64,000 nucleotides of DNA from Halobacteriales archaeon QH_7_66_36 (GTDB lineage: Archaea > Halobacteriota > Halobacteria > Halobacteriales > Haloarculaceae), in contig PXQV01000011.1 of assembly GCA_003021175.1 (NCBI GenBank), positions 1 through 64,000 of the forward strand, written 5' to 3'. Below are positions 1 to 64,000 of this stretch, one piece after another. The translations under genes and the position numbers were made by a program. Every line of letters starts with the position of its first letter. Positions within the stretch are counted from its first letter, which is position 1. The notes under the pieces were generated by a model, which did no database searches, was not told where the DNA came from, and saw only the letters and a program-made list of their open reading frames with translations.

Positions 1-804
1 GCCCAACGTCACGTCGCGACCGTTTCCGAGCCAGCGCGACGGTCGGCCGTCACCCTGCGCTACCTCCTTGGCGGCCGTGGCTGCGTCGGCGACTCCGTGA
101 CGGGCGAGGCGATAGAGCGCGGTCGGCCGGGATCCGTAGTTCTTCGCCAGCCGGTAGGCGAGCGAGTGGTAGCGCCACCCCCACTCCTTGCCGTCACCGC
201 CGTCGGCCAGCACGGACGGCTGTACGTCGGAGCGGTCGGCGCGCTGCGAGACAGCCATCGCCGGCAGCCAGTCGACGGTGAAGTCGAGCGCCGCGAGCCG
301 GTGCGCGGCGTCGCGGGTCCCGCCGACGACGAGATGTTCGTCGAAGCCATCGATGGCCCGCAGCGTCTCTCGCGTGAACGCCATGTTGCCGCCGTTGAGG
401 TAATGGACCATCCGTCCGCCGATGCTCCGCGTCTCCGCCTCCTCGGCGGTCCAGCCGGCGTCGAGTTGCCGGCGCACCGGTCCCGTGACCGCGTTGGCCG
501 ATCCGAGCGCGTCCGTGAGCGCGTCGAGCCACCCCTCCTCGGCGGCAAGATCCTGCGAGACGAAGGCGACCACGTCAGACCGCGCGCGGTCGAGTCCCGC
601 GTTGCGCGCGACGTTCACGTTCCGGTCGTCGAGTTCGACGAGCACGTCCACGTCGTCCCGGTCACGACACATTCCCGAGGTGCCGTCTGCCGACGGGCCG
701 TTGGCGACGAGTATCTCGGCCGGTGCCTCCGCCGCGAGCGCGTCGAGACACGACGCGAGACGCTCGCGACTGTTCAGGGTCGGCACCACGACCGAGACAT
801 CCAT
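1..804 (-). CDS. Family 2 glycosyltransferase, C-terminus cut by window edge
   Basis: This is the first 268 codons of a GT-A glycosyltransferase; the frame is still open at base 1. Translation from the ATG at 804 begins MDVSVVVPTLNSRERL, the usual nucleotide-sugar entry strand of GT2 enzymes. It continues with DDRNVNVARNAGLDRA and an FVSQD segment at the place where GT2 proteins carry the metal-binding acidic motif. A later NGGNMAFTRETLRAIDGFDE stretch matches the acceptor-side signature of the family. It probably transfers a sugar from an activated donor to a lipid or glycan at the cytoplasmic membrane; donor and acceptor cannot be read. It is the last of four genes in a row on the minus strand. 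Confidence 0.85.
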   Translation of the reverse strand, partial: MDVSVVVPTLNSRERLASCLDALAAEAPAEILVANGPSADGTSGMCRDRDDVDVLVELDDRNVNVARNAGLDRARSDVVAFVSQDLAAEEGWLDALTDALGSANAVTGPVRRQLDAGWTAEEAETRSIGGRMVHYLNGGNMAFTRETLRAIDGFDEHLVVGGTRDAAHRLAALDFTVDWLPAMAVSQRADRSDVQPSVLADGGDGKEWGWRYHSLAYRLAKNYGSRPTALYRLARHGVADAATAAKEVAQGDGRPSRWLGNGRDVTLG

Positions 805-950
805 ATCGGTAGATAGCCCTCCCCAGCCGTAAAAACACGCCGATGCGACGCGTTCCGGCGAACGGAGCGCCCGAGGTCACGCGTGTGAGCCGTTCACAAC
901 CCGATCCGCGATTACGATGCCAACCCGCCCGTGTACGCCACCGGTATGGG

Positions 951-1658
951 TCAGGCTATCCGCGCGTCCCAGTAGGAGACGGACGCGAGCGGCCGGCCGA
1001 GCGGCGTTCGCCCGACGGCCGCGTCGACGGTCCGGAACGGCTTCGCGATCTCGTTCGGTATCTTCCGGTAGAAGCCGTACGGCAGCACAAAGTCGTGTTC
1101 CGACCCCTCCAGCTGGAGGCCGGCTCCGTCGAGGAGCCGGTACACCTCGCGCTCGGAGTAGAGTCGCGACCCCATCGGGAGCAGGGCGTTGTACAGCGAC
1201 CGCATCGAGTAGCGGTTGAACGTGTCGAAGAACACCTGCGACTCCGCGACGCGGGCCATCTCGCCGAGAAAGGAGGCGGGCGTGTCCGCGAGATGGAAGA
1301 ACCGCATCGCGAAGACGGCGTCGAAGTAATCGTCCGGAAACGGGAGTCGCGCGGCGTCGCCGCGCATGTATTCGAGGTGGTCGTCGACCCCGAGTTCGTA
1401 GGCGCGGTCGCGCCCCTGCTGGAGCATCGCCTCGGAGATGTCGATACCGACGATGTCGGCACCTTCCTGTGCCAGTGTCGCGGTGAACCGGCCGGTTCCG
1501 CAGGCGATCTCGAGGATGCGCTTGTCCTCCAGCGGCGCGAGCGCGCGCAGGACGGCCGCCTTCTCCCGCTCGTCGATGAGTCGGCCCCCGCCGGAGAACC
1601 GCTTGGCGTCGTACTCCTCGGCGACATCGTCCGCCTGATACCACTCGGCTCCTTTCAC
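951..1658 (-). CDS. Class I SAM-dependent methyltransferase
   Basis: A 235-residue Rossmann-fold methyltransferase. Motif I, ILEIACGTGRF, lies at about residues 48-58 and binds S-adenosylmethionine. The acidic strand-2 motif GIDIS follows at about 71-75, and a region like motif II with the sequence GDAARLPFPDDYFDAVFA comes next. These features place it with the UbiE/type-11 group that methylates small molecules or lipids. No substrate can be assigned. It sits 61 bp downstream of the MBL-fold hydrolase on the same strand, so the two may be cotranscribed. The ATG at 1658 gives a normal N-terminus for the family. Confidence 0.85.
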   Translation of the reverse strand: MKGAEWYQADDVAEEYDAKRFSGGGRLIDEREKAAVLRALAPLEDKRILEIACGTGRFTATLAQEGADIVGIDISEAMLQQGRDRAYELGVDDHLEYMRGDAARLPFPDDYFDAVFAMRFFHLADTPASFLGEMARVAESQVFFDTFNRYSMRSLYNALLPMGSRLYSEREVYRLLDGAGLQLEGSEHDFVLPYGFYRKIPNEIAKPFRTVDAAVGRTPLGRPLASVSYWDARIA

Positions 1659-1719
1659 TATCGCCGACTGCTGTCCCCGCGTATATGAACGTATTGAAGC
1701 AGCGGCAGCAGCCCCCGAC

Positions 1720-2484
1720 CTACGCCGGCGTGACGCGCTCGCCGTCCCGCGCTACTCGCCCCTCGACGGCCAGCTTCTCGACGTGCGCCTCGACGGTGCC
1801 GACGGCCATCGCCCACACCGCGGAGACGTCCTTCTCGTAGGCGGCCTCCGTCACCTCGTCCAGCGTGCGTGCACCCGCTTCGACGGCCGCGAGGACGCGC
1901 CGCTCGCGGTCGAGACGATGCCGAAGCAACCGCGCACAGGTCGCGCGCGGGTCGTCGATGACCGGCCCGTGACCCGGGAGCAGGCGGTCGGGCCCGAGCG
2001 CGCGGACGCGGCGGAGCGAGGCGAGATACGCCCGCAGGTCACCCTCGGGCGCGGTGACGGCGACGGAGCCGTCCGCGACGGCGAGGTCACCGGTCACGAG
2101 GCCGTCGGCACACCGGAACGCGACGTGTTCGGGCGCGTGGCCCGGCGTGTCGAGCACGGCCAGCGTGTCGGCGACGTGACTTCCGGCTCGGAACGTCTCG
2201 TCCGGCTCGACTCCGGTGGCGTCGGCGAAGGCAGTCGCCCGGCCGGTTCGACAGTACGCCGTCGCGTCGTGTTCGCGGGCGTAGGTGCCGAGGCCGGCGG
2301 CGTGGTCCGGGTGATGGTGGGTGGCGACGACGGCGTCGAGACCGTGTTCGTCGAGCAGCGCGCCGAGATCCGGATGTCGCTCCGGCGCGTCGACGAGGAC
2401 GGCGCGCTCCTCGACGACGAGGTACGCGTTGACGCTCCCGCCCGGGGCGGCGTCGTAGGTGATCGGGACGCGGTGAACGGTCAC
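1720..2484 (-). CDS. MBL-fold metallo-hydrolase
   Basis: A 254-residue metallo-beta-lactamase superfamily hydrolase. The zinc-binding HxHxDH motif is seen as THHHPDH, with H56, H58, D60 and H61. The later ligands are in DTPGHAPEH and the TGDLA aspartate segment. The C-terminal 70 residues, which contain LLRHRLDRERRVLAAVEAG and TLDEVTEAAY, form a small helical, winged-helix-like extension found in LACTB2-type members, which act on thioesters or nucleic acids. The substrate is unknown. The gene begins 25 bp after the winged-helix gene ends on the same strand, suggesting cotranscription. Confidence 0.85.
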   Translation of the reverse strand: MTVHRVPITYDAAPGGSVNAYLVVEERAVLVDAPERHPDLGALLDEHGLDAVVATHHHPDHAAGLGTYAREHDATAYCRTGRATAFADATGVEPDETFRAGSHVADTLAVLDTPGHAPEHVAFRCADGLVTGDLAVADGSVAVTAPEGDLRAYLASLRRVRALGPDRLLPGHGPVIDDPRATCARLLRHRLDRERRVLAAVEAGARTLDEVTEAAYEKDVSAVWAMAVGTVEAHVEKLAVEGRVARDGERVTPA

Positions 2485-2509
2485 GGGTGACCGTAGCCGC
2501 CGCGTCGGC

Positions 2510-2779
2510 TTAGTTGGCGAGGAAGTAGACCTGCTTGCGGGCGTCGTGGAAGCTGTACCGCGACCCGACGAGGCCCTCCTCTTCGAGCCGGTTCAGCGCG
2601 TAGCGGACGGTGCGGTCCGGCAGCAGCGACTCGTCGGCGAGCTGGCCCTGCGAGAGCGGGCTCGACCCTTCGAGCACCTTCGCGACGAGCTTGGCGCTCG
2701 GCGGCAGTTCGCGGAGTTTCTCGCGAAACTCGGGGTCTGACATCGGCTCCTCGGCAACAACCTCCTCGGTCGCGCTCAT
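2510..2779 (-). CDS. Small winged-helix (MarR-like) transcriptional regulator
   Basis: A DNA-binding protein of about 89 residues. After an acidic leader it has a compact winged helix: an LPPSAKLVAKVLE helix, then LSQGQLADESLLPDRTVRYALNRLEEEGLV, which is a typical helix-turn-helix, and a wing ending VYFLAN. I chose the ATG at 2779 (MSATEEVV) over an in-frame start seven codons upstream because it begins at the usual acidic leader. A TATA-like ATTATACT lies on the minus strand at 2852-2859, which would leave a leader of about 45 nt. It heads a run of minus-strand genes and could regulate them; its targets are unknown. Confidence 0.8.
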   Translation of the reverse strand: MSATEEVVAEEPMSDPEFREKLRELPPSAKLVAKVLEGSSPLSQGQLADESLLPDRTVRYALNRLEEEGLVGSRYSFHDARKQVYFLAN

Positions 2780-2917
2780 ACCTGATACTCCCGATGACAC
2801 GTGGTAAGTGTTCCCTACAGTCGGGTCATAACAATACCAACACCCCCAAGAGTATAATGTGTCCTTATATCTACCGTGCTGTCATATATTGCCGCGACCG
2901 GCAGCGGGGCCAAACCA

Positions 2918-2924
2918 CCATTAG
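2918..2924 (+). promoter_or_regulatory. TATA-like box of the PPOX-family gene
   Basis: CCATTAG lies 22-28 nt before the ATG at 2946, the spacing expected for a leaderless haloarchaeal transcript. The same CATTAG core stands at the same distance before trkA. Assigned by position and sequence only. Confidence 0.45.
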
Positions 2925-2945
2925 CTCGGGGCGTGAAGCGCCGAT

Positions 2946-3344
2946 ATGTCCGAGATACCCGCCGAGTTCCACGACCTGTTCGAGAAGCGAACGTTCGCGC
3001 ACGTGTCGACGCTGTTACCCGACGGGTCGCCGCAGGTCACGCCAGTCTGGGTCGACTACGACGAGGCGGCCGGTGACCTGCTCGTCAACACTGCCCATGG
3101 CCGACGCAAGGAGAAGAATCTCCGCGGCGATTCCCGCGTCGCCGTGAGCATGACCGATCCCGACGACGGCTACCGGTTCCTCGCGGTGCGGGGCGAGGCG
3201 ACGCTCACCACCGACGGCGCGGTCGCGCACATCAACGAACTGGCGAGTCGATACATGGGCGTCGACGAGTACCCACACCTCGGCGACGAGGACGGCGAGC
3301 GCGTCATCGTCCGCATCACCCCCGACTCGGTCGCACACTCCTGA
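2946..3344 (+). CDS. PPOX-class F420/flavin-dependent oxidoreductase
   Basis: A 132-residue split-barrel flavin-binding protein of the pyridoxamine-5'-phosphate-oxidase-like family. The opening FHDLFEKRTFAHVSTLLPDG and the following PQVTPVWVDYD are typical of the small F420-dependent PPOX proteins. The GRRKEKNLRGDSRVAVSMTD stretch would contact cofactor phosphate. Such proteins reduce a small organic substrate with F420H2 or FMN in the cytoplasm; the substrate is not predictable here. It lies divergent from the winged-helix gene and is preceded by its own TATA-like box. Confidence 0.8.
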   Translation: MSEIPAEFHDLFEKRTFAHVSTLLPDGSPQVTPVWVDYDEAAGDLLVNTAHGRRKEKNLRGDSRVAVSMTDPDDGYRFLAVRGEATLTTDGAVAHINELASRYMGVDEYPHLGDEDGERVIVRITPDSVAHS

Positions 3345-3431
3345 CCGGCGTTCGCTCACGGCCGCACGACGTGTGAGAGTGCACGGCCGGGTCTGTGGGA
3401 CGACAACGTCCCCCGCCCACAGTGAAAGAAC

Positions 3432-3437
3432 TTTACT
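3432..3437 (+). promoter_or_regulatory. TATA-like box of the TRAM gene
   Basis: TTTACT lies 27-32 nt upstream of the ATG at 3464. The spacing supports that ATG as the true start and a leaderless mRNA. Confidence 0.4.
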
Positions 3438-3463
3438 CCCTCAGAGAGACGTATCGCTCGTCT

Positions 3464-3865
3464 ATGGAGATCTCGGAGAAGCTCCTCTGTCTGTTCAGCG
3501 CGGATATCGAGGCCGAGGGTGATCGCTGCGCCGTGGAGGTGCCGCGTCGCGAAATCGACACCGGGTCCGTCGAGGCCGGCGAGACGTACCGCGTCGCGCT
3601 CATCGCGGCCGACCCCGAGGCAGTCACCGAGGAACAGGGCGGCGAGTCGGCGTCGGCCACCGGCCGCGATGAACCCCAACCGCCGGTCGAACCCGGCGAG
3701 ATCCGCTACGTCGAGGTGGAAGACATCGGCAAACAGGGCGACGGCATCGCCCGCGTCGAGCGGGGCTACGTCATCATCGTCCCCGACACGGAGATCGACG
3801 AACGCGTCAAGATCGAGGTGACCGAGGTGAAGTCGAACTTCGCCGTCGGCGAGGTCATAGAGTAA
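3464..3865 (+). CDS. TRAM domain-containing protein
   Basis: A 133-residue protein. Residues 1-40 (MEISEKLLCLFSADIEAEGD and on) form a beta-rich N-terminal part. A low-complexity linker follows, and the last 60 residues are a TRAM domain containing EIRYVEVEDIGKQGDGIARV and GYVIIVPDTEIDERVKIEV. TRAM is an OB-like RNA-binding fold found in tRNA-modifying enzymes and in small archaeal RNA-binding or RNA-chaperone proteins; here no enzymatic domain is attached. I rejected a frame opening 23 codons upstream because TATA spacing and homology point to the ATG at 3464. Confidence 0.85.
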   Translation: MEISEKLLCLFSADIEAEGDRCAVEVPRREIDTGSVEAGETYRVALIAADPEAVTEEQGGESASATGRDEPQPPVEPGEIRYVEVEDIGKQGDGIARVERGYVIIVPDTEIDERVKIEVTEVKSNFAVGEVIE

Positions 3866-3955
3866 CGAGCGTGACGACATATCTCGGCACGTGGCGACGT
3901 ACCACGGCACCGGCAGGTGACAACGCTCAAACGGCCGGCAGTCCCGGACTCTGTA

Positions 3956-5146
3956 ATGAGCTACACGGTCGGGCTGGTCGGCAAGCCCTCGGTGGGGAAA
4001 TCCACCTTCTTCAACGCCGCGACGATGAACGACGTCCCCGAAGGGGCGTACCCGTTCACGACTATCGATCCCTCCGTCGGCGAGGCGTACGTCCGCGTGG
4101 ACTGTGCAGCCCCGGAGTTCGACACCGAGTGTACGCCGAGCGTCGGCTACTGCGACGACGGCACCCGGTTCGTCCCGGTGAAGCTCGTCGACGTGGCCGG
4201 ACTCATTCCCGGTGCTCACGAGGGGCACGGTCTCGGTAATCAGTTCCTCACCGACCTGAACGGCGCGGACGCGCTGGTGCACGTCGTCGACTTCTCCGGG
4301 GCAACCGACGCCGAGGGCGAGCCGACGGACGATCACGACCCGCGGGACGATATCGACTTCCTCGAAGACGAACTCGACCAGTGGTATCTGGAGATCCTCG
4401 GCAAGGGGCTCGACAAGTACGCCGACGCCTACGACACGGCCGCGACGGACATCGAGGTCGTCCTCGCCGAGCAGATGTCCGCCTTCCGCACGGACAAAGA
4501 CGAGATAAAGCGGCTGATCCGCCGGTGTGACCTCTCCTTCGACCCGGCGACGTGGGACGCCAGCGACGAGTTCACGCTCGCCCGCGAGATTCGCACGGCG
4601 ACGAAGCCGATCCTCGTCGCCGCGAACAAGATGGACACGCCCGCGGCACGGGCCAACTGGGACGAGATCACGACCGATCCGGAGTACGAACATCTCACCT
4701 TCGTCCCGACGAGCGCACACGCGGAGAAGGCGCTCAAGACGGCGAGCGAGACCGGCGTCGTCGACTACACGCCCGGCGACGACGCCTTCGGGATCGTGGG
4801 CGAGGTGTCTGCCGAACAGGAGCGGGGCCTCGCGGCCATCGAGGGGTTTCTCGCCGAGTACGGCGGAAGCGGCGTTCAGACGGCAATCGAGACGGCGCTG
4901 TTCGACGTGCTCGGCGTCTTCCCGGTGTTCCCGGGAAGCGCAGACGGACGGGCCGACCCGGAGGGTGAGTTCCGCGACTGCTTCCTCCTGCCCGACGGCG
5001 CGACCACGGCGGACTTCGCCCACCACATCCACTCGGACATCGGCGACGGACTGCTCCACGGCGTCGACTGTCGTGACGGCCGACAGATTGGTAGTGACCA
5101 CGAACTGACGCCTCGCGACGTGATCGAACTCGTCACGACGGCCTGA
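3956..5146 (+). CDS. ychF: Redox-regulated ATPase/GTPase YchF (OBG family)
   Basis: A 396-residue OBG-family P-loop NTPase, the usual length for archaeal YchF. Visible motifs are the G1 loop GKPSVGKS at residues 9-16, G3 in DVAGLIPGAHEGHGLGNQFL, and NKMD as G4. The helical insertion in mid-protein and the C-terminal TGS domain (about residues 310-396, including HHIHSDIGDGLLHGVDCRDGR) complete the architecture. Members bind ribosomes and favour ATP. The ATG at 3956 is chosen because MSYTVGLVGK is the canonical N-terminus; an upstream in-frame start would add 13 atypical residues. Confidence 0.93.
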   Translation: MSYTVGLVGKPSVGKSTFFNAATMNDVPEGAYPFTTIDPSVGEAYVRVDCAAPEFDTECTPSVGYCDDGTRFVPVKLVDVAGLIPGAHEGHGLGNQFLTDLNGADALVHVVDFSGATDAEGEPTDDHDPRDDIDFLEDELDQWYLEILGKGLDKYADAYDTAATDIEVVLAEQMSAFRTDKDEIKRLIRRCDLSFDPATWDASDEFTLAREIRTATKPILVAANKMDTPAARANWDEITTDPEYEHLTFVPTSAHAEKALKTASETGVVDYTPGDDAFGIVGEVSAEQERGLAAIEGFLAEYGGSGVQTAIETALFDVLGVFPVFPGSADGRADPEGEFRDCFLLPDGATTADFAHHIHSDIGDGLLHGVDCRDGRQIGSDHELTPRDVIELVTTA

Positions 5147-5197
5147 GGCGACTACCGCGGGCGGTGGACTCTTGCGCGCGGCCCACCGAAAGGAAGT

Positions 5198-5395
5198 GTG
5201 GCGGATGAACGCGACCGACCGGATCTGCGTCGCCCGGAGCGGGTCGTTCCGCCCCAGTCGGCGGACATCGCGGCGGAGTTGGCGGTCGGGAACCGACGGC
5301 TGTGTCACTGTCTGAACTGCGGCCGGCAACTCGTCGCTATCAGTCACGGTGAGAGCTGTCTGTTCTGTGGCTCTACCGCCGTCGTCGTGGAGTGA
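5198..5395 (+). CDS. Small zinc-ribbon protein
   Basis: A 65-residue protein starting at GTG. A purine-rich AAAGGAAG lies directly before it and could serve as ribosome-binding site. The C-terminal half has two C-x2-C knuckles: CHCLNCG and, 16 residues on, SCLFCGS, a minimal zinc ribbon. The N-terminal half is charged and probably flexible. Such short zinc proteins are common in haloarchaea and usually have no assigned role. It ends 4 bp from the convergent RAM-domain gene. Confidence 0.65.
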   Translation: MADERDRPDLRRPERVVPPQSADIAAELAVGNRRLCHCLNCGRQLVAISHGESCLFCGSTAVVVE

Positions 5396-5398
5396 CGC

Positions 5399-5629
5399 TC
5401 AGCCGAGACAGACGTACGTCCGTGTGTCGTCGACCCCGTCGATGTCGCGGACGGTTGTCGCGACGGTCGACATCACCTCGCCGACCTCCTCGGCTTCCAC
5501 CTCCGCGATGATGTCGTAGTCGCCGGCGACGACGTGTGCCTCCCCGACATGTGTGACTCCGAGCACCGCGTCGACTAAGTTCGCGGCGTCCCCCGCCCCG
5601 GCGTCGATCATGACGTATGCTCGCACCAT
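5399..5629 (-). CDS. Stand-alone Lrp/AsnC ligand-binding (RAM) domain protein
   Basis: A 76-residue protein made only of the alpha-beta sandwich that forms the effector-binding half of Lrp/AsnC regulators. MVRAYVMIDAG opens it, GDYDIIAEVEAEEVGEVMSTV matches the core, and DDTRTYVCLG is the last strand. There is no helix-turn-helix. Stand-alone RAM proteins bind amino acids or other small ligands as oligomers and may modulate partner proteins. It is divergent from trkA across 79 bp, and a second RAM gene overlaps the end of trkA, so a link to potassium transport control is plausible. Confidence 0.85.
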   Translation of the reverse strand: MVRAYVMIDAGAGDAANLVDAVLGVTHVGEAHVVAGDYDIIAEVEAEEVGEVMSTVATTVRDIDGVDDTRTYVCLG

Positions 5630-5648
5630 ACACGGTGATTCACCGGGT

Positions 5649-5669
5649 CGGGAGAAAAGCCTTCTCCCG
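5649..5669. promoter_or_regulatory. Perfect dyad in the RAM/trkA divergent promoter
   Basis: Arms CGGGAGAA and TTCTCCCG (8 bp each) flank a 5-nt spacer. For the minus-strand RAM gene the dyad covers positions about -20 to -40 and overlaps the T-rich CTTTT that is its best TATA candidate. For trkA it lies just upstream of the CATTAG at 5679-5684, which is 25-30 nt before the ATG. The placement suits an operator; no regulator is identified. Confidence 0.45.
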
Positions 5670-5708
5670 GGGACAAGCCATTAGTTCCCCCTTGCCGTAC
5701 GGGCGTGC

Positions 5709-6395
5709 ATGAGGTTTGTTATCGTGGGTGCAGGCCGGGTCGGCATCCGAACGGCCCGGGTTCTCCGCGAGGAGGGACACGAGATCACGCTCGTCGAACC
5801 GGAGCCGACACGCGTCGACCGCCTCCGCGATGAGGGGTTCGACGTGGCCGCCGGCGACGGCACCAGCGAGTCGACGCTCGCCGAGGCAGGCATCGAGGAG
5901 GCCGACGGCCTCGCCGCGCTCTCGGGCGACTTCGAGGTGAACATCCTCGCGTGTACCATCGCGAAGGGGTACGACTGTCGGACCGTTCTGCGAATCACTC
6001 GCGAGTACCACGAGAGTGCGCTCCGGAAGCACGCCAACGACATCGACGAGATCGTCTTCCCCGAGCGTCTCGGCTCCGTCGTCGCCAAGAACGCGCTCTT
6101 GGGCGGCTCTATCCGTGCCGTCGCGGACATCGCCAGCCATCTACAGGTGATGGAACTCACCGTCGTCGACACCTCGCCGATGCGCGGCTACAGCCTCGCG
6201 GAACTGGAACTCCCCGCCGATTCGCGCGTCCTCGCGTTCGGCAAAGCCGACGGGCCGCTCGGTCTCCCCGACGAGGACCGGTCGCTGCAGGCCGGCGACC
6301 GCGTGGTGGTGCTCGCCGACTACGAACACCTCTCCGAGGTGCGACAGATACTCGTCGGGGACGACACGCCCCTCGCCGCGGGTGGTCGGGCGTGA
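5709..6395 (+). CDS. trkA: TrkA family potassium-uptake regulatory protein
   Basis: A 228-residue cytoplasmic regulator of Trk/Ktr-type potassium channels. Residues 1-120 are an RCK/TrkA-N Rossmann domain with the nucleotide-binding VIVGAGRVG near residues 4-12 and an acidic strand-2 end, TLVEPE. Residues about 140-220 are a TrkA-C domain that contains VMELTVVDTSPMRGYSLAEL. The membrane subunit is not in the window. The stop overlaps the GTG of the next RAM gene (GTGA), so the two are translationally coupled. Confidence 0.92.
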   Translation: MRFVIVGAGRVGIRTARVLREEGHEITLVEPEPTRVDRLRDEGFDVAAGDGTSESTLAEAGIEEADGLAALSGDFEVNILACTIAKGYDCRTVLRITREYHESALRKHANDIDEIVFPERLGSVVAKNALLGGSIRAVADIASHLQVMELTVVDTSPMRGYSLAELELPADSRVLAFGKADGPLGLPDEDRSLQAGDRVVVLADYEHLSEVRQILVGDDTPLAAGGRA

Positions 6396-6625
6396 GCGTC
6401 ACCGCGTACGTCATGGTGAAGGCCCACACCGGCGACGCCGACCGGATCCGCGAGGACATCCGCGCGCTCGCGGGCGTCGAGACGGTGGACATCGTCGCCG
6501 GCGACATGGACCTCGTCGCGAAGGTAGGCGTCGACAGTCCGGGGAAAGTTCGCGAGATTGCCGCCACGGCCGTCCGCAGTCTCGACGGCGTCGAGGACAC
6601 CCAGACGTACATCGCGATGAACTGA
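6392..6625 (+). CDS. Second stand-alone RAM (AsnC ligand-binding) domain protein
   Basis: A 77-residue RAM-domain protein. It starts at GTG 6392, which overlaps the trkA stop by 4 nt; longer open frames upstream in the same phase run through trkA and are not real. The sequence MSVTAYVMVKAHTGDADRI begins the fold, GDMDLVAKVGVDSPGKVREI forms its middle and TQTYIAMN ends it. It resembles the RAM protein encoded on the other side of trkA in length and layout. Coupling to trkA suggests that it works with TrkA, perhaps as a ligand sensor. That role is inferred from gene order alone. Confidence 0.85.
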   Translation: MSVTAYVMVKAHTGDADRIREDIRALAGVETVDIVAGDMDLVAKVGVDSPGKVREIAATAVRSLDGVEDTQTYIAMN

Positions 6626-6653
6626 GACGCTCACGCTCCCGTCACACACCCGA

Positions 6654-7619
6654 TCAGAGCGGTCTGTGCCGTCCCATCGCGTCCAGCGTGCCCGGTTCGG
6701 TCGCGTTCGCGGCGGCCCGGTCCACCCACTCTGGCCGCGAGACTGTCGTCGCTCCGCGCCGGTCGTAGGTGAGTTGGAACCGAACGTCCAGCGCCGTGGA
6801 ACGGTTCACCAGCGTGTAGTTCGCCTCCAGTCCGGCGAGGCGACCCTCCTGATCGAACAGGACGACGGCGGTGTAGCTTCGGACGTGACGCGGGGCGACC
6901 GGCCCGCCGACCGGATTCGGCACCGCTGTCGCCGGTGGTCCGCTGGCGACGACGCGATAGTACTGCTCCCCGTTGACGGTCGTCGTGCCGGCGACGCGCG
7001 TCGTCGGCGTCGCCAGTAGGTCGGCCAGCCGCTGGCCGCGCAACGCACCGGGGTCGGGCACGCGAGGCGGGTACGGCGGATTTCCGACGAGCGTCCAGTA
7101 TCTCGCCGTTCCGTCGGCACTGTACGCTGCCACGTACCGACCGCTCGTGTTCGCGTACATCGAGAGCACGCGCCGGCGGTCGGTGTCGTTCGCCGGCTCG
7201 ACCGCCGCGTCCAACGTGTAGCGGCGCTCGCCGACCGCGATGTCGATGTCGCGCTGGTTCCAGCCACTCGTCGCGTTCGCCGGTCGCCAGTACAGATCCG
7301 CCCAGACGGTGTACTGCGCCCCGAGCGTCTGGTCGTGGTGGGCCACCACCGCGGCGGGGTCGGTGATGCCGTCGCCGCTCACGCCGGGAACCGTCGCCAC
7401 GCCGGGCGCGGCGGTGGTCGTGACGCTCGGGACCGGGGCCGGCGTCGCCGTCGACGCGGCCGCGTCGTCCGACGGCCGGGACGCGTCGGAACCAGTCCAC
7501 GCGAGGCCGCCCGCCGCCGCCGCGAGCAAGACGACCGCGACTGCCCCAGCGCGCCACGCCACGCGGCCCGCTGTCGTCGCCGAGCCGAGTCGGGCGACGA
7601 CCGACGAGAGCGAACGCAT
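6654..7619 (-). CDS. Membrane-anchored extracellular protein, LolA/DUF7537-like
   Basis: A 321-residue protein of unknown function. After a short basic start comes one hydrophobic helix (AVAVVLLAAAAGGLAW, about residues 28-43), then a Ser/Asp/Ala-rich linker. The rest is a beta-rich extracellular domain with repeated short strands such as YTLDAAVEPANDTDRR, TVNGEQYYRVVASG and SYTAVVLFDQEGRLAGLEANY. The layout resembles haloarchaeal proteins with a LolA/LppX-like half barrel. No lipobox cysteine is present, so it is probably held by the uncleaved helix or secreted. ATG 7619 was chosen; ATG 7649 is also possible. It is divergent from folCP. Confidence 0.6.
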   Translation of the reverse strand: MRSLSSVVARLGSATTAGRVAWRAGAVAVVLLAAAAGGLAWTGSDASRPSDDAAASTATPAPVPSVTTTAAPGVATVPGVSGDGITDPAAVVAHHDQTLGAQYTVWADLYWRPANATSGWNQRDIDIAVGERRYTLDAAVEPANDTDRRRVLSMYANTSGRYVAAYSADGTARYWTLVGNPPYPPRVPDPGALRGQRLADLLATPTTRVAGTTTVNGEQYYRVVASGPPATAVPNPVGGPVAPRHVRSYTAVVLFDQEGRLAGLEANYTLVNRSTALDVRFQLTYDRRGATTVSRPEWVDRAAANATEPGTLDAMGRHRPL

Positions 7620-7712
7620 GCTGATTGGTCTCACGGCCCGAGGTCGCATAGTGTATCCGGTGGACACTCGCGGCTCCGACACTCCTAAGCGCGCGCCGGA
7701 GCGAACGAGAGT

Positions 7713-10157
7713 ATGCAGTATCACGAGGCGGCGACGTGGCTCTTCGACCTGCGGCGTCACGCGCCCCGCGCCGGACTCGACCAGACCCGGCGGTTGCTCG
7801 ACGCCCTCGGGTCGCCGGCGTCGTCGTACCCGTCCGTACAGGTCGCCGGGTCGAACGGCAAGGGGTCGACCGCGCGCCTGCTGGAGCGGTCACTCCGCGA
7901 GGCCGGTCTCGACGTGGGGCTCTACACCTCTCCGCATCTCCACGACGTTCGCGAGCGCGTCCGCGTCAACGGCCGGAAGATATCGAAACAGGCAGTCGCG
8001 GCGTTCGTCGAGGCGGCCGAACCACACGTCACTGAACGCGGCGGCGTCGGCGACTCGCCCACGTTCTTCGAGACGGTCACGGCCATGGCGCTGTGGGAGT
8101 TCGAGCGACAGGCCGTCGACGTGGCGATTCTGGAGGTTGGAATCGGCGGGCGCTACGACGCCACCTCTGCCGTCGACCCGATCGCGAGTTGCATCACCGA
8201 CGTCGCGATCGAACACGCGGACCTGCTCGGCGACACGGAAGCGGAGATTGCCCGCGACTTGGCCCACGTCGCGACCGACCGCCCGCTCGTCACCGCGGCG
8301 ACCGGGGAGCCGCTGGCGGCGATCCGGGAGGAACTCGACCGCGTCACGACCGTCGGCGGCGACGACGCCGACGTGACTGCCCGCTACGAGGGGCGCGACG
8401 GGCTGGAGGGTCTCGTCTCGCTGTCGGGCGACGACTGGACGCTCGACACGGCGCTCCCGCTGTTGGGTGCGCATCAGGCGCGCAACGCTGGGGTCGCCGC
8501 CGCCGTCGCCCGGCAGGTCGGCGACGCGCTCGACGCAGCCGTGCCGGTGGAAGCGCTCGCGCGCGGCTTCCGGAACGCCCACTGGCCGGGTCGGTTCGAG
8601 ACGATGTCGCGGGAGCCGCTGGTCGTGCTCGACGGCGCACACAATCCGGACGGCTGTGCCGGCCTCGCCGACACGCTCGCCGAGTTCGACTACGACGACC
8701 TCCATCTCGTCTTTGGCGCGATGACCGACAAGGACCACGCGGGGATGGCCGCGGCGCTCCCCGAGGCGGCGACCGTCTACGCCTGTCGCCCGGACCTCGA
8801 CCGGGCCGAGCGCACCGACGTGCTCGGCGAGGCGTTCCCCGGTCCGGTCGAGGAGAGCGGGAACGTCCCCGACGCGGTCGAGGCGGCGCTCGACGCCGCG
8901 GACCCGTCGGACGCGGTCGTCGTCTGCGGCTCGCTGTCCGTCGTCGCGGAGGCGCGGCGACGCTGGACCGCGACCGAGATCCCGAAGCGCGTCCCCGACC
9001 TCGCGACCGCCGAAGCGACGCTCGCGGACGCAGACGTGACCGACGCGGGCGTCTGGCGGATGCGGGGCAAGGGCGTCCACCGCGTCCTGAGGACGACCGT
9101 CCGGCCGCGACAGGCCAGCTATCTGAAAGAGGAGATGCTGTCGCTGGGCGGGGAGTGTGCCGCCTCCGGGCTGGCGAGCCAGAACCGCGAACCGATCGAC
9201 GTGGTGTTGATGGGGACGCTCGCGCAGTTCGAGCGTCTCGTCGAGAAACTGGACGGCCAGCCGTACGGGCTCGAACAGGTCGGCGAGCGCATCCGGACCG
9301 CGCTCGACATCCGCACGACGACGGAGACACGCGGCTACCCGTGGGAGGACGGCACCGCTGTGATGGGCATCCTGAACGTGACGCCCGACTCCTTCCACGA
9401 CGGCGGCGAGTACGAGGTGACGGGCGACGCCATCGCCCGCGCGGAAGAGATGGTCGCCACCGGCGCGGACATCATCGACGTGGGCGGCGAGTCCACGCGC
9501 CCGGGCGCGGACCCGGTGCCCGTCGAAGAGGAGATCGCCCGCATCGAGCCGGTGATCGAGGCAGTCCACGACGTGGGCGCACTCGTCTCGGTTGACACGC
9601 GGAAGGCGCCGGTCGCGCGGGCGGCGCTTGACGCCGGGGCGGACATCCTCAACGACGTGTCAGGGCTCGAAGACCCAGAGATGCGGCTGGTCGCCGCGGA
9701 GTACGACGTGCCGGTCGTCGTGATGCACTCCATCGACACGCCGGTCGATCCCGACGCCGACCCCGAGTACGACGACGTTGTCGAGGACGCCATCGACGAA
9801 CTGACCGAGCGAGTCTTGCTCGCGGAGAAGGCCGGGCTGGACCGCTCGCAGATCATCGTCGACCCCGGCATCGGCTTCGGAAAGTCGAGCGCCGAGAGCT
9901 TCGAGCTACTGGGCCGGGTCGACGAGCTCCGCGCGCTCGGCTGTCCGGTGCTCGTCGGCCACTCGCACAAGTCGCTGTTCGGGCTGGTCGGCTACGAGAG
10001 CGGCGAGCGTTACGAGGCGACAGTAGCGGGTAGCGCCATCGCGGCCGACCGCGGGGCCGACATCCTCCGCGTTCACGACGTGGCGGCGAACGCCGCCGCG
10101 GTGCGGGTCGCCGAGGCGGCCGCCGACCCCGACGACGCCGGGTCACACACCGAGTAG
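7713..10157 (+). CDS. folCP: Fused dihydrofolate synthase / dihydropteroate synthase (FolCP)
   Basis: An 814-residue fusion. Residues about 1-415 are a Mur-ligase-type FolC that adds glutamate to dihydropteroate (P-loop GSNGKGS at 46-52, then the LDGAHNPDG motif). Residues about 430-540 form a middle segment of unclear role (RGKGVHRVLRTTVRPRQASY and on). Residues about 545-805 are a TIM-barrel dihydropteroate synthase (MGILNVTPDSFHDGG near 551, DVGGESTRPGA, VDPGIGFGKS). The two activities make dihydrofolate from pterin and p-aminobenzoate. This fusion is known in haloarchaea. The 3' end overlaps the convergent sqr gene by 15 bp. Confidence 0.95.
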   Translation: MQYHEAATWLFDLRRHAPRAGLDQTRRLLDALGSPASSYPSVQVAGSNGKGSTARLLERSLREAGLDVGLYTSPHLHDVRERVRVNGRKISKQAVAAFVEAAEPHVTERGGVGDSPTFFETVTAMALWEFERQAVDVAILEVGIGGRYDATSAVDPIASCITDVAIEHADLLGDTEAEIARDLAHVATDRPLVTAATGEPLAAIREELDRVTTVGGDDADVTARYEGRDGLEGLVSLSGDDWTLDTALPLLGAHQARNAGVAAAVARQVGDALDAAVPVEALARGFRNAHWPGRFETMSREPLVVLDGAHNPDGCAGLADTLAEFDYDDLHLVFGAMTDKDHAGMAAALPEAATVYACRPDLDRAERTDVLGEAFPGPVEESGNVPDAVEAALDAADPSDAVVVCGSLSVVAEARRRWTATEIPKRVPDLATAEATLADADVTDAGVWRMRGKGVHRVLRTTVRPRQASYLKEEMLSLGGECAASGLASQNREPIDVVLMGTLAQFERLVEKLDGQPYGLEQVGERIRTALDIRTTTETRGYPWEDGTAVMGILNVTPDSFHDGGEYEVTGDAIARAEEMVATGADIIDVGGESTRPGADPVPVEEEIARIEPVIEAVHDVGALVSVDTRKAPVARAALDAGADILNDVSGLEDPEMRLVAAEYDVPVVVMHSIDTPVDPDADPEYDDVVEDAIDELTERVLLAEKAGLDRSQIIVDPGIGFGKSSAESFELLGRVDELRALGCPVLVGHSHKSLFGLVGYESGERYEATVAGSAIAADRGADILRVHDVAANAAAVRVAEAAADPDDAGSHTE

Positions 10158-11417
10158 GTAGCCGCGGAGCCACACCTGCCAGTAGAGCCGCGGAATGGCT
10201 TCGAGGTCCGCGATCCATCCCAGCCGCGACTCGACGGCGGGGAGCGTCGCACCGTCGTAGTCGTACGCCGCGAGTATCGCCTTCCCCTTCTCGGTCAACA
10301 GCGGGCAGGCGGCGAAGCCGTCGTAGGTCGCTTCGTACGCGCGGCCTGTCACGTCGGCCGTGAGGTTGTCCGCGAGCGCGGCCGCCTGCTTGCGCGCGGC
10401 CGCGGCCGTCCGTGAGGTGGGGGCGTCCGTACAGTCGCCCAGCGCGTAGACCCGGTCGACCTCGCGGTGGCGCATCGTCGCCTCGTCGACGGCGACGTAC
10501 TCCCGGCCTGCCTCGTCGGGAGCCGTCAGCGGCGAGGCGTCGGTCAGGACGCGGGGACACCGCTGTGGCGACACCGGCAGATACAGGTCGTACGGCAGCG
10601 CCCGCCCGTCGGTCGCCGTCACGGTGCCGTCGGCCACGTCGGCGACGCTGAACTCCGGGACGTACTCGACGCCGCGCTCGTCGAACACCGCGGTGAGTCG
10701 CTCGTCGTACTTGGCCTTCTTCCCCGTCCCGAAGACGTGCGCGTCGGGACCGGCGAGCGTCACGTCACAGGGGACGCCGTGGTCGGCGAGGTAATCCTCC
10801 GCGAGGAGCGCGGCCTTCGCCGGCGCGCCGCCACACGACATCGGCGTCTCGGGCTCGGTGACGAGCACGCGCAGCGGGTCGGCCGGATCCGCGGCAGGCA
10901 GCGGCGCGTCGGCGCTCGCTGTCCCGGCCCCGTCGGTCGCAACCGGGTCGCGCGCCGGTGCCGACACGGCGTCGGCCTCGCCGTCGCCGTGACGGGCGAC
11001 GAGACGATCGAGCGTGGTAGCCAACTCGCGAGCGCCCTCCGGTCGGTAGAACGGATACGCGTGCGGTTCGCCGCGCCACGGCACCTCGTCGACGAGTTCG
11101 TGGCCCAGCGAGACGACGAGGCGGTCGTACGACAGTTCGCCCGCGCCGAGCGTGACGCGTCGCTCGTTCGGGTCGATGCCCGTGACGGTCGCCTCACAGA
11201 ACTGCACGTCGGTGCGGAGATACTCGCGACCGTCGCGCGTGTGGTCGTCGAGCGAGAGGTGGTCGAACGGGTAGAGATAGTACGCCGGCTGGTAGCGGTG
11301 TGTCGGGTCGCGGTCGACGACGACCACCTCGCCGAGGCCGCCCAACTCGCGGTCGAGTCGGTTGGCGGCCATCGTCCCGCCTGCCCCGGCCCCGAGCACG
11401 ACGATCCGTTCGCTCAT
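10143..11417 (-). CDS. sqr: Sulfide:quinone oxidoreductase, type II (SQOR-like)
   Basis: A 424-residue FAD-dependent enzyme that should oxidise sulfide and pass electrons to membrane quinone. VVLGAGAGG near residues 6-14 binds FAD. The active cysteine pair is C195 in the CGGAPAK segment and C371 in AACPLLT; both contexts match the human-type SQOR family. The amphipathic C-terminus, ending IPRLYWQVWLRGYLLGV, is the membrane contact of that family. Residues about 142-180 are an Ala/Asp/Pro-rich insertion. ATG 11417 is chosen; the open frame beyond it runs into cynS. It lies divergent from cyanase, 89 bp apart. Confidence 0.85.
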   Translation of the reverse strand: MSERIVVLGAGAGGTMAANRLDRELGGLGEVVVVDRDPTHRYQPAYYLYPFDHLSLDDHTRDGREYLRTDVQFCEATVTGIDPNERRVTLGAGELSYDRLVVSLGHELVDEVPWRGEPHAYPFYRPEGARELATTLDRLVARHGDGEADAVSAPARDPVATDGAGTASADAPLPAADPADPLRVLVTEPETPMSCGGAPAKAALLAEDYLADHGVPCDVTLAGPDAHVFGTGKKAKYDERLTAVFDERGVEYVPEFSVADVADGTVTATDGRALPYDLYLPVSPQRCPRVLTDASPLTAPDEAGREYVAVDEATMRHREVDRVYALGDCTDAPTSRTAAAARKQAAALADNLTADVTGRAYEATYDGFAACPLLTEKGKAILAAYDYDGATLPAVESRLGWIADLEAIPRLYWQVWLRGYLLGV

Positions 11418-11506
11418 GTTGGAGAGTAGGATCGTTCGCCGGTAAAAACCGCCCCCGAACGCGTTCGGCGTCCGGTTTCTTGCCGTCCGCCGGCGAACGT
11501 TCGGAC

Positions 11507-11956
11507 ATGCTCGAACGCGAGGCAGCGACGGAGCGGCTGCGCGCGGCGAAGACCGAGGCGGGCGTGGGCTTCGCGGAACTGGCAGAGGCTGTCGGACGCG
11601 ACGAGGTGTGGACCGCCGCGCTCCTGCTCGGCGCGGTGAGCGGCGACGCGTCGGAGGCGCGGGCGCTGTGTGACGCCCTCGGCGTCGAGGACGAGGCGGT
11701 CGTCGCGGCGCTCCAGCGCGCGCCCTACAAGGGGGGAGACGAAGCGACGATCCCCTCCGATCCGATGCTGTACCGGCTCTACGAGATCCCGCAGGTGTAC
11801 GGCGACGCAATCAAGGCCTGCGTCCACGAGGAGTTCGGCGACGGCATCATGTCCGCCATCGACTTCGAGTGTCACGTCGACCGCGTGCCGGACCCCGAGG
11901 GCGACCGCGTTCAGATCACCTACGAGGGGAAGTATCTCTCGTACGAGAAGTGGTGA
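11507..11956 (+). CDS. cynS: Cyanate hydratase (cyanase)
   Basis: A 149-residue cyanase. It converts cyanate and bicarbonate to ammonia and two CO2, usually as a decamer. An N-terminal helical bundle covers residues 1-75. The catalytic domain contains MLYRLYEIPQVYGDAIKACV and HEEFGDGIMSAIDF. By alignment with the E. coli enzyme the catalytic residues are R90, E93 and S116, all present. The ATG at 11507 gives the normal family length. The gene is divergent from sqr, and its stop abuts the stop of the convergent glycosyltransferase with no gap. Confidence 0.95.
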   Translation: MLEREAATERLRAAKTEAGVGFAELAEAVGRDEVWTAALLLGAVSGDASEARALCDALGVEDEAVVAALQRAPYKGGDEATIPSDPMLYRLYEIPQVYGDAIKACVHEEFGDGIMSAIDFECHVDRVPDPEGDRVQITYEGKYLSYEKW

Positions 11957-13009
11957 TCACACGCCCAACGCCCGGTAGCGTGCGAGCAAATCACCGAGCA
12001 CCTGTTCGCGGTCGAACGATACTAGCGCGTCGTCGACGGTCAGGTGCTCGTCGTTGCGGGCCTCTCGGATGGCTGCGGCTATCTCCTTCGAGGAGGTGAC
12101 GCGGAAGCCGCGGTCGCGCCGCTCGACCAGCTCGTGGGCGGCGGATTCGCTCTGGTACTCGACGATGCCGAGACAGCCACAGGCGAGCGCCCACAGCAGT
12201 TCCGTCGCGAACTGCTCGCGGCGCGCCGTGTGGACGAACGCCTGCGCTCCACGGTAGAGCGCGATACGCTCCTCGCGGGACACGTCGCCCATGAACGTCA
12301 CCCGGTCGTCGATCCGGAGGTCCGTGGCCGCGGCTTCGAACTCCTCGCGTGCCGGGCCGTCGCCGACGATGGCCGCGGTCCACTCCTCGCGTCTGAGTTC
12401 GGCCAGCCCGAGGAACAGCGATTCGAGGTTCGCGTCGGCGTCGAGCCGGCGGCCGGCGACGATGTCCGGCGCGTCCGCATGTGGCTCGGTCGCGCGCACG
12501 CGGTCGAAGTCGATGTACTCCGGGAGGACGGTCAGCCGCTCGTCGTCGACCCCGCGTTCGCGGAGCCGCGAGCCGACGAACTCGGAGGGAGCGAGCAGTT
12601 CGTCTGGGACCGTCGTCGCCGCCCCGGCGAGCGGCGAGCCGTCGACCGACTCGTCGCCGTACCAGTCACAAACCAGCGGCGCGCGACCGAGCGTCGCCCC
12701 CAGTCTGGCCGCGAGCAGGACCGCCGGCGGCGCGGGCGTCGCGTGGACCACGTCGGGTCGGAACCGCGCGAGTTGGCCGGGGAGCCGCGCGGCCGACGAC
12801 AGCGGGTTCGGCGCGACGTCGACCCGCCGGAAGCGGAGTCCGTCTTCGACGCGCTCGGCACCCGCGTCGTCGCCGTGCCACCACTGCGTGCAGAACACCG
12901 TCACGTCGTGGCCGCGGGCGACGAGCCCCCGCGCCAGCGCCTCGGTCCGGGCCGAACCCTGCCGGCTGGTCCGGTGTGACGTCTGGAAGGAGACGACTGC
13001 GACCCGCAT
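11957..13009 (-). CDS. Family 4 glycosyltransferase (GT-B fold)
   Basis: A 350-residue GT-B glycosyltransferase. The N-terminal half starts MRVAVVSFQTSHRTSRQGSA, a typical glycine/serine-rich acceptor region. The C-terminal half has the donor-binding Rossmann features: IVGDGPAREEFEAAA, VTFMGDVSREERIALYRGA and the terminal FATELLWALACGCLGIVEYQ segment in place of the common EPFG motif. It probably transfers a sugar from a nucleotide or dolichol donor during surface glycan or glycolipid synthesis. Donor and acceptor are unknown. A hairpin followed by a T-run lies 32-51 nt before the start codon. Confidence 0.85.
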   Translation of the reverse strand: MRVAVVSFQTSHRTSRQGSARTEALARGLVARGHDVTVFCTQWWHGDDAGAERVEDGLRFRRVDVAPNPLSSAARLPGQLARFRPDVVHATPAPPAVLLAARLGATLGRAPLVCDWYGDESVDGSPLAGAATTVPDELLAPSEFVGSRLRERGVDDERLTVLPEYIDFDRVRATEPHADAPDIVAGRRLDADANLESLFLGLAELRREEWTAAIVGDGPAREEFEAAATDLRIDDRVTFMGDVSREERIALYRGAQAFVHTARREQFATELLWALACGCLGIVEYQSESAAHELVERRDRGFRVTSSKEIAAAIREARNDEHLTVDDALVSFDREQVLGDLLARYRALGV

Positions 13010-13040
13010 TGCTTCAGTTCGCGTGGCCGGGGGACAAAAA

Positions 13041-13060
13041 CCCGACGAGGTTTCGTCGGG
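13041..13060 (-). terminator. Hairpin plus T-run before the GT4 gene
   Basis: Perfect 8-bp arms CCCGACGA / TCGTCGGG with a 4-nt loop. On the minus strand TTTTTG follows directly, the form of an intrinsic terminator. It lies 32-51 nt upstream of the GT4 start on the same strand. It could end a minus-strand transcript from the 13.1-13.3 kb region or attenuate the GT4 message. No T-run follows on the plus strand. Confidence 0.5.
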
Positions 13061-13148
13061 CGTCCGGGCGGTCCGGAACCGACGGAGAAGTCAGGCGCTT
13101 ACCGAACTCGCGGGTGTCGTACAACAGTTCTCAAACCCGTACTGTTCC

Positions 13149-13183
13149 CGTTCGATTCGGTCGATAGGGGAGAAAATCGAACG
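13149..13183. promoter_or_regulatory. Inverted repeat upstream of an orphan gene
   Basis: Nine-base arms CGTTCGATT (13149-13157) and AATCGAACG (13175-13183) with a 17-nt spacer, about 100 bp upstream of the ATG at 13279. The remaining intergenic DNA (13061-13278) is AT-richer than the surroundings and holds a TATA-like ACTACATATCG at about 13235. Operator is one reading; none is proven. Confidence 0.35.
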
Positions 13184-13278
13184 TACGTGACCGATGGTTT
13201 GTCTGTTTGAAAAGTAGTGGAAATAAGGGTGTGTTACTACATATCGAGGACTAAGCCGTTCTGTTCGACAGTTCCAGT

Positions 13279-13953
13279 ATGCACACTTCAAAGGAGCTTG
13301 GGGCTTCGGATTTCGAATATCGGTCTAACGGTCAATCAGTAACGAGACGAGAAGTAATGCCCTCCATCACTCCTACTGACAGAATCGGCGTAGTGATGGG
13401 TGCCCCGACTGAGGGAATCGACGCGGGAAACTTCGTCCTCTCGTGTGTTACTGCGTTCTACGACTGCTTGAGGGACTCTTCTAAGGACTTCTTCGAGTAC
13501 CCCGACTATTTTACGTTCCAGACGACGGCCTCTCCAGCCGATTATCGGATGCTCGATATCTATCCCGATCACAAGAACGTCGTCACCGAACCTGAAACGG
13601 AACCACTCGTTCAAGCGATCAGTGATAGAGCAATCGACATCCTGTTAGTCCCAAACTGGGACTCAAGCAGTTCGGAAATTGCTGAGATCACGCGCCGAAG
13701 CGCGGAACGCCAGATCAGCCACTGTTACCAATACGCTGGCCCCGAACGGCTGAGCGACTCCGACTTCTCCATCGAACTCCCACGACACCTCGTAGAAGAC
13801 TGGTATCAGACGACCGCTGAGTCAGGTAGCGAGACTTCGGAAGCGAATCGGCAGACGGTACTCAACGCCGATACGGAACGGATTTCACAACGGTTCTGTC
13901 GGATAGGGTTGGAACGCGCTTTGGGGAGTCTGCCGGCTTCGGCCAGTAATTAG
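13279..13953 (+). CDS. Orphan protein of unknown function in an AT-richer patch
   Basis: A 224-residue soluble protein I do not recognise. It has no membrane segment or signal peptide. A cysteine-containing NFVLSCVTAFYDCLRDSS helix lies near residue 50, followed by FFEYPDYFTFQTTASPADYR and DRAIDILLVPNWDSSSSEI. The middle looks alpha/beta and the C-terminus is Ser/Glu/Thr-rich. Codon choice is clearly less G+C-biased than in neighbours (many A/T third positions, AGA/AGG-type and TTA-type codons), which suggests a different origin or weaker selection. An internal ATG at 13357 (MPSITPTDRIGVVMGAP) could be the true start, because it precedes the more structured sequence. Confidence 0.6.
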   Translation: MHTSKELGASDFEYRSNGQSVTRREVMPSITPTDRIGVVMGAPTEGIDAGNFVLSCVTAFYDCLRDSSKDFFEYPDYFTFQTTASPADYRMLDIYPDHKNVVTEPETEPLVQAISDRAIDILLVPNWDSSSSEIAEITRRSAERQISHCYQYAGPERLSDSDFSIELPRHLVEDWYQTTAESGSETSEANRQTVLNADTERISQRFCRIGLERALGSLPASASN

Positions 13954-14041
13954 ATACCTACCTGATGAGTTGTTCGGCCATTTTATCATTATATAGGTTT
14001 CGCTGAGATTTCTACGACACCCTCAAACGCAGTGAAACAGC

Positions 14042-14057
14042 TATCACATTAGTGATA
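14042..14057. repeat. Dyad TATCAC-N4-GTGATA
   Basis: Six-base arms separated by ATTA, in the AT-rich spacer between the converging orphan gene (ends 13953) and the small membrane ORF (ends 14093). Otherwise the stretch 13954-14092 shows no coding signal. It could be a protein-binding dyad or weak bidirectional terminator. Confidence 0.3.
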
Positions 14058-14092
14058 CCGTCACCGATTGCCGTGCAAGCGAAAGGACGTAT

Positions 14093-14248
14093 TCAGGAGG
14101 GCCACACCACGATGTCGAGTAGAGAGATTTCTCTACCGAGACTGAAGATCAGAGCCATGAGAAGGGTTCCGACGAGTGCAGCCAGCAGAACGTAGAGGAT
14201 TCCCCTGCGGAAGTTCCCGACCGTCAGTCCTCCTTCCATACGCGGCAT
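14093..14248 (-). CDS. Small single-pass membrane protein
   Basis: A 51-residue frame beginning MPRMEGGLTVGNFRRG; a start at the second Met (14239) gives 48 residues. A basic N-terminus is followed by one strongly hydrophobic helix, ILYVLLAALVGTLLMALIFSL, then a short tail with REISLLDIVVWPS. The order positive-then-hydrophobic fits an N-in, C-out single-pass protein. A TTAGAAAC TATA-like element lies about 25 nt upstream on the minus strand. It sits in the same AT-richer patch as the orphan gene. No function can be given. The hydrophobic periodicity and promoter support coding, but there is no homology evidence. Confidence 0.5.
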   Translation of the reverse strand: MPRMEGGLTVGNFRRGILYVLLAALVGTLLMALIFSLGREISLLDIVVWPS

Positions 14249-14375
14249 CGTGGTTTCTAAGTTTCTAAGAGACGTAACCCTTTCTCTGCAGGAGGCGCGC
14301 TCTGTGTCTCTCCTGTCCCATCGACCAATCCCCGACGGACTCCGCTTTTTTACCGTATTCGCCGAGAGCCAACCG

Positions 14376-14381
14376 TTATAC
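14376..14381 (+). promoter_or_regulatory. TATA-like box of the S9 peptidase gene
   Basis: TTATAC stands 23-28 nt before the ATG at 14404. This favours that ATG over the GTG two codons upstream and suggests a leaderless message. Confidence 0.5.
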
Positions 14382-14403
14382 TGAGCGCCGCCACAGGGTG
14401 CGT

Positions 14404-16182
14404 ATGCGGAAAATCGAACGCTATCTCAACGTCCGGAGCGCGGGCGGTGCCTCGGTCTCCGCCGACGGGACGCTCGCGTTCCTGCTTGACGCGACCGGGA
14501 CGCCGCAGGTGTGGACGCTCGACGAGCCGCAGGGGTGGCCCGAACAGCGAACGTTCTTCGAGGACGCGATCTCCTTCTGTGAGTTCGAACCTGGCGGCGA
14601 GACGCTCGCCTTCGGGATGGACGAGGGTGGCAACGAGCGGGCACAGCTCTACCGGCTCGACCCGGACGGGTCGATCACGAACTGGACGGCGCATCCGGAG
14701 GCGAAACACCGGTGGGGTGGCTGGTCGTCGAACGGCTCGCAGTTCGCCTTCGCCTCCAACCGGCGCGACGAGGCGGTGTTCGACATCTACGTGCAGGACC
14801 GCGACGCGACCGGCGACGACGCCGACCTCGTCTACGAGGGCGACGGCTGGCTCTCGCTCGCCGGCTGGTCGCCGGACGACTCGACCCTGCTCGTCCACGA
14901 GGCGCACTCCTCGTTCGACCACGACGTGTACGCGCTCGACGTGGCCTCGGGCGAACTCACCCACCTGACGCCCCACGAGGGCGAGGTACGGTACAGCAGC
15001 CTCGAGTGGGGGCCCGACGGGGAGGTCTATCTCGTCACCGACGAGGGCCGCGACACGCTGGCGCTCGCGCGACTGACGACCGACGGCGACCTCAGCGTGG
15101 TCCACGCCGACGACCAGTGGAACGTGGACGGCGTCGCGCTCGACGAGAACACCGGTCGGCTCGTCTACTCGCGCAACGTCGACGGCTACACCGACCTCAC
15201 CGTCGCCGACCTCACCGACGACGGCATCGAGCGGGTGGGCAAACCGGACCTGCCGGACGGGGTGGCGGGCGGCGTCGCCTTCTTCGACGGCGCGGAGCGG
15301 TTCGCCGTGACGGCGACCAGCGACGCCGACAACGCGAACGTCCACGTCTGTAGCGTCGACGGCGGGCGCGAGCGGTGGACGAACGCGTCGACTGCCGGCC
15401 TCCCGCGCGAGGGGTTCCGGAGCGCCGACCTCGTGCGCTTCGAGACGTTCGACGGCCGCGAGATACCGGCGTACTTCACGCCGCCGGCCGACGCTCCGGC
15501 CGACGGCGCACCGGTCATCGTCGACATCCACGGCGGCCCGGAGAGCCAGCGGCGACCCTCCTTCTCGGCGGTGAAGCAGTACTTCCTCGATGCCGGCTAC
15601 GGCTACTTCGAGCCGAACGTCCGCGGCTCGACGGGGTACGGGAAGGCGTACACCCACCTCGACGACGTGGAAAAGCGGATGGACTCGGTGAAGGACATCC
15701 GCGCCGGCGTCGAGTGGCTCCACGACCACGACGCGGTGGACGACGACCGGCTCGTGGTGATGGGCGGCTCCTACGGCGGCTTCATGTGTCTCGCCGCGCT
15801 CACGGAGTACCCCGACCTGTGGGCCGCCGGCGTCGACATCGTCGGCATCGCGTCGTTCGTCACCTTCCTCGAAAACACCGGCGAATGGCGGCGCGAACTC
15901 CGCGAGGCCGAGTACGGCTCGCTCGCGGCGGACCGCGAGTTCCTCGAATCGGTGTCGCCGCTGAACCACGCCGACGAGATCCGCGCGCCGCTGTTCGTCC
16001 TCCACGGCGAGAACGACCCGCGCGTCCCGGTCGGCGAGGCCGAACAGATCGCAGCGAAGGCGAGCGACCACGTTCCGGTCGAGAAACTGATCTTCGACGA
16101 CGAGGGCCACGGCATCTCGAAGCGGGCGAACCGCATCGAGGCGTACTCGCGAATCGCGTCGTTCCTCGACGAGCACGTGTGA
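14404..16182 (+). CDS. S9 family (prolyl oligopeptidase-type) serine peptidase
   Basis: A 592-residue cytoplasmic peptidase of the S9C/acylaminoacyl-peptidase type. Residues about 1-330 form a beta propeller of short WSPD-like blades (for example GWSSNGSQFAFASNRRDEAV and GWSPDDSTLLVHE). Residues about 350-592 are an alpha/beta hydrolase. The triad is readable: Ser456 in GGSYGGFM, Asp538 in GENDPRVPV and His569 in DEGHGI. The HGGPESQ oxyanion segment precedes it. It should cleave short peptides, perhaps from the N-terminus. No signal peptide is present. Confidence 0.92.
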   Translation: MRKIERYLNVRSAGGASVSADGTLAFLLDATGTPQVWTLDEPQGWPEQRTFFEDAISFCEFEPGGETLAFGMDEGGNERAQLYRLDPDGSITNWTAHPEAKHRWGGWSSNGSQFAFASNRRDEAVFDIYVQDRDATGDDADLVYEGDGWLSLAGWSPDDSTLLVHEAHSSFDHDVYALDVASGELTHLTPHEGEVRYSSLEWGPDGEVYLVTDEGRDTLALARLTTDGDLSVVHADDQWNVDGVALDENTGRLVYSRNVDGYTDLTVADLTDDGIERVGKPDLPDGVAGGVAFFDGAERFAVTATSDADNANVHVCSVDGGRERWTNASTAGLPREGFRSADLVRFETFDGREIPAYFTPPADAPADGAPVIVDIHGGPESQRRPSFSAVKQYFLDAGYGYFEPNVRGSTGYGKAYTHLDDVEKRMDSVKDIRAGVEWLHDHDAVDDDRLVVMGGSYGGFMCLAALTEYPDLWAAGVDIVGIASFVTFLENTGEWRRELREAEYGSLAADREFLESVSPLNHADEIRAPLFVLHGENDPRVPVGEAEQIAAKASDHVPVEKLIFDDEGHGISKRANRIEAYSRIASFLDEHV

Positions 16183-16262
16183 TCGCCCGCGAGCGGCGGA
16201 CTCGTTTTGTCGGTGAATGAATCGAAACCGCTGATTGAACCGCAGAACGATATGATGTCCTT

Positions 16263-16757
16263 ATGTTTACTGCTGTGATTGTCGAGCGTATGCCACCGGG
16301 AGCGTCGCGCGAGCGAGTCACGGCGCGACTCACGCAGCTGCGAGATGTCTACGACGGGTTCGACATCCAGCAGACGACGCTCAGCGTCGGTCCCGAGGAG
16401 TTCGAGCGGGTCTGTGGTGACGACACCAGCACGACACTCGCGGAGGTGGTCGTCACGGACGGCGCGGGGCGACACCTGCTCGTTGAGCGTGACGACGGGT
16501 GGCATCGCCCCGAGACGACCGTGAGCGACAGCGAGCCGCTCGTCGACACGGTGCGCGAGGCGGTGGCGTGCCGGACGGGACTCACGCCGCGCATCGAGAC
16601 GCTGACTACGGCGACCATCGTCGCCATCGAGTGTGAGCCGTGCGACGGGGCTGCATACCAGCTCCGGGTGCAGTTCGCGGCCTCCCCCGACGACGGCGAG
16701 GTGCGCGACCCGGCCGCGTGGCGCAGCGACTCGCCCGAGATGCCGGTCGTCAAATGA
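16263..16757 (+). CDS. Degenerate Nudix-fold protein
   Basis: A 164-residue protein. Residues about 1-55 are an N-terminal extension. The rest resembles a Nudix fold: AEVVVTDGAGRHLLVERDDGWHRP looks like the first strands, and PLVDTVREAVACRTGL occupies the place of the Nudix helix. The REUxEE catalytic core is not conserved (with TGL aligned, the two key glutamates become Cys and Arg), so metal-dependent hydrolysis is unlikely. It may bind a nucleotide or act as a regulator. It overlaps the convergent egsA gene by 8 bp. Function unknown. Confidence 0.6.
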   Translation: MFTAVIVERMPPGASRERVTARLTQLRDVYDGFDIQQTTLSVGPEEFERVCGDDTSTTLAEVVVTDGAGRHLLVERDDGWHRPETTVSDSEPLVDTVREAVACRTGLTPRIETLTTATIVAIECEPCDGAAYQLRVQFAASPDDGEVRDPAAWRSDSPEMPVVK

Positions 16758-17808
16758 CGCCCGTCACCGTCGCCGCCTCGATCGCGGCTCTCTCGCTGAC
16801 GCCGTCGCCGAGGATGGTGTAGCGGTCGCGGATCTCGTGTGCGGTCGTCATCGCCGACACGAACGTCTCCCTGTCGATGCCGAGTCCCTCGGCCGTCGTC
16901 GGGGCGTCGATGCTCGCGAGCGCGTCGCGCACGTCCGTCCACTCGCCGTCGTCGCCCGAGTGGAGATACTCGGTGACGATGCTCGCCACGCCGACCTGAT
17001 GGCCGTGGAGCGCCGGGTCGGGAGCGAGCCGGTCGAGTTGGTGGCTGATGAGGTGTTCCGCGCCGGAGGCCGGCCGCGATGAGCCCGCGATCGACATCGC
17101 CACGCCCGAGGAGACCAGCGCCTTCGTGACCACCCACGCCGACTCCTCCAGTTCGCGCTTGATCGAGTCGGCGCGACCGACCAGCATCTCGGCGGTCATC
17201 TGTGAGAGCGCGCCGGCGTACTCGCTGTACTGGACGCTCTTCAGCCGGTGAGCGAGCTGCCAGTCCTTCACGGCGGTGTAGTTCGAGATGATGTCCGCAC
17301 AGCCGGCCGTCGTGAGCCGCCACGGCGAGGCGGCGATGAGTTCCGTGTCCGCGACGACGGCAAGCGGCGGGTCGGCCGCGACCGAGTGGCGGGTGTCGCC
17401 TTCCGGCACGGAGCCGCGCCCGGAGACGATGCCGTCGTGGCTCGCGGCCGTCGGCACGCTCACGAACCCGACGCCCAGCTCGTCGGCAGCCATCTTCGCG
17501 ATGTCGATGGGCTTGCCGCCCCCCAGCCCGACGAGGAAATCCGCGCCGGCCGCCTCCGCGGCGTCGATGACCGCCTCGACGGCGGCAAACCGGGCCTCCT
17601 CGACCACCTCGGTCGCGGGGTCGTAGCCCGCCGCCCGGAACCCCTCGCGGAGGCGGTCGCCCGCGATGTCCTCGGGCGTCGGCGACGTGACGACGAGCGG
17701 CCGCCCGTCGAGATACAGGTCGGCGACGACCTCCGGGGCGCGGTCGAGGACGCCGTGGCCCACGACGACGCTCCGCGGCAGTTTGATCCACGTCGACTTC
17801 TCGAACAT
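16750..17808 (-). CDS. egsA: Glycerol-1-phosphate dehydrogenase, NAD(P)-dependent
   Basis: A 352-residue enzyme that reduces dihydroxyacetone phosphate to sn-glycerol-1-phosphate, the backbone of archaeal ether lipids. The nucleotide-binding GGGKPID is at residues 96-102. The zinc ligands expected for the family are visible as D172 (CADIISN), H252 (GAEHLISH) and a His in LHGHQVG (H268 or H270). TAASHDGIVSGRGS is the characteristic substrate loop. The length is normal. The epimerase gene upstream on the same strand is 74 bp away. Strong archaeal marker. Confidence 0.95.
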   Translation of the reverse strand: MFEKSTWIKLPRSVVVGHGVLDRAPEVVADLYLDGRPLVVTSPTPEDIAGDRLREGFRAAGYDPATEVVEEARFAAVEAVIDAAEAAGADFLVGLGGGKPIDIAKMAADELGVGFVSVPTAASHDGIVSGRGSVPEGDTRHSVAADPPLAVVADTELIAASPWRLTTAGCADIISNYTAVKDWQLAHRLKSVQYSEYAGALSQMTAEMLVGRADSIKRELEESAWVVTKALVSSGVAMSIAGSSRPASGAEHLISHQLDRLAPDPALHGHQVGVASIVTEYLHSGDDGEWTDVRDALASIDAPTTAEGLGIDRETFVSAMTTAHEIRDRYTILGDGVSERAAIEAATVTGVI

Positions 17809-17882
17809 ACCTCCGAGTTGCGGCCGTCGGTGAAAACAGTTGTCCGAACTGTCGGAACGGGCGGCCAGGGGCGACGCCCGGC

Positions 17883-18866
17883 TCAGACCGTCTCCAGCAC
17901 GTCGAGCAGCCGCTCCGTCGTCTCGCGGTCGGGACCGTTCTCGCGGCCCGTCCGGTCGGACTCGCGGTGGTCCTCGATAGTCGCTGCCAGCGTCTCCGCG
18001 TGGTCGGTCGGTTCCCAGCCGAGTGCGCGGAGCTTCGCCGTCTCCAGCAGATGTGGCGACTCGCGGTAGAGCGGGAAGTCGGTGAGATCGAGATCGACGG
18101 CGTCGAGTTCGCGCGCGCTGGCGTACACTCGCTCGACCGTGGTGTCACAGGCGTCGGCGAGGAGGTCGACCCACTCGCCGAGCGTCGGCGCGTGGCCGTC
18201 GCCGACGTTGTACGCCTCGCCGGGGTCGCCCTGCTCGGCGACGACGCGGAGCGCGCTCGCCACGTCGCCGACGTAGACGAGGTGCCAGAGGTTCGTCCCG
18301 TCGCCGGGGACGACCACGCGGTCGTGGTGCTCGACGCGGTCGATCCAGTAGTCGAATCGCTCGGTGTAATCGTGCGGGCCGTACACGACGGGCGGGCGGA
18401 CGGCCATCGCGTCGACGCCGTCCTCGGCAGTCGCGAACACGGCGCGGTCACCCTCGGCCTTCCGCGGACCGTAGCTCTCGTACGTGTCGTCGGTCGCCTG
18501 TTCGGCGGTGCAGTCACACAGCGGCGTCTCGCCTTCTCGTTTCGGCACGCGCTCGGCCCCGTAGCTCGCCCCGGAAGAGATGTAGACGTACGCGTCGACG
18601 TCTGCGAACACGTCGCAGGCGACGCGCACGTCCCGCGGCTGGTATGCGACGCAGTCGATCACCACGTCGGGATCGACCCGCTCGGCGGCGAGGCGGAGCT
18701 GTCCTTCCTCCTTGCGGTCACCCTCGACGTGGGCGACCCGGTCGCCGAACGGGTTCTCGTGGTTGCCGCGGTTGAAGACGGTGACGTCGTAGCCGTGATC
18801 CAGAAACTCCTCGACGGTGTGACGGCCGATAAAGCGCGTCCCGCCGATGACGAGCGCGTCTGACAT
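17883..18866 (-). CDS. NAD-dependent epimerase/dehydratase (extended SDR)
   Basis: A 327-residue atypical extended short-chain dehydrogenase. The N-terminal ALVIGGTRFIGRHTV carries the GGTRFIG version of the Rossmann glycine motif. FNRGNHENPFG follows as the NAD(P)-phosphate-facing loop. VYISSGASYG supplies the active-site Ser, and a YGPRKAEGDR stretch fits the catalytic Tyr-x3-Lys, with the spacing YGPRK. The group acts on nucleotide sugars or serves as mRNA-binding/chaperone-like proteins in plastids; substrate here is unknown. The ATG at 18866 (MSDALVIGG) is preferred to a start nine codons upstream. Confidence 0.85.
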   Translation of the reverse strand: MSDALVIGGTRFIGRHTVEEFLDHGYDVTVFNRGNHENPFGDRVAHVEGDRKEEGQLRLAAERVDPDVVIDCVAYQPRDVRVACDVFADVDAYVYISSGASYGAERVPKREGETPLCDCTAEQATDDTYESYGPRKAEGDRAVFATAEDGVDAMAVRPPVVYGPHDYTERFDYWIDRVEHHDRVVVPGDGTNLWHLVYVGDVASALRVVAEQGDPGEAYNVGDGHAPTLGEWVDLLADACDTTVERVYASARELDAVDLDLTDFPLYRESPHLLETAKLRALGWEPTDHAETLAATIEDHRESDRTGRENGPDRETTERLLDVLETV

Positions 18867-18917
18867 GACTGAACGGAGGGCGGGTGCTGGCAAAACGGTG
18901 TCTATCCGGCGGGCTCG

Positions 18918-20117
18918 CTACCGCGCGGGCCCAGAGCCGTCTCGCGGTTCCGGCTTGTCGGCGGCGTCGAGGCGGAATTCGAGCGTCTCGATGCTCGCCT
19001 CCAGCCGACGCAGCTCCTCGCTCTTCTCGGTGCTCGGGCCGCTCTGCTCGACGCTGAGGGCGTTCCGGCGGACGCGCATCGAGGAGAGTTCCCGTTGCAG
19101 TTCGTCGTAATCCTCGACCATGAGCAGTCCCTCGACCGTGCCCCGAAGCTCCTCTCGGGCGACGGGCTTGGTGACGTAGTCGTCGAACGGCATGTCGACG
19201 ATGTCGACGTCCGGGTCGACGGCCGTCACCATCGCGACGCCACACTCTGCGCCCCGCTCGCGGAGCCGCTTCAACACCTCGTCGCCAGAGAGCTCCGGCA
19301 TCATCCGGTCGAGCAACACGGCGTCCACGCCCGGATCGTACGCCTTCAGCGCGGCCTCGCCGTCGCTCGCGGTGCGCACCTCGTAGTGGCGCTCCAGAAA
19401 TTCGACGAACATGTCGCGCACCCCCGGGTCGTCGTCGACGACGAGCACGGTCGGCTTGTCCTCGTCTGCCGGCGTCGGGTCGGATTCTATCGGCTTGTCG
19501 TCGGACGTCGCGAACGTGACGGCGACGGCAGACGGCGCAAACACGAACGCCGCGCCGTCGACGAACAGCGCGTCGAGGCCGTCCGACACAACCAACACCG
19601 GGTCGGTGCTCACCGCGTACCCCTTGTCGGTAGCGGCGACGGTAAACGGGCCGTCCTCGTCCCAGAGCGGTTCGCTCGCCGTCTGCACGCCGACGACGGT
19701 GGTGTCGCCGTCCGCGACGCGGATCGCCCGGAACGCCGCGTCCGGCGCGTCGAGCGAGGCGCTGACGCCGGGATGCTCCGTCACCGACTCCCCTTCGACC
19801 ACCGGCGACACCAGCTGCGGCAGTTCGAGATCCGTCTCGTCGACGTACGCGATTCGGTCGGGATCGGTGTTCGAGGCGGCCTCGGTCCCGTCCGCTGGAA
19901 CGATGTCGCGGTCGCCGTCGTCGCCTTCCAGCCGTTCGAGCGCCGTCTGTGCGAGGAACGGGTCGAACCGCTCCTCGGCGCCGTCCGGCAGCGAGACCTC
20001 GCCGACAGTCCACGAGCTGCCCGCCCGCTCGCCGAGCACGAGCTCGCGGTGCCGGACGCCGCCGGCCGATTCGAGGAACTGGATCACGCGCCGCAGCCGA
20101 ACGCTCGGGTCGTTCAC
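18918..20117 (-). CDS. HalX-type response regulator with an extra N-terminal domain
   Basis: A 399-residue protein. Residues about 1-205 are an uncharacterised alpha/beta domain ending in a DALFVDGAAFVFAPSAVAVTF strand pair. A short acidic linker follows. Residues about 222-333 form a receiver domain with the acidic pocket D228-D230, phospho-acceptor D270 (LLDRMMPE) and K317 (VTKP). Residues about 334-392 are a HalX domain, helical and probably a dimerising coiled coil. Most HalX proteins consist of receiver plus HalX only, so the N-terminal domain is an addition. No histidine kinase lies nearby. The start codon is GTG; no better start is seen. Confidence 0.85.
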   Translation of the reverse strand: MNDPSVRLRRVIQFLESAGGVRHRELVLGERAGSSWTVGEVSLPDGAEERFDPFLAQTALERLEGDDGDRDIVPADGTEAASNTDPDRIAYVDETDLELPQLVSPVVEGESVTEHPGVSASLDAPDAAFRAIRVADGDTTVVGVQTASEPLWDEDGPFTVAATDKGYAVSTDPVLVVSDGLDALFVDGAAFVFAPSAVAVTFATSDDKPIESDPTPADEDKPTVLVVDDDPGVRDMFVEFLERHYEVRTASDGEAALKAYDPGVDAVLLDRMMPELSGDEVLKRLRERGAECGVAMVTAVDPDVDIVDMPFDDYVTKPVAREELRGTVEGLLMVEDYDELQRELSSMRVRRNALSVEQSGPSTEKSEELRRLEASIETLEFRLDAADKPEPRDGSGPAR

Positions 20118-20279
20118 CTGCGGCCAACTCTATCAGTTGTCAGATCGCCGATCAGATCGTTACCCATCTAATTCAGTATTTTCGCATCGCCGTTTACGGA
20201 TTTGGGCCACCGGCGAAACCCTCTCTGTCCTGCTATTTTCGAGTGAGTAACAAGAAAAGAACTGGTGGCTTTCTGTCGG

Positions 20280-23200
20280 TCAGTCGTCGCTGGACGCGAC
20301 GCCGGTGTCGTCGGCGTCGGCCCGTGCGGCGGCGTCCGGTCGGGGCGGAAGCTCCTCGCGCACGTCGTCTGCACCCTCTTCGAGCACGCCGGCGTAGGCG
20401 TCCGGCATCACCTTCACGACACGTTCGACTGCCGTCTCCCAGTTGTCGAGGACGGACTGGCCGCGGTCGGAGCCGGTGTAGGCGACGTGGTTCTCGACGA
20501 GTCGCCGGAGCATCGTGCGGTCCCGCTCGTCCAACTCCCGCGAGACGGAGACCATCCCCCGATTCACCTTCCCTTCGAAGTCGCCGTCTCGGTCGAGCAC
20601 GTAGGCGACGCCGCCGGACATGCCGGCCGCGAAGTTCTTACCCGTCTCGCCCAGCACGGCGACGACGCCGCCGGTCATGTACTCACAGCCGTGGTCGCCG
20701 ACGCTCTCGACGACGGTCTTCACGCCGGAGTTGCGGACGGCGAACCGCTCGCCGGCCATCCCGTTGATGTACGCCTCGCCGCGGGTCGCGCCGTACAGCG
20801 CGACGTTGCCGATGACGATGTTCTCCTCCGGCTCGTAGGGGGCGTCGGCGGGCGTCTCGACGAACAGCTTCCCGCCCGAGAGCCCCTTGCCGACGTAGTC
20901 GTTGCCCGAACCGGTGAGCCGCATCGAGACGCCGGGCGCGAGGAACGCGCCGAAGCTCTGGCCCGCGACGCCGGTGAAGTCGATTTTCACCGTGTTCGCC
21001 GGCAGGCCGTCGCCGCCGTGACGCTTGGAGATGCGGTTCGAGAGCGTCGCGCCGACCGCGCGGTGTTCGTTGCTGATCTCTCGGTCGAGATGGACGGGAT
21101 CGCCCCGCTCGATTGCGGTCTCGGCCGCGTCGAGCAGCTCCCAGTCGAGCTGCTCGCTCACCTCGTGGGTCTGCGACTCCGTCTTGGTGCGCTGGTCGCC
21201 GGGCGCGGTCGCGACGACCGCGGAGAGGTCGAGCTTGCGCGCCTTCTCCCGTGAGACGTCGGTGCGCTGGTCGAGATGCGCGGCGCGACCGACCATCTCC
21301 TCGACGCTCGTGAAGCCCAGCTCGGCCATTATCTCGCGCAGCTCCTGCGCGATGAACGTCATGTAGTTGATGACGTGCTGTGGCTGGCCGGGGAACCGCT
21401 CGCGGAGGACGCCCCGCTGGGTGGCGACGCCGACCGGACAGGTGTTCTCGTGACACTGCCGAGCCATCACACAGCCGGAGGTGACGAGTGGCGCGGTGCC
21501 GAACACGTACCTCTCGGCACCCAGCAGGGCGGCGACGGCCACGTCGCGACCGGTCTTCATGCCGCCGTCGACGCTGACGCGGATGCGCGAGCGCAGGTCC
21601 GTCGACCGGAGCATCTGGTTCGCCTCCGCGAGGCCGAGCTCCCACGGCAGCCCCGCGTTCTTGATGCTCGTCTTCGGCGACGCGCCGGTGCCGCCGGAGT
21701 GGCCGGAGATGTGAACCACGTCGGCGTTCGCCTTCGCGACGCCTGCGGCGATGGTGCCGATGCCCGCCTCCGCGACGAGCTTCACGTTGATGTCCGCCTC
21801 CGGATTCGCCGCCTTCAGGTCGTGGATCAGCTGTTTCAGGTCCTCAATAGAGTAGATGTCGTGGAGCGGCGGCGGCGAGATGAGGCCGACGCCCGGCGTC
21901 GAGAACCGGACGTGGGCGATCATCTCGTTCACCTTCTCGCCGGGCAGGTGGCCGCCCTCGCCGGGCTTGGAGCCCTGCGCCATCTTGATCTGTATCTCCT
22001 CGGCGTTGGCGAGATACTCTGAGGTGACGCCGAAGCGACCGGAGGCGACCTGTTTCGAGGCGGACTCCTTCTCGGTGTCGAACCGCTCCGGCGGCTCGCC
22101 GCCCTCGCCGGTGCCGGATTTCGCACCCAGCCGGTTCATGGCGACGGCGTTGTTCTCGTGGGCCTCCGGCGAGAGCGAGCCGAGCGACATCGGGGCGGTG
22201 GCGAATCGCTGTACGATGTCCTCGACCGGCTCGACATCCGCGACGGAGACAGGGTCGCGGTCGGAGTCGAGTTCGAGCAGGCCGCGCAGGCTGTGGAGCT
22301 GCTCCGTCTGCTCGTTCATCAGGGAGGCGAACTCCTGATACTGCTCGTAGTCGCCCTCGCGGACGGCCTGCTGGAGCGTTCCGACGGACTCGGGGTTCCA
22401 CTCGTGGAACATCCCCGACGAGCGGTGTTCGTACTCGCCCTGATGTTCGAGGTCGGCGGCCTCGTCCGTGCGGTCGAACGCGACCGCGTGCCGCTCGCGG
22501 AGATCGCGTTCGAGGTCGTCGATGTCGATCCCCTCGGTGCGGGCGGGCGTCCCCTCGAAGTACTCGGCGACGAGATCCGAGTCGAGACCGACGGCCTCGA
22601 AGATCTGTGCGCCCTGATAGCTCTCCACCGTCGAGATACCCATCTTCGCCATCGTCTTCAACACGCCGTCCTCCAGCGCCTCGATGTACGCGCCGATGGC
22701 CTCCGCCTCGTCGGCCCCGTCCGGCCCGGCGACGGCGTCGGCGACGGTCTGGTAGGCGAGATACGGGTTGACCGCGCCGGCACCGAAGCCGATGCAGGCG
22801 GCCATGTGGTGGACCTCGCGCGGCTCGCCGGATTCGAGGACGATCTCGACCCGGTTGCGGAGACCGTTGCGGACGAGGTGGTGGTGGACGCCGCCGACCG
22901 CCAGCAGCGACGGAATCGGGAGTCGGTCCTTCCCCGCGCGGCGGTCCGAGAGCACGATCACGTCGTGATCCTTGGCGGCGACGGTCGCATCCATCCGCGC
23001 CTGCCGGACGGCCGACTCGAAGTCGTCACTCCGCTCGTAGGTGATGTCTATCGTCGTCGCCGAGAGCCCGCTCACGTCGTCGCTGCCGTCGAGGTCCTTC
23101 ACCGCTTCCGTCTCGGCGTCCGTCAGGATAGGTGACTCCGCGACGACCTGTCGGGCGTGTTCGGGCGTCTCGTCCAGCAGGTTGCGCTGGTTGCCGAGCC

Positions 23201-24827
23201 GCGTCTCCATCGACGTGACCATCTCCTCGCGGATGTAATCGAGCGGTGGGTTCGACACCTGCGCGAACAGCTGTTTGAAGTACGAAAAGAGGGGTCGGTT
23301 GAACTCCGAGAGCACCGACAGCGGCGTGTCGTCACCCATCGAGCCGACGGGGTCCTTCCCGTCGCGGGCCATCGGCTCGATCATGTGTTCTAACTCGTCG
23401 CGGGTGTAGCCGAACATCGCCTGCTGCGAGCGGAGATTTCCCACGTCGCCGCGGGGGTCACGCTCGTCGTGGCCTGCGAGGTCGTCGAGCCGAACCTGCT
23501 GGTCGTCGAGCCACTGGCCGTACTGCTCGTCCACGAGCCCGTCGAACACCTCGTCGTCCGGGACGACGCGGCCCTCGTCGGGGTCGACGAGGAACAGCTG
23601 GCCGGGGGAGAGTCGGCCGCGCTCGACGATGTCGCTCGGGTCGTGGTTGAGCGCGCCGGCCTCGCTGGCCATGACGAGCGTGTCGTCGGCCGTCACGTCG
23701 TACCGGCAGGGGCGCAGGCCGTTGCGGTCGAGGACGGCACCGATGCGGTCGCCGTCGGTCGCACAGACGAGCGCGGGGCCGTCCCACGGCTCGACGAGCG
23801 ACGCGTGGTAGTCGTAGAACTCGCGGCGCTCCTCGGTGACGCGGTTCGCCTCGCCGCGCCACGCCTCCGGGATGAGCATCCGGAGCGCGTGGGGGAGCTC
23901 GCGGCCCCCCTGCATGAGCAGTTCGAGCGCGTTGTCGACGCTGGCGGTGTCGGACTGGCCCGGGTCGTCGATGATCGGCTTGACCGTGTCGACGTCGAGG
24001 TCGTCGTGGGCGATGTCCGTCTCCCGCGCCCGCATCCAGTTGATGTTCCCCTTGATCGTGTTGAACTCGCCGTTGTGGATGATGTTGCGGTAGGGGTGTG
24101 CGAGATGCCACGCGCCGAGGGTGTTCGTCGAGAACCGCGCGTGGACCATCGCGAACGTCGACGTGAACCGCTCGTCGGTCAGCTCCGGATAGTAGGTCGG
24201 CAGCTGGTCGGCCTTCAGGAGCCCCTTGTAGACGACCGTCTTGCGGTCGAGCGAGCAGACGTAGAAGCGAGCGCTGCCGGCCGGCTCCGCCTCTTCGATG
24301 CGGTTCTCGGTCGCGCGGCGCGCCTCGTAGAGCCGGCGGTCGAAGGCCTCGCCGTCCATCTCCTCGGTCGGCGCGACGAACACCTGCTGGACGTCCGGCT
24401 CGGATTCGAGCGCGGTGGGACCGAGGTCGGCGTTGTCGGTCGGGACTTCGCGCCACGCCAGCACGTCGAGGCCGTGGTCGGCGAACTCCGTGGCGATCAT
24501 GTCGCGGAGGCCCGCCGCGGTTTCGTCGTCGGTCGGGACGAACACGGTGCCGACGGCGTACTCGCGGGCCGGCGGCAGGTCGACGTCCAGTTCGTCGCGG
24601 TAGAACTCGTCGGGAATCTGGAGGAGAACGCCCGCGCCGTCGCCGGTGTTCTGGTCGGCCCCCGTCGTGCCGCGATGTTCGAGATTCTCGAGTAGCTGTA
24701 ACCCGTCGGATACGGGTTCGTGGCTCCGGCCGCCGTCGAGGTCGAACACCACCCCGACCCCGCAGTTGGACCGGTCGTCCGTCGGGTCAGCGAGCAGTTC
24801 GCTCGCGTCCCCAGCGTGCTCAGACAT
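20280..24827 (-). CDS. gltB: Glutamate synthase large subunit
   Basis: A 1515-residue glutamate synthase that makes two glutamates from glutamine and 2-oxoglutarate. From ATG 24827 the first 21 residues are a propeptide; removal exposes Cys22 (SNCGVGVV) as the N-terminal nucleophile of the class II amidotransferase domain (about 22-430). A central domain, the FMN-binding barrel (about 820-1190) and a GXGXG beta-helix (about 1260-1450) follow. The iron-sulfur cysteines are in CVMARQCHENTCPVG. No small subunit (gltD) is adjacent, so ferredoxin may be the electron donor. An in-frame ATG eight codons upstream is less likely. Confidence 0.95.
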   Translation of the reverse strand: MSEHAGDASELLADPTDDRSNCGVGVVFDLDGGRSHEPVSDGLQLLENLEHRGTTGADQNTGDGAGVLLQIPDEFYRDELDVDLPPAREYAVGTVFVPTDDETAAGLRDMIATEFADHGLDVLAWREVPTDNADLGPTALESEPDVQQVFVAPTEEMDGEAFDRRLYEARRATENRIEEAEPAGSARFYVCSLDRKTVVYKGLLKADQLPTYYPELTDERFTSTFAMVHARFSTNTLGAWHLAHPYRNIIHNGEFNTIKGNINWMRARETDIAHDDLDVDTVKPIIDDPGQSDTASVDNALELLMQGGRELPHALRMLIPEAWRGEANRVTEERREFYDYHASLVEPWDGPALVCATDGDRIGAVLDRNGLRPCRYDVTADDTLVMASEAGALNHDPSDIVERGRLSPGQLFLVDPDEGRVVPDDEVFDGLVDEQYGQWLDDQQVRLDDLAGHDERDPRGDVGNLRSQQAMFGYTRDELEHMIEPMARDGKDPVGSMGDDTPLSVLSEFNRPLFSYFKQLFAQVSNPPLDYIREEMVTSMETRLGNQRNLLDETPEHARQVVAESPILTDAETEAVKDLDGSDDVSGLSATTIDITYERSDDFESAVRQARMDATVAAKDHDVIVLSDRRAGKDRLPIPSLLAVGGVHHHLVRNGLRNRVEIVLESGEPREVHHMAACIGFGAGAVNPYLAYQTVADAVAGPDGADEAEAIGAYIEALEDGVLKTMAKMGISTVESYQGAQIFEAVGLDSDLVAEYFEGTPARTEGIDIDDLERDLRERHAVAFDRTDEAADLEHQGEYEHRSSGMFHEWNPESVGTLQQAVREGDYEQYQEFASLMNEQTEQLHSLRGLLELDSDRDPVSVADVEPVEDIVQRFATAPMSLGSLSPEAHENNAVAMNRLGAKSGTGEGGEPPERFDTEKESASKQVASGRFGVTSEYLANAEEIQIKMAQGSKPGEGGHLPGEKVNEMIAHVRFSTPGVGLISPPPLHDIYSIEDLKQLIHDLKAANPEADINVKLVAEAGIGTIAAGVAKANADVVHISGHSGGTGASPKTSIKNAGLPWELGLAEANQMLRSTDLRSRIRVSVDGGMKTGRDVAVAALLGAERYVFGTAPLVTSGCVMARQCHENTCPVGVATQRGVLRERFPGQPQHVINYMTFIAQELREIMAELGFTSVEEMVGRAAHLDQRTDVSREKARKLDLSAVVATAPGDQRTKTESQTHEVSEQLDWELLDAAETAIERGDPVHLDREISNEHRAVGATLSNRISKRHGGDGLPANTVKIDFTGVAGQSFGAFLAPGVSMRLTGSGNDYVGKGLSGGKLFVETPADAPYEPEENIVIGNVALYGATRGEAYINGMAGERFAVRNSGVKTVVESVGDHGCEYMTGGVVAVLGETGKNFAAGMSGGVAYVLDRDGDFEGKVNRGMVSVSRELDERDRTMLRRLVENHVAYTGSDRGQSVLDNWETAVERVVKVMPDAYAGVLEEGADDVREELPPRPDAAARADADDTGVASSDD

Positions 24828-24862
24828 ATACAGTACTGGGTTTGGAGCCACTTATGACACTT

Positions 24863-24902
24863 CCCCTCAAACGGTAAGGGGTGATACATCCCACATAAGG
24901 GG
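24863..24902. promoter_or_regulatory. Direct repeat TAAGGGG in the gltB promoter region
   Basis: TAAGGGG occurs at 24875-24881 and again at 24896-24902, exactly 21 bp apart. A CCCCT at 24863-24867 forms an inverted pair with the first copy. An AT-rich TTATATATT follows at 24905-24913. The stretch separates gltB (starts 24827, minus strand) from the 3' end of proS (24983). It looks like a regulatory site; the factor is unknown. Confidence 0.45.
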
Positions 24903-24982
24903 CCTTATATATTGTGCCGCATCTTACATGATGCTCGCGCCGTCCTCAAACGAACCGGACGAAGCGCGAAACGAGACTTGCG

Positions 24983-26446
24983 TCAGTAGTTCTTCGCGAA
25001 GTACGCCGTCTCGACCGCCTCGTCGCCACAGACGCCACACGTCTCGTGCACGGGGTCCGTCTCCTCGTCCAGCGGGAGCATGACGATCTCCGCGGAGATC
25101 TGATCTTTGATTTCGGTCTCGCAGGCCTCCTCGCCACACCAGCCGGTCTTCACGTAGCCGCCGTGTTGGCCGATGGTGCCGAGGATCTCGCTGCGGCCGT
25201 GCGCCTCGCGAATGTTCTCTTCGAGATTCTCCTCGGCGTCGGCGTACAGCTTCGCGTACACGGTGTCCAGCGCGTCCTCGGTCGACTCGACGAGGTCGTC
25301 GCGGTCGGCGACTTCCTCCTCGCCGTCGGGGCGGTGGACCATCGTGACCTCCCCGTCCTCGACCTCGTTGGGACCGACCTCGATGCGGAGCGGCATCCCC
25401 TTCAGTTCCCACTCGTTGAACTTGAACCCGGGATTGCGCTCGTCGCGGTCGTCGAGGCGGACTCGGACGCCGGCCTCGTCGAGGTCGGCGTACAGCCCCT
25501 CGCAGTAGTCGAGCACCGCCTCGCGGGTGTCCTCCTGCCAGATGGGGACGATGACGACCTGTTCGGGCGCGACCGTCGGCGGCAGGACGAGCCCTTGGTC
25601 GTCGGAGTGGGTCATGATGAGGCCGCCGAGCGCGCGCCACGAGATACCCCACGACGCGGTGTGGGCGACCTGTTCTTCCTCGTTTTTGTCGCGGTAGGTG
25701 AGGTCGTACGCCTCCGCGAAGCTCGTGCCGAGATAGTGGCTGGTGGACGCCTGCAGCGACTTCCCGTCGGGCATCAGCGTCTCGACGGTGGTCGTGGTGT
25801 CGCCGCCGGGGAACTTGTCGTGTTCCGGCTTGCGCCCCTTCAGGCCGGGCATGGCGAGCACGTCCTCGTAGAGGCGGTGATACTGGTCGAGCCGCGTCAT
25901 CGTCTCCTCGAACGCCTCCGCCCGCGTCTCGTGGGCGGTGTGACCCTCCTGCCAGCGGAACTCCTTCGTGCGGAAGAACGGCTTCGTGTCCGTCGCCTCC
26001 CAGCGCACGACCGAACACCACTGGTTCAGACGGAGCGGGAGGTCGCGGTGCGACCGCGTCCACTGGGCCATGTACGGCGTGATGATGGACTCCGAAGTAG
26101 GCCGGACGGCGAGGCGTTCCTCCAGTTCGTCGTGACCGCCGTGGGTCACCCACGCCACCTCCGGGTCGAACCCCTCGACGATGTCCGACTCACGCTCCAG
26201 ATACGACTCGGGGATCATCATCGGGAAGTAGGCGTTCTGGACGCCCGTCTCCTTGAACCAGCCGTCGAGATGCGACCTGAGCCGCTCCCACACCGCGTAG
26301 CCGCGCGGCCGGACGACGATGAACCCGCCCATCGGCGCGTAGTCGACGAGTTCGGCCTTCTGGACGACCTCCGCGTACCAGTCGCCCGGGTTGTACTCCT
26401 TCTGCTCGGTGATGCCGAGCTCCTGTTCGCTCTCGGTGTCGCTCAT
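24983..26446 (-). CDS. proS: Prolyl-tRNA synthetase, archaeal type
   Basis: A 487-residue class II aminoacyl-tRNA synthetase that charges tRNA-Pro. Motif 2 is visible in LRLNQWCSVVRWE and FFRTKEFRWQEGHTAH, and motif 3 in GGLIMTHSDDQGLVLPP. An anticodon-binding domain spans about residues 275-390. The C-terminal zinc-binding domain has cysteines in GWCGEEACE and ETCGVCGDEA, and the protein ends with the conserved YFAKNY tyrosine tail. This is the eukaryote/archaeal ProS form. ATG 26446 is supported by a TATA-like element at 26468-26475. Confidence 0.95.
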   Translation of the reverse strand: MSDTESEQELGITEQKEYNPGDWYAEVVQKAELVDYAPMGGFIVVRPRGYAVWERLRSHLDGWFKETGVQNAYFPMMIPESYLERESDIVEGFDPEVAWVTHGGHDELEERLAVRPTSESIITPYMAQWTRSHRDLPLRLNQWCSVVRWEATDTKPFFRTKEFRWQEGHTAHETRAEAFEETMTRLDQYHRLYEDVLAMPGLKGRKPEHDKFPGGDTTTTVETLMPDGKSLQASTSHYLGTSFAEAYDLTYRDKNEEEQVAHTASWGISWRALGGLIMTHSDDQGLVLPPTVAPEQVVIVPIWQEDTREAVLDYCEGLYADLDEAGVRVRLDDRDERNPGFKFNEWELKGMPLRIEVGPNEVEDGEVTMVHRPDGEEEVADRDDLVESTEDALDTVYAKLYADAEENLEENIREAHGRSEILGTIGQHGGYVKTGWCGEEACETEIKDQISAEIVMLPLDEETDPVHETCGVCGDEAVETAYFAKNY

Positions 26447-26467
26447 AGGGTATCCCTCTCGTCGGTC

Positions 26468-26475
26468 GCTTAAAC
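26468..26475 (-). promoter_or_regulatory. TATA-like box of proS
   Basis: GTTTAAGC on the minus strand, 22-29 nt upstream of the proS ATG at 26446, as expected for a leaderless transcript. Confidence 0.5.
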
Positions 26476-26674
26476 ACGGTGCGTTTCCGGCGCGGCGAGG
26501 ACGGTGAGAAGGGTGGCTACGTGCCACCCAGCGGGCGGCGCGGGCGGACGACGGCACGGTCGCGCCTGGACATGGCCGGAAACAGGGTCCAACCGCAATT
26601 AATTCCGACGCACCCACGCGAGGGAGTCACACACCGTCGGCCCCGATTTGGGCACCTACCCCGACGGCGAGACC

Positions 26675-27105
26675 ATGCAACGGGTCGACCTGACGCCCGA
26701 CGACGCGGCCGAACTCACCGCCCTGTTCGCGGAGTACGGTTGGTGGGCCGACCGCACGGAGTCGAACGTACGCGAGGCGCTGGCGAACTCCGTCGCCGTC
26801 GGCATCCGCGACGACGGGACCTCGTGGCCGCCGCGCGCGTCGTCATCGACGGCGTCTACTACGCGAAACTGTACGACGTAATCGTCGCGGCTGACCGGCG
26901 CGGTGAGGGAATCGGCACCCGACTCCTCGACGCTGTGTTCGACCATCCCGCGCTCGATGACGTGTTCTGTTCGGTCACCTGCCGTGCGGGACTCGTCGAC
27001 TTCTACCAGCGGGCGGGCTTCGAGCCGTATCCGTCCCCCGTCGAGCGGCCGGATGGCGACCCCGAATCGATGTCCCACCTGTTCCGGCGCGGCGGCGACG
27101 CCTGA
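26675..27105 (+). pseudogene. GNAT acetyltransferase disrupted by a frameshift
   Basis: The first part reads from ATG 26675 as MQRVDLTPDDAAELTALFAE to DDGT; that frame then leaves the homologous path. The phase one base back continues the same protein: LVAAARVVIDGVYYAKLYDV, then IVAADRRGEGIGTRLLDAV, the acetyl-CoA loop of GNAT enzymes (RRGEGIGT). Loss of one C in GGGACCTCG near 26820 would restore one reading frame of about 143 residues. It is either a recent pseudogene or a sequencing error. No slippery heptamer is evident that would suggest programmed frameshifting. Confidence 0.75.
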
Positions 27106-27106
27106 C

Positions 27107-27334
27107 TCAGACGCCCCACGCGATCCGGTCCCAGATCCGTTCGTAGCCGTAGTACGTGGCCGTCTTGATGACGTTGGTCGCGAGTCCGATGGAGAGCGCC
27201 TGTGACACGTCGCCGACGACGAGATACGCCACCGCCACGGAGACGAGCACCATCACCAGCCGGTAGCAGGCGGTCTTGACGACCGCGCGCCGCCGCGCCT
27301 GCAGTGGCGCTCGAAACTGTGAGCGGATCGACAT
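27107..27334 (-). CDS. DUF2061 small membrane protein
   Basis: A 75-residue integral membrane protein that matches the DUF2061 layout: a basic N-terminus (RAVVKTACYRLVMVLVSVAVAY), a short loop (VVGDVSQALSIGL), a second hydrophobic region and the end TYYGYERIWDRIAWG. The KTACYR and YERIWDRI motifs are characteristic. Function in this family is unknown; some members neighbour sulfur-assimilation genes, which is not the case here. A TATA-like TTTACG lies 21-26 nt upstream on the minus strand. It converges with the frameshifted acetyltransferase, 1 bp apart. Confidence 0.8.
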   Translation of the reverse strand: MSIRSQFRAPLQARRRAVVKTACYRLVMVLVSVAVAYLVVGDVSQALSIGLATNVIKTATYYGYERIWDRIAWGV

Positions 27335-27410
27335 ACCTTGTAAAGTGCGCCCGACGTAAAGAAACTGTCTATGGTTATGTGAAGAAGGAAATTAACCACT
27401 TTACCTTTCG

Positions 27411-27773
27411 TCACACCGCGCCGAGCGCGAGCAGCGCGGCCATCCCGACGACGATGGTGGGCAGCACGTCCTCGGTGTAGTAGGCGACGACGGCCGCGAG
27501 CGCGCCGGCGAGCACGCGGTCGCTCGCCAACAGCGCGCGGCCGGCGGCGACGGGACCGAGTCCCGTCTCGACGACCGGCGTTCCGTCGACGGTGAGCACC
27601 GCCGGGACGACCAGCGCGGCGAGGACGGCCGCGGGGACGTACTTGAGCGCTGCCTCGGCGAGCGCTGGCAGGCCGAGCCGCTCGTAGAGGAAGACGAACG
27701 AGCCGCGGATGGCGAAGGTCGCGACCCCGCCGATCAGGATGGCGGCCCAGACGACCGTATCGGCGGCTGTCAC
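27411..27773 (-). CDS. azlD: AzlD family branched-chain amino acid export subunit
   Basis: A 120-residue membrane protein with about four hydrophobic helices (for example VVWAAILIGGVATFAIRGSF and VPAAVLAALVVPAVLTV). It is the small partner of AzlC in an exporter of branched-chain amino acids. The GTG start at 27773 overlaps the azlC stop by 4 nt, so translation is coupled. FAIRGSF near residues 20-26 is a family hallmark. Family function is known from B. subtilis azlaleucine resistance; the substrate here is inferred. Confidence 0.85.
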   Translation of the reverse strand: MTAADTVVWAAILIGGVATFAIRGSFVFLYERLGLPALAEAALKYVPAAVLAALVVPAVLTVDGTPVVETGLGPVAAGRALLASDRVLAGALAAVVAYYTEDVLPTIVVGMAALLALGAV

Positions 27774-28471
27774 CGGCCGAACACCCCGCGGACGAACCGT
27801 ACGACCGGTGCCGTCGCGAGCCCGGCGACGACCCCCGTGACCGCACCGAGCGGCAGTCCGAGTTCGTACGGGAGTCCCGCGCCGAGCGTCGCGAGCGACC
27901 CGCCGACCAGCCCCGCCGCGGCGGTCGAAGCGCTCTCGATGGCCGGGACGAGCAACGCGAGAAACACCAGCGGGAGCGCGAAGTCGAGCGGCAGCCACGC
28001 CGGCACCCGCGCCCCGACGACGACGCCGACAATCGTGCAAACTTGCCAGACGACCCACAGCGGCATCGCCGTCCCGAGATAGTAGCCGCGCCGAGCGACG
28101 TCTTGCTCACGGAACGTCGTCAGCGACATCGCGTACGCCTGATCCGTCAGCACGTACGCCATCAGCGCCTTCCAGCGGGCCGCAACCTCCCGAAACTGCG
28201 GTGCGATGGACGCCGAGTACATCAGCATCCGGAGGTTGACCACGATAATCGTGGCGACTACGACGGCGAGCGGCGCGTTGTCGCCGAGCAGTTCGATCGC
28301 CGCGAGCTGTGAGGCTCCGGCGAAGACGACGACGGAGAGACCGACCGCCTGTAGCCCGGAGAGCCCCGCGTCGACGGCCGCCGCCCCCGCGACGAGACCG
28401 AACGGGATGACGCCGACGACGACGGGCGCTACGTCCCGAACGCCGGCGTAGAAGTCGTCAGAAACTGGCAC
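27770..28471 (-). CDS. azlC: AzlC family branched-chain amino acid exporter
   Basis: A 233-residue inner-membrane protein with about six hydrophobic segments. FAGASQLAAIELLGDNAPL is the characteristic AzlC signature, and VVNLRMLMYSASIAP and VLTDQAYAM are further conserved blocks. With AzlD it exports branched-chain amino acids or analogues. The start codon is GTG (MPVSDDFYAG). It is the first gene of the azlCD pair. The inward Liv importer is encoded elsewhere in the window (54.5-60 kb), but nothing links the two. Confidence 0.9.
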   Translation of the reverse strand: MPVSDDFYAGVRDVAPVVVGVIPFGLVAGAAAVDAGLSGLQAVGLSVVVFAGASQLAAIELLGDNAPLAVVVATIIVVNLRMLMYSASIAPQFREVAARWKALMAYVLTDQAYAMSLTTFREQDVARRGYYLGTAMPLWVVWQVCTIVGVVVGARVPAWLPLDFALPLVFLALLVPAIESASTAAAGLVGGSLATLGAGLPYELGLPLGAVTGVVAGLATAPVVRFVRGVFGR

Positions 28472-28537
28472 GGCTCCGTCTGCGGAACCGGCGGAGAGAA
28501 GGCTTACGTTTCGGACCCATCGTAAATCGCGCTGGAG

Positions 28538-29905
28538 TCAGTACTTCCGCGCGGCCCCGGTCAGGTCGTGGAACTCGTCCATGACCGCGTCTCGCTGTTC
28601 GCGCCACGCCGTGAACCCGTCGGGCGAGGCCGGATACTCCTCGTACACGTCCCGCAGCCGGCTGGCGAGGCGGCCGACCCGCGCGAGTTCGGTGATGGTG
28701 CCCCAGTGGCCGAACGTCTTGACGGCCGTCTTCAGCTTCAGAGCGAGGCTCATCGAGGTGGTGCCGGTGCGGCCGATGGCGTCGGCGAGCTGTTGGCCCG
28801 GCACCGCGGAGACGATGTCGACGAGCTCGTCCACGTCGTAGCTTCCGCCCCAGATGTTATACAGGTCCATCGCGGCGAACCGCTTGCCGAAGTCCGTCTG
28901 CACCTTGCGGTTGTACTCCCACAGCGCGTGCTCCTCGTCGATCGTGTCGTCGCTGATGGCCTCGACGGCAGCCTGTGCGGCCCAGTGGCCGGCCTTCGCG
29001 GCACCGGGGATACCGCCGCCGGTACAGGGGTTGACGTGCGCGGCGGCGTCGCCGACGGCCATGTAGCCGGGCGCGGTCGCGGAGTCGTAGGGGCGACGGG
29101 TCGGCAGCGCGGCCCCGAGCTTATCGCGGACCGTCCCGCCGTCGAACTCGGGGCGCTGTTCCACGTCCTCGCGGAGCGTCTGGACGAGTTTCATCGGCTT
29201 CTTGTTCATCTGGAAGCCGAGCCCGACGTTGATCTCGCGGTCGGTACGGGGGAAGTACCAGAGATAGCCGAGCTCCTTTGTCGGCTTGAACACGATGGCG
29301 TCGTCGTAGTCGACCGGCTCCGGCGTCTCGATGACCTCCCGGTACGCCGAACAGAACTGCTGGTAGTTGACGTTCGTGTCGAACGTCGTCTCGGAGAAGT
29401 CAGTCTTGTCCTGCAGCAGCGACAGCGACCCGGCGGCGTCGATGACCATCTCCGCGCCGTACTTCTTCGGCGTCCCCTTCCGGACGGCGGTGACGCCGTG
29501 GACCGCGCCGTTCTGTCGCACGTCCTTCACCACGGTGTCGTAGTGGATCTCGGCACCGGCGCGTTCGGCCTCCTCTAACAGCACCTCGCCGTAGCGCTTC
29601 CGGTCGATGACCGCGCCGGGGTCGTCGAAGGAGACGGAGACCTCGCCGCCGTCGGGGTTGAGGAACACCGCGCGCTGGACGTTCTGATTGCTGAACGACT
29701 CCTCGCGAAGATAGTCGAGATCCACGACATCGGGGAACGTGGATTTCCCTTTGATCGCGTCCCCGCAGGCGATGTGGCCGGCGTCGTCCGGCGACTTCCG
29801 CTCGAGAATCACCGCGTCCAGCCCCTCGCGGGCGACCGTCGCGGCGGCGAACGCGCCCGCCGTCCCCCCGCCGACGACGACCACGTCGAAAGATTCCGCT
29901 GTCAT
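28538..29905 (-). CDS. Geranylgeranyl reductase family flavoprotein
   Basis: A 455-residue FAD enzyme. FDVVVVGGGTAGAFAAATV at residues 6-24 is the dinucleotide-binding fold. The middle contains YLWYFPRTDREINVGLGF, and GDAAAHVNPCTGGGIPGA is the second FAD motif of the geranylgeranyl reductase group. In archaea this group saturates the isoprenoid chains of ether lipids or of related isoprenoids. Paralogues are common, so the exact substrate (digeranylgeranylglycerophospholipid or another isoprenoid) is uncertain. A strong T-rich TATA-like box lies 22-33 nt upstream. Confidence 0.88.
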   Translation of the reverse strand: MTAESFDVVVVGGGTAGAFAAATVAREGLDAVILERKSPDDAGHIACGDAIKGKSTFPDVVDLDYLREESFSNQNVQRAVFLNPDGGEVSVSFDDPGAVIDRKRYGEVLLEEAERAGAEIHYDTVVKDVRQNGAVHGVTAVRKGTPKKYGAEMVIDAAGSLSLLQDKTDFSETTFDTNVNYQQFCSAYREVIETPEPVDYDDAIVFKPTKELGYLWYFPRTDREINVGLGFQMNKKPMKLVQTLREDVEQRPEFDGGTVRDKLGAALPTRRPYDSATAPGYMAVGDAAAHVNPCTGGGIPGAAKAGHWAAQAAVEAISDDTIDEEHALWEYNRKVQTDFGKRFAAMDLYNIWGGSYDVDELVDIVSAVPGQQLADAIGRTGTTSMSLALKLKTAVKTFGHWGTITELARVGRLASRLRDVYEEYPASPDGFTAWREQRDAVMDEFHDLTGAARKY

Positions 29906-29926
29906 AGCACTCGGTTACATACCAGC

Positions 29927-29938
29927 CCTAAAAAAAGA
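29927..29938 (-). promoter_or_regulatory. TATA-like box of the geranylgeranyl reductase gene
   Basis: Minus-strand CTTTTTTTAGGG, 22-33 nt before the ATG at 29905. The position fits a leaderless mRNA. Confidence 0.5.
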
Positions 29939-30009
29939 GTCGGGACCGGAATCACCGACGTCGGTCACAAGTCTCAGGCTTCTGCGAACGTTTGAAGGCG
30001 TGGCGAGAG

Positions 30010-30876
30010 TCAGTAGAACTCGCGGACGAGATCCGTCGCCTTCTCCGGCGGCTCCTCCGGAATGTCGGCCATGTTCTCGTCGACGCCTTCGAGTTCCTCG
30101 TACGGCGTGGAGTCCTCGTCCCGGTAGAGCACGCCCTGATACTCCGTCGAGCGGTCGAGGATCTTCTCCTTCGCCTCGTCGTAGTCCGTCGCGTCGTGGT
30201 CCGCCTCGCCCACGTCCACGAGCGAGTCGCGGAAGTAGTCGTACGTGTCCACGTCGTTGAACGTGACACACGGCGAGAACACGTTGACGAAGCCGAAGCC
30301 GTCGTGTTCGACCGCCTCCTGCACGATCTCGGCGTGTCGCTGTGCGTCCGAGGAGAAGGACTGCGCGATGAAGCTCCCGCCGGCCGCCAGCGCGAGCGCG
30401 AGCGGATTGACCGGCTGCTGGTGGGTGCCCTCCGGCGAGGTGGACGTCTCGAAGTCCTCCCGGGAGGTGGGGGAGAACTGCCCCTTCGTGAGCCCGTAGA
30501 TGCGGTTGTCCATGACGACGTAGGTCATGTCGACGTTCCGGCGAACGGCATGGACGAAGTGGCCCGCGCCGATGGAGTAGCCGTCGCCGTCCCCGCCCGC
30601 GACCATCACTTCGAGGTCGGGGTTAGCCATCTTCACGCCCGTACCGACCGGGAGCGCGCGCCCGTGGACGCCGTGGAGCGCGTACGAGTGCATGTACGTC
30701 CCGATCTTCCCGGAACAGCCGATGCCGGCGACCACGAACGTGTTGTCGGGGTCGTTCCCCGTGTTCGCGAGCGCCTTCATCATGCCGTTCATCGTCCCGA
30801 AGTCACCGCAGCCGGGACACCACGTGGGCTGTTTGTCCGACTTGAAGTCGACGAATCTGACGTTGTCCGAGCTCAT
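30010..30876 (-). CDS. korB: 2-oxoacid:ferredoxin oxidoreductase beta subunit
   Basis: A 288-residue thiamine-diphosphate subunit. The cluster-binding cysteines C20 and C23 are in WCPGCGDF, with C54 (GIGCSGK) and a later Cys in FSPCVTF. TPP/magnesium binding is shown by GGDGDGYSIGAGH near 94-106 and DNRIYGLTKGQ. With the alpha subunit it oxidises a 2-oxoacid to acyl-CoA and reduces ferredoxin. I favour the 2-oxoglutarate enzyme over the pyruvate enzyme from remembered haloarchaeal sequences, but this is not certain. A GGAGGTGG ribosome-binding site ends shortly before the ATG, which overlaps the korA stop by 4 nt. Confidence 0.9.
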   Translation of the reverse strand: MSSDNVRFVDFKSDKQPTWCPGCGDFGTMNGMMKALANTGNDPDNTFVVAGIGCSGKIGTYMHSYALHGVHGRALPVGTGVKMANPDLEVMVAGGDGDGYSIGAGHFVHAVRRNVDMTYVVMDNRIYGLTKGQFSPTSREDFETSTSPEGTHQQPVNPLALALAAGGSFIAQSFSSDAQRHAEIVQEAVEHDGFGFVNVFSPCVTFNDVDTYDYFRDSLVDVGEADHDATDYDEAKEKILDRSTEYQGVLYRDEDSTPYEELEGVDENMADIPEEPPEKATDLVREFY

Positions 30877-32642
30877 TCTGCTTCCACCTCCTCCCCCGCG
30901 ACGCCGAGCGCCTGCTTGAGATCGTTCGCGAGTTCGTCCGCCTTGAAGCGGACGCCGTTGTACTTGTTCAGCCGTTCGACCCGCTGGAGCGTGTCGTGTT
31001 CGAGCGCGTCCGCGAACTGCCCCGTCGCGTTACACTCCACGACGACGACGGTATCGGCGCTCTCGAACTCCGCTGTGAGGTCCGGCCGCGGGAACAGATA
31101 CGGCACCGAGAGGAACCGCACGTCGACGCCCTCTGTTTCGAGGAGGTCGATGGCCTCTCGCATCGCACCCTCGTTCGACCCCCACGAGACGACGAGGTTG
31201 TCGCTGTCCGGGTCGCCGAACTCTCGGGGACTCCTGTCCTCGCGCTCGCGGGCCGTCTCGACCTTCCGGTTGCGCTTGTCCACCTGCTCGACTCGCATGT
31301 CGGTGTCCTCCGTCCGGCGGCCGAGTTCGTCGTGTTCGAGGCCGGTCGACATGTGTGCCCCCTCGCTCGTGCCGGGGAACGCCCGCGGCGAGACGCCGTC
31401 GTCGGTGATGGCGTGCGGCTGGAACTGGCCGGCGTCGTTCTGCCACTCGTCGATGGTCTCCTCGTCGACGACCTTTCCGCGCTCGATCTCGACCTCGTCC
31501 ATGTCGAACGCCTCGGGCGGGAACGTCCGCTCCGTGACGGCCATCGCGAGGTCGGCGAGGATGTAGACGGGCGTCTGGTACTTCTCGGCGAGGTTGAACG
31601 CCTCGACGGTCTTCCAGAAACACTCGGAGATGGTGGTCGGCGCGACGACGAACCGGGGAATCTCGCCGTGGCCGCCGTACAGCGCCATGTCCAGGTCGCC
31701 CTGCTCCTGTTTCGTCGGCATCCCCGTCGACGGCCCCGACCGCATCACGTCACAGATGACGAGCGGCGTCTCCGAGGTGGCGACCAGCCCGAACGTCTCG
31801 GCCATCAGGTCGATACCCGGCCCGGAGGTGGCCGTCATCGACCGCGCGCCGGCGCGTGCGGCACCGAGCGCCATGTTGACCGCCGAGAGTTCGTCCTCCG
31901 CCTGCACGACCTTCCCGCCGAAGTCGTCGATCCGCCCGGTCAGATACGTCATCACGTCCGTCGCGGGCGTGATGGGGTAGCCGGCGTAGAACCGACAGCC
32001 GGCGGCGATAGCCCCCATCCCGATGGCCTCGTCGCCGTTCAGCAGGACGTAGTCGTCGTCCGTCGTCTCCAGCTCGTAGCCGAACTCGTGGTCGTACTCC
32101 TCCTGAACGTACTCCTGTCCGAGGCGGGCGGCCTCCTTGTTGGTGTCGACGATGGCCTCCCCCTTGTTGCTGAACCGTTTTTCGAGCGACTCGTCGAGGT
32201 TCTCGATGGGGAATTCGGCCACCTCACACGCCGCGCCGAGCGCGACGATGTTGCGCACGATGGCACCGCCGGCTTCCTCGGCGAGCCGCTTGAGCGGCAC
32301 GTCGAGACCGATCATCCCCTCGGGCGCCTCGAATTCGGACATCATCGTCCGCTCGCCGTCGTAGATGATGACGCTCCCCTCGTGTAGTTCGTCCATGTTC
32401 TCCTCGACGGTGCGCTCCGTGAGCGCGATGAGAACGTCGAGGCGGTCGACCACGCTCTGGACGCGGTCGACGGACGTACGAACCTTGTACGCGGTGTACC
32501 CGCCGCGGATGCGAGAGGCGAAGTCCTTCGAGGTGAAGACGTGTCGCCCCGCTCGCGAGAGGGCCTGGGCGAAGATCTTCCCCGTGGAGTCGATCCCATC
32601 GCCGGCCTCGCCGCCGATGGCCCAGTTGAGGTCCTCTGGCAT
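30873..32642 (-). CDS. korA: 2-oxoacid:ferredoxin oxidoreductase alpha subunit (gamma-alpha fusion)
   Basis: A 589-residue fusion. Residues about 1-190 are the gamma domain (LNWAIGGEAGDGIDSTGKIF opens it). Residues about 205-589 are the alpha domain with GAIAAGCRFYAGYPITPATDVM, QAEDELSAVNMALGAARAG and MTATSGPGIDLMAE, the substrate and subunit-contact motifs. The C-terminal domain contains WGSNEGAMREAIDLL. Together with KorB it forms the haloarchaeal two-subunit 2-oxoacid dehydrogenase used instead of the lipoate complex. It is the first gene of the pair. Confidence 0.9.
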   Translation of the reverse strand: MPEDLNWAIGGEAGDGIDSTGKIFAQALSRAGRHVFTSKDFASRIRGGYTAYKVRTSVDRVQSVVDRLDVLIALTERTVEENMDELHEGSVIIYDGERTMMSEFEAPEGMIGLDVPLKRLAEEAGGAIVRNIVALGAACEVAEFPIENLDESLEKRFSNKGEAIVDTNKEAARLGQEYVQEEYDHEFGYELETTDDDYVLLNGDEAIGMGAIAAGCRFYAGYPITPATDVMTYLTGRIDDFGGKVVQAEDELSAVNMALGAARAGARSMTATSGPGIDLMAETFGLVATSETPLVICDVMRSGPSTGMPTKQEQGDLDMALYGGHGEIPRFVVAPTTISECFWKTVEAFNLAEKYQTPVYILADLAMAVTERTFPPEAFDMDEVEIERGKVVDEETIDEWQNDAGQFQPHAITDDGVSPRAFPGTSEGAHMSTGLEHDELGRRTEDTDMRVEQVDKRNRKVETAREREDRSPREFGDPDSDNLVVSWGSNEGAMREAIDLLETEGVDVRFLSVPYLFPRPDLTAEFESADTVVVVECNATGQFADALEHDTLQRVERLNKYNGVRFKADELANDLKQALGVAGEEVEAE

Positions 32643-32852
32643 GTTACGTCGCGGTTCCAGCCGATAGAGGTTAAGGCTTCGGTATCCCCGGCATCACCCC
32701 GTCTGCCAGCAAAATTCTCACGCGTTCCCCGTCGATTCGCGGCCCGAATTCGACGCGCGTCCACCGTCCCCTCCCCTTCGCGTCACGTGTTCCACAGAAC
32801 CTACACAACCCTGACCGAAAGGGCCTTTCCGCGTCCCCGGCTCTACTCGCTC

Positions 32853-33488
32853 ATGGATCCTACCGTAACGACGGTCCGTGCCGTCAGCGACGTCGGCCCG
32901 GACACCGTCGCCATCGAACTCGCCACGCCCGACGGGTTCAGCGCCGAACCCGGCCAGTTCGTCAAGCTCACCGCGACGCTCGACGACGACGAGTCCCGCT
33001 TCTACACCGTCTCCTCGCCCGACACCGACGACACCTTCGAGCTGACCGTCGGCTACGACCCCGAGGACGGCGGTGCCTTCTCGGAGTATCTGCTCGGGCT
33101 CTCGCCCGACGACACTGTCACCGTCGCCGGCCCGTTCGGCTCCGACTTCTACGAAGGGGAGTCGCGCAGTCTCGTGCTCGCCGGCGGTCCCGGCGTCGGC
33201 CCCGCAGTCGGTATCGCCGAGGCCGCCCTCCGCGACAGCAACGAGGTAACCGTCGTCTACCGCGACGACGCGCCCGTCCACGAGGAGCGACTGTCGGGCG
33301 TCGCGGCCGCCGGCGGCGAGGTGTACGTCCTCGGCGACGACGAGGGAGTCCACGACGCCGTCGCCGAGAGCTACGACGGCCAGCAGGTGTTCGCCTACGG
33401 CTTCGCGGACTTCCTCGATCTCGCCACCGTCGCCGTCGAGGCCACCGGCGGCAGCGCCGAGGACGCGAAGGTCGAGAACTTCGGCTGA
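32853..33488 (+). CDS. FAD/NAD(P)-binding flavin oxidoreductase
   Basis: A 211-residue ferredoxin-NADP-reductase-like protein. Residues about 1-95 are an FAD beta barrel with the ESRFYTVSS motif (R-x-Y-T/S for flavin). Residues about 105-211 form the NAD(P) domain with LVLAGGPGVGPAVGIAEA. It lacks an iron-sulfur tail. It could reduce ferredoxin or another flavoprotein, or act as a hydride donor to a quinone; its partner is not visible. The ATG at 32853 gives a normal FAD-domain start. It lies divergent from korA by about 210 bp. Confidence 0.85.
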   Translation: MDPTVTTVRAVSDVGPDTVAIELATPDGFSAEPGQFVKLTATLDDDESRFYTVSSPDTDDTFELTVGYDPEDGGAFSEYLLGLSPDDTVTVAGPFGSDFYEGESRSLVLAGGPGVGPAVGIAEAALRDSNEVTVVYRDDAPVHEERLSGVAAAGGEVYVLGDDEGVHDAVAESYDGQQVFAYGFADFLDLATVAVEATGGSAEDAKVENFG

Positions 33489-33505
33489 ACCTGAACCTTT
33501 TTACT

Positions 33506-33605
33506 GCGGGGGGTTTCCTCGGCCGCCTGCGGCGGCCTGCGGGAACCCCCGCTTGCAAAAACGTTCATGAAAAACACGCCGAGCCTTCGCTTCGCTCCGG
33601 CTCGG
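33506..33605. terminator. Nested hairpins between convergent genes
   Basis: An outer stem pairs GCGGGGG (33506-33512) with CCCCCGC (33546-33552). Inside is a perfect stem GGCCGCC / GGCGGCC with a 3-nt TGC loop (33521-33537). A second stem, CCGAGCC (33579-33585) with GGCTCGG (33599-33605), follows after an A-rich spacer. The location between the ends of the flavin reductase and mce suggests a bidirectional terminator. The 3-nt-loop stem resembles those in the array at 36.7 kb. Confidence 0.5.
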
Positions 33606-33654
33606 TGGATACGAGGGGACATTGTCAACTCGTTCTCACCGCTGAGCTGCCCGA

Positions 33655-34041
33655 TCAGTGCTCGACGAACTCGACGAGGACGCCGCCCGTCGACTTGGGG
33701 TGACAGAACGCGACGTCGTGGCCCCACGCGCCGGGGCGTGGCTCGGAGTCGATGAGGTCGACGCCGCGGTCCCGTGCGCGCTCCAAGGCCGCGTCAACGT
33801 CGTCAACCGCGAAGGCGAGGTGGTGGATGCCGGGCCCGTTCTCGCCGAGGAAGCTCGCGATGGGGCCATCCTCGCTCGTGGGTTCGATGAGTTCGAGATA
33901 GTCGCCGCCCACGTCGAGAAAGAGTATCTTCATGCCGTCCAGCAGTTCCTCGTGGACGAGTTCTGCGTCGACGATATCCTCGAAGAGGAAGACGAGCGAG
34001 TCGGTGTCGTGCGTGGCGATGCCGGCGTGGTCGAGGTGCAT
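33655..34041 (-). CDS. mce: Methylmalonyl-CoA epimerase
   Basis: A 128-residue member of the vicinal-oxygen-chelate family. It interconverts (S)- and (R)-methylmalonyl-CoA in the propionyl-CoA to succinyl-CoA route. MHLDHAGIATHD supplies the first metal His. GPGIHHLAFAVDDV and the terminal GVLVEFVEH supply the other ligands. The ATG at 34041 starts exactly at the conserved MxxDHxGIA block; the in-frame sequence upstream is not homologous. The mutase gene lies about 300 bp upstream on the same strand. Confidence 0.93.
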   Translation of the reverse strand: MHLDHAGIATHDTDSLVFLFEDIVDAELVHEELLDGMKILFLDVGGDYLELIEPTSEDGPIASFLGENGPGIHHLAFAVDDVDAALERARDRGVDLIDSEPRPGAWGHDVAFCHPKSTGGVLVEFVEH

Positions 34042-34336
34042 GGCCGGAGTTCTTCGCGGGTACGTATCAAGCCCGCGGCTCCCGGCGTCGAGAGACAACG
34101 TGCGTCCCGAATCTCCGCACTCTCGAAACTATCCACCCGCTCGGCGCGCGCTGGCGAGCGTGTCGCCCCGTGGCGACCGCGAGCTAGCGGGCTCGTGGTG
34201 CGGTCACCCATAGGTCCGCGCTAGCAGGGCATCGGGGCGATAGATAATGGCTTCCTCGGTAGCCTCCGAGAGGCCGAGCGACACCCACTTCACTTTGCAA
34301 TTGCTTGGCGACACCGTATCCCAAGAAAGCAGATGC
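34042..34336. other. Spacer between mut and mce, no gene seen
   Basis: I see no coding signal or RNA gene here. It holds a small stem GTCGCC-CCGT-GGCGAC at 34162-34177, a possible end of the mut transcript, and a CGCTAGC/GCTAGCG pair (34183-34189 and 34219-34225). The right third (about 34245-34335) is AT-richer than its surroundings. Confidence 0.4.
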
Positions 34337-36013
34337 TCAGATCCCCGCCCGGTGTTCGCCGAACACGTCCCGCATCGCGTCGGCGATCTCGCCGGTCGTC
34401 GCGTACGCCTTCACCGCGTCGACGATGTACGGCATCACGTTCTCGCCCGTCTCGCAGGCGTCACGCAGCGCCGCGAGCGCGTCCTCGACGGCCGCGTCGT
34501 CTCGCTCCGCGCGCAGTTCCTGCAGCTGCTCGACCTGTCGCTCCTGTTCCTCCTCGCTGACCTCTTCGATGTCTTCCTTCGGCTCCTCGTCGACCTCGTA
34601 CTTGTTGACGCCGACGATGACCCGCTCGCCGGTTTCGATCTCGCGCTGGCGCTCGAAGGCGACGTCCTGAATCTGCCCCTGCACCCAGCCGGACTCGACG
34701 GCGTCCTTCATACCGCCCCGCTCGTCGACCTCCTCGATGATCTCGAACGCCTCCGCCTCGATGTCGTCGGTCAGCGACTCGACGTAGTACGATCCCGCGA
34801 GCGGGTCGATGGTGTCGGCCGCGCCCGACTCGTGGGCGAGTATCTGCTGGGTGCGGAGGGCGGTGCGGACGGACTCCTCGGTGGGCAGCGACAGCGCCTC
34901 GTCCTTCCCGTTCGTGTGGAGGCTCTGCGTGCCGCCCAACACCGCGGCGAGCGCCTGATAGCCGACGCGGACGACGTTGTTCTCGATCTGTTGGGCGGTG
35001 AGCGTCGACCCCGCGGTCTGGGTGTGGAACTTCAGCTGTTTCGACGCGGGCTTCTCGGCGTCGAACCGCTCGTCCATGATCTGATACCACATCCGCCGGG
35101 CCGCCCGGAACTTCGCCACCTCCTCCAAGATGTTGTTGTACGACGCGAAGAAGAAACTCAGTTGTGGGGCGAAGTCGTCGACGTCCTGTCCGGCCTCGAT
35201 CGCTCGCTCGACGTATTCGATGCCGTCCGCGAGCGTGAAGGCGATCTCCTGTGCGGCGGTGGAGCCGGCCTCACGGATGTGGTAGCCGGAGATGGAGATG
35301 GTGTTGAAGTTCGGCACCTCCTCGGCGCAGAACTCGAAGATGTCCGTGATGAGCCGCATCGACGGCTCCGGCGGGTAGATGTACGTGTTGCGCGCGACGT
35401 ACTCCTTCAACACGTCGTTCTGTATCGTCCCGCGAAGCTCCTCGCGGTCGACGCCCTGCTTGTCGCCGACGGCGATGTACATCGCGAGCAGGATGGCGGC
35501 GGGCGCGTTGATGGTCATCGACGTGGATACCTCGTCGAGCGAGATGCCGTCGAAGACGGTTTCGAAGTCGCGCAGCGAGTCGATGGCGACGCCGGACTTC
35601 CCCACCTCGCCCTGTGCCATCTCGTCGTCGGAGTCGTAACCCATCTGCGTCGGGAGGTCGAACGCCATCGACAGCCCCGACGACCCCTCGTCGATGAGAT
35701 AGCGGAACCGCTCGTTCGTCTCCGCCGCGGTGCCCATCCCGGCGTACTGTCGCATCGTCCACAGCCGACCGCGGTACATCGTCGAGTAGACGCCCCGCGT
35801 GAACGGCTCCTCGGCCGGGTAGCCGATGTCCTCGTCGTAGTCGATGTCCGCCACGTCGTCGGGGGTGTACAGCGGCGCGACCTCGCGGCCCCCGGTGTCG
35901 GTCGTGAACGGCTCTCTCCGCTCGCCGAAGCGGTCGACCGTGGGCTGGTACGTCTCCGCTTCCCACGCCTCCCGCGCCTCGCGAATCTCGGCGAGGTCCT
36001 CGTCGTCGAACAT
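34337..36013 (-). CDS. mutA: Methylmalonyl-CoA mutase, large (substrate-binding) subunit
   Basis: A 558-residue catalytic TIM-barrel subunit. Typical blocks are [49 protein letters not shown] and [23 protein letters not shown]. The B12-binding domain with its DxHxxG motif is absent, so a separate small subunit must be encoded elsewhere. It converts (R)-methylmalonyl-CoA to succinyl-CoA and functions with the epimerase encoded downstream. The acidic stretch [20 protein letters not shown] is typical of halophilic adaptation. The symbol is a family-level choice. Confidence 0.92.
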
Positions 36014-36086
36014 GCGCCGACGTTTCGGCCGCGAGGGTTAACCGTTTGCGGACGCCGAGAGCACCGCCGGACCAGTGCGCGTCCAC

Positions 36087-36659
36087 TCAGCCGGTGTCGT
36101 ACTTGTACGTCGCCTCGTCGGGGTCGATGCCAAAGTCCTCGGGTGACTCCTCCGGTTCGGTCTCCGCCTCGGCGACTTCGGCGGCGTCCTTGAACCGCTC
36201 GCGGAGGCGGTCGGGCATCCTGAACCGGTCAGCGTCGATGACCATCGGTACCACCGTGTCGTGGAGCTCGCGCTTCTCCGCGAGCCGTTCCTGTAGGCTC
36301 TCGGGCAGGTCCGACTCGTCGACCGGGCGGAAGCCGAACTGCGCGAGATACTCGTGGGCGGGGGTCAGCGCGAACACCCGTTCGTACCCCTCAATGCCGG
36401 CATTCCGGAGCAGGCGCTCGACGATGTGTGCGCCGACTCCCTGCTCGCGCCAGCCGTCGAGCACGCCGATGCTCGTCAGCTCACAGACGTCCTCGTCGCG
36501 GTGGACGCGGAAGCGACCGAAGCCGGCCCGCGTCGAGGACTCGTCGTCGACGGCGATGACGTAGTCCCGTGACCGGAACGCCGTGTCGTCGAGCCCCATC
36601 TCCTCGATGTGGTCGAGGAGCCACGCTTCGTCCCGGTTTCGCGCGTCCCTGACGTACAT
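36087..36659 (-). CDS. GNAT family N-acetyltransferase
   Basis: A 190-residue protein. Residues about 1-130 are a GNAT fold: the beta4 strand CELTSIGVLDGWREQGVGAHIVERLL includes the acetyl-CoA loop REQGVGAH, and YERVFALTPAHEYLAQFGFRPV supplies the C-terminal half. A charged helical tail of about 50 residues follows and ends KYDTG. The FALTPAHEYLAQFGF segment resembles ArgA-type and related amino-acid acetyltransferases. The substrate is unknown. The open frame continues upstream through the hairpin array to 37403, but the ATG at 36659 is the family start. Confidence 0.8.
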   Translation of the reverse strand: MYVRDARNRDEAWLLDHIEEMGLDDTAFRSRDYVIAVDDESSTRAGFGRFRVHRDEDVCELTSIGVLDGWREQGVGAHIVERLLRNAGIEGYERVFALTPAHEYLAQFGFRPVDESDLPESLQERLAEKRELHDTVVPMVIDADRFRMPDRLRERFKDAAEVAEAETEPEESPEDFGIDPDEATYKYDTG

Positions 36660-36718
36660 GACAGGCGGTATGACGGCCGGGGTGAAAACTCCTCGCCAGC
36701 CGTGAGTGGTGCTGTTTA

Positions 36719-37191
36719 GTTGAGTCTGAAACTGCGGTGACAGGGGCGACGACGGCTTTGGAAGCCCCTGCGCGCTCGACTCGATGGGCTCGCTGTCTCC
36801 AGAAATCGGCGATTTCTGGGAGTGAGCGGAGCACTGCTCCGCGAGCTCCGAGGAAGCTCCGCTTCCTCGGGATGACGAAAGACGGCACACCGTCTTTCGA
36901 ACCACGGTCCTCGTCGGTCGCGTCGCTCCCGCCTGCGGTCTCCTCGCGCGGCGGTGCCGCACGAGCGGCCCGAGGTGGCTCCGCCACCTCACTGCTTGCG
37001 TCGTCCGCAGAAATCTTCGATTGCTGCTGGGCTGCGGAAGACGCTCCGCGTCTTCCGAACGCCCGTCGTCGTCGAGCGCGAGGCCGGCAGAGCCGGCCTC
37101 GACTGGTCGCGGCGGCACGGCCGCCGCGCACGCACAGCCCCTTCCAGTCCCACCCGGAGCGGTTCTCTCGCCAGCAACCGCGTAACTCAAC
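36719..37191. repeat. Array of about ten short hairpins bounded by GTTGAGT/ACTCAAC
   Basis: The 545-bp space between two minus-strand genes is filled with unrelated inverted repeats. Stems with arm lengths are: 36741-36770 (7 bp, 16-nt loop), 36799-36819 (9, loop GGC), 36826-36842 (7, ACT), 36848-36870 (10, TCC), 36876-36899 (10, loop CACA), 36972-36990 (8, TCC), 37008-37026 (7 of 8, TTC), 37035-37057 (10, TCC), 37079-37101 (10, AGA) and 37108-37128 (9, ACG). GTTGAGT at 36719-36725 and its complement at 37185-37191 enclose the set. I see no gene in it. Confidence 0.85.
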
Positions 37192-37204
37192 ACGACCGGC
37201 AGGA

Positions 37205-37780
37205 TTAGTCGTAGGCGCGCCAGAGATACCGACTCGCGTACGAGCGGTACGGTTTCCATCGGCTGGCGTGCTCGGACATGCCCGCGCGGTCGCTCTCGTC
37301 GAAGTCGTACAGCGTCGCCATCCCCTTGCGGATGCCGAGGTCGCCGACCGGGAACACGTCCTCGCGGGCGAGTACGAAGATGAGGAACATCTCGGCGGTC
37401 CACTCGCCGACGCCGGTGATCTCGGTGAGCGCGGCCGTCACCTCGTCGTCGTCCATCGCGCCGAGTCGGTCGACAGAGAGGTCGCCGTCGCGGAACGCTT
37501 CGGCGATGTTGCGGACGTAGTCCACCTTCTGTCGCGACAGTCCCACGTCGCGGAGGGCGTCTTCGTCGGCCGCGAGTATCGCCCCGGGCGTCACCTCGAA
37601 CCGGTCGAACAGGCGCTCCTCGATGGCTGCCGCGGAGGCCGTCGAGAGCTGTTGGTTACAGACGGAGACGACGAGTCGCCCGAACGGGTCGTCGGCCGGG
37701 TCGAGACCGAGTTCGCCGTGCTCGTCGACCAGCGGCGCGAGTTTCGGGTCGTCGCGCAGCGTCTCGTATGGGCCGGTCAC
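37205..37780 (-). CDS. AlkA-like HhH-GPD DNA glycosylase
   Basis: A 191-residue base-excision glycosylase of the 3-methyladenine (AlkA) type. The helix-hairpin-helix is EITGVGEWTAEMFLIFVLARED. The catalytic aspartate lies in FPVGDLGIRKGM, as in AlkA. SVCNQQLSTASAAAIEERLF is the preceding conserved helix. No iron-sulfur cysteines are present. It removes alkylated purines from DNA in the cytoplasm. The GTG at 37780 (VTGPYETLRDD) is the likely start; upstream in-frame codons run into the divergent gene's leader. Confidence 0.88.
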   Translation of the reverse strand: MTGPYETLRDDPKLAPLVDEHGELGLDPADDPFGRLVVSVCNQQLSTASAAAIEERLFDRFEVTPGAILAADEDALRDVGLSRQKVDYVRNIAEAFRDGDLSVDRLGAMDDDEVTAALTEITGVGEWTAEMFLIFVLAREDVFPVGDLGIRKGMATLYDFDESDRAGMSEHASRWKPYRSYASRYLWRAYD

Positions 37781-37914
37781 GCCTGAACACCTCGCGAATC
37801 GGGCGTCGATGTGCGGTCGCGCATGTTCCGACGCGTGGCCGGGAGCAAAAATGGGTGACGGACGGGGTCGCCGCGGCTGGACGGGTTTTTGTACCTCGAC
37901 CCACACGGGCGAGC

Positions 37915-38937
37915 ATGCCCGAGCCCTTCACGTACGACGGCGGGAGCGTTCCACCGGGGGAGACGCAGAACCTCCGCTACTCCGTCTCGGAGTCGTATCT
38001 GGGCGACCCCGTCCGGGTGCCGGTCACGGTCATCAACGGTGAGCGCGACGGGCCGACGGCGTTTCTCTCGGCGGCCGCCCACGGCGACGAACTCAACGGC
38101 ATCGAGGTGGTCCGCGAGGTGGCTCACGACTGGGACCACGCCGACCTCCGCGGGACGCTCGTCTGTCTTCCCGTCCTGAACGTCCCCGGCTTCATCGCAC
38201 AGGAGCGGTATCTCCCGATCTACGACCGCGACCTCAACCGCTCGTTTCCCGGCGCGCCCGACTCGACGAGCGCGAAGCGGATCGCCCACGAGCTGTTTCG
38301 CAACTTCGTCGAGCCGTGCGACTTCGGTGTAGACTTCCACACGTCGACCCGTGGCCGGACGAACATGCTCCACGTCCGAGCGGACACCTCGGACCAGACG
38401 GTCGCGCGGCTGGCGAAGGCGTTCGCCGCGAATCTCGTCATCGACGGCGAGGGGCCGTCGGGGACGCTCCGGCGAGAGGCGACCGCCGCAGGGACGCCGA
38501 CGGTGACGGTCGAGATGGGCGAGGCCCACCGGTTCCAGCGCCCGCTCATCGACCGGGCGCTCTCCGGGACGCTGTCGGTCCTCGCGGAGTTCGGCCTCCG
38601 CGCGACCGACGCCGTGGCGTGGCCGGGATGGCGCGCGGTCGTCGGCGACGGCGACGAGACGACGTGGCTCCGGGCCGACACCGGCGGCCTCGTGGAGACA
38701 CACTACGGGCAGGGTGACCTCGTCGAGGTCGGCGACCGGGTGTGTACCGTGACGAACCCGTTCAAGCAGACCGCCGACGTGGTGAACGCGCCCTTTACCG
38801 GCGTGGTCGTCGGCGTGGTGAAGAACCCGCTCGTCTACCCCGGCAATCCGCTGTGTCACGTCGTCGAGGTGGACGACTCGGCACGGCGCGCGATAGAGCG
38901 ACAGCGGGCCGACGACGGGGACGCCGAACGGGTGTGA
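37915..38937 (+). CDS. Succinylglutamate desuccinylase/aspartoacylase family protein
   Basis: A 340-residue zinc-dependent deacylase of the M14-like AstE/AspA family. Zinc ligands are expected in AAHGDELNG (His and Glu of HxxE) and in VDFHTS. The acyl-binding arginine lies in IYDRDLNRSFPG, and VEMGEAHRF carries the catalytic Glu. The last 90 residues are a beta-rich domain containing NPFKQTADVVNAPFTGVVVGV, similar to a lipoyl-like lid. It probably removes an acyl group from an amino acid or related amine; the substrate is unknown. ATG 37915 is the family start. Confidence 0.85.
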   Translation: MPEPFTYDGGSVPPGETQNLRYSVSESYLGDPVRVPVTVINGERDGPTAFLSAAAHGDELNGIEVVREVAHDWDHADLRGTLVCLPVLNVPGFIAQERYLPIYDRDLNRSFPGAPDSTSAKRIAHELFRNFVEPCDFGVDFHTSTRGRTNMLHVRADTSDQTVARLAKAFAANLVIDGEGPSGTLRREATAAGTPTVTVEMGEAHRFQRPLIDRALSGTLSVLAEFGLRATDAVAWPGWRAVVGDGDETTWLRADTGGLVETHYGQGDLVEVGDRVCTVTNPFKQTADVVNAPFTGVVVGVVKNPLVYPGNPLCHVVEVDDSARRAIERQRADDGDAERV

Positions 38938-39024
38938 TCGCAAGACAGAAGCCGAACTGACGCGGAACTCGGCGGGCACGTAGAAGGTAACTACTATGTC
39001 CGGGCGGCCCTGAAACGTGTACGC

Positions 39025-39417
39025 ATGAGCCAATCGTACGACCGAGGCCTCGTCGAGGACTTCGGTCGGTGGACGGAGTTTTCCGCCGGCATGTGGGCGT
39101 GGATCTTCCACAAGTTCACCGGCTGGGTTCTCGTCGGCTACCTGTTCACCCACATCGCCGTCCTCTCGACGGCGATGGCCGGGCCGGAGGTGTACACCTC
39201 CACCCTCCAGGGGTTGGAGGCGCTCCTCGTCGTCCGGTTCCTCGAAGTCGGGCTGCTGGCGGTCGCCGTCTTCCACATCCTCAACGGCGTCCGGCTGCTG
39301 CTCGTCGACCTCGGAATCGGACTGGAATCACAGGACCGAAGCTTCTACGCTTCGCTGATACTGACCGGCGCTATCGTGGTCGCGAGCGTGCCGACGTTCC
39401 TCGCGGGGGCACTATGA
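39025..39417 (+). CDS. sdhC: Succinate dehydrogenase cytochrome b subunit (SdhC)
   Basis: A 130-residue membrane anchor with three hydrophobic helices. It contains [20 protein letters not shown] near 29-48; His residues here and in [13 protein letters not shown] are candidate heme b and quinone-site ligands. First gene of sdhCDBA. It overlaps sdhD by 4 nt (ATGA), so the anchors are translated together. It belongs to complex II, joining the TCA cycle to the quinone pool. Confidence 0.92.
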
Positions 39418-39782
39418 GCCAGCGCTACTCCTCCTTCGAGCCGAAGGGGACGCGCTGGCTCCTCCAGCGGCTGACGGCGGCCTTCCTCGTCGTCGTGCTC
39501 GCCTTCCACTTCATGCTGCTTCACTTCGTCAACCACGCCGCCGAGGTGACGTTCGCCGGCACGCAGATGCGGATGCAAACGGCCGGCTACTTCGTCACGA
39601 TGGTCGCGTTCGGCCTCACGGCGACGTTCCACGGCGTCAACGGGATATACAACGCGCTCGTGAATCAGGGAATCGACGGGACGGCCAAGGCCGCCGTGAA
39701 GTACGGTCTCGTGCTCGCGGGGCTCCTGCTCGCCGTCCAGATCGTCCGACTCTCGCTCGTCATGGCGGGGATCAGCCTATGA
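39414..39782 (+). CDS. sdhD: Succinate dehydrogenase membrane anchor subunit (SdhD)
   Basis: A 122-residue membrane anchor with three hydrophobic helices. The first includes [18 protein letters not shown], with several His residues able to bind heme; the second contains [14 protein letters not shown]. The start ATG overlaps the sdhC stop and its own stop overlaps the sdhB start, both as ATGA. A long alternative frame beginning at 39069 runs through sdhC and is not a separate gene. Confidence 0.92.
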
Positions 39783-40693
39783 GCACAGGAATCACCAGAC
39801 CAGAAGAGGAAGAGGAGACGGAATCGCAGGCAGTGGGGGCCGCCCGCGCCGCCGGCGAGAGCGCCTACGGACAGGCGCGGATGAACGAGACGGAGATCGA
39901 CGCCGCCAACGAAGCGTCACAGCGGCGCGCCCGCAGAGCCGTCGAGGACGCCGACCACACGGTCGAGCTGAAGGTGTTCCGCTACGATCCCGAGGTGCCC
40001 GAGAAGGAGAAGCCGCGGTTCGACTCCTTCACCGTCCCGTTCGCGAAGGGGATGACCGTCCTCGACGCGCTGATGTGGGCGCGCGACCACTACGACTCGT
40101 CGCTCACGTTCCGCCACTCCTGTCGACAGGCCGTCTGTGGCTCCGACGCGCTGTTCGTCGACGGAAAACAGCGGCTCGGCTGCAAGACGCAGGTGGCAGA
40201 CCTCGCGGACGACGGCGTCCCGGGTGAGGTTCGTATCGAACCGCTCCCGCACGCCGAGGTAGTGAAGGATCTCGTCGTGGACATGGAGCACTTCTACGAC
40301 CAGATGGAGTCCGTCGAGCCGTACTTTCAGGACGAGGACACCCCCGACGGGTTGAACGAACAGCGGCAGTCACGCGAGAACCGCGAGAAGATCAAGATGT
40401 CCACCCGGTGTATCTGGTGTGGGGCCTGCATGTCCTCGTGTAACATCGCCGCGGGCGACAACGAGTATCTCGGGCCGGCGGCCATCAACAAGGCCTACCG
40501 GTTCGCGATGGACGAGCGCGAGGGCGAGGACCTCACCGAGCACCGGCTCAACATCATCGAACAGGAGCACGGCGTCTGGCGGTGTCAGACCCAGTTCTCC
40601 TGTACGGAGGTGTGTCCGAAGGACATCCCGCTGACCGAGCACATTCAGGCGCTGAAGCGCGAGGCGGTGAAGAAGAACCTGAAGTTCTGGTGA
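39779..40693 (+). CDS. sdhB: Succinate dehydrogenase iron-sulfur subunit (SdhB)
   Basis: A 304-residue electron-transfer subunit. The 2Fe-2S site is C115, C120, D123 and C135 in the SCRQAVCGSDALF and LGC segments; the third ligand is Asp, as in E. coli SdhB. The 4Fe-4S and 3Fe-4S sites are in CIWCGACMSSCN and CTEVCPKDIP. Residues 1-60 are an acidic and Arg-containing extension not found in bacterial SdhB. It passes electrons from SdhA to quinone at the SdhCD anchor. Confidence 0.94.
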   Translation: MSTGITRPEEEEETESQAVGAARAAGESAYGQARMNETEIDAANEASQRRARRAVEDADHTVELKVFRYDPEVPEKEKPRFDSFTVPFAKGMTVLDALMWARDHYDSSLTFRHSCRQAVCGSDALFVDGKQRLGCKTQVADLADDGVPGEVRIEPLPHAEVVKDLVVDMEHFYDQMESVEPYFQDEDTPDGLNEQRQSRENREKIKMSTRCIWCGACMSSCNIAAGDNEYLGPAAINKAYRFAMDEREGEDLTEHRLNIIEQEHGVWRCQTQFSCTEVCPKDIPLTEHIQALKREAVKKNLKFW

Positions 40694-40742
40694 CGCGCAA
40701 CAGCCCTAAGGCCATACGACTCCAATGACGAACAACGCTACA

Positions 40743-42575
40743 ATGCACGAACACGACGTTATCGTGGTCGGCGGCGGCGGTGCCGGCCTCCGCGCGGCCA
40801 TCGCGGCCGAGGAGGAGGGTGCCGACGTCGCTATCGTCACGAAGCTCCACCCCGTCCGCTCGCACACCGGTGCGGCGGAGGGTGGGATTAACGCGGCGCT
40901 GCGTGACGGCGACGACCCGACGGACCACGCGTACGACACGATGAAGGGCTCGGATTATCTCGGTGACGCGCCGGCCATCGAGACCCTCTGTGAGACCAGC
41001 CCCGAAGAGACGATCCAACTCGAACACTGGGGGATGCCGTTCTCCCGCGAGGAGGACGGCCGCGTCTCACAGCGGCCGTTCGGCGGCCTCTCGTTCCCGC
41101 GCACCACCTACGCCGGGGCCGAAACCGGCCACCACCTGCTCCACACGATGTACGAGCAGGTCGTCAAGCGCGGCGTCACGGTGTACGACGAGTTCTACGT
41201 GATGGATCTGGCCGTGACCGACCACCCTGACCCCGAGGAGCGGGAGTGTCACGGCTGTATCGCCTACAACATCAAGAGCGGCGACCTCGTCGGCTTCGAG
41301 GCCGATGGTGTCATCCTCGCCACCGGCGGCGACGGACAGGCGTTTGACCACACGACGAATGCGGTCGCCAACACCGGCGACGGGTTGGCGATGGCCTACC
41401 GCGCCGGCGTGCCGGTCGAAGACCCCGAGTTCGTCCAGTTCCACCCGACGACGCTCCCGAGCACGGGCGTCCTCATCTCCGAGGGCGTCCGCGGCGAGGG
41501 GGGCATCCTCTACAACAGCGAGGGCGAGCGGTTCCTGTTCGAGCGCGGCTACGCGAACAACGACGGCGAGCTCGCCTCTCGTGACGTGGTCGCACGCGCC
41601 GAGCTGACCGAGGTAAACGAGGGTCGCGGCGTCAACGACGAGTACGTCGATCTCGACATGCGACATCTCGGCGAGGAGCGCATCGTCGACCGACTGGAGA
41701 ACATTCTCCACCTCGCGGAGGACTTCGAGGGCGTCGACGGTCTCGAAGAGCCGATGCCGGTCAAGCCCGGCCAACATTACCACATGGGCGGCATCGAGAC
41801 GGACGAGAACGGTGAAACGTGCGTCTCGGGGCTGTACGCGGCCGGCGAGTGTGCCTGCGTTTCCGTCCACGGCTCCAACCGACTGGGCGGCAACGCGCTG
41901 CCGGAGCTCATCGTCTTCGGCGCGCGCGCCGGCTACGACGCCGCCGGCCGCGATCTGGGCGAGGCGCGCATCGACACCGGGCCGAGCGCCCGCTCCGAGA
42001 CGGAGACGGATCTGGACACGCCGGTCTCGCCGGGCGCGCTGGACGGAGCAGAGCCGGACGCCGTCGCCGACGGTGGCGCGCTCGCCACGGACGCCGAAGC
42101 CGTGGTCGAAGACGCGCTGGAGCGCCAGCGCGAGCGCGTCGAGACGCTGCTGGAGCGCGACGGCATCAACCACGCGGAGATCCGGTCGGACCTGCAGGAC
42201 GCGATGACGCAGTTCGTCAACGTGTTCCGCGAGAAGGAGGGGCTTCAGCAGGCGCTGGAGGCGATCCGTGACTGCCGGGAGCGCTACCAGAACGTCGCGG
42301 TCGCGGACCCCTCGCGCACATTCAACACCGACCTCCTGCACACGATCGAGACGCGCAATCTCATCGACGTGGCGGAGACGATCACGCTGGGTGCGCTCGC
42401 CCGCGACGAGTTCCGCGGCGCGCACTGGCGCAAGGAGCATCAGGAGCGCAAGGACGACGAGTGGCTCAAGCACACGATGGTTTCGTGGAACGGCGGCGAC
42501 CCTGACATCTTCTACACGGACGTCATCCTCGAAGGCGAGGAGAAGACGTACGAACCGAAGGTCCGGAGCTACTGA
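40743..42575 (+). CDS. sdhA: Succinate dehydrogenase flavoprotein subunit (SdhA)
   Basis: A 610-residue catalytic subunit. It begins MHEHDVIVVGGGGAGLRAA, and the covalently flavinylated His should be H41 in HPVRSHTGAAEGG. Catalytic and substrate residues are in QFHPTTLPSTGVLISEGVRGEGG and HGSNRLGGNALPELIVFGARAG. Residues about 430-470 hold an acidic spacer. It oxidises succinate to fumarate. ATG 40743 is preferred because homologues begin M-x-EHDVIVVG; an in-frame ATG six codons upstream (40725) is possible. It is the last gene of sdhCDBA. Confidence 0.94.
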   Translation: MHEHDVIVVGGGGAGLRAAIAAEEEGADVAIVTKLHPVRSHTGAAEGGINAALRDGDDPTDHAYDTMKGSDYLGDAPAIETLCETSPEETIQLEHWGMPFSREEDGRVSQRPFGGLSFPRTTYAGAETGHHLLHTMYEQVVKRGVTVYDEFYVMDLAVTDHPDPEERECHGCIAYNIKSGDLVGFEADGVILATGGDGQAFDHTTNAVANTGDGLAMAYRAGVPVEDPEFVQFHPTTLPSTGVLISEGVRGEGGILYNSEGERFLFERGYANNDGELASRDVVARAELTEVNEGRGVNDEYVDLDMRHLGEERIVDRLENILHLAEDFEGVDGLEEPMPVKPGQHYHMGGIETDENGETCVSGLYAAGECACVSVHGSNRLGGNALPELIVFGARAGYDAAGRDLGEARIDTGPSARSETETDLDTPVSPGALDGAEPDAVADGGALATDAEAVVEDALERQRERVETLLERDGINHAEIRSDLQDAMTQFVNVFREKEGLQQALEAIRDCRERYQNVAVADPSRTFNTDLLHTIETRNLIDVAETITLGALARDEFRGAHWRKEHQERKDDEWLKHTMVSWNGGDPDIFYTDVILEGEEKTYEPKVRSY

Positions 42576-42841
42576 GCCGCGTCGTTCATCTTCCTCTCGC
42601 GAATCGACACACAGCGGCAGCTCTGTCGGAAGCATCCCACCACCCACGCTCCGTACGAGCATTCAAGTAGGAGAACGGAACCAGCGCCCGCATGCACTAA
42701 CGAGTTGCCGACGGCGGGACGAGGCCGGAGTGCGACACACCGCCGTTCGAAACAGCGTCCGGAGCCGAGGGGCTGGTCCGGCGCGTCCGTCGCCTGCTCG
42801 CCAAGCGGTACGTCTTTCGGGACGGCCCGACAGCCACTGCT

Positions 42842-44026
42842 ATGCAGGCTGTCATCCTCGCGGCCGGAGAGGGCACTCGGATGCGCCCGCTCACGGACAC
42901 CGTGCCGAAGCCGATGTTGCCCGTGGCCGACCGACCGTTAGCGGCCCACACCGCCGACGCGGCGGTCGCGGCCGGCGCGGAGCAACTGATCTTCGTGATC
43001 GGCTACGAAGGGGACCGCGTTCGCGACTACTTCGGCGACGAGTATCGCGGGGTGTCGATCGCGTACGCGACCCAAGAGGAGCAACTCGGCACGGCCCACG
43101 CCGCCGCGGCCGCACGCGAACACCTCGACGGCGACTTCGTGGTGTTGAACGGCGACGACCTCTACGACACGGCGGCCGTCGAGACGCTGTTCGCGGAGTG
43201 TCCCGCGGTCGGTGCCTACGAGGTCGACGACCCACGGCCGTACGGCGTCTTCTCCGTAGACGGCGGCAGGGTGACGGCCGTCGTCGAGAAGCCCGACGAC
43301 CCGCCGAGCAACCGCGTCAACGTCGGGGCGTACCACTTCCCCGCCGAGGCCGCAGACTGGTTGGCCGACGTGGACCGGTCCGAGCGGGGCGAGTACGAGA
43401 TAACCGACGTGCTCGAACGGGTCATCGGTGCGTACGATGTGCGCGCCGTCCCGGTCGAGCGCTGGCTGGGGGTCGGTCGGCCGTGGGAGCTGCTGGCGGC
43501 GAACGAGTGGAAGCTCGCCGACCTCGACCGCCGCATCGAGGGGGACGTGCACGAACAGGCGGAGCTACGCGGCCCGGTCATTGTCGAAGCCGGGGCAGTG
43601 GTCGACGCCGGCGTCGTAATCGAGGGACCGACGCTCGTGTGCTCCGGCGCGGAGGTCGGGCCGAACGCGTATCTCCGAGGGGCGACGCTTGTCGGCCCGG
43701 ACGCACACGTCGGTCACGGCGTCGAGGTGAAGAACACGGTGCTGATGGCCGGCGCGAGCGTCCCGCATCTCTCCTACGTCGGTGACAGCGTCCTCGGCGA
43801 GAGCGTCAACTTCGGGGCCGGGACGCAGGTGGCGAACCTCCGGCACGACGAGGCGGAGGTGAAAGTGACGGTCAAGGGCGAGCGCGTCTCGACCGGTCGC
43901 CGGAAGTTCGGCGTCGTTGCCGGGCCGGGGGCGAAGACGGCGGTCAACACGTCGCTGAACGCCGGTGTCGTGCTGTCGGCGGGCGCGACGACGACGCCCG
44001 GTGAATCGGTCACGCGCGACCGGTGA
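42842..44026 (+). CDS. Sugar-phosphate nucleotidyltransferase, GlmU/RmlA-like
   Basis: A 394-residue two-domain protein. Residues about 1-230 are an NTP transferase with LAAGEGTRMRPLTD...KPMLPVAD, then VLNGDDLYD for magnesium and VEKPDDPPSN for sugar binding. Residues about 235-394 form a left-handed beta helix of hexapeptide repeats (VIVEAGAVVDAGVVIEGPTL, and on), ending NTSLNAGVVLSAGATTTPGE. The layout matches archaeal bifunctional UDP-GlcNAc or glucose-1-phosphate enzymes. Whether the second domain acetylates is not clear. It likely feeds surface-glycan synthesis. Confidence 0.85.
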   Translation: MQAVILAAGEGTRMRPLTDTVPKPMLPVADRPLAAHTADAAVAAGAEQLIFVIGYEGDRVRDYFGDEYRGVSIAYATQEEQLGTAHAAAAAREHLDGDFVVLNGDDLYDTAAVETLFAECPAVGAYEVDDPRPYGVFSVDGGRVTAVVEKPDDPPSNRVNVGAYHFPAEAADWLADVDRSERGEYEITDVLERVIGAYDVRAVPVERWLGVGRPWELLAANEWKLADLDRRIEGDVHEQAELRGPVIVEAGAVVDAGVVIEGPTLVCSGAEVGPNAYLRGATLVGPDAHVGHGVEVKNTVLMAGASVPHLSYVGDSVLGESVNFGAGTQVANLRHDEAEVKVTVKGERVSTGRRKFGVVAGPGAKTAVNTSLNAGVVLSAGATTTPGESVTRDR

Positions 44027-44149
44027 CATAGCGGTCAAGTGTCGAGGGCGACCGCGCGTCGTTTTCACCGGTGATCTTGCACCGCACTAATGCACGCGGG
44101 TTTCGCCGCCGTGGGTACGGCTAAGTAGGCGGGGCCAAACGTTCGGCCG

Positions 44150-44344
44150 ATGGAGGACCCGACGTCCGACCTCGCCGAGGACGTATCTGCCGAGGACGCC
44201 CCTAACTGTGGAACCTGCGGTGAGCCGCTGGCCGACGCGGCGAATCACACGGTGGTCACGTGGATAGCTGACGGTGAGGTGCAGACGACTCACTTCTGTG
44301 ACGACACGTGTCGCCAGCAGTGGGACGGCTCGCGGTCAGAGTAG
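44150..44344 (+). CDS. Small zinc-finger protein
   Basis: A 64-residue acidic protein with a single zinc site: NCGTCGEPL and, 21 residues later, FCDDTCRQQW (C-x2-C ... C-x3-C). Such small haloarchaeal zinc proteins have no assigned role. A CTAAGTA TATA-like element lies 23-29 nt before the ATG. Its last 89 bp overlap the convergent membrane-protein gene on the other strand. Confidence 0.7.
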   Translation: MEDPTSDLAEDVSAEDAPNCGTCGEPLADAANHTVVTWIADGEVQTTHFCDDTCRQQWDGSRSE

Positions 44345-44717
44345 CGACCCCCCCGAGTATGATGACGGCGAGGTTGTTCGCGAGCACGGCCAAGCCGACG
44401 AACAGGAGGAGCCCGATGAACACCTCGATGAGATAGGCGAACGGCCGGCGGTACTGCGGCTGTGTCGCGCGGAGTAACTCGACTAACGCGTAAAAGAACG
44501 CGGCAACGAGCACGACCGCGAGGAGATTGACCGTCGCGAGGGCGACCGCTCCCCGTCTGAGCGCCCACTGCACCAGCGGATTCGACTCCGTCGCCACCCC
44601 GTGAACCCGGGCCGCGAACACCGTCGTGATCATGTCGACGGTAACGAGGAGAAACAGTGAGACGGCGAACCAGCTCCAGTATTCGGTGATCAGTTCGTCG
44701 AGGCGCTCTCCTCGCAT
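44256..44717 (-). CDS. Multi-pass membrane protein (DUF5658-like)
   Basis: A 153-residue membrane protein with about three helices: WFAVSLFLLVTVDMITTVFAA, VNLLAVVLVAAFFYALVELL and LIEVFIGLLLFVGLAVLANNLAVIILGG. DMITTVFAARVHGVATESNPLVQW resembles the DUF5658 pattern (T..FA...G..E.NP). The last 30 residues after VATLTAS are hydrophilic and are encoded by the strand opposite the zinc-finger gene. Function unknown. The stop position is firm because no earlier stop occurs, so the antiparallel overlap is real if both genes are. Confidence 0.7.
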   Translation of the reverse strand: MRGERLDELITEYWSWFAVSLFLLVTVDMITTVFAARVHGVATESNPLVQWALRRGAVALATVNLLAVVLVAAFFYALVELLRATQPQYRRPFAYLIEVFIGLLLFVGLAVLANNLAVIILGGVATLTASRPTAGDTCRHRSESSAPHRQLST

Positions 44718-44799
44718 ACTTGTATTAACGAAGAGCGCACGTATAGCATTCGGGCCCTGACCCCGACGGAATCTTGAGTCGGCCAGTCCAACGTGGCGT

Positions 44800-47118
44800 G
44801 TGGACGAAACCGTCGCTGCGCTGCGGGAACGACCGTACTACGACGGGCAGATACGCGACCATCGAACGGTGCCGGGACGCGAGGCGACGACGCGCGAACT
44901 GGACACGGCCGACCGACTTGCGAGCGCGCTCGCGGACCGGGGTATCACCGAACTGTACGAGCATCAGGCGAATGCAATCGAGGCCGTACGCGACGGACAG
45001 AACGTCGTGCTCGCGACGCCCACGGCCTCCGGAAAGTCGCTGGCGTACACCGTGCCGGCGTTCGAGCGCGCGATGGACCACACAGGGACGACGCTCTACG
45101 TCGGCCCGCAGGTAGCCCTGATCAACGACCAGCGCGAGACGCTCTCCGATCTCGCGGACGGTCTCGGATTCGGATCGCGCGTCACGGTCGATGAGTACAC
45201 CGGCCAGTTGTCTCGCTCCGAGAAGGAAGCCGTCCGCGAGCGCCAGCCGACGGTGTTGCTCGCGACGCCCGATATGCTTCACTACGGCATCCTCCCGCAC
45301 GCCCATCGGCTGTGGGACTGGTTCTTCGAACGGCTGGAAACCGTGGTCGTCGACGAGGTGCACGCGTACCGTGGCGTCTTCGGCAGTCACGTCTCGCTCG
45401 TCTGTCGGCGGCTCAACCGCATCTGCGAGCGGTTCGGCGCGTCGCCCGAGTACGTCTGCTGTTCGGCGACCATCGGCAACCCCGTCGAGCACGCGGCAAC
45501 GGTGGCCGGCCGCGATCCGGAGTCGTTCACGCTCGTCGACACCGACACGTCGGCCTCCGGACCGACACACTGGGTGTGGTGGAACCCGCCCGAGCGTGAG
45601 AGTGGTGGCTTCGACGACGGGTCGCGCCGGCGATCCTCCCACGTCGAGTCGAAGCGACTGTTCTGTGATCTCGTGAGCCGCGGCCACCAGACGGTCGTGT
45701 TCACTCCCTCGCGGCAGACGGCCGAGCGGTACGCGACGGACTCCTCGCAGGCGCTTCGCGAACGCGGAGACCACGGCGTGGCCGGGTCGGTCGAGGCGTA
45801 TCAGGCCGCGCTGCGCGACGACCGCCGCGACGACATCGAGACGGGGTTGAAATCCGGCGAGGTGCGCGGCGTCTGGTCGACGAACGCGCTGGAACTCGGC
45901 GTCGACATCGGCGGACTGGACTGCGTGATCCTCGACGGCTATCCCGGCACGCGGATGAACGCCTTCCAGCAGGCCGGGCGGGCCGGCCGCGGCACCGACT
46001 CGTCGCTGGTCGTCGTCGTCCCCGGCGAGGACCAGCTCGACCAGTACTTCGCGCGCAATCCCGCGGACTTCTTCGACGGCGACCCCGAGCAGGCGGTCTC
46101 GACCCCGACGAACGACCAACTGCTCCCCGAGCACGTCCGCTCGGCCGCACGCGAGACGTGGCTGAAGCCCGACGACGACCGCCACTTCGGCGATGGCTTT
46201 CCGGACCTCGTCACGCATCTCGAATCGCGGGGACTGCTGGACCGCCGCTCGACCGCCGACGGCACCCGGTGGATCGACGGCGGCGACGGCTCCCCGCAAC
46301 ACGAGATGAGTCTGCGAACCGTCTCCGACCGCGACATCGAACTCACCGACCGACGCAACGGCGAGACCATCGCGTCGCTCCCGTTCGAGGACGGACTGCG
46401 CGATGCCCACCCCGGTGCGGTGTATCACCATCAGGGGCAGACGTACGAGGTGGTGGATCTGGACCTGAGCCACGGCATCGCGGAGCTGGAGCCGACGTGG
46501 GCCGACTACTACACGCGAACGCTCCACGAGAAAGAGATAACCGTCGAGCGCGACATCCGCGAGAGCGAACTCGCCGCCCGCCCGGACGTGCCGGTGCGGT
46601 TCGCCGAGGTGACGATGCGAAAACAGATCACGGGATTCGAGCGCCGGGACGCGAACACGGGCGAGACGCTGGGCGAGGAGTCGCTCGACCTGCCGGAGAC
46701 GACGCTTCGGACGCGCGCGCTCTACTTCACCGTCCCCGACGATCTCGACCGGGCACTGCGCGAGGGTGGAGACCTACCCGGTGGCATCCACGCCGCCGAA
46801 CACGCGATGATATCTATGTTTCCCGCCGAACTGCTCTGTGACCGCGGTGACATCGGCGGGCTGTCGACGCCGCTGCACCCCCACACCGGTCGGGCGACGA
46901 TATTCATCTACGACGGCTACCCGGGCGGGGTGGGACTGGTGCGAGCGGGCTACGAGACCGTCGACGCGCACATGGGGCGCACGCTGTCGATGTTGCGTGC
47001 CTGCCCCTGCGAGGACGGCTGTCCGGCCTGCGTCCAGTCACCGCACTGTGGTAACGCGAACTCGCCGCTCGACAAGGAGTTAGCGTCGCTCCTGCTCGAC
47101 GGCCTGACCGGGGGTTAA
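44800..47118 (+). CDS. DEAD/DEAH helicase of the Hrq1/MrfA (YprA) group
   Basis: A 772-residue superfamily 2 helicase. Motif I is ATPTASGKS, motif II DEVH, motif III CSATIGN and motif VI FQQAGRAGRGTDS. The C-terminal MZB-type domain carries a four-Cys cluster, CPCEDGCPACVQSPHCGN, as in MrfA and Hrq1, where it binds zinc. These helicases move 3' to 5' and act in cross-link repair. The GTG at 44800 (MDETVAALRERPYYDGQ) is the start; a QVAL/IND segment follows motif I as usual. The gene is convergent with a small membrane ORF by a 4-nt overlap. Confidence 0.9.
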   Translation: MDETVAALRERPYYDGQIRDHRTVPGREATTRELDTADRLASALADRGITELYEHQANAIEAVRDGQNVVLATPTASGKSLAYTVPAFERAMDHTGTTLYVGPQVALINDQRETLSDLADGLGFGSRVTVDEYTGQLSRSEKEAVRERQPTVLLATPDMLHYGILPHAHRLWDWFFERLETVVVDEVHAYRGVFGSHVSLVCRRLNRICERFGASPEYVCCSATIGNPVEHAATVAGRDPESFTLVDTDTSASGPTHWVWWNPPERESGGFDDGSRRRSSHVESKRLFCDLVSRGHQTVVFTPSRQTAERYATDSSQALRERGDHGVAGSVEAYQAALRDDRRDDIETGLKSGEVRGVWSTNALELGVDIGGLDCVILDGYPGTRMNAFQQAGRAGRGTDSSLVVVVPGEDQLDQYFARNPADFFDGDPEQAVSTPTNDQLLPEHVRSAARETWLKPDDDRHFGDGFPDLVTHLESRGLLDRRSTADGTRWIDGGDGSPQHEMSLRTVSDRDIELTDRRNGETIASLPFEDGLRDAHPGAVYHHQGQTYEVVDLDLSHGIAELEPTWADYYTRTLHEKEITVERDIRESELAARPDVPVRFAEVTMRKQITGFERRDANTGETLGEESLDLPETTLRTRALYFTVPDDLDRALREGGDLPGGIHAAEHAMISMFPAELLCDRGDIGGLSTPLHPHTGRATIFIYDGYPGGVGLVRAGYETVDAHMGRTLSMLRACPCEDGCPACVQSPHCGNANSPLDKELASLLLDGLTGG

Positions 47119-47252
47119 TGGCCGGTGCCGTGGTCGTCGTCCTGCTTCGCCTCGCTGAGTATCTCGCTGAGATAGTGGACGCAGGCGAACGCGAACAGGA
47201 TCAACACGACCACGACGAGCGCGATCAGTGCGAACACGACGTGACTGCTCAT
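47115..47252 (-). CDS. Small single-pass membrane protein
   Basis: A 45-residue frame, MSSHVVFALIALVVVVLILF, then AFACVHYLSEILSEAKQDDD and HGTGH. One hydrophobic helix covers about residues 6-26; the C-terminal half is amphipathic and acidic. The TAA stop overlaps the stop of the helicase gene. A TACTTTC TATA-like element lies about 23-30 nt upstream. I cannot assign a function. The frame is a clean membrane-protein pattern within a space otherwise empty of genes. Confidence 0.55.
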   Translation of the reverse strand: MSSHVVFALIALVVVVLILFAFACVHYLSEILSEAKQDDDHGTGH

Positions 47253-47296
47253 ACCGACACTCGCGGATCACCGGACAAGAAAGTACCTATCGCGTG

Positions 47297-48889
47297 TTAC
47301 ACCCGACGGCGCTCGTCTTCCCAGTACGCGTCGCGGATCTCGTACTTCTGAACCTTTCCGGTGGCGGTCTCGGGGAGATCGTCTTGGAACTCGACGCGGC
47401 GCGGGATCTTGTAGGCGGCCATCCGCTCGCGGGCGAACTCACGGATATCGTCGCCCGTGAGGTCGGCACCCGCCTTCTCGACGATGATAGCGGTCACCTG
47501 CTCACCGAGGTCGTCGTGTGGCGTGCCGACGACGGCCGCCTTCAGCACGTCCGGGTGGTCGTAGAGCGCGTCCTCCACCTCGATGGAGGAGACGTTCTCG
47601 CCGCCGGTGATGATGATGTCTTTCCGGCGGTCCTTGATCTGTATCATTCCGTTCTCGTCGATGGTCGCCACGTCGCCGGTGTGGAACCAGCCTTCGGCGC
47701 GCTCGTTGAACGTCTCGTGGGTGATATCCGGCTTGTTCAGATACCGGTCCATCACCTGATTCCCCTTGACGACGACTTCGCCCATCGTCTCGTCGTCGCG
47801 GGGCACGTCGTCGCCGTTCTCGTCGACGACGCGGAGTTGCGTCGCCAGCGTCGCGAACCCCTGTCTGACCGTGATGTCGGCGGCGCGGTCCGTCTCGCTG
47901 ATGCGGCGCGGCGAGTTCGAGGTCGTGATGAGCGGTGCCGTCTCCGTGAGGCCGTACAGTTGGATGAGTCGCCAGCCGAACGACTCCTCCACCTGTTCGA
48001 TGGTCGCCTTCGGCGGCGGACTCCCCGCGGTCGCCAGCCGCACGTCTCGGGCACCGGTCGTCTCCGGATGGTTCGTCTCGTACTCCTCGATGAGTCGGTT
48101 GAGCACCGTCGGCGCGCCACACAGATACGACACGTCGTGCTCGCGGATGGCCGCGAACGTATCCGCCGGGTCGAACGACCGCTGACAGACGTGGGTCGCG
48201 CCGAGTCCCGTCACGGCGTAGGTGTGTCCCCAGCCGTTACAGTGGAACATCGGCAGCGTCCACAGATACGTGTCGTCGTCCGACAGCTCCATGTGGTGGA
48301 CGAGGATGAGCGCGTGGACGTGTTCCGTCCGGTGGGTCCGGACGACGCCCTTCGGCTCGCCCGTCGTCCCCGAGGTGTAGTTGATCGACGCGTCGTCCTC
48401 CTCGTCGATGTCGGGGCGGTCGGGCGCGGTCGAATCTCCCGACTGGAGCACGTCCTCGTACTCGTCCCACTCGCCGTCGATCCGGTCGGCACCGTAGCCG
48501 ACGAACCGGTCGGCCGGCACGTCCTCGCGGATCGGTTCGACCTCGCCGGCGTACGCGTGGTCGGCGATGACCAGCTCGGCCTCGCAGTCGTTGAGGATGT
48601 ACTCGTACTCGTCGGCGATGAGCCGGTAGTTGATCGGGACGAACACCATCCCCAACTGCTGAACGGCGAACTGCGTTTCGAGGAAGTAGTGGGTGTTCCC
48701 CGAGACGAGCGCAACCCTGTCTCCCCGTTCGAGTCCCATGTCGAGCAGGGCGTTCGACAGCTTGTTCACCCGGTCGTCGAACTCCGCGTACGTGTACTCC
48801 GTCCCGTCGTCGGCGACGACGGCAGTCACGTCGTCGTAGAGTTCGACCCCCCGGTCGAGGAAATCCGTCGTGAGCATCGGCACGTTCAT
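47297..48889 (-). CDS. AMP-dependent acyl-CoA synthetase
   Basis: A 530-residue adenylate-forming enzyme. The ATP-binding loop is [13 protein letters not shown], followed by [21 protein letters not shown] and the hinge region [16 protein letters not shown]. The catalytic lysine of the C-terminal domain is in [13 protein letters not shown]. It activates a carboxylic acid as acyl-AMP and then acyl-CoA; medium or long fatty acids are likely, given the family, but the substrate is not fixed. A large inverted repeat lies 24-75 bp upstream of the start. Confidence 0.9.
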
Positions 48890-48912
48890 CGGTATCGCCT
48901 CACGTCACTCCT

Positions 48913-48964
48913 GTGAGGGCCGGCACAAAAAGGGTGTCCGCTAAACACTGATCGCCGGCCTCAC
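48913..48964. promoter_or_regulatory. Inverted repeat over the acyl-CoA synthetase promoter
   Basis: GTGAGGGCCGGC (48913-48924) pairs with GCCGGCCTCAC (48954-48964), 11 bp plus a one-base bulge, across 29 nt that hold T-rich TATA-like stretches on the minus strand (CCTTTTTGTG, TTTAGC). The gene starts at 48889. The geometry suits an operator that encloses the promoter. The remaining spacer to 49107 shows nothing further. Confidence 0.4.
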
Positions 48965-49107
48965 ACCAAGGCGGTCGGCGCAGAGAAGCACTACGTCGGG
49001 ATCAGGAGTCGATTTCGGATAGCACGAAGCGCGAGACGCGACGATACGTCGAGAACCCACATTTGAAGGGCCGGAACTGACGCGGATGCCGGGCCAAGCG
49101 ACGGGCG

Positions 49108-50037
49108 ATGTCGAAGTGTCTCCTCTACGGCGGCAAGGGCGGGGTCGGGAAGACGACCTGTGCGTCGGCCTCGGCGCTGGCTCGGGCGCGGCGCGGCGAC
49201 CGGACGCTCGTCGTCTCCACCGACCCGGCACACTCACTCGGTGACGTGTTCGACGCGCCGGTCAAGACCGAGCCGACGCCGGTGTGCGACGACCGGCCAC
49301 TGTACGCCGTCGAAGTCGACCCCGAGACGCGTCTCGGCGAGAAGTACGCGGAGACGTTCGACACGCTCGTAGGCGAAATCGAACGACTCGGCGTCGACCT
49401 CCCGACCCGGGCCGATCTTGACGCTCGCAGCGTCATCGGGAGCGACGAACTCGCCGCCGTTGACCTGTTCGGTCGCTACGCGGCGGACGACGACTGGGAT
49501 CGGGTCGTGTTCGACACGGCACCGACCGGCCACACGCTCCGTCTCCTCCGGCTCCCCCGCGTGCTCGACTCGACGCTGGGGCGAGCAGCTGAGATCAAGT
49601 CCCGCGTCGACGCGGTGACCTCGACGGTGACTGGCCTGTTCAGCGGCGACGACACCGAAAGGTTGGCGGCGGTGGATATCGACGGCACCCGGAACCGGAT
49701 CGAACGCGTCGCCGAGACGCTCCACGACCCCGAGCGAACGCAGTTCCGGGCCGTCATGGAGCCGGAACGGCTGTCGTTGCGCGAGACGGAGCGGCTGCTC
49801 GACCGACTCCGCGAGGAGGACATTTCGGTCGACTACGTGGTCGCGAACAAGGTTCTCGAAAGTATCGACGACTCGTGTTCGCTGTGTTCTGCCCGCCGCG
49901 AGAGGCAGGCAGACGTGCTGTCCGCGGCGGCCGACCGATTCGACGCACCCCTCGTGACCGTCCCGCTGCTCGAAGCCCCCGCCGACGAGCGGGTCCGGAC
50001 AGTCGCTGACCGCTTCGCAACCGACGGCACGACGTGA
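49108..50037 (+). CDS. ArsA/Get3 family ATPase
   Basis: A 309-residue deviant-Walker P-loop ATPase. The P-loop is YGGKGGVGKTTCA at residues 7-19 with the signature lysine. VVFDTAPTGHTLRLLRLP is switch II. A zinc-type Cys pair is in SIDDSCSLCSARRERQ near residue 255. Get3 homologues deliver tail-anchored membrane proteins, while ArsA homologues drive arsenite export. No arsB/arsR lies nearby, so a membrane-protein targeting role is as likely. The ATP-binding core is complete and the protein has one ATPase domain. Confidence 0.88.
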   Translation: MSKCLLYGGKGGVGKTTCASASALARARRGDRTLVVSTDPAHSLGDVFDAPVKTEPTPVCDDRPLYAVEVDPETRLGEKYAETFDTLVGEIERLGVDLPTRADLDARSVIGSDELAAVDLFGRYAADDDWDRVVFDTAPTGHTLRLLRLPRVLDSTLGRAAEIKSRVDAVTSTVTGLFSGDDTERLAAVDIDGTRNRIERVAETLHDPERTQFRAVMEPERLSLRETERLLDRLREEDISVDYVVANKVLESIDDSCSLCSARRERQADVLSAAADRFDAPLVTVPLLEAPADERVRTVADRFATDGTT

Positions 50038-50052
50038 CGCTCCCCGCGCCGT

Positions 50053-50709
50053 CTACACCAGTTCGCGAACGGCAGTCAGACTCTCCACGTCGTAGGTCGG
50101 CGTGGCGTCGAGCGTCCGGTCGGCGTTGTGTTCCCGGCGGAGGAAGGCAACGTCGTAGTCCGCTCGCTTGCCCGCGCGAATGTCGCTCTCGCTGTCACCG
50201 ACGTACAGCGGGTTCTGACAGCCGAGGTCGGCGGTGGCCTGCTCCAAGTACAGCGGATCGGGCTTCTTGCGTCGGAGGCTGTCGCGCGTCGGGTCGCGAG
50301 CACGGACCGTCTCGAAGTGGTCGGCGAGTCCGTGATGGTCGAGCACGAACTCGACGATTCGGGCCTGATTGTTGCTGACGACGCCGAGCGGCAGGTCGAG
50401 TCGGTCGAGCGCGTGAACGTCGTCGTAGATGAACTTCCGGCCCGCCGTCGTCTCCGCTCGAAGGAGTTCCTCGATCCGTGTCTCGCGGTGGTGCCAGAGC
50501 CGGTCGGGGTCGACGCCGTGCCGGTCGGCGACGGCGCGCAGCTCCGCGTCCGACACGCGGATCGCGAGCGCTCGGAGGTCTTCCCGGCGCGGGTCGCTGA
50601 TCCCCGCATCGCGGAAGGCGTCCGCGGTCGCCTCGTGGAGCGCCGGCTTCCCACAGAGCGTCACGAGCACGCCGTCGTGATCGAACAGCACTCCGTCGTA
50701 CGCGGCCAT
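50053..50709 (-). CDS. HAD superfamily hydrolase
   Basis: A 218-residue HAD phosphatase. The nucleophile motif is VLFDHDGVLVT (D10, D12), motif II is GVVSNNQ, and motif III/IV is RKKPDPL followed by YVGDSESDIRAG. A helical cap of about 75 residues lies between motifs I and II. The group includes phosphoglycolate phosphatases; substrate unknown. The ATG at 50709 yields a normal start. It converges with the ArsA gene, 15 bp apart. Confidence 0.85.
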   Translation of the reverse strand: MAAYDGVLFDHDGVLVTLCGKPALHEATADAFRDAGISDPRREDLRALAIRVSDAELRAVADRHGVDPDRLWHHRETRIEELLRAETTAGRKFIYDDVHALDRLDLPLGVVSNNQARIVEFVLDHHGLADHFETVRARDPTRDSLRRKKPDPLYLEQATADLGCQNPLYVGDSESDIRAGKRADYDVAFLRREHNADRTLDATPTYDVESLTAVRELV

Positions 50710-50833
50710 TACTGACCGGTGCGGTCTGAGTCAACTGAGCGTGTCGGTCACCGGTGGTTCTGCCGCGGACTGGCGGACCGGGCCTCCCATGTTCGGCAGT
50801 AGGTCGAAACTGGTCGTGCGCATATCTCCGGTG

Positions 50834-51028
50834 ATGAGTGAGGCAGACACGCGCGGACGCGACGCGACGAACAGGGAGTGTCCGAAGTGTCGGTCGACCG
50901 CTCACACGAAGCAGTTGGACGAGACACCCCGACAGAGCGCAGGCGTCCTCGTCGAACGACGGTACGTCTGTGAGACGCCGTCGGGGTGTGGATACACGTG
51001 GACGGTCGACGCGTACGGTGACTTCTGA
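50834..51028 (+). CDS. Small TFIIS-type zinc-ribbon protein
   Basis: A 64-residue protein from ATG 50834; an upstream in-frame start would add 31 unlikely residues. It has an acidic leader (MSEADTRGRD), then ECPKCRS and, 26 residues later, VCETPSGCGYTWTVDAYG. Two Cys pairs (C-x2-C, C-x6-C) with the YTW segment resemble zinc ribbons of TFIIS and Rpo subunits. It might bind nucleic acid. Function not assigned. Confidence 0.65.
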   Translation: MSEADTRGRDATNRECPKCRSTAHTKQLDETPRQSAGVLVERRYVCETPSGCGYTWTVDAYGDF

Positions 51029-51064
51029 CCGATTGCACCGACCACCGTCCAAGACTGACGCCTT

Positions 51065-52474
51065 TCAGTCGCCGACGTCGGCGTCCGTTCCCGGTCGGTA
51101 GTCGCGACTCACCGCGAGCCACGTGCGCGACCGGAACCGCCGGAGATTCACGACGACCGGAACCGCCGTCTCCGCCACGAGTGCGACGAGCAGCGCCGTG
51201 ACGCCGACGGCCGTCACCGTGCCGAGATACGCGACCGGCAGCGCGACCAGATACAGCCCGGCGAGCGTCGCGAGGAACGGGACGCGGGTGTCGCCGGCCC
51301 CCCGGAGCGCGCCGGTGAGCGATCCGTCGACGCCGAGCGGGACGGCACTGACTGCCGCGCTCGCGACGAACAGCGCGGTCAGGGACACCCCGCTGTCCAC
51401 GAAGAGCGTCGCCACCGGTCGCGCGACGGCGACGACGACTGCCGCCGCGAGCACGTAGACGAGCAGCGAGAGCTTCGCGATGTCACGGCCGTAGACGACC
51501 GCTCGCGCCTCCTCGGCCCCGCCGAGCGCCTGTCCGACGAGCGTCGAGGCGGCGATGGAGAACCCCCACGTGAAACTCCCCAACAGCTGGCGTATCTGTC
51601 GGGCGACGCTCAGCGCCGCGAGCGCCGCCGGACCGAAGGCGGCCGCGATGGCGAGCAGCGGAAACACGACGACCCCCTGTGCGATCCGGCGGGCGACCAG
51701 CGGCACGGTCACCCTGAGCAGCTGCCGGACGAGTCCGGAGGTCGGCCGACTGTCAGGGCCGACCGGGATCGGGCTGGCTCCGCGACCGGCGTACGAGCGG
51801 CCGGTCATCCCCCACGCGAACACGAGCGCGACGATGGCCGTCGCGAGCGTCGTCCCGACGCCGGCACCGACGACGCCCCAGCCAGCGCCGAACACGAGCG
51901 TCGCGCTGAGCGTCACGTTGAGGACGGCACCGGCCGCGCGGACGGCCATCGGCGTCACGGTGTCGCCGACGCCAGCGTACGTCCGCGACGCGACGAGATT
52001 GAACGCCTCGAAGACGAGCCCCGGCGCGACGACGGCGAGATACGCGGCACCGAACCCCGTCGTCGCTGGGCCGCCACCGACGAGACTCACGAGCGGCCGC
52101 GCGCCGAGCGCGAAGACGGCCGCAACGGGAATCGCTGTGACGGCGGCTATCAGAATACTCGCGGCGACGGCGTCTGCGGCGCGGCCCGCCTCCTCGCCGC
52201 CGTAGTTCTGTGACACCAGCGCGAGGGTGCCACCGGACAGCCCGATGTACGCGAACTTCCCGACCGTCCAGAAGCCGTTAGCAACTCCCAGTCCGGCGAC
52301 CGCCTCGGCACCGACGGCGACGCCGACGATGGCGAGGTCGACCGTCCGCTTGGACATGATAGCGAAGCCGGTGACGATACGCGGCCACGCGAGGTCGACG
52401 GTGTCCCGGAACTGCGCCTCACCGATGACGCTCATCCGGGCGAGCACGCGTCCGACCCGACGCAGCCACGACAC
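51065..52474 (-). CDS. MATE family efflux transporter
   Basis: A 469-residue membrane protein with about twelve hydrophobic helices in two halves. The first-half signature WPRIVTGFAIMSKRTVDLAIVG and the repeat in the second half (VPLVARRIAQGVVVFPLLAI) show the MATE duplication; GVGDTVTPMAVRAAG and GAGDTRVPFLATLAG are the matching loop motifs. It exports cationic or flavin-like compounds in exchange for Na+ or H+. The GTG at 52474 is the longest start; the ATG at 52435 (MSVIGEAQFRDTVDL) may be the true one. Confidence 0.9.
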   Translation of the reverse strand: MSWLRRVGRVLARMSVIGEAQFRDTVDLAWPRIVTGFAIMSKRTVDLAIVGVAVGAEAVAGLGVANGFWTVGKFAYIGLSGGTLALVSQNYGGEEAGRAADAVAASILIAAVTAIPVAAVFALGARPLVSLVGGGPATTGFGAAYLAVVAPGLVFEAFNLVASRTYAGVGDTVTPMAVRAAGAVLNVTLSATLVFGAGWGVVGAGVGTTLATAIVALVFAWGMTGRSYAGRGASPIPVGPDSRPTSGLVRQLLRVTVPLVARRIAQGVVVFPLLAIAAAFGPAALAALSVARQIRQLLGSFTWGFSIAASTLVGQALGGAEEARAVVYGRDIAKLSLLVYVLAAAVVVAVARPVATLFVDSGVSLTALFVASAAVSAVPLGVDGSLTGALRGAGDTRVPFLATLAGLYLVALPVAYLGTVTAVGVTALLVALVAETAVPVVVNLRRFRSRTWLAVSRDYRPGTDADVGD

Positions 52475-52599
52475 ACATGAAGCGACGAGGGGGAGGGTTT
52501 AGCCGTTGTCGCTCCCCGCCGACGCGAGGGCGCTACCGAGGTCGGAACGCGCGTGATTCTACCACTGATCGTTCTCACGACTGGGACAGTTTGATGAGA

Positions 52600-52672
52600 G
52601 CCAAGGGAGGGATTTGAACCCTCGAACTCCCGATTACAAATCGGGTGCTTGCACCGCCCAAGCTCCCTTGGC
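52600..52672 (-). tRNA. tRNA-Thr (anticodon TGT)
   Basis: A 73-nt cloverleaf on the minus strand. The acceptor stem GCCAAGG pairs with CCTTGGC. The anticodon stem is CCCGA/TCGGG with loop TTTGTAA, giving anticodon TGT. The T loop TTCAAAT is flanked by GAGGG/CCCTC. CCA is not encoded. No integrase or attachment-site repeat is seen next to it. It ends 8 bp after the acetyltransferase gene on the same strand. Confidence 0.95.
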
Positions 52673-52680
52673 GCGTCTGG

Positions 52681-53178
52681 TCATCCGCCCCCCTCGTTTG
52701 TATCCGTTTCGCGTTCGAGCCGTCGCTCGAGTTCTACGCGGTGTGGCTCGTAGCCGTGCCGTCGGTAGAACCGACGCGCTCGCTCGTTGGTCGCCATCGC
52801 GTCGAGCGTGATCGCCTCCATACCACCCTCGGCGAGGGCGTCCTCAGCGGCCGTGAGCAGGTCGCTACCGATCCCCTCACCTCGTCGCTCCGGAATGACG
52901 TAGAGATTCTCGACGACGCCTCGGTCGGTGTCCTGTTCGTAGCCGCCGGACTCCGGATAGAAGGTGACGAAGCCGAGGACGTCGTCATCGTCGCCGTCGT
53001 CCTCGCGGGCGACGAACACGCCACCGCTCACGATCCGCTGTGCGAGCGATTCACGGATCGACGCGTGATTGGCCGCGGCGAGCAGATGCGAGCCGTGGGT
53101 CCGTTGGTCGGCCGCGAGGTCGACCCACAGCTCCGCGAGCGCGTCCACCGCTGACGCTGTCGGCCGTTCGATCCTCAT
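52681..53178 (-). CDS. GNAT family N-acetyltransferase
   Basis: A 165-residue GNAT protein. The acetyl-CoA loop is VIPERRGEGIGSDLLTAAEDAL; the beta5 and helix 4 region is AITLDAMATNERARRFYRRHGY. A negative stretch (REDDGDDDDVLGF) splits the central sheet. The substrate is unknown. ATG 53178 overlaps the stop of pgk by 4 nt, so it is likely the second gene of the pgk message. The tRNA-Thr gene follows. Confidence 0.85.
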   Translation of the reverse strand: MRIERPTASAVDALAELWVDLAADQRTHGSHLLAAANHASIRESLAQRIVSGGVFVAREDDGDDDDVLGFVTFYPESGGYEQDTDRGVVENLYVIPERRGEGIGSDLLTAAEDALAEGGMEAITLDAMATNERARRFYRRHGYEPHRVELERRLERETDTNEGGG

Positions 53179-54365
53179 TCTCGTTCGAGCGCATCGACGG
53201 CAGGGAGCGTGCCGTCGGTGAGCATCCGGAGCGCGGCCCCGCCGCCGGTCGAGACGTGTGAGAACCCGTCGATGCCGAGGTCACGGAGCGCGGCGGTGGT
53301 GTCGCCGCCGCCGACGATGCTCCGTTCGATGCGGGTCGCCGCCTCGTACAGCTCGCGGGTGCCGTAGGCGAACGCTTCCGCTTCGAAGACGCCCGCCGGA
53401 CCGTTGAGGATCGCGGTGCCGGCGTCCTCCAGCACGTCCGCGTAGGCGGCGACGGTGCGGGCACCGATGTCCATCGCCGACTCTTCGGTCGGAAGGTCGT
53501 CGATGCCGAGTTCGACCCGTTCGCCGGCACGCTCGACGGCGACGTCACGGGGGAGATAGATCCGGTGACCGAACTCGTCGAGCAGGTCGCCGGCCCGCTT
53601 CACCGCCTCCGTCGAGCGGTCGTTGACGACTTCCGCGGAGGCGGCACCGAGGGTGACGCCGTCCGCGAGCAGGAACGCGTTGCCGACGATACCGGCCACG
53701 AGCACGGCGTCGGCGAGGCCGCGCTGGAGCACCGACCGAGCCACGTCGATGGAGTCGGTCACCTTCGCGCCGCCGAGGACGTACACCCGCGGCGTCGGCG
53801 TCTCGTCGATCCGGCCGAGCACGTCGAGTTCCGCCTCCATCACGCGCCCGGCGTAGCTCGGGAGTCGGCCGGGGAAGCCGATCAGCGACGGCTGTGCCCG
53901 GTGGGCGGCGGCGAAGGCGTCGTTGACGTACGCGTCGAGCACCGGCGAGAGCTTCGCGACGAGATGCGTCTCGGCGGCCTGCTCTGGCCCCCACTCCATG
54001 TACTCCTCGCTGTAGAAGCGGGTGTTCTCCAGCATGAGGACGCCGCCGTTCGGAAGGTCGCGGACGCGCTCGCGAGCGGCCGCGGAGAAGGTCGCGTCAC
54101 AGTAGTCGACGGGGGCGGCGAGCAGTTCGTCGAGCCGGTCGGCGTGCGGGGCCAGCGTCGTGAACTCGTCGCCGCCGGGCCGACCTTGGTGTGCCAGCAC
54201 GACGACGCGCGCGCCCCGGTCGCACAGTTCCGCGACGGTGTCGACGTGTGCTCGGAGCCGGGCGTCGTCTGCGAGGGTCCCCTCGTCCGTGAGTGGACTG
54301 TTGATGTCGACTCGGACCCCGACGGCCGCCCCCTCGGCGTCGAGGTCATCGAGTGTCCGTGGCAT
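53175..54365 (-). CDS. pgk: Phosphoglycerate kinase
   Basis: A 396-residue glycolytic/gluconeogenic enzyme, interconverting 1,3-bisphosphoglycerate and 3-phosphoglycerate with ADP/ATP. The N-terminal substrate-binding block is GVRVDINSPLTDEGT, followed by VVLAHQGRPGG. The ATP domain carries GGAKVTDSIDVA and the terminal VGGGDTTAALRDLG and STGGGAALRML. Length is normal. A dyad lies 47-70 bp upstream of the start, between pgk and livH. Confidence 0.95.
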   Translation of the reverse strand: MPRTLDDLDAEGAAVGVRVDINSPLTDEGTLADDARLRAHVDTVAELCDRGARVVVLAHQGRPGGDEFTTLAPHADRLDELLAAPVDYCDATFSAAARERVRDLPNGGVLMLENTRFYSEEYMEWGPEQAAETHLVAKLSPVLDAYVNDAFAAAHRAQPSLIGFPGRLPSYAGRVMEAELDVLGRIDETPTPRVYVLGGAKVTDSIDVARSVLQRGLADAVLVAGIVGNAFLLADGVTLGAASAEVVNDRSTEAVKRAGDLLDEFGHRIYLPRDVAVERAGERVELGIDDLPTEESAMDIGARTVAAYADVLEDAGTAILNGPAGVFEAEAFAYGTRELYEAATRIERSIVGGGDTTAALRDLGIDGFSHVSTGGGAALRMLTDGTLPAVDALERE

Positions 54366-54411
54366 GTCGGGGAGGTTGCTCGGTCGTTACGAAAGGCTTG
54401 TGTAATGCCGG

Positions 54412-54435
54412 CGGCAGGGATAGCCACCCCTGCCG
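54412..54435. promoter_or_regulatory. Dyad between pgk and livH
   Basis: Eight-base arms CGGCAGGG (54412-54419) and CCCTGCCG (54428-54435) with an 8-nt spacer. It lies 47-70 bp upstream of pgk and 60-83 bp upstream of livH. It may be an operator for either gene or a structured leader. The rest of the 129-bp divergent spacer shows no clear element. Confidence 0.35.
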
Positions 54436-54494
54436 AGTAACGGAGGCGAAGGGTACTTGTAACGCGCCGGCTCAACCCACGATAACGATTCACT

Positions 54495-55613
54495 ATGGGG
54501 GTAAGCGACAGATACGACCGCGGTCGACGACTGTTTCTCGAGGACCCGGTTCGTGCCGTGCTCGTGGTTATTGCGGTGGTTCTCGTCCTCGACCTCGTGC
54601 GCCAGCTCGCCGTCGGTCAGACGCAGATTTCGGAGTTCGGCGTGATGCTCAAGGACGGCCTGATGCGGGGACTGTTCTTCGGGCTTGCCGGCATCGGTCT
54701 CTCGATGACCTACAGCATCCTCAACTTCGCGAACTTCTCGCACGGTGACTTCATCACCAGCGGTTCCTTCGCGGGGATGGTCGTCACGTACGTCATCGCC
54801 GGCGGGTTCGGTGCCGAGGCCGACATCGGGTCACTCGCGCTCGTCGGCGCGGACGGGTCGGTGTACGGTGCACAGCTCGGTATCGGCGTCGCGACGACGC
54901 CGCTCGCCGTCGTCGCCGGGGCCGTCGTCGCGGGCGTGGCGACCGTCCTGCTCGCGCTGTTCATCGACCGGCTGGTGTACAGACCCATCCGCGACCGGTC
55001 GGGTATCGCGCTGCTCATCACGAGCATCGGGGTCGCCTTCGCGCTCCGATACCTGATACAGTTCGTCTTCGGCCCGAGCCGCCGGGGGGTCACGGACTCC
55101 GGAGCCGTTCCGTCCATCGGTATCCCTGCCGTTGACGGTGTGGTCAGTGTCAATCTCCACGAGGTGTCGCTGCTCGTCGTGTCGGTCCTGCTCATGCTCG
55201 GTCTCCACCTCCTGTTACAGCGGACGCGGCTCGGCAAGGCGATGCGCGCGATGGCGGACAACGAGGACCTCGCCCGCATCACCGGCATCCCAACCGAGCG
55301 GGTCGTCAGGTTCACGTGGATCATCGGTGCCTCGCTGGCGGGGGTCGCCGGCTACATGTTCGTGCTCTGGAACGGGACGCTCCACTGGTTTCAGGGGTGG
55401 ATACTCCTGTTGCCGATATTCGCGGCGGTGATACTCGGCGGCATCGGCTCCGTCTACGGCGCTATCGTCGGCGGACTGGTCATCGGGCTGACGATGTCCG
55501 TCTCCATCGTCTGGATTCCGAGCGGGCTCGCGCGTGCGGCCGCGTTCCTCCTCATGATCGTCGTGCTGCTCGTCCGGCCGGAAGGCATCTTCGCCGGGAG
55601 GTCGACAGCATGA
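54495..55613 (+). CDS. livH: Branched-chain amino acid ABC transporter permease LivH
   Basis: A 372-residue permease with about eight hydrophobic helices. The opening block LKDGLMRGLFFGLAGIGLSM and SYNFANFSHGD-type segment (SILNFANFSHGDFITSGSF) are typical of LivH. ALLITSIGVAFALRYLIQFVFG is the next conserved loop. An extra hydrophobic helix precedes the core (VRAVLVVIAVVLVLDLVRQL). First gene of a livHMGF operon; the stop overlaps livM by 4 nt. Confidence 0.92.
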   Translation: MGVSDRYDRGRRLFLEDPVRAVLVVIAVVLVLDLVRQLAVGQTQISEFGVMLKDGLMRGLFFGLAGIGLSMTYSILNFANFSHGDFITSGSFAGMVVTYVIAGGFGAEADIGSLALVGADGSVYGAQLGIGVATTPLAVVAGAVVAGVATVLLALFIDRLVYRPIRDRSGIALLITSIGVAFALRYLIQFVFGPSRRGVTDSGAVPSIGIPAVDGVVSVNLHEVSLLVVSVLLMLGLHLLLQRTRLGKAMRAMADNEDLARITGIPTERVVRFTWIIGASLAGVAGYMFVLWNGTLHWFQGWILLLPIFAAVILGGIGSVYGAIVGGLVIGLTMSVSIVWIPSGLARAAAFLLMIVVLLVRPEGIFAGRSTA

Positions 55614-56986
55614 GCGACGACGAGGGCGGCGCGTCGGAGCCTGCGGGGCTCGCGGCGGTGTGGGACAACGACGCCACGAAGCTCGTGGCGCTCGTCGGCG
55701 GTATCCTCGCGCTGTACGTCGGTGCCGGCACCCTGCTGGATTACGGCGTACGTCAGCAGCTCAACTCCATCGGCCTGCTCGTCTTCTACATCGCTGTCTT
55801 CGCGATGCTCGCGCTCGCCCTGAACCTCCACTGGGGGTACACCGGGCTGTTCAACATCGGCGTCATCGGCTTCATGGCTATCGGCATCTACGTCACCGCC
55901 GTCCTCTCGAAGTCGGCGACGGTCACCGAACCCGCCGCCGGCAGCATCGGCGGCTTCGGTCTTCCGCTGTGGCTGGGTATCATCGGTGGGGTGGTCGCCG
56001 CGGCGGTGTTCGGCGTCCTCGTCGCGCTCCCGGCGTTGCGGCTCCGCGCTGACTACTTCGCCATCGTCACCGTCGGCATCAGCGAGATCGTCCGGTTCAC
56101 CCTGCTGGAGTCGAGCTTCCAGCAGATGCAGCTGTTCGGCTACTTCGTGGGACTTGGCGGCGGCTCGGGGCTCATCCTAGATTTCGATATTACCGACAGC
56201 CTGCTGGACGCCGTCGGGGTCGCCGAGCCGTACGCCGGGTTGACCGAGTCGCTGGGCGCGACGCTCGGGCTGGGAGGGAACCCGAAACCGGTGTTCGACA
56301 GCCTCTATTATGGCGTGCTCCTCCTCGTGTTCCTCGTCCTCTTCTACCTGCTGCTCCGGCGCGTCGGCAACTCTCCGTTCGGGCGGGTGTTGAAGGCGAT
56401 CCGCGAGGACGAGGAGGCGACGAAGTCGCTGGGGAAGGACACGAACCGCTTCAAGATCAAGTCGTTCACCATCGGCTGTGCGCTGATGGGGCTGGCCGGC
56501 ATCCTGTTTTACGCGGAGCAGGGGGCGATAACGCCGAACGCGTTCCGGCCGCGCATCACGTTCTTCGTGTGGATCGCGCTCATCATCGGCGGTGCCGGCT
56601 CGAACACGGGTAGCGTCATGGGCGGGGCCGTCTTCGCGGCGTTCCTCTTCCGCGGCCCCCTCTTCCTGAAGAACGTCATTCAGGAGAGCTTCGACATCGG
56701 GGCCGTGAGCACGTTCGGACAGGCCGTGTCGCCGCTGATATCCGGGCTTAATCCGGTGCCGATGCTCGCGTACGCTATCGACAACCTCGCACAGCTCCAA
56801 CTCGTCATCATGGGGCTGACGCTCATCTACCTGATGCACAACCGCCCGGAAGGCCTGCTCGGCCACCGGCAGGAACCGGCCGCGTGTATCCCGCTGACCG
56901 GCCTGAGCCGAAGTGACACGGCCACCGCCCCGGCGACGGAAACGGACGGCGGCGTGGCGTCGAAAGGGGGTGACGGCGATGAGTGA
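55610..56986 (+). CDS. livM: Branched-chain amino acid ABC transporter permease LivM
   Basis: A 458-residue permease. LALALNLHWGYTGLFNIGVIGFMAIG and LRADYFAIVTVGISEIVRFTL are the family hallmarks. An insertion of about 60 residues (GLGGGSGLILDFDITD and on) is predicted to face outside. The hydrophilic C-terminus has a Thr/Ala/Gly-rich tail (TATAPATETDGG). GGGAGGT ends about 8 nt before the ATG and can act as a ribosome-binding site. A longer open frame begins at 55316 inside livH and is not the gene. Confidence 0.92.
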   Translation: MSDDEGGASEPAGLAAVWDNDATKLVALVGGILALYVGAGTLLDYGVRQQLNSIGLLVFYIAVFAMLALALNLHWGYTGLFNIGVIGFMAIGIYVTAVLSKSATVTEPAAGSIGGFGLPLWLGIIGGVVAAAVFGVLVALPALRLRADYFAIVTVGISEIVRFTLLESSFQQMQLFGYFVGLGGGSGLILDFDITDSLLDAVGVAEPYAGLTESLGATLGLGGNPKPVFDSLYYGVLLLVFLVLFYLLLRRVGNSPFGRVLKAIREDEEATKSLGKDTNRFKIKSFTIGCALMGLAGILFYAEQGAITPNAFRPRITFFVWIALIIGGAGSNTGSVMGGAVFAAFLFRGPLFLKNVIQESFDIGAVSTFGQAVSPLISGLNPVPMLAYAIDNLAQLQLVIMGLTLIYLMHNRPEGLLGHRQEPAACIPLTGLSRSDTATAPATETDGGVASKGGDGDE

Positions 56987-57878
56987 CACGGAGGTCGACG
57001 AGGCGGCCGTGACGACGAACGTCCCCGAGGACGTGGAGGCGGACGTCGACGAGCCGGAGACGAACGACTCGACCGTCGAGAGGGATGCGAAGCACGTCCC
57101 GAACGCGATTCCGCTGAAGGTCAGGGGGCTCCGCAAGGAGTTCGGGGGTATCGTCGCCGCCGCCGACGTGAACCTCTCCGTCGAGGAGGGGTCGCTCACC
57201 GGACTCATCGGCCCGAACGGTGCCGGCAAGTCGACGACCTTCAACTGTATCACCGGCGTCCACGAGCCGACCGCCGGGCAGATTCACTTTCAGGGCGAGG
57301 ACATCACCGGCCTGTCGCCCAACGAGGTCGCCGAGCGCGGGCTGGTTCGGACGTTCCAGATCGCCCGCGAACTCGAGGAGATGTCCGTCCTCGAGAACAT
57401 GATGCTCGCGCCGACGGGCCAGCGGGGGGAGTCGCTGTGGCGGTCGGTTCTTCCCGTCGCTCGGGAGTCGGTGAAACAGCAGGAAGCGGCGGTGTTAGAG
57501 CGGTGCTGGGAGATGTTAGAGTTCTTCGAGATCGACCACCTCGCCCACGAGTACGCGGGGAACCTCTCGGGCGGCCAGCGGAAGCTCCTCGAGCTGGCAC
57601 GGGCGCTCCTGACGGAGCCGTCGGTGCTCCTGCTCGACGAGCCGTTCGCCGGGGTGAACCCGTCGCTCGAATCGCGGCTGTTGGACCACATCAACGAACT
57701 GCAGGAGAGCGGCTACACGTTCCTCATCGTCGAACACGATATGGACCTCATCATGGAGAACTGCGAACACGTCATCGTGATGCACCAAGGGACGGTCCTC
57801 ACTGAGGGCACCCCCGAGGAGGTACGGACGAACGAGGCGGTCATCGAGGCGTACCTCGGTGGGGAGGTCGACGGATGA
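56979..57878 (+). CDS. livG: Branched-chain amino acid ABC transporter ATP-binding protein LivG
   Basis: A 299-residue ATPase. An acidic leader of about 45 residues (MSDTEVDEAAVTTNVPEDVE and on) precedes the ABC domain, which is unusual for bacterial LivG. Walker A is IGPNGAGKST, the Q-loop region IARELEEMSVLENMML, the signature LSGGQRKLLELARALL, and Walker B LLLDEPFAGVNP. The ATG overlaps the livM stop by 8 nt. It powers uptake with LivF. Confidence 0.94.
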   Translation: MSDTEVDEAAVTTNVPEDVEADVDEPETNDSTVERDAKHVPNAIPLKVRGLRKEFGGIVAAADVNLSVEEGSLTGLIGPNGAGKSTTFNCITGVHEPTAGQIHFQGEDITGLSPNEVAERGLVRTFQIARELEEMSVLENMMLAPTGQRGESLWRSVLPVARESVKQQEAAVLERCWEMLEFFEIDHLAHEYAGNLSGGQRKLLELARALLTEPSVLLLDEPFAGVNPSLESRLLDHINELQESGYTFLIVEHDMDLIMENCEHVIVMHQGTVLTEGTPEEVRTNEAVIEAYLGGEVDG

Positions 57879-58663
57879 GCGAGACGACCGCGGACGGCGA
57901 GCGGACGGATGCCACCGACGAGACGGCCGGGGCGAAGCGCGGGACGCGGCGGTGGGACGACAGCCTGCTCGCGGTCCGTGACCTCGATGCGGGCTACGGC
58001 GACCTGCAGATACTCTCCGGGGTCGACCTCGACGTGCGGTCGGGCGAGTACATCGCCATCGTCGGGCCGAACGGTGCCGGCAAGTCGACGGTGATGAAGT
58101 CGGTGTTCGGCCTGACGAACCGGATGGCCGGCACCGTCTCCTTCGACGATACGGACATCTCGGAGTCGAAACCCGAGGAGATAATCTACGAGGGACTCGG
58201 CTACGTCCCGCAGAACGACAACGTCTTCTCGTCGCTCTCGGTCCAGGAGAACCTCGAGATGGGCGCGTACATCCTCGACGAGGTGCCCGAGGGACCGCTC
58301 GAAACGGTGTACGACCGGTTCCCGATTCTGCGTGAACGCTCCGGTCAGGAGGCGGGGACGATGTCTGGCGGCCAACGGCAGATGCTGGCGATGGGGCGGG
58401 CGCTGATGCTGGAACCCGACCTGTTGATGCTCGACGAGCCGTCGGCCGGTCTCGCGCCGGACCTCGTCGAGGACATGTTCGACCGGATCGACCGCATCAA
58501 CGCCGACGGCACCGCGGTTCTGATGGTCGAGCAGAACGCGAAGGAGGCGTTGCGACGCTGCGACCGGGGGTACGTGCTCGTCGACGGGCAGAACCGCTAC
58601 GAGGACAGCGGCGACGCCCTGCTGGCGGACGAGCAGGTTCGACAGGACTTCCTCGGTGGGTAA
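57875..58663 (+). CDS. livF: Branched-chain amino acid ABC transporter ATP-binding protein LivF
   Basis: A 262-residue ATPase, last in the livHMGF run. It has a short acidic leader (MSETTADGERTDATDE). Walker A is VGPNGAGKST, the signature MSGGQRQMLAMGRALM and Walker B LLMLDEPSAGLAP. LGYVPQNDNVFSSLSVQENLEMG is the Q-loop block. Start and stop overlap the neighbour as ATGA with livG. It ends 10 bp from the convergent livK gene. Confidence 0.94.
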   Translation: MSETTADGERTDATDETAGAKRGTRRWDDSLLAVRDLDAGYGDLQILSGVDLDVRSGEYIAIVGPNGAGKSTVMKSVFGLTNRMAGTVSFDDTDISESKPEEIIYEGLGYVPQNDNVFSSLSVQENLEMGAYILDEVPEGPLETVYDRFPILRERSGQEAGTMSGGQRQMLAMGRALMLEPDLLMLDEPSAGLAPDLVEDMFDRIDRINADGTAVLMVEQNAKEALRRCDRGYVLVDGQNRYEDSGDALLADEQVRQDFLGG

Positions 58664-58673
58664 GCGGAACTCG

Positions 58674-60008
58674 TCAGTTCCCGCCGAGGGCTTCCTGGAT
58701 GACAGAGGTGTACGACCCCTCGTTCTGGTTGTAGGCGACCTGCGCGGTGACGGTGCCGCCGAACTCCTCCTCGAAGACGCTGCTGAACCGCTCGGAGAGC
58801 TGCTGGCCGTAGTCGTTGTTGACGTACAGCGTCGCGGCGGTCGCGCCGTCCAACTGCTCGGAAGCGACCTGTGCCATCACCCGACCCTGGAGGAAGTCCG
58901 AGGGTGCCGTCCGGAAGATGAAGTCGTCGTCCTCGAGGTTCGACACCGACAGCGCGGTCGAGGAGGGCGAACAGCCGACGACCTCGTTCGGAATGAACGC
59001 CTGCTTCGAGACGGGCACGTTCACGCCCGACGACGCTGTCCCGCAGACGAACGGGACACCGGCGTTAACGAGCGAGTTCGCCGCCTGAATGCCGGTGTTG
59101 GGGTCGGTGTTCGTGTCCTCGATCTGCGGGTCGACCTCGAGGTCGAGATCGGAGTCGTTCACCTGTATCGCCGGAATCTGTGCCGCTTTGATCATTCCTT
59201 GGCCGACCGACGCCAGATTGCCCGTCTCCGGGAGCAGGATACCGAGCGACACCGTCCGCCCGAAGCCGCCGGGCATGGTGTCGGCCGCCGGGCCGGCACC
59301 CTCCGGTGTCCCGCCCTCGAAGCTCAGCACCTCGGAGGTCTCCGTCCCGCCGTCGCCGGTGAACTCCCAGATGGCGTACGCGGCGTTGGCCGGGTCGCCC
59401 GTCTCGTTGAAGTTCACGTCCGAGGAGGCACCCTGATAGTTGACCGGGTCGCCGTTCGCGACGGCCTCGACCCCTTCGAGGAAGTTCTCCGGCGTGACCT
59501 CCATCCCGTCGGGGTTGGCGACGTTGCGCATCTGGTCGCGCACGGCGGACCCGGTGTTCTCGCCCGCCGCGACGTTGGCGAGGATGCCGACGGCGGCCGA
59601 ATCGTACGACTGTGCGGTGAAGACACCGGGAGAGTCGTCGTACTCGTCCTCGTAGAGACCGATGAACGACTCCTGTGCGGGCCCGCCGGCAGCGGGTGCG
59701 GTCCCGACGACGTTGTCCATCGGGTTGCCGACGTTCGACTGTAACTCCCCGTCGCGCAGTCCGTCCGGAACGATGATGTCCTCGCTGCCGTCGCTCAGAC
59801 TGTAGTAGTCGCGGAACAGCGTGTTGCCGTCTTCGGGATAGCCGATGACGTTGACCACGTCGACACCCCCGCCCGACCCGGAGTTCGTGCCTTCTCCCGT
59901 CCCAGTCGCGGTCCCGTCTTCGCCGCCGGAGCAGCCGGCGATTCCGACAGTTATCCCCGCGGCACCCACCGTCTTCAGTACGTCGCGCCGTTCGACATCG
60001 CGTGACAT
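58674..60008 (-). CDS. livK: Branched-chain amino acid-type ABC substrate-binding lipoprotein
   Basis: A 444-residue extracellular binding protein. The N-terminus has a twin-arginine signal (VERRDVLKTVGAAGITVGIAG) ending in a lipobox Cys (GIAGC), so it should be exported folded by Tat and lipid-anchored. A Gly/Thr/Ser-rich linker follows. The mature part is a type I periplasmic-binding fold of LivJ/LivK type, with PSSTALSVSN and AATLYVNNDYGQQLSERF. Some amide or short-chain ligand is also possible. It is convergent with livF and has its own promoter. Confidence 0.9.
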   Translation of the reverse strand: MSRDVERRDVLKTVGAAGITVGIAGCSGGEDGTATGTGEGTNSGSGGGVDVVNVIGYPEDGNTLFRDYYSLSDGSEDIIVPDGLRDGELQSNVGNPMDNVVGTAPAAGGPAQESFIGLYEDEYDDSPGVFTAQSYDSAAVGILANVAAGENTGSAVRDQMRNVANPDGMEVTPENFLEGVEAVANGDPVNYQGASSDVNFNETGDPANAAYAIWEFTGDGGTETSEVLSFEGGTPEGAGPAADTMPGGFGRTVSLGILLPETGNLASVGQGMIKAAQIPAIQVNDSDLDLEVDPQIEDTNTDPNTGIQAANSLVNAGVPFVCGTASSGVNVPVSKQAFIPNEVVGCSPSSTALSVSNLEDDDFIFRTAPSDFLQGRVMAQVASEQLDGATAATLYVNNDYGQQLSERFSSVFEEEFGGTVTAQVAYNQNEGSYTSVIQEALGGN

Positions 60009-60030
60009 GTGCTCGAAGAGTCGGCGTGCC

Positions 60031-60040
60031 TATATAAAAT
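60031..60040 (-). promoter_or_regulatory. TATA box of livK
   Basis: ATTTTATATA on the minus strand, 23-32 nt before the ATG at 60008. It is the strongest TATA-like element in the window and indicates a leaderless, well-expressed transcript separate from the livHMGF run. Confidence 0.65.
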
Positions 60041-60154
60041 TACGCCCGCGGTGACGCGGTTTCCACCCCAACCGGCACGGTCGCGGGGAGCTACGCGCGC
60101 GACGTGGGTCGGATCGCTCTGAGACGGGCGGCCCACCCCCCAGTCGGAGCCTGC

Positions 60155-60916
60155 TCACTCCGCGAACTCGACGGTCGTGTTCTCGTGACGGCAGGTCTCC
60201 AGCGCGTGTTTCGCGTCCATGCCGGCGGCCTGTGCGGTGCGGGCCTGCCCGACGCCGACCTTCAGCTCCACCTCGACGTCCTCGCGGACGTGGTCGATGG
60301 CGTCGCGGTAATCCGCGTCGTTCATTCCCGGGCAGACGGCGATGACGTTGTCCCCGCCGACGAAGAAGGACAGCGCGTCGTGCGCCTCTCGCATGTACTG
60401 CATCAGGCTGGCGTACCCCTGTTCGATGCGGATGAACGAGTCGAACTCGTTGAGTTGGTCCGTGTACTTCCCCGTGGCGTCGTTCACGTCGAAGTGTGCG
60501 ATCTGCACGTCGTCGGCCCGACGCTCGTCGGGGGCGAGCGGGTCGCCGCGGAGGATCTCGGTCCGGGCGGCGTCCTGTGCGGAGCCGGCCTCCTGTAGTT
60601 GGGTCGAGGCAGTGCCGAGCGCCTCGGCGGGACTCGCGGCCGCCTCGATGCCAAGCGACACCGTCACGGGGTAGCGGTTGGCGACGGACTCCTGTATCAG
60701 CGCGTGGGCGTCGGCGTCCAGCCCGTTCGTCACCGCGATCATGTTGTCGAACCGGGAGAAGAACACGTACCCCTCGCGGTTACCGAACAGCTGTGAGAGG
60801 TCCGCGTAGAGCCGCGACTGGAGCGTCTGCAGGTCCACCTCGCGGCGGGGGTCCGGCGTCACCGTCCACGGGCCGTAGTTGTCGATCTGAACCAGCGTGA
60901 CCTGCGTGTTCGTCAC
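60155..60916 (-). CDS. gch3: GTP cyclohydrolase III (archaeal type)
   Basis: A 253-residue enzyme that opens GTP to a formylamino-pyrimidine phosphate, the first step of archaeal riboflavin/F420 precursor synthesis. The start VTNTQVTLVQIDNYGPWTVTP is diagnostic. The two related halves each carry a metal/nucleotide motif: YVFFSRFDNMIAVTNG and FFVGGDNVIAVCPG. ATVSLG-type strands flank each. The GTG at 60916 is chosen; upstream in-frame codons belong to the Yip1 gene's antisense. Confidence 0.92.
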   Translation of the reverse strand: MTNTQVTLVQIDNYGPWTVTPDPRREVDLQTLQSRLYADLSQLFGNREGYVFFSRFDNMIAVTNGLDADAHALIQESVANRYPVTVSLGIEAAASPAEALGTASTQLQEAGSAQDAARTEILRGDPLAPDERRADDVQIAHFDVNDATGKYTDQLNEFDSFIRIEQGYASLMQYMREAHDALSFFVGGDNVIAVCPGMNDADYRDAIDHVREDVEVELKVGVGQARTAQAAGMDAKHALETCRHENTTVEFAE

Positions 60917-60963
60917 ACCGGTCGTTCGCGACCGGGCGGTAACTGCGTTTCCATGTCGGCGCG

Positions 60964-61623
60964 TCACCCCGCCGGCGACGTGTCGACCAGTTCGACACCG
61001 AGGAGCGTCTCGGCGGCGAAGATACCGCCGTAGAGATAGCCGAACACGACGAGCGCGGGGACGGCGACGGCGATGCCCGCACGCGGTAGCGACGTGTCGT
61101 GGACCGTCGCCATCCCGTACACGAGTAGAATCGCCCCCCACAGCGCGAGCAGGAGTCGCCACGCGGCAACGCCCTCAGTCAGCAACGGTACGCCGGCCAG
61201 CGCGGGCGGCACGCCGACGCCGGCCAACGCCATCGGTGCGGTCGCGTAGCCGATGACCTGTACCGTCTCCGAGACGCCCGCTCGGTCCCGGACGACGGCG
61301 ATCAGGATCACCACCTCCAGCGCCGCGACGAGGTGGAGCGCCACCGGCGCGAGGACGAGGCCGACGACGAGCAGGCCGACCGCCACCGACGCGACCTCGC
61401 CGGCGAAGAACGTCGGGCGGGCGCTCGGCAGGAGCGCGAACCGGGTCGTGACGTAGACGAGCGCGACGCCGACGGCGAAGACGAGGCCGGGGGCCTGATC
61501 GCCCGGCGCGATGCCGTTCTCGAAGAAGCGCCGCGGGCGCAGTAGCAACTCGACCCACGCGCGCACCAGTCCGCGCGCCCCACGCTCGCGACCCCCCTGC
61601 GGATTCTCGGTCCACGTCGTCAC
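60964..61623 (-). CDS. Yip1-domain membrane protein
   Basis: A 219-residue membrane protein. The N-terminal RAWVELLLRPRRFFENGIAPGDQAPGL block is the haloarchaeal Yip1-type signature. About five hydrophobic helices follow (VFAVGVALVYVTTRFALL, VAVGLLVVGLVLAPVALHLV, GYATAPMALAGVGVP and others), and a short polar tail ends TSPAG. Function unknown; the eukaryotic Yip1 link is only structural. It lies 47 bp upstream of gch3. Confidence 0.8.
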   Translation of the reverse strand: MTTWTENPQGGRERGARGLVRAWVELLLRPRRFFENGIAPGDQAPGLVFAVGVALVYVTTRFALLPSARPTFFAGEVASVAVGLLVVGLVLAPVALHLVAALEVVILIAVVRDRAGVSETVQVIGYATAPMALAGVGVPPALAGVPLLTEGVAAWRLLLALWGAILLVYGMATVHDTSLPRAGIAVAVPALVVFGYLYGGIFAAETLLGVELVDTSPAG

Positions 61624-61675
61624 TGGCGTTCCGTACGCTGGTGGGGCGTTTCACGGTTCCGGAGCGGTGACGGGC

Positions 61676-62260
61676 TCAGTCGGTCCTGACGACGTGACAG
61701 TCGCGGCAGCGAGCCTCGTAGGACTCGTCCGCGCCGACCACGACCGTCGGGTCGTCGTAGTGGGCCGGCTCTCCTCCGACGAGCCGCTGATTGCGCGAGG
61801 CGGGTTCGCCACACACCGCACAGATGGCCTGATACTTGTCGACGTACTCGGCGACGGCCATCAGCGCCGGGAGCGGGTCGAACGGTTCGCCGCGGAACGT
61901 CTGGTCCGTGCCGGAGACGATGACCCGGCGACCGTCGGCGGCCAGCGACTCGCAGGCGTCGACGAGCGCGTCCGAGAAGAAGTTCGCCTCGTCGATCGCG
62001 ACGACCGACGCCCCGTTCAGCGCGTCGTGAATGTCCGGCCCGGGGTCGGACTCGTCGACGACGGTCGCCTCGATGCGCTGACCGGCGTGACTCCCGATGG
62101 TGGCCGTGCCGTAGCGGTCGTCCAGCGCCGGGGCGAAGGCGGCGACCGACTGACCGGCTATCTCGGCGCGCCGGAGTCGCCGCAGAAGCTCCTCCGTCTT
62201 CCCGGAGAACATGGAGCCGGTGACCACCTCCACCCACCCGCTGTTCGTGATGGCGTGCAC
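61676..62260 (-). CDS. tdk: Thymidine kinase
   Basis: A 194-residue type II thymidine kinase that phosphorylates thymidine for dTTP salvage. The P-loop is TGSMFSGKTEELLRR at residues 14-28. VVAIDEANFF is the magnesium aspartate. The lasso domain carries zinc Cys pairs in CAVCGEPASRNQR and CRDCHVVR, and the substrate loop is PAHYDDPTVVVGADESYEARC. Complete and of normal length. Confidence 0.94.
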   Translation of the reverse strand: MHAITNSGWVEVVTGSMFSGKTEELLRRLRRAEIAGQSVAAFAPALDDRYGTATIGSHAGQRIEATVVDESDPGPDIHDALNGASVVAIDEANFFSDALVDACESLAADGRRVIVSGTDQTFRGEPFDPLPALMAVAEYVDKYQAICAVCGEPASRNQRLVGGEPAHYDDPTVVVGADESYEARCRDCHVVRTD

Positions 62261-62318
62261 GGCGGAGGGGGGAAGTCTGCGGGAGAAAACCGTTACTCTT
62301 CGCGCGCCCGGACGGCGG

Positions 62319-62900
62319 TCAGTCGTCAGCGCCGACGTTGCTCTGGGATTCGAGTGTCGCCGGGCTCGGCTCGATGTTCGCGTACTCGACGAGGCGACGA
62401 CCGAGCGTGTCGACCCGCTCGGCGTAGTCGTCGTCGACGAGTTCTCCGTCCTCGTACTGCGAGGAGACGTTCGGGAACGCGACCTGATGCGGGAGCACCC
62501 ACGCGTTGACCGCGCGGGCGACGATGCGGAGGTGATCGAGCGCCCCGGTCGGGAAGGAGCCGCCGGCGACGGTGAGCAGGCCGACCGTCGTGTTCTCGAA
62601 CTCGTCGAAGCCGCAGTAGTCGAGCGCGTTCTTCAGCGGCGCGGAGTAGGAGCCGTGGTAGTTTGGCGAGCCGAGCAGGACGCTGTCTGCCTGCTCGACC
62701 CGAGCGAGCAGTTCGGCGCTGTCGCCGGGTTCGTCGAGGTCGCTGTTGTAGACGGGGAGGTCGAACTCCCGGAGGTCGATGCAGTCCGTCTCGACCTGTT
62801 CGTCGTGGTCGGCGACCGCAAGCGCGCGGTCGCAGGCGAGGCGCGTGTAGCTCCCCTCGCGAAGACTGCCGACGAGCGCCGCGACGCGAGTCGTGTCCAT
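62319..62900 (-). CDS. NADPH-dependent FMN reductase family protein
   Basis: A 193-residue flavodoxin-like enzyme. AALVGSLREGSYTRLACDRAL is the phosphate-binding GSLR-x-x-S loop and LLGSPNYHGSYSAPLKNALDY is the flavin-binding block of the group. It reduces FMN or a quinone, azo or metal substrate with NADPH; the specific one is not clear. It lies between mutY and tdk on the same strand, 36 bp from mutY, and may share a transcript. Confidence 0.88.
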   Translation of the reverse strand: MDTTRVAALVGSLREGSYTRLACDRALAVADHDEQVETDCIDLREFDLPVYNSDLDEPGDSAELLARVEQADSVLLGSPNYHGSYSAPLKNALDYCGFDEFENTTVGLLTVAGGSFPTGALDHLRIVARAVNAWVLPHQVAFPNVSSQYEDGELVDDDYAERVDTLGRRLVEYANIEPSPATLESQSNVGADD

Positions 62901-62936
62901 GCGTCGGCTCCGGGAGCCGCGGATAAATGTCGTGTG

Positions 62937-63842
62937 CTATTCGGCGAGTCGCGCCTCGCCGTCGTCGTACTCGACTAACCCGTCGGCGGCGAGATCATCC
63001 AGCAGGCCGGTGAGCCACTCGCGGCCGTGTTGCCCCTCCGGCGCGTAGTCGACCCTGATTCGAGGGCCGAGGTCGTCGAGCGCGAGCGGGCCGTGCCCGC
63101 GCAGTGCCTTCACGATCCGACCGCGCATCTGTCGGCGACTCCCTTCGAAGTCGGGTTGTGTGGGCACGTCCGGCGCGGTGAAATCTCCCGTTCCGTAGGC
63201 GTGACACCATTCCCGCCACGGACAGCCCGCCTCGTCACAGGTCGGCGTCTTCTCGCAGGCGACGCCGCCCAGTTCCATGATAGCGTTGTTCCACACCCGT
63301 GACTCGCCGTCGGGCATGAGTCCGTTCGCGACCGTCTCGAACGCCGCACCGTCGTCGGGCACGTCGAAGGCGCGGTAGAGCACGCGTTTCACGTTCGTGT
63401 CGACGACGGCGTCGCCGTTGTTGAATGCGAAGGAGGCGACGGCGTTGGCGGTGTACGGGCCGACGCCCATCAGCTCCTGTAGCCCCTCGGGCGTCTCGGG
63501 AAACTCGCCGTCGTGGTCGTCGCGCACCTGTTTCGCCGCCTCGTGGAGATACTTCGCGCGGTTGTTGTAGCCCAGCGAGTGGTCGGTCCAGAAGCCGACC
63601 ACGTCCGAGCGGTCTGCGGCCGCCAGCGTCTCGGCGTCGGGCCACTCGTCGAGGAAGTCGCGGTAGGCCGACTCGACGCGGCCGAGCTGGGTCTGCTGGC
63701 TCATCACCTCGCTCACGAGGATGCGGTAGGGGTCGGTCGTCTCGCGCCACGGGAACGAGCGGTGGTCCGTCTCGTACCACTCGACCAGCGCGTCGCGGAC
63801 GCCCCCTGTGTCCGCGGGTAGATACTCCGACGCGTCCGTCAT
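62937..63842 (-). CDS. mutY: A/G-specific adenine DNA glycosylase
   Basis: A 301-residue MutY. Catalytic Glu45 is in SEVMSQQTQ and Asp148 in VVDTNVKRVL. The HhH motif is LMGVGPYTANAV. The iron-sulfur cluster is bound by C196, C202, C207 and C213. The bacterial C-terminal Nudix-like domain is absent; the last 65 residues instead look like a short winged helix (VKALRGHGPLALDDL and LDDLAADGLVEYDD). It removes A opposite 8-oxoG. Confidence 0.92.
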   Translation of the reverse strand: MTDASEYLPADTGGVRDALVEWYETDHRSFPWRETTDPYRILVSEVMSQQTQLGRVESAYRDFLDEWPDAETLAAADRSDVVGFWTDHSLGYNNRAKYLHEAAKQVRDDHDGEFPETPEGLQELMGVGPYTANAVASFAFNNGDAVVDTNVKRVLYRAFDVPDDGAAFETVANGLMPDGESRVWNNAIMELGGVACEKTPTCDEAGCPWREWCHAYGTGDFTAPDVPTQPDFEGSRRQMRGRIVKALRGHGPLALDDLGPRIRVDYAPEGQHGREWLTGLLDDLAADGLVEYDDGEARLAE

Positions 63843-63935
63843 TATCCGGCGTTGGTTCGACCGGCGTTTAGTGGTGGCGCTGTGGGATGGTGCGCGAGGA
63901 ACAACGGGTATCCGTCAGCACCCCCTTGCGCGGGT

Positions 63936-64000
63936 ATGAGCCTCGAACACCTGCAGACGGACGTGGAGAACGCCGGCCGCGAGCTGGGCGATGAGGTGGC
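63936..64000 (+). CDS. Start of an unidentified gene, cut by window edge
   Basis: An ATG at 63936 opens a frame MSLEHLQTDVENAGRELGDE that is still open at the last base. The sequence is acidic and probably helical at this end. It is too short to identify. It is divergent from mutY across 93 bp. Confidence 0.5.
   Translation, partial: MSLEHLQTDVENAGRELGDEV

Follow-up and report, generated by a model that had tools for sequence, protein, structure and literature searches.

The hairpin array described here is, at a probability that we put at roughly 85%, the inside of a haloarchaeal non-autonomous transposable element (MITE) that would have been moved by an IS6-family transposase, with a chassis that holds hairpin cassettes and hairpin arms that are kept by template switching. 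The window, which is the whole stretch of 64,000 nucleotides that was analysed, carries one copy of 490 bp (Table 1). The preliminary description had offered, as the third of its guesses, a non-autonomous element with arm-to-arm copying and preserved loop size. This was largely borne out by a repeat family with terminal inverted repeats (TIRs), 8-bp target duplications, empty sites, concerted arm changes and 3-nt loops in 163 of 182 hairpins.

The dense hairpin cluster itself was found to be real. Seven hairpins with arms of at least 8 bp lie within the 490-bp element, whereas 1000 dinucleotide shuffles of the same sequence gave a mean of 0.054 such hairpins and a maximum of one. Hairpins with a 3-nt loop and arms of at least 8 bp occurred at 5.9 per kb inside copies of the element and at 0.14 per kb elsewhere in the window's genome (G000), so that the density equalled neither that of the shuffles nor that of the genome background. 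The array had rightly been described as neither a tandem repeat nor a CRISPR: the identical repeats and regular unique spacers of a CRISPR array were not found in it, and the tandem repeat reading was rejected. The claim that the stems are unrelated does not hold at the family level, because the same cassettes recur, with their order kept, in other copies. The imperfect hairpin at 37008-37026, proposed to be a decayed copy of the one at 36799-36819, is instead the second hairpin of cassette c2, and its C.T mismatch was found again in most c2 copies of G000. The inverted heptamers GTTGAGT (36719) and ACTCAAC (37185) are indeed present, but their register differs from that of the true inverted ends, and they do not bound the element. 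The spacer between mutA and the array holds a GNAT gene; gene calls were based on open frames and Pfam.

Table 1. Positions of the element, its parts and the flanking genes in the window
Feature	Positions	Strand	Details or basis
Whole element, 490 bp, canonical orientation minus strand	36708..37197	-	Left and right ends of many copies aligned; TIR search
Terminal inverted repeat GGTGCTGTTTAG	36708..36719	.	End alignment and TIR search
Other terminal inverted repeat CTCAACACGACC	37186..37197	.	End alignment and TIR search
Core motif A (conserved; GGGACTGGAAGGGGC in minus-strand reading), bordering the array on its outer side	37137..37151	-	Common to the 62 copies (scan requires core A)
Core motif B (conserved; GGGGCTTCC in minus-strand reading), bordering the array on its other side	36760..36768	-	Alignment of copy ends, genome scan
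Cassette c1	37079..37128	-	Hairpins 37108-37128 and 37079-37101, linker ACCAGT
Cassette c2, 59 bp	37002..37060	-	GTTC-hairpin A (37035-37057)-GCAGCCCAGCAG-hairpin B (37008-37026)-CTGCGGACG
Cassette c3	36943..36990	-	Hairpins 36972-36990 and 36943-36965, linker GGCCG
Cassette c4	36848..36899	-	Hairpins 36876-36899 and 36848-36870, linker GTCATC
Two further hairpins	36799..36842	-	36826-36842 and 36799-36819
Perfect hairpin	36799-36819		9-bp arms, loop GGC
Perfect hairpin	36826-36842		7-bp arms, loop ACT
Perfect hairpin	36848-36870		10-bp arms, loop TCC
Perfect hairpin	36876-36899		10-bp arms, 4-nt loop
Imperfect hairpin	36943-36965		
Perfect hairpin	36972-36990		8-bp arms, loop TCC
Imperfect hairpin	37008-37026		Loop TTC
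Perfect hairpin	37035-37057		10-bp arms, loop TCC
Perfect hairpin	37079-37101		10-bp arms, loop AGA
Perfect hairpin	37108-37128		9-bp arms, loop ACG
GNAT acetyltransferase gene, flank, context only	36087..36659	-	PF00583
HhH-GPD DNA glycosylase gene, flank, context only	37205..37906	-	PF00730

Partial matches to the element numbered 64 in G000 (2.6 Mb in 18 contigs, 96.7% complete) and 80 in a second genome of the same genus, the incomplete assembly G005, and four other genomes of the genus had none or one. A scan for the two core motifs and the ends, which covered 1.62 of the 2.61 Mb of G000 (62%), recovered 62 complete copies, which measure 124-503 bp and have the two cores as well as the TIRs. 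This number is a lower bound, because most other hairpin-dense windows of G000 are further copies with decayed ends. The 62 copies share TIRs of 12-16 bp of the GGYRGTGTTCAG type. In the window copy the reverse complement of CTCAACACGACC is GGTCGTGTTGAG, which is identical to GGTGCTGTTTAG at 9 of 12 positions. Plasmid, phage and viral collections were also searched and contained essentially no copies.

A target duplication of 8 bp (six or more of the eight flanking bases repeated) was detected at 28 of the 62 copies, as compared to about 1.1 expected by reshuffling, and perfect 8/8 duplications were found in other genomes too (L025, L028, L038, L181). Precise empty sites were identified in G000 for three copies of its sister genome G005 (L027, L182, L296). 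The family is dispersed, and its members are present or absent at the same site between sister genomes. The same ends were found to enclose IS6 transposase genes (PF13610) in relatives: a decayed one of 694 bp with the duplication CTTCAGCT in G003, of the same genus, and one of 697 bp with the duplication TCCACCGG and an open frame of about 212 amino acids in G093. PF13610 genes were flanked by GGCGGTGTTCAGATAA / GGTAGTGTTCAGATAA in L177 and by GGTAGTGTTCAG / GGCGGTGTTCAG in L147, and the copies carry these same ends. IS6-like inverted ends, an 8-bp duplication and the lack of a transposase gene are thus combined in copies of 124-503 bp, as in IS6-family MITEs; the window copy itself has no 8-bp duplication. 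Since the ends and the duplication length match the IS6 family of the relatives, the element is, to judge from its sequence, best filed as an IS6-type MITE. No PF13610 match was detected in G000 or in G005, the latter an incomplete assembly, so that an IS6-family transposase would have mobilised the element in trans, as its ends suggest.

On the minus strand the array comes after core A (GGGACTGRAAGGGGC) and before core B (GGGGCTTYC), with one end of the element outside each core. An array is missing from the smallest copies (about 129 bp), copies of a common class of about 218 bp have a single outer palindrome, and longer copies have paired-hairpin cassettes added in fixed slots; the window copy holds c1, c2, c3 and c4 as well as two additional hairpins. 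Between G005 and G000, orthologous copies differed by whole cassettes (451 and 326 bp in one case, 216 and 398 bp in another). The ortholog of the window copy measures 382 bp and is without c2 and without the block 36826-36870. The element is a chassis between conserved ends, in which paired-hairpin cassettes are gained and lost.

The chassis extends well beyond the genus. Core motif A was found in many haloarchaeal genera, and the middle of a 218-bp copy matched 212 of 292 genomes and 58 of 77 genera. In the examples that were read from other genera the core stood mostly without IS6-type ends, so the chassis either predates the present ends or is spread more widely than they are; the interior is older than these ends or separate from them. 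Six loci of other genera (L040, L042, L044, L355, L363, L368) had the core motifs within other outer ends, of the CAGCCAGAAAGCCCC, AGCGTGAAAGCCCC and CAGGGGAAAGCCCC types.

The flanks of the window copy bear on its missing target duplication. In G005 one copy stands between the same glycosylase flank and a second flank (flank X), with GTCCTGCC on both sides. The window copy has the duplication half ATCCTGCC at the glycosylase side and the GNAT gene at the other side, and flank X and the partner half GTCCTGCC adjoin a different copy, on contig C6 of G000. The two halves of one duplication are at two copies, as expected from an exchange between these copies, by which the window copy lost its target duplication. 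A second such exchange was found for L291/L302 as compared to C15:129514 and C14:37747. On contig C3 of G005 there is also a glycosylase site without the element, but it is not base-identical to the filled flanks. Judged by these junctions, the copies exchange sequence, and the exchanges include those that broke the flanks of the window copy.

Mismatches were few in the 182 hairpins (28 in 1679 pairs), and nine of them were C.T, the type of mismatch found repeatedly in hairpin B of c2 in G000. When arm covariation between copies was checked, the arms were found to covary with almost no wobble or one-sided intermediates. Among 25 distinct c2 units, most of which were found with a pattern that fixes hairpin B and leaves hairpin A free, 99.8% of the cells were paired, with 37 two-sided changes, one wobble and one mismatch, and none of 500 shuffles reached the observed pairing or covariation. 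In fixed slots the arms were constant and the 3-nt loops variable. Of the 35 loops that differed at all three positions from the commonest loop of their slot, 20 were its exact reverse complement, with 1.3 expected. In one orthologous pair, identical arms enclose the loop GAA in G005 and the loop TTC in G000.

Paired changes and loop inversion are known effects of template switching between arms (PMC8794818), and we infer that arm-to-arm switching in DNA, and not selection on RNA, is the simplest single cause of the paired changes and loop flips in the element. In this quasipalindrome correction, replication would change over to the opposite arm as its template, rewriting both arms and sometimes turning the loop, and the hairpin arms would stay perfect because of this switching. 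The changes resemble the template-switch mutations reported in RNA hairpins, with their multi-base compensatory changes and loop inversions; there, loop inversion is rare because RNA loops are constrained (PMC8794818), whereas the loops of the haloarchaeal element flip often. The copies are related, so the above counts are not counts of independent events, and exchange between copies also occurs. Recombination between copies, together with different cassette lineages, might explain the arm covariation with no template switching at all. The copies clearly recombine, they have cassettes in common, and homology-driven exchange of whole hairpins could mimic some of the concerted arm changes. However, exchange of directly aligned copies does not invert loops on unchanged arms, and many kinds of c2 stems stand between constant linkers in unrelated places, which makes recombination a rather unlikely sole cause.

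We consider it improbable that the array is a structured noncoding RNA, or an RNA-level regulator or terminator, with stems maintained by selection on RNA folding, as the preliminary description had also suggested. Strong covarying hairpins would suit such an RNA, and the palindrome-rich PATEs of haloarchaea are reported to be transcribed as noncoding RNA (PMC10544981). Nevertheless, the mismatches of distinct hairpins had no strand bias (six G.T and eight A.C) and so did not point to selection for one RNA strand. Wobble intermediates were hardly seen, loops are free and invert, and whole cassettes are gained or lost between orthologous copies. No Rfam family scored above its gathering threshold for the array, and elsewhere in the window only a tRNA did. 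Host-kept sites bound by a nucleoid protein, recombinase or cruciform-binding factor would fit the density and perfection of the hairpins and the intergenic position of the array in the window, but they are highly improbable, given that the copies are mobile and differ in presence between close relatives, that the stems have no common sequence and that four other genomes of the genus are essentially devoid of copies. No host function is needed to account for the IS6-type MITE, and its array is most likely parasitic DNA shaped by a mutation mechanism.

Cassette c2 was also found outside the element, as a unit of 56-59 bp that reads GTTC-hairpin-GCAGCCCAKCAG-hairpin-CTGMGGACG and has mostly GACG or GGCG as its left flank. 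Among 392 genomes of the class, the pattern of its second half was present in 49, and among 86 genera in 26, counts that include copies within arrays; the reversed pattern was found in none of the same 392 genomes, and viral contigs had no match to the c2 pattern. In a search for half-units around genes, 105 of 111 matches to left halves (some counted twice) had the right half. Standing alone, c2 was located in IS6 transposase genes, a Macro-domain gene and an intein of the PolD large subunit, and tnpB-like genes carry it at two places; the intein and tnpB labels come from reading translations. In the Macro-domain gene a 58-bp unit (L332:1477-1534) causes a frameshift. The gene of its relatives is uninterrupted, and in the two that were aligned over the site CTCGACG is directly followed by CCGAGTA, so the 58 bp were inserted there after GACG; a third relative is without the unit by length. 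Judged by such sites, c2 also inserts alone outside the element, usually right after GACG.

Several other c2 contexts were observed. A 54-bp c2-like unit (L330:1481-1534) lies in frame within the putative intein of a DNA polymerase D large-subunit gene. At nearly one position of a tnpB-like gene, c2 was found in several genera near 1479-1534 (L320, L324, L326, L331, L336, L338, L341), at the DLG/DLN-type motif and mostly frameshifting. In another tnpB-like group a 57-bp c2 with a 4-nt loop occupies one place (L333, L334, L335, L325 at 1478-1534) and is in frame in three of four. A further repeated context of c2 was seen in L312, L313, L315-L317, L327 and L328, where the left flank is T-rich and ends in ACG and the right side has GGACGTTTTT.

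It is possible, although doubtful, that the cassettes are mobile in their own right. In that case c2, and probably c1, c3 and c4, would insert as single-stranded hairpin pairs beside tetranucleotides, into genes and into each other, and would build arrays in older elements; copying from the other arm, and not sequence, would keep the freely changing stems palindromic. A Y1 transposase as the mobiliser of c2 is a guess. In the search of G000 and G005 there was one Y1 transposase gene in G000 (L309) and none in G005. L309, the sole Y1 element of G000, showed no c2-like ends that would make IS200/IS605 ends a source of c2. A c2-like hairpin pair was seen in its TnpA region, and a four-hairpin array follows a nearby SDR-like gene (L309:1501-1815 and the 3' end).

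Compared with known systems, the element has the 12-16 bp IS6-matching ends, the 8-bp duplications, the non-coding content and the many copies of IS6-family (IS26/IS240-type) MITEs. Unlike these, it varies in length (124-503 bp) as paired-hairpin cassettes are gained and lost, and in other genera its core is found within different ends. MITEHsal2 of Halobacterium measures 411-413 bp and has duplications of 6-8 bp (PMC10264941). The PATEs of Haloquadratum are likewise haloarchaeal, transposase-free and palindrome-rich, and a terminal-only form of 52 bp has been proposed to move (PMC3119063). PATEs are derived from IS605 and by their published definition have neither inverted ends nor target duplications (PMC3119063), whereas the element described here has both and is not a PATE. 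With the SMRs of Haloquadratum (PMC3119063), c2 shares the habit of a very short repeat that inserts into other mobile elements. It is set apart by description from SMR-A, of about 110 bp with inverted ends and near-terminal palindromes, as c2 has 56-59 bp and two hairpins and usually follows GACG. The element is not an SMR, for which the published definition gives ends unrelated to known transposons and no duplication; its ends match IS6 and it has duplications.

The REP/BIME/REPIN sequences moved by TnpA-REP (PMC6006769) are similar to c2 in that it is a hairpin pair with a foot tetranucleotide and a target tetranucleotide. A REPIN consists of one REP in inverted copies with GTAG/GTGG, whereas the two hairpins of c2 differ from each other and have variable stems; its foot is GTTC, not GTAG/GTGG, and its left flank mostly GACG or GGCG. 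No TnpA-REP gene linked to c2 was found when G000 and G005 were searched for Y1 genes. Like the palindromic elements of Rickettsia (PMC10969869 and general knowledge), c2 is a short palindromic unit within genes and is sometimes in frame (the PolD intein and one tnpB group). It differs from their description in that many c2 insertions shift the frame. We found no description of this element family in the literature, of which our coverage was thin for subscription journals.

The copies mark chromosomal exchanges between close relatives. If the cassettes are mobile units, c2, found within IS6 transposase, tnpB, intein and ordinary genes as a unit of 56-59 bp, would belong to a class of minimal mobile DNA that is defined by shape and not by sequence. 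How arms change together without broken intermediate states is an old question. The loops of this family seem to be free of RNA constraint, and paired arm changes and loop flips can therefore be counted directly. With dozens of copies per genome and cores in most haloarchaeal genera, the family is a natural record of hairpin-templated mutation.
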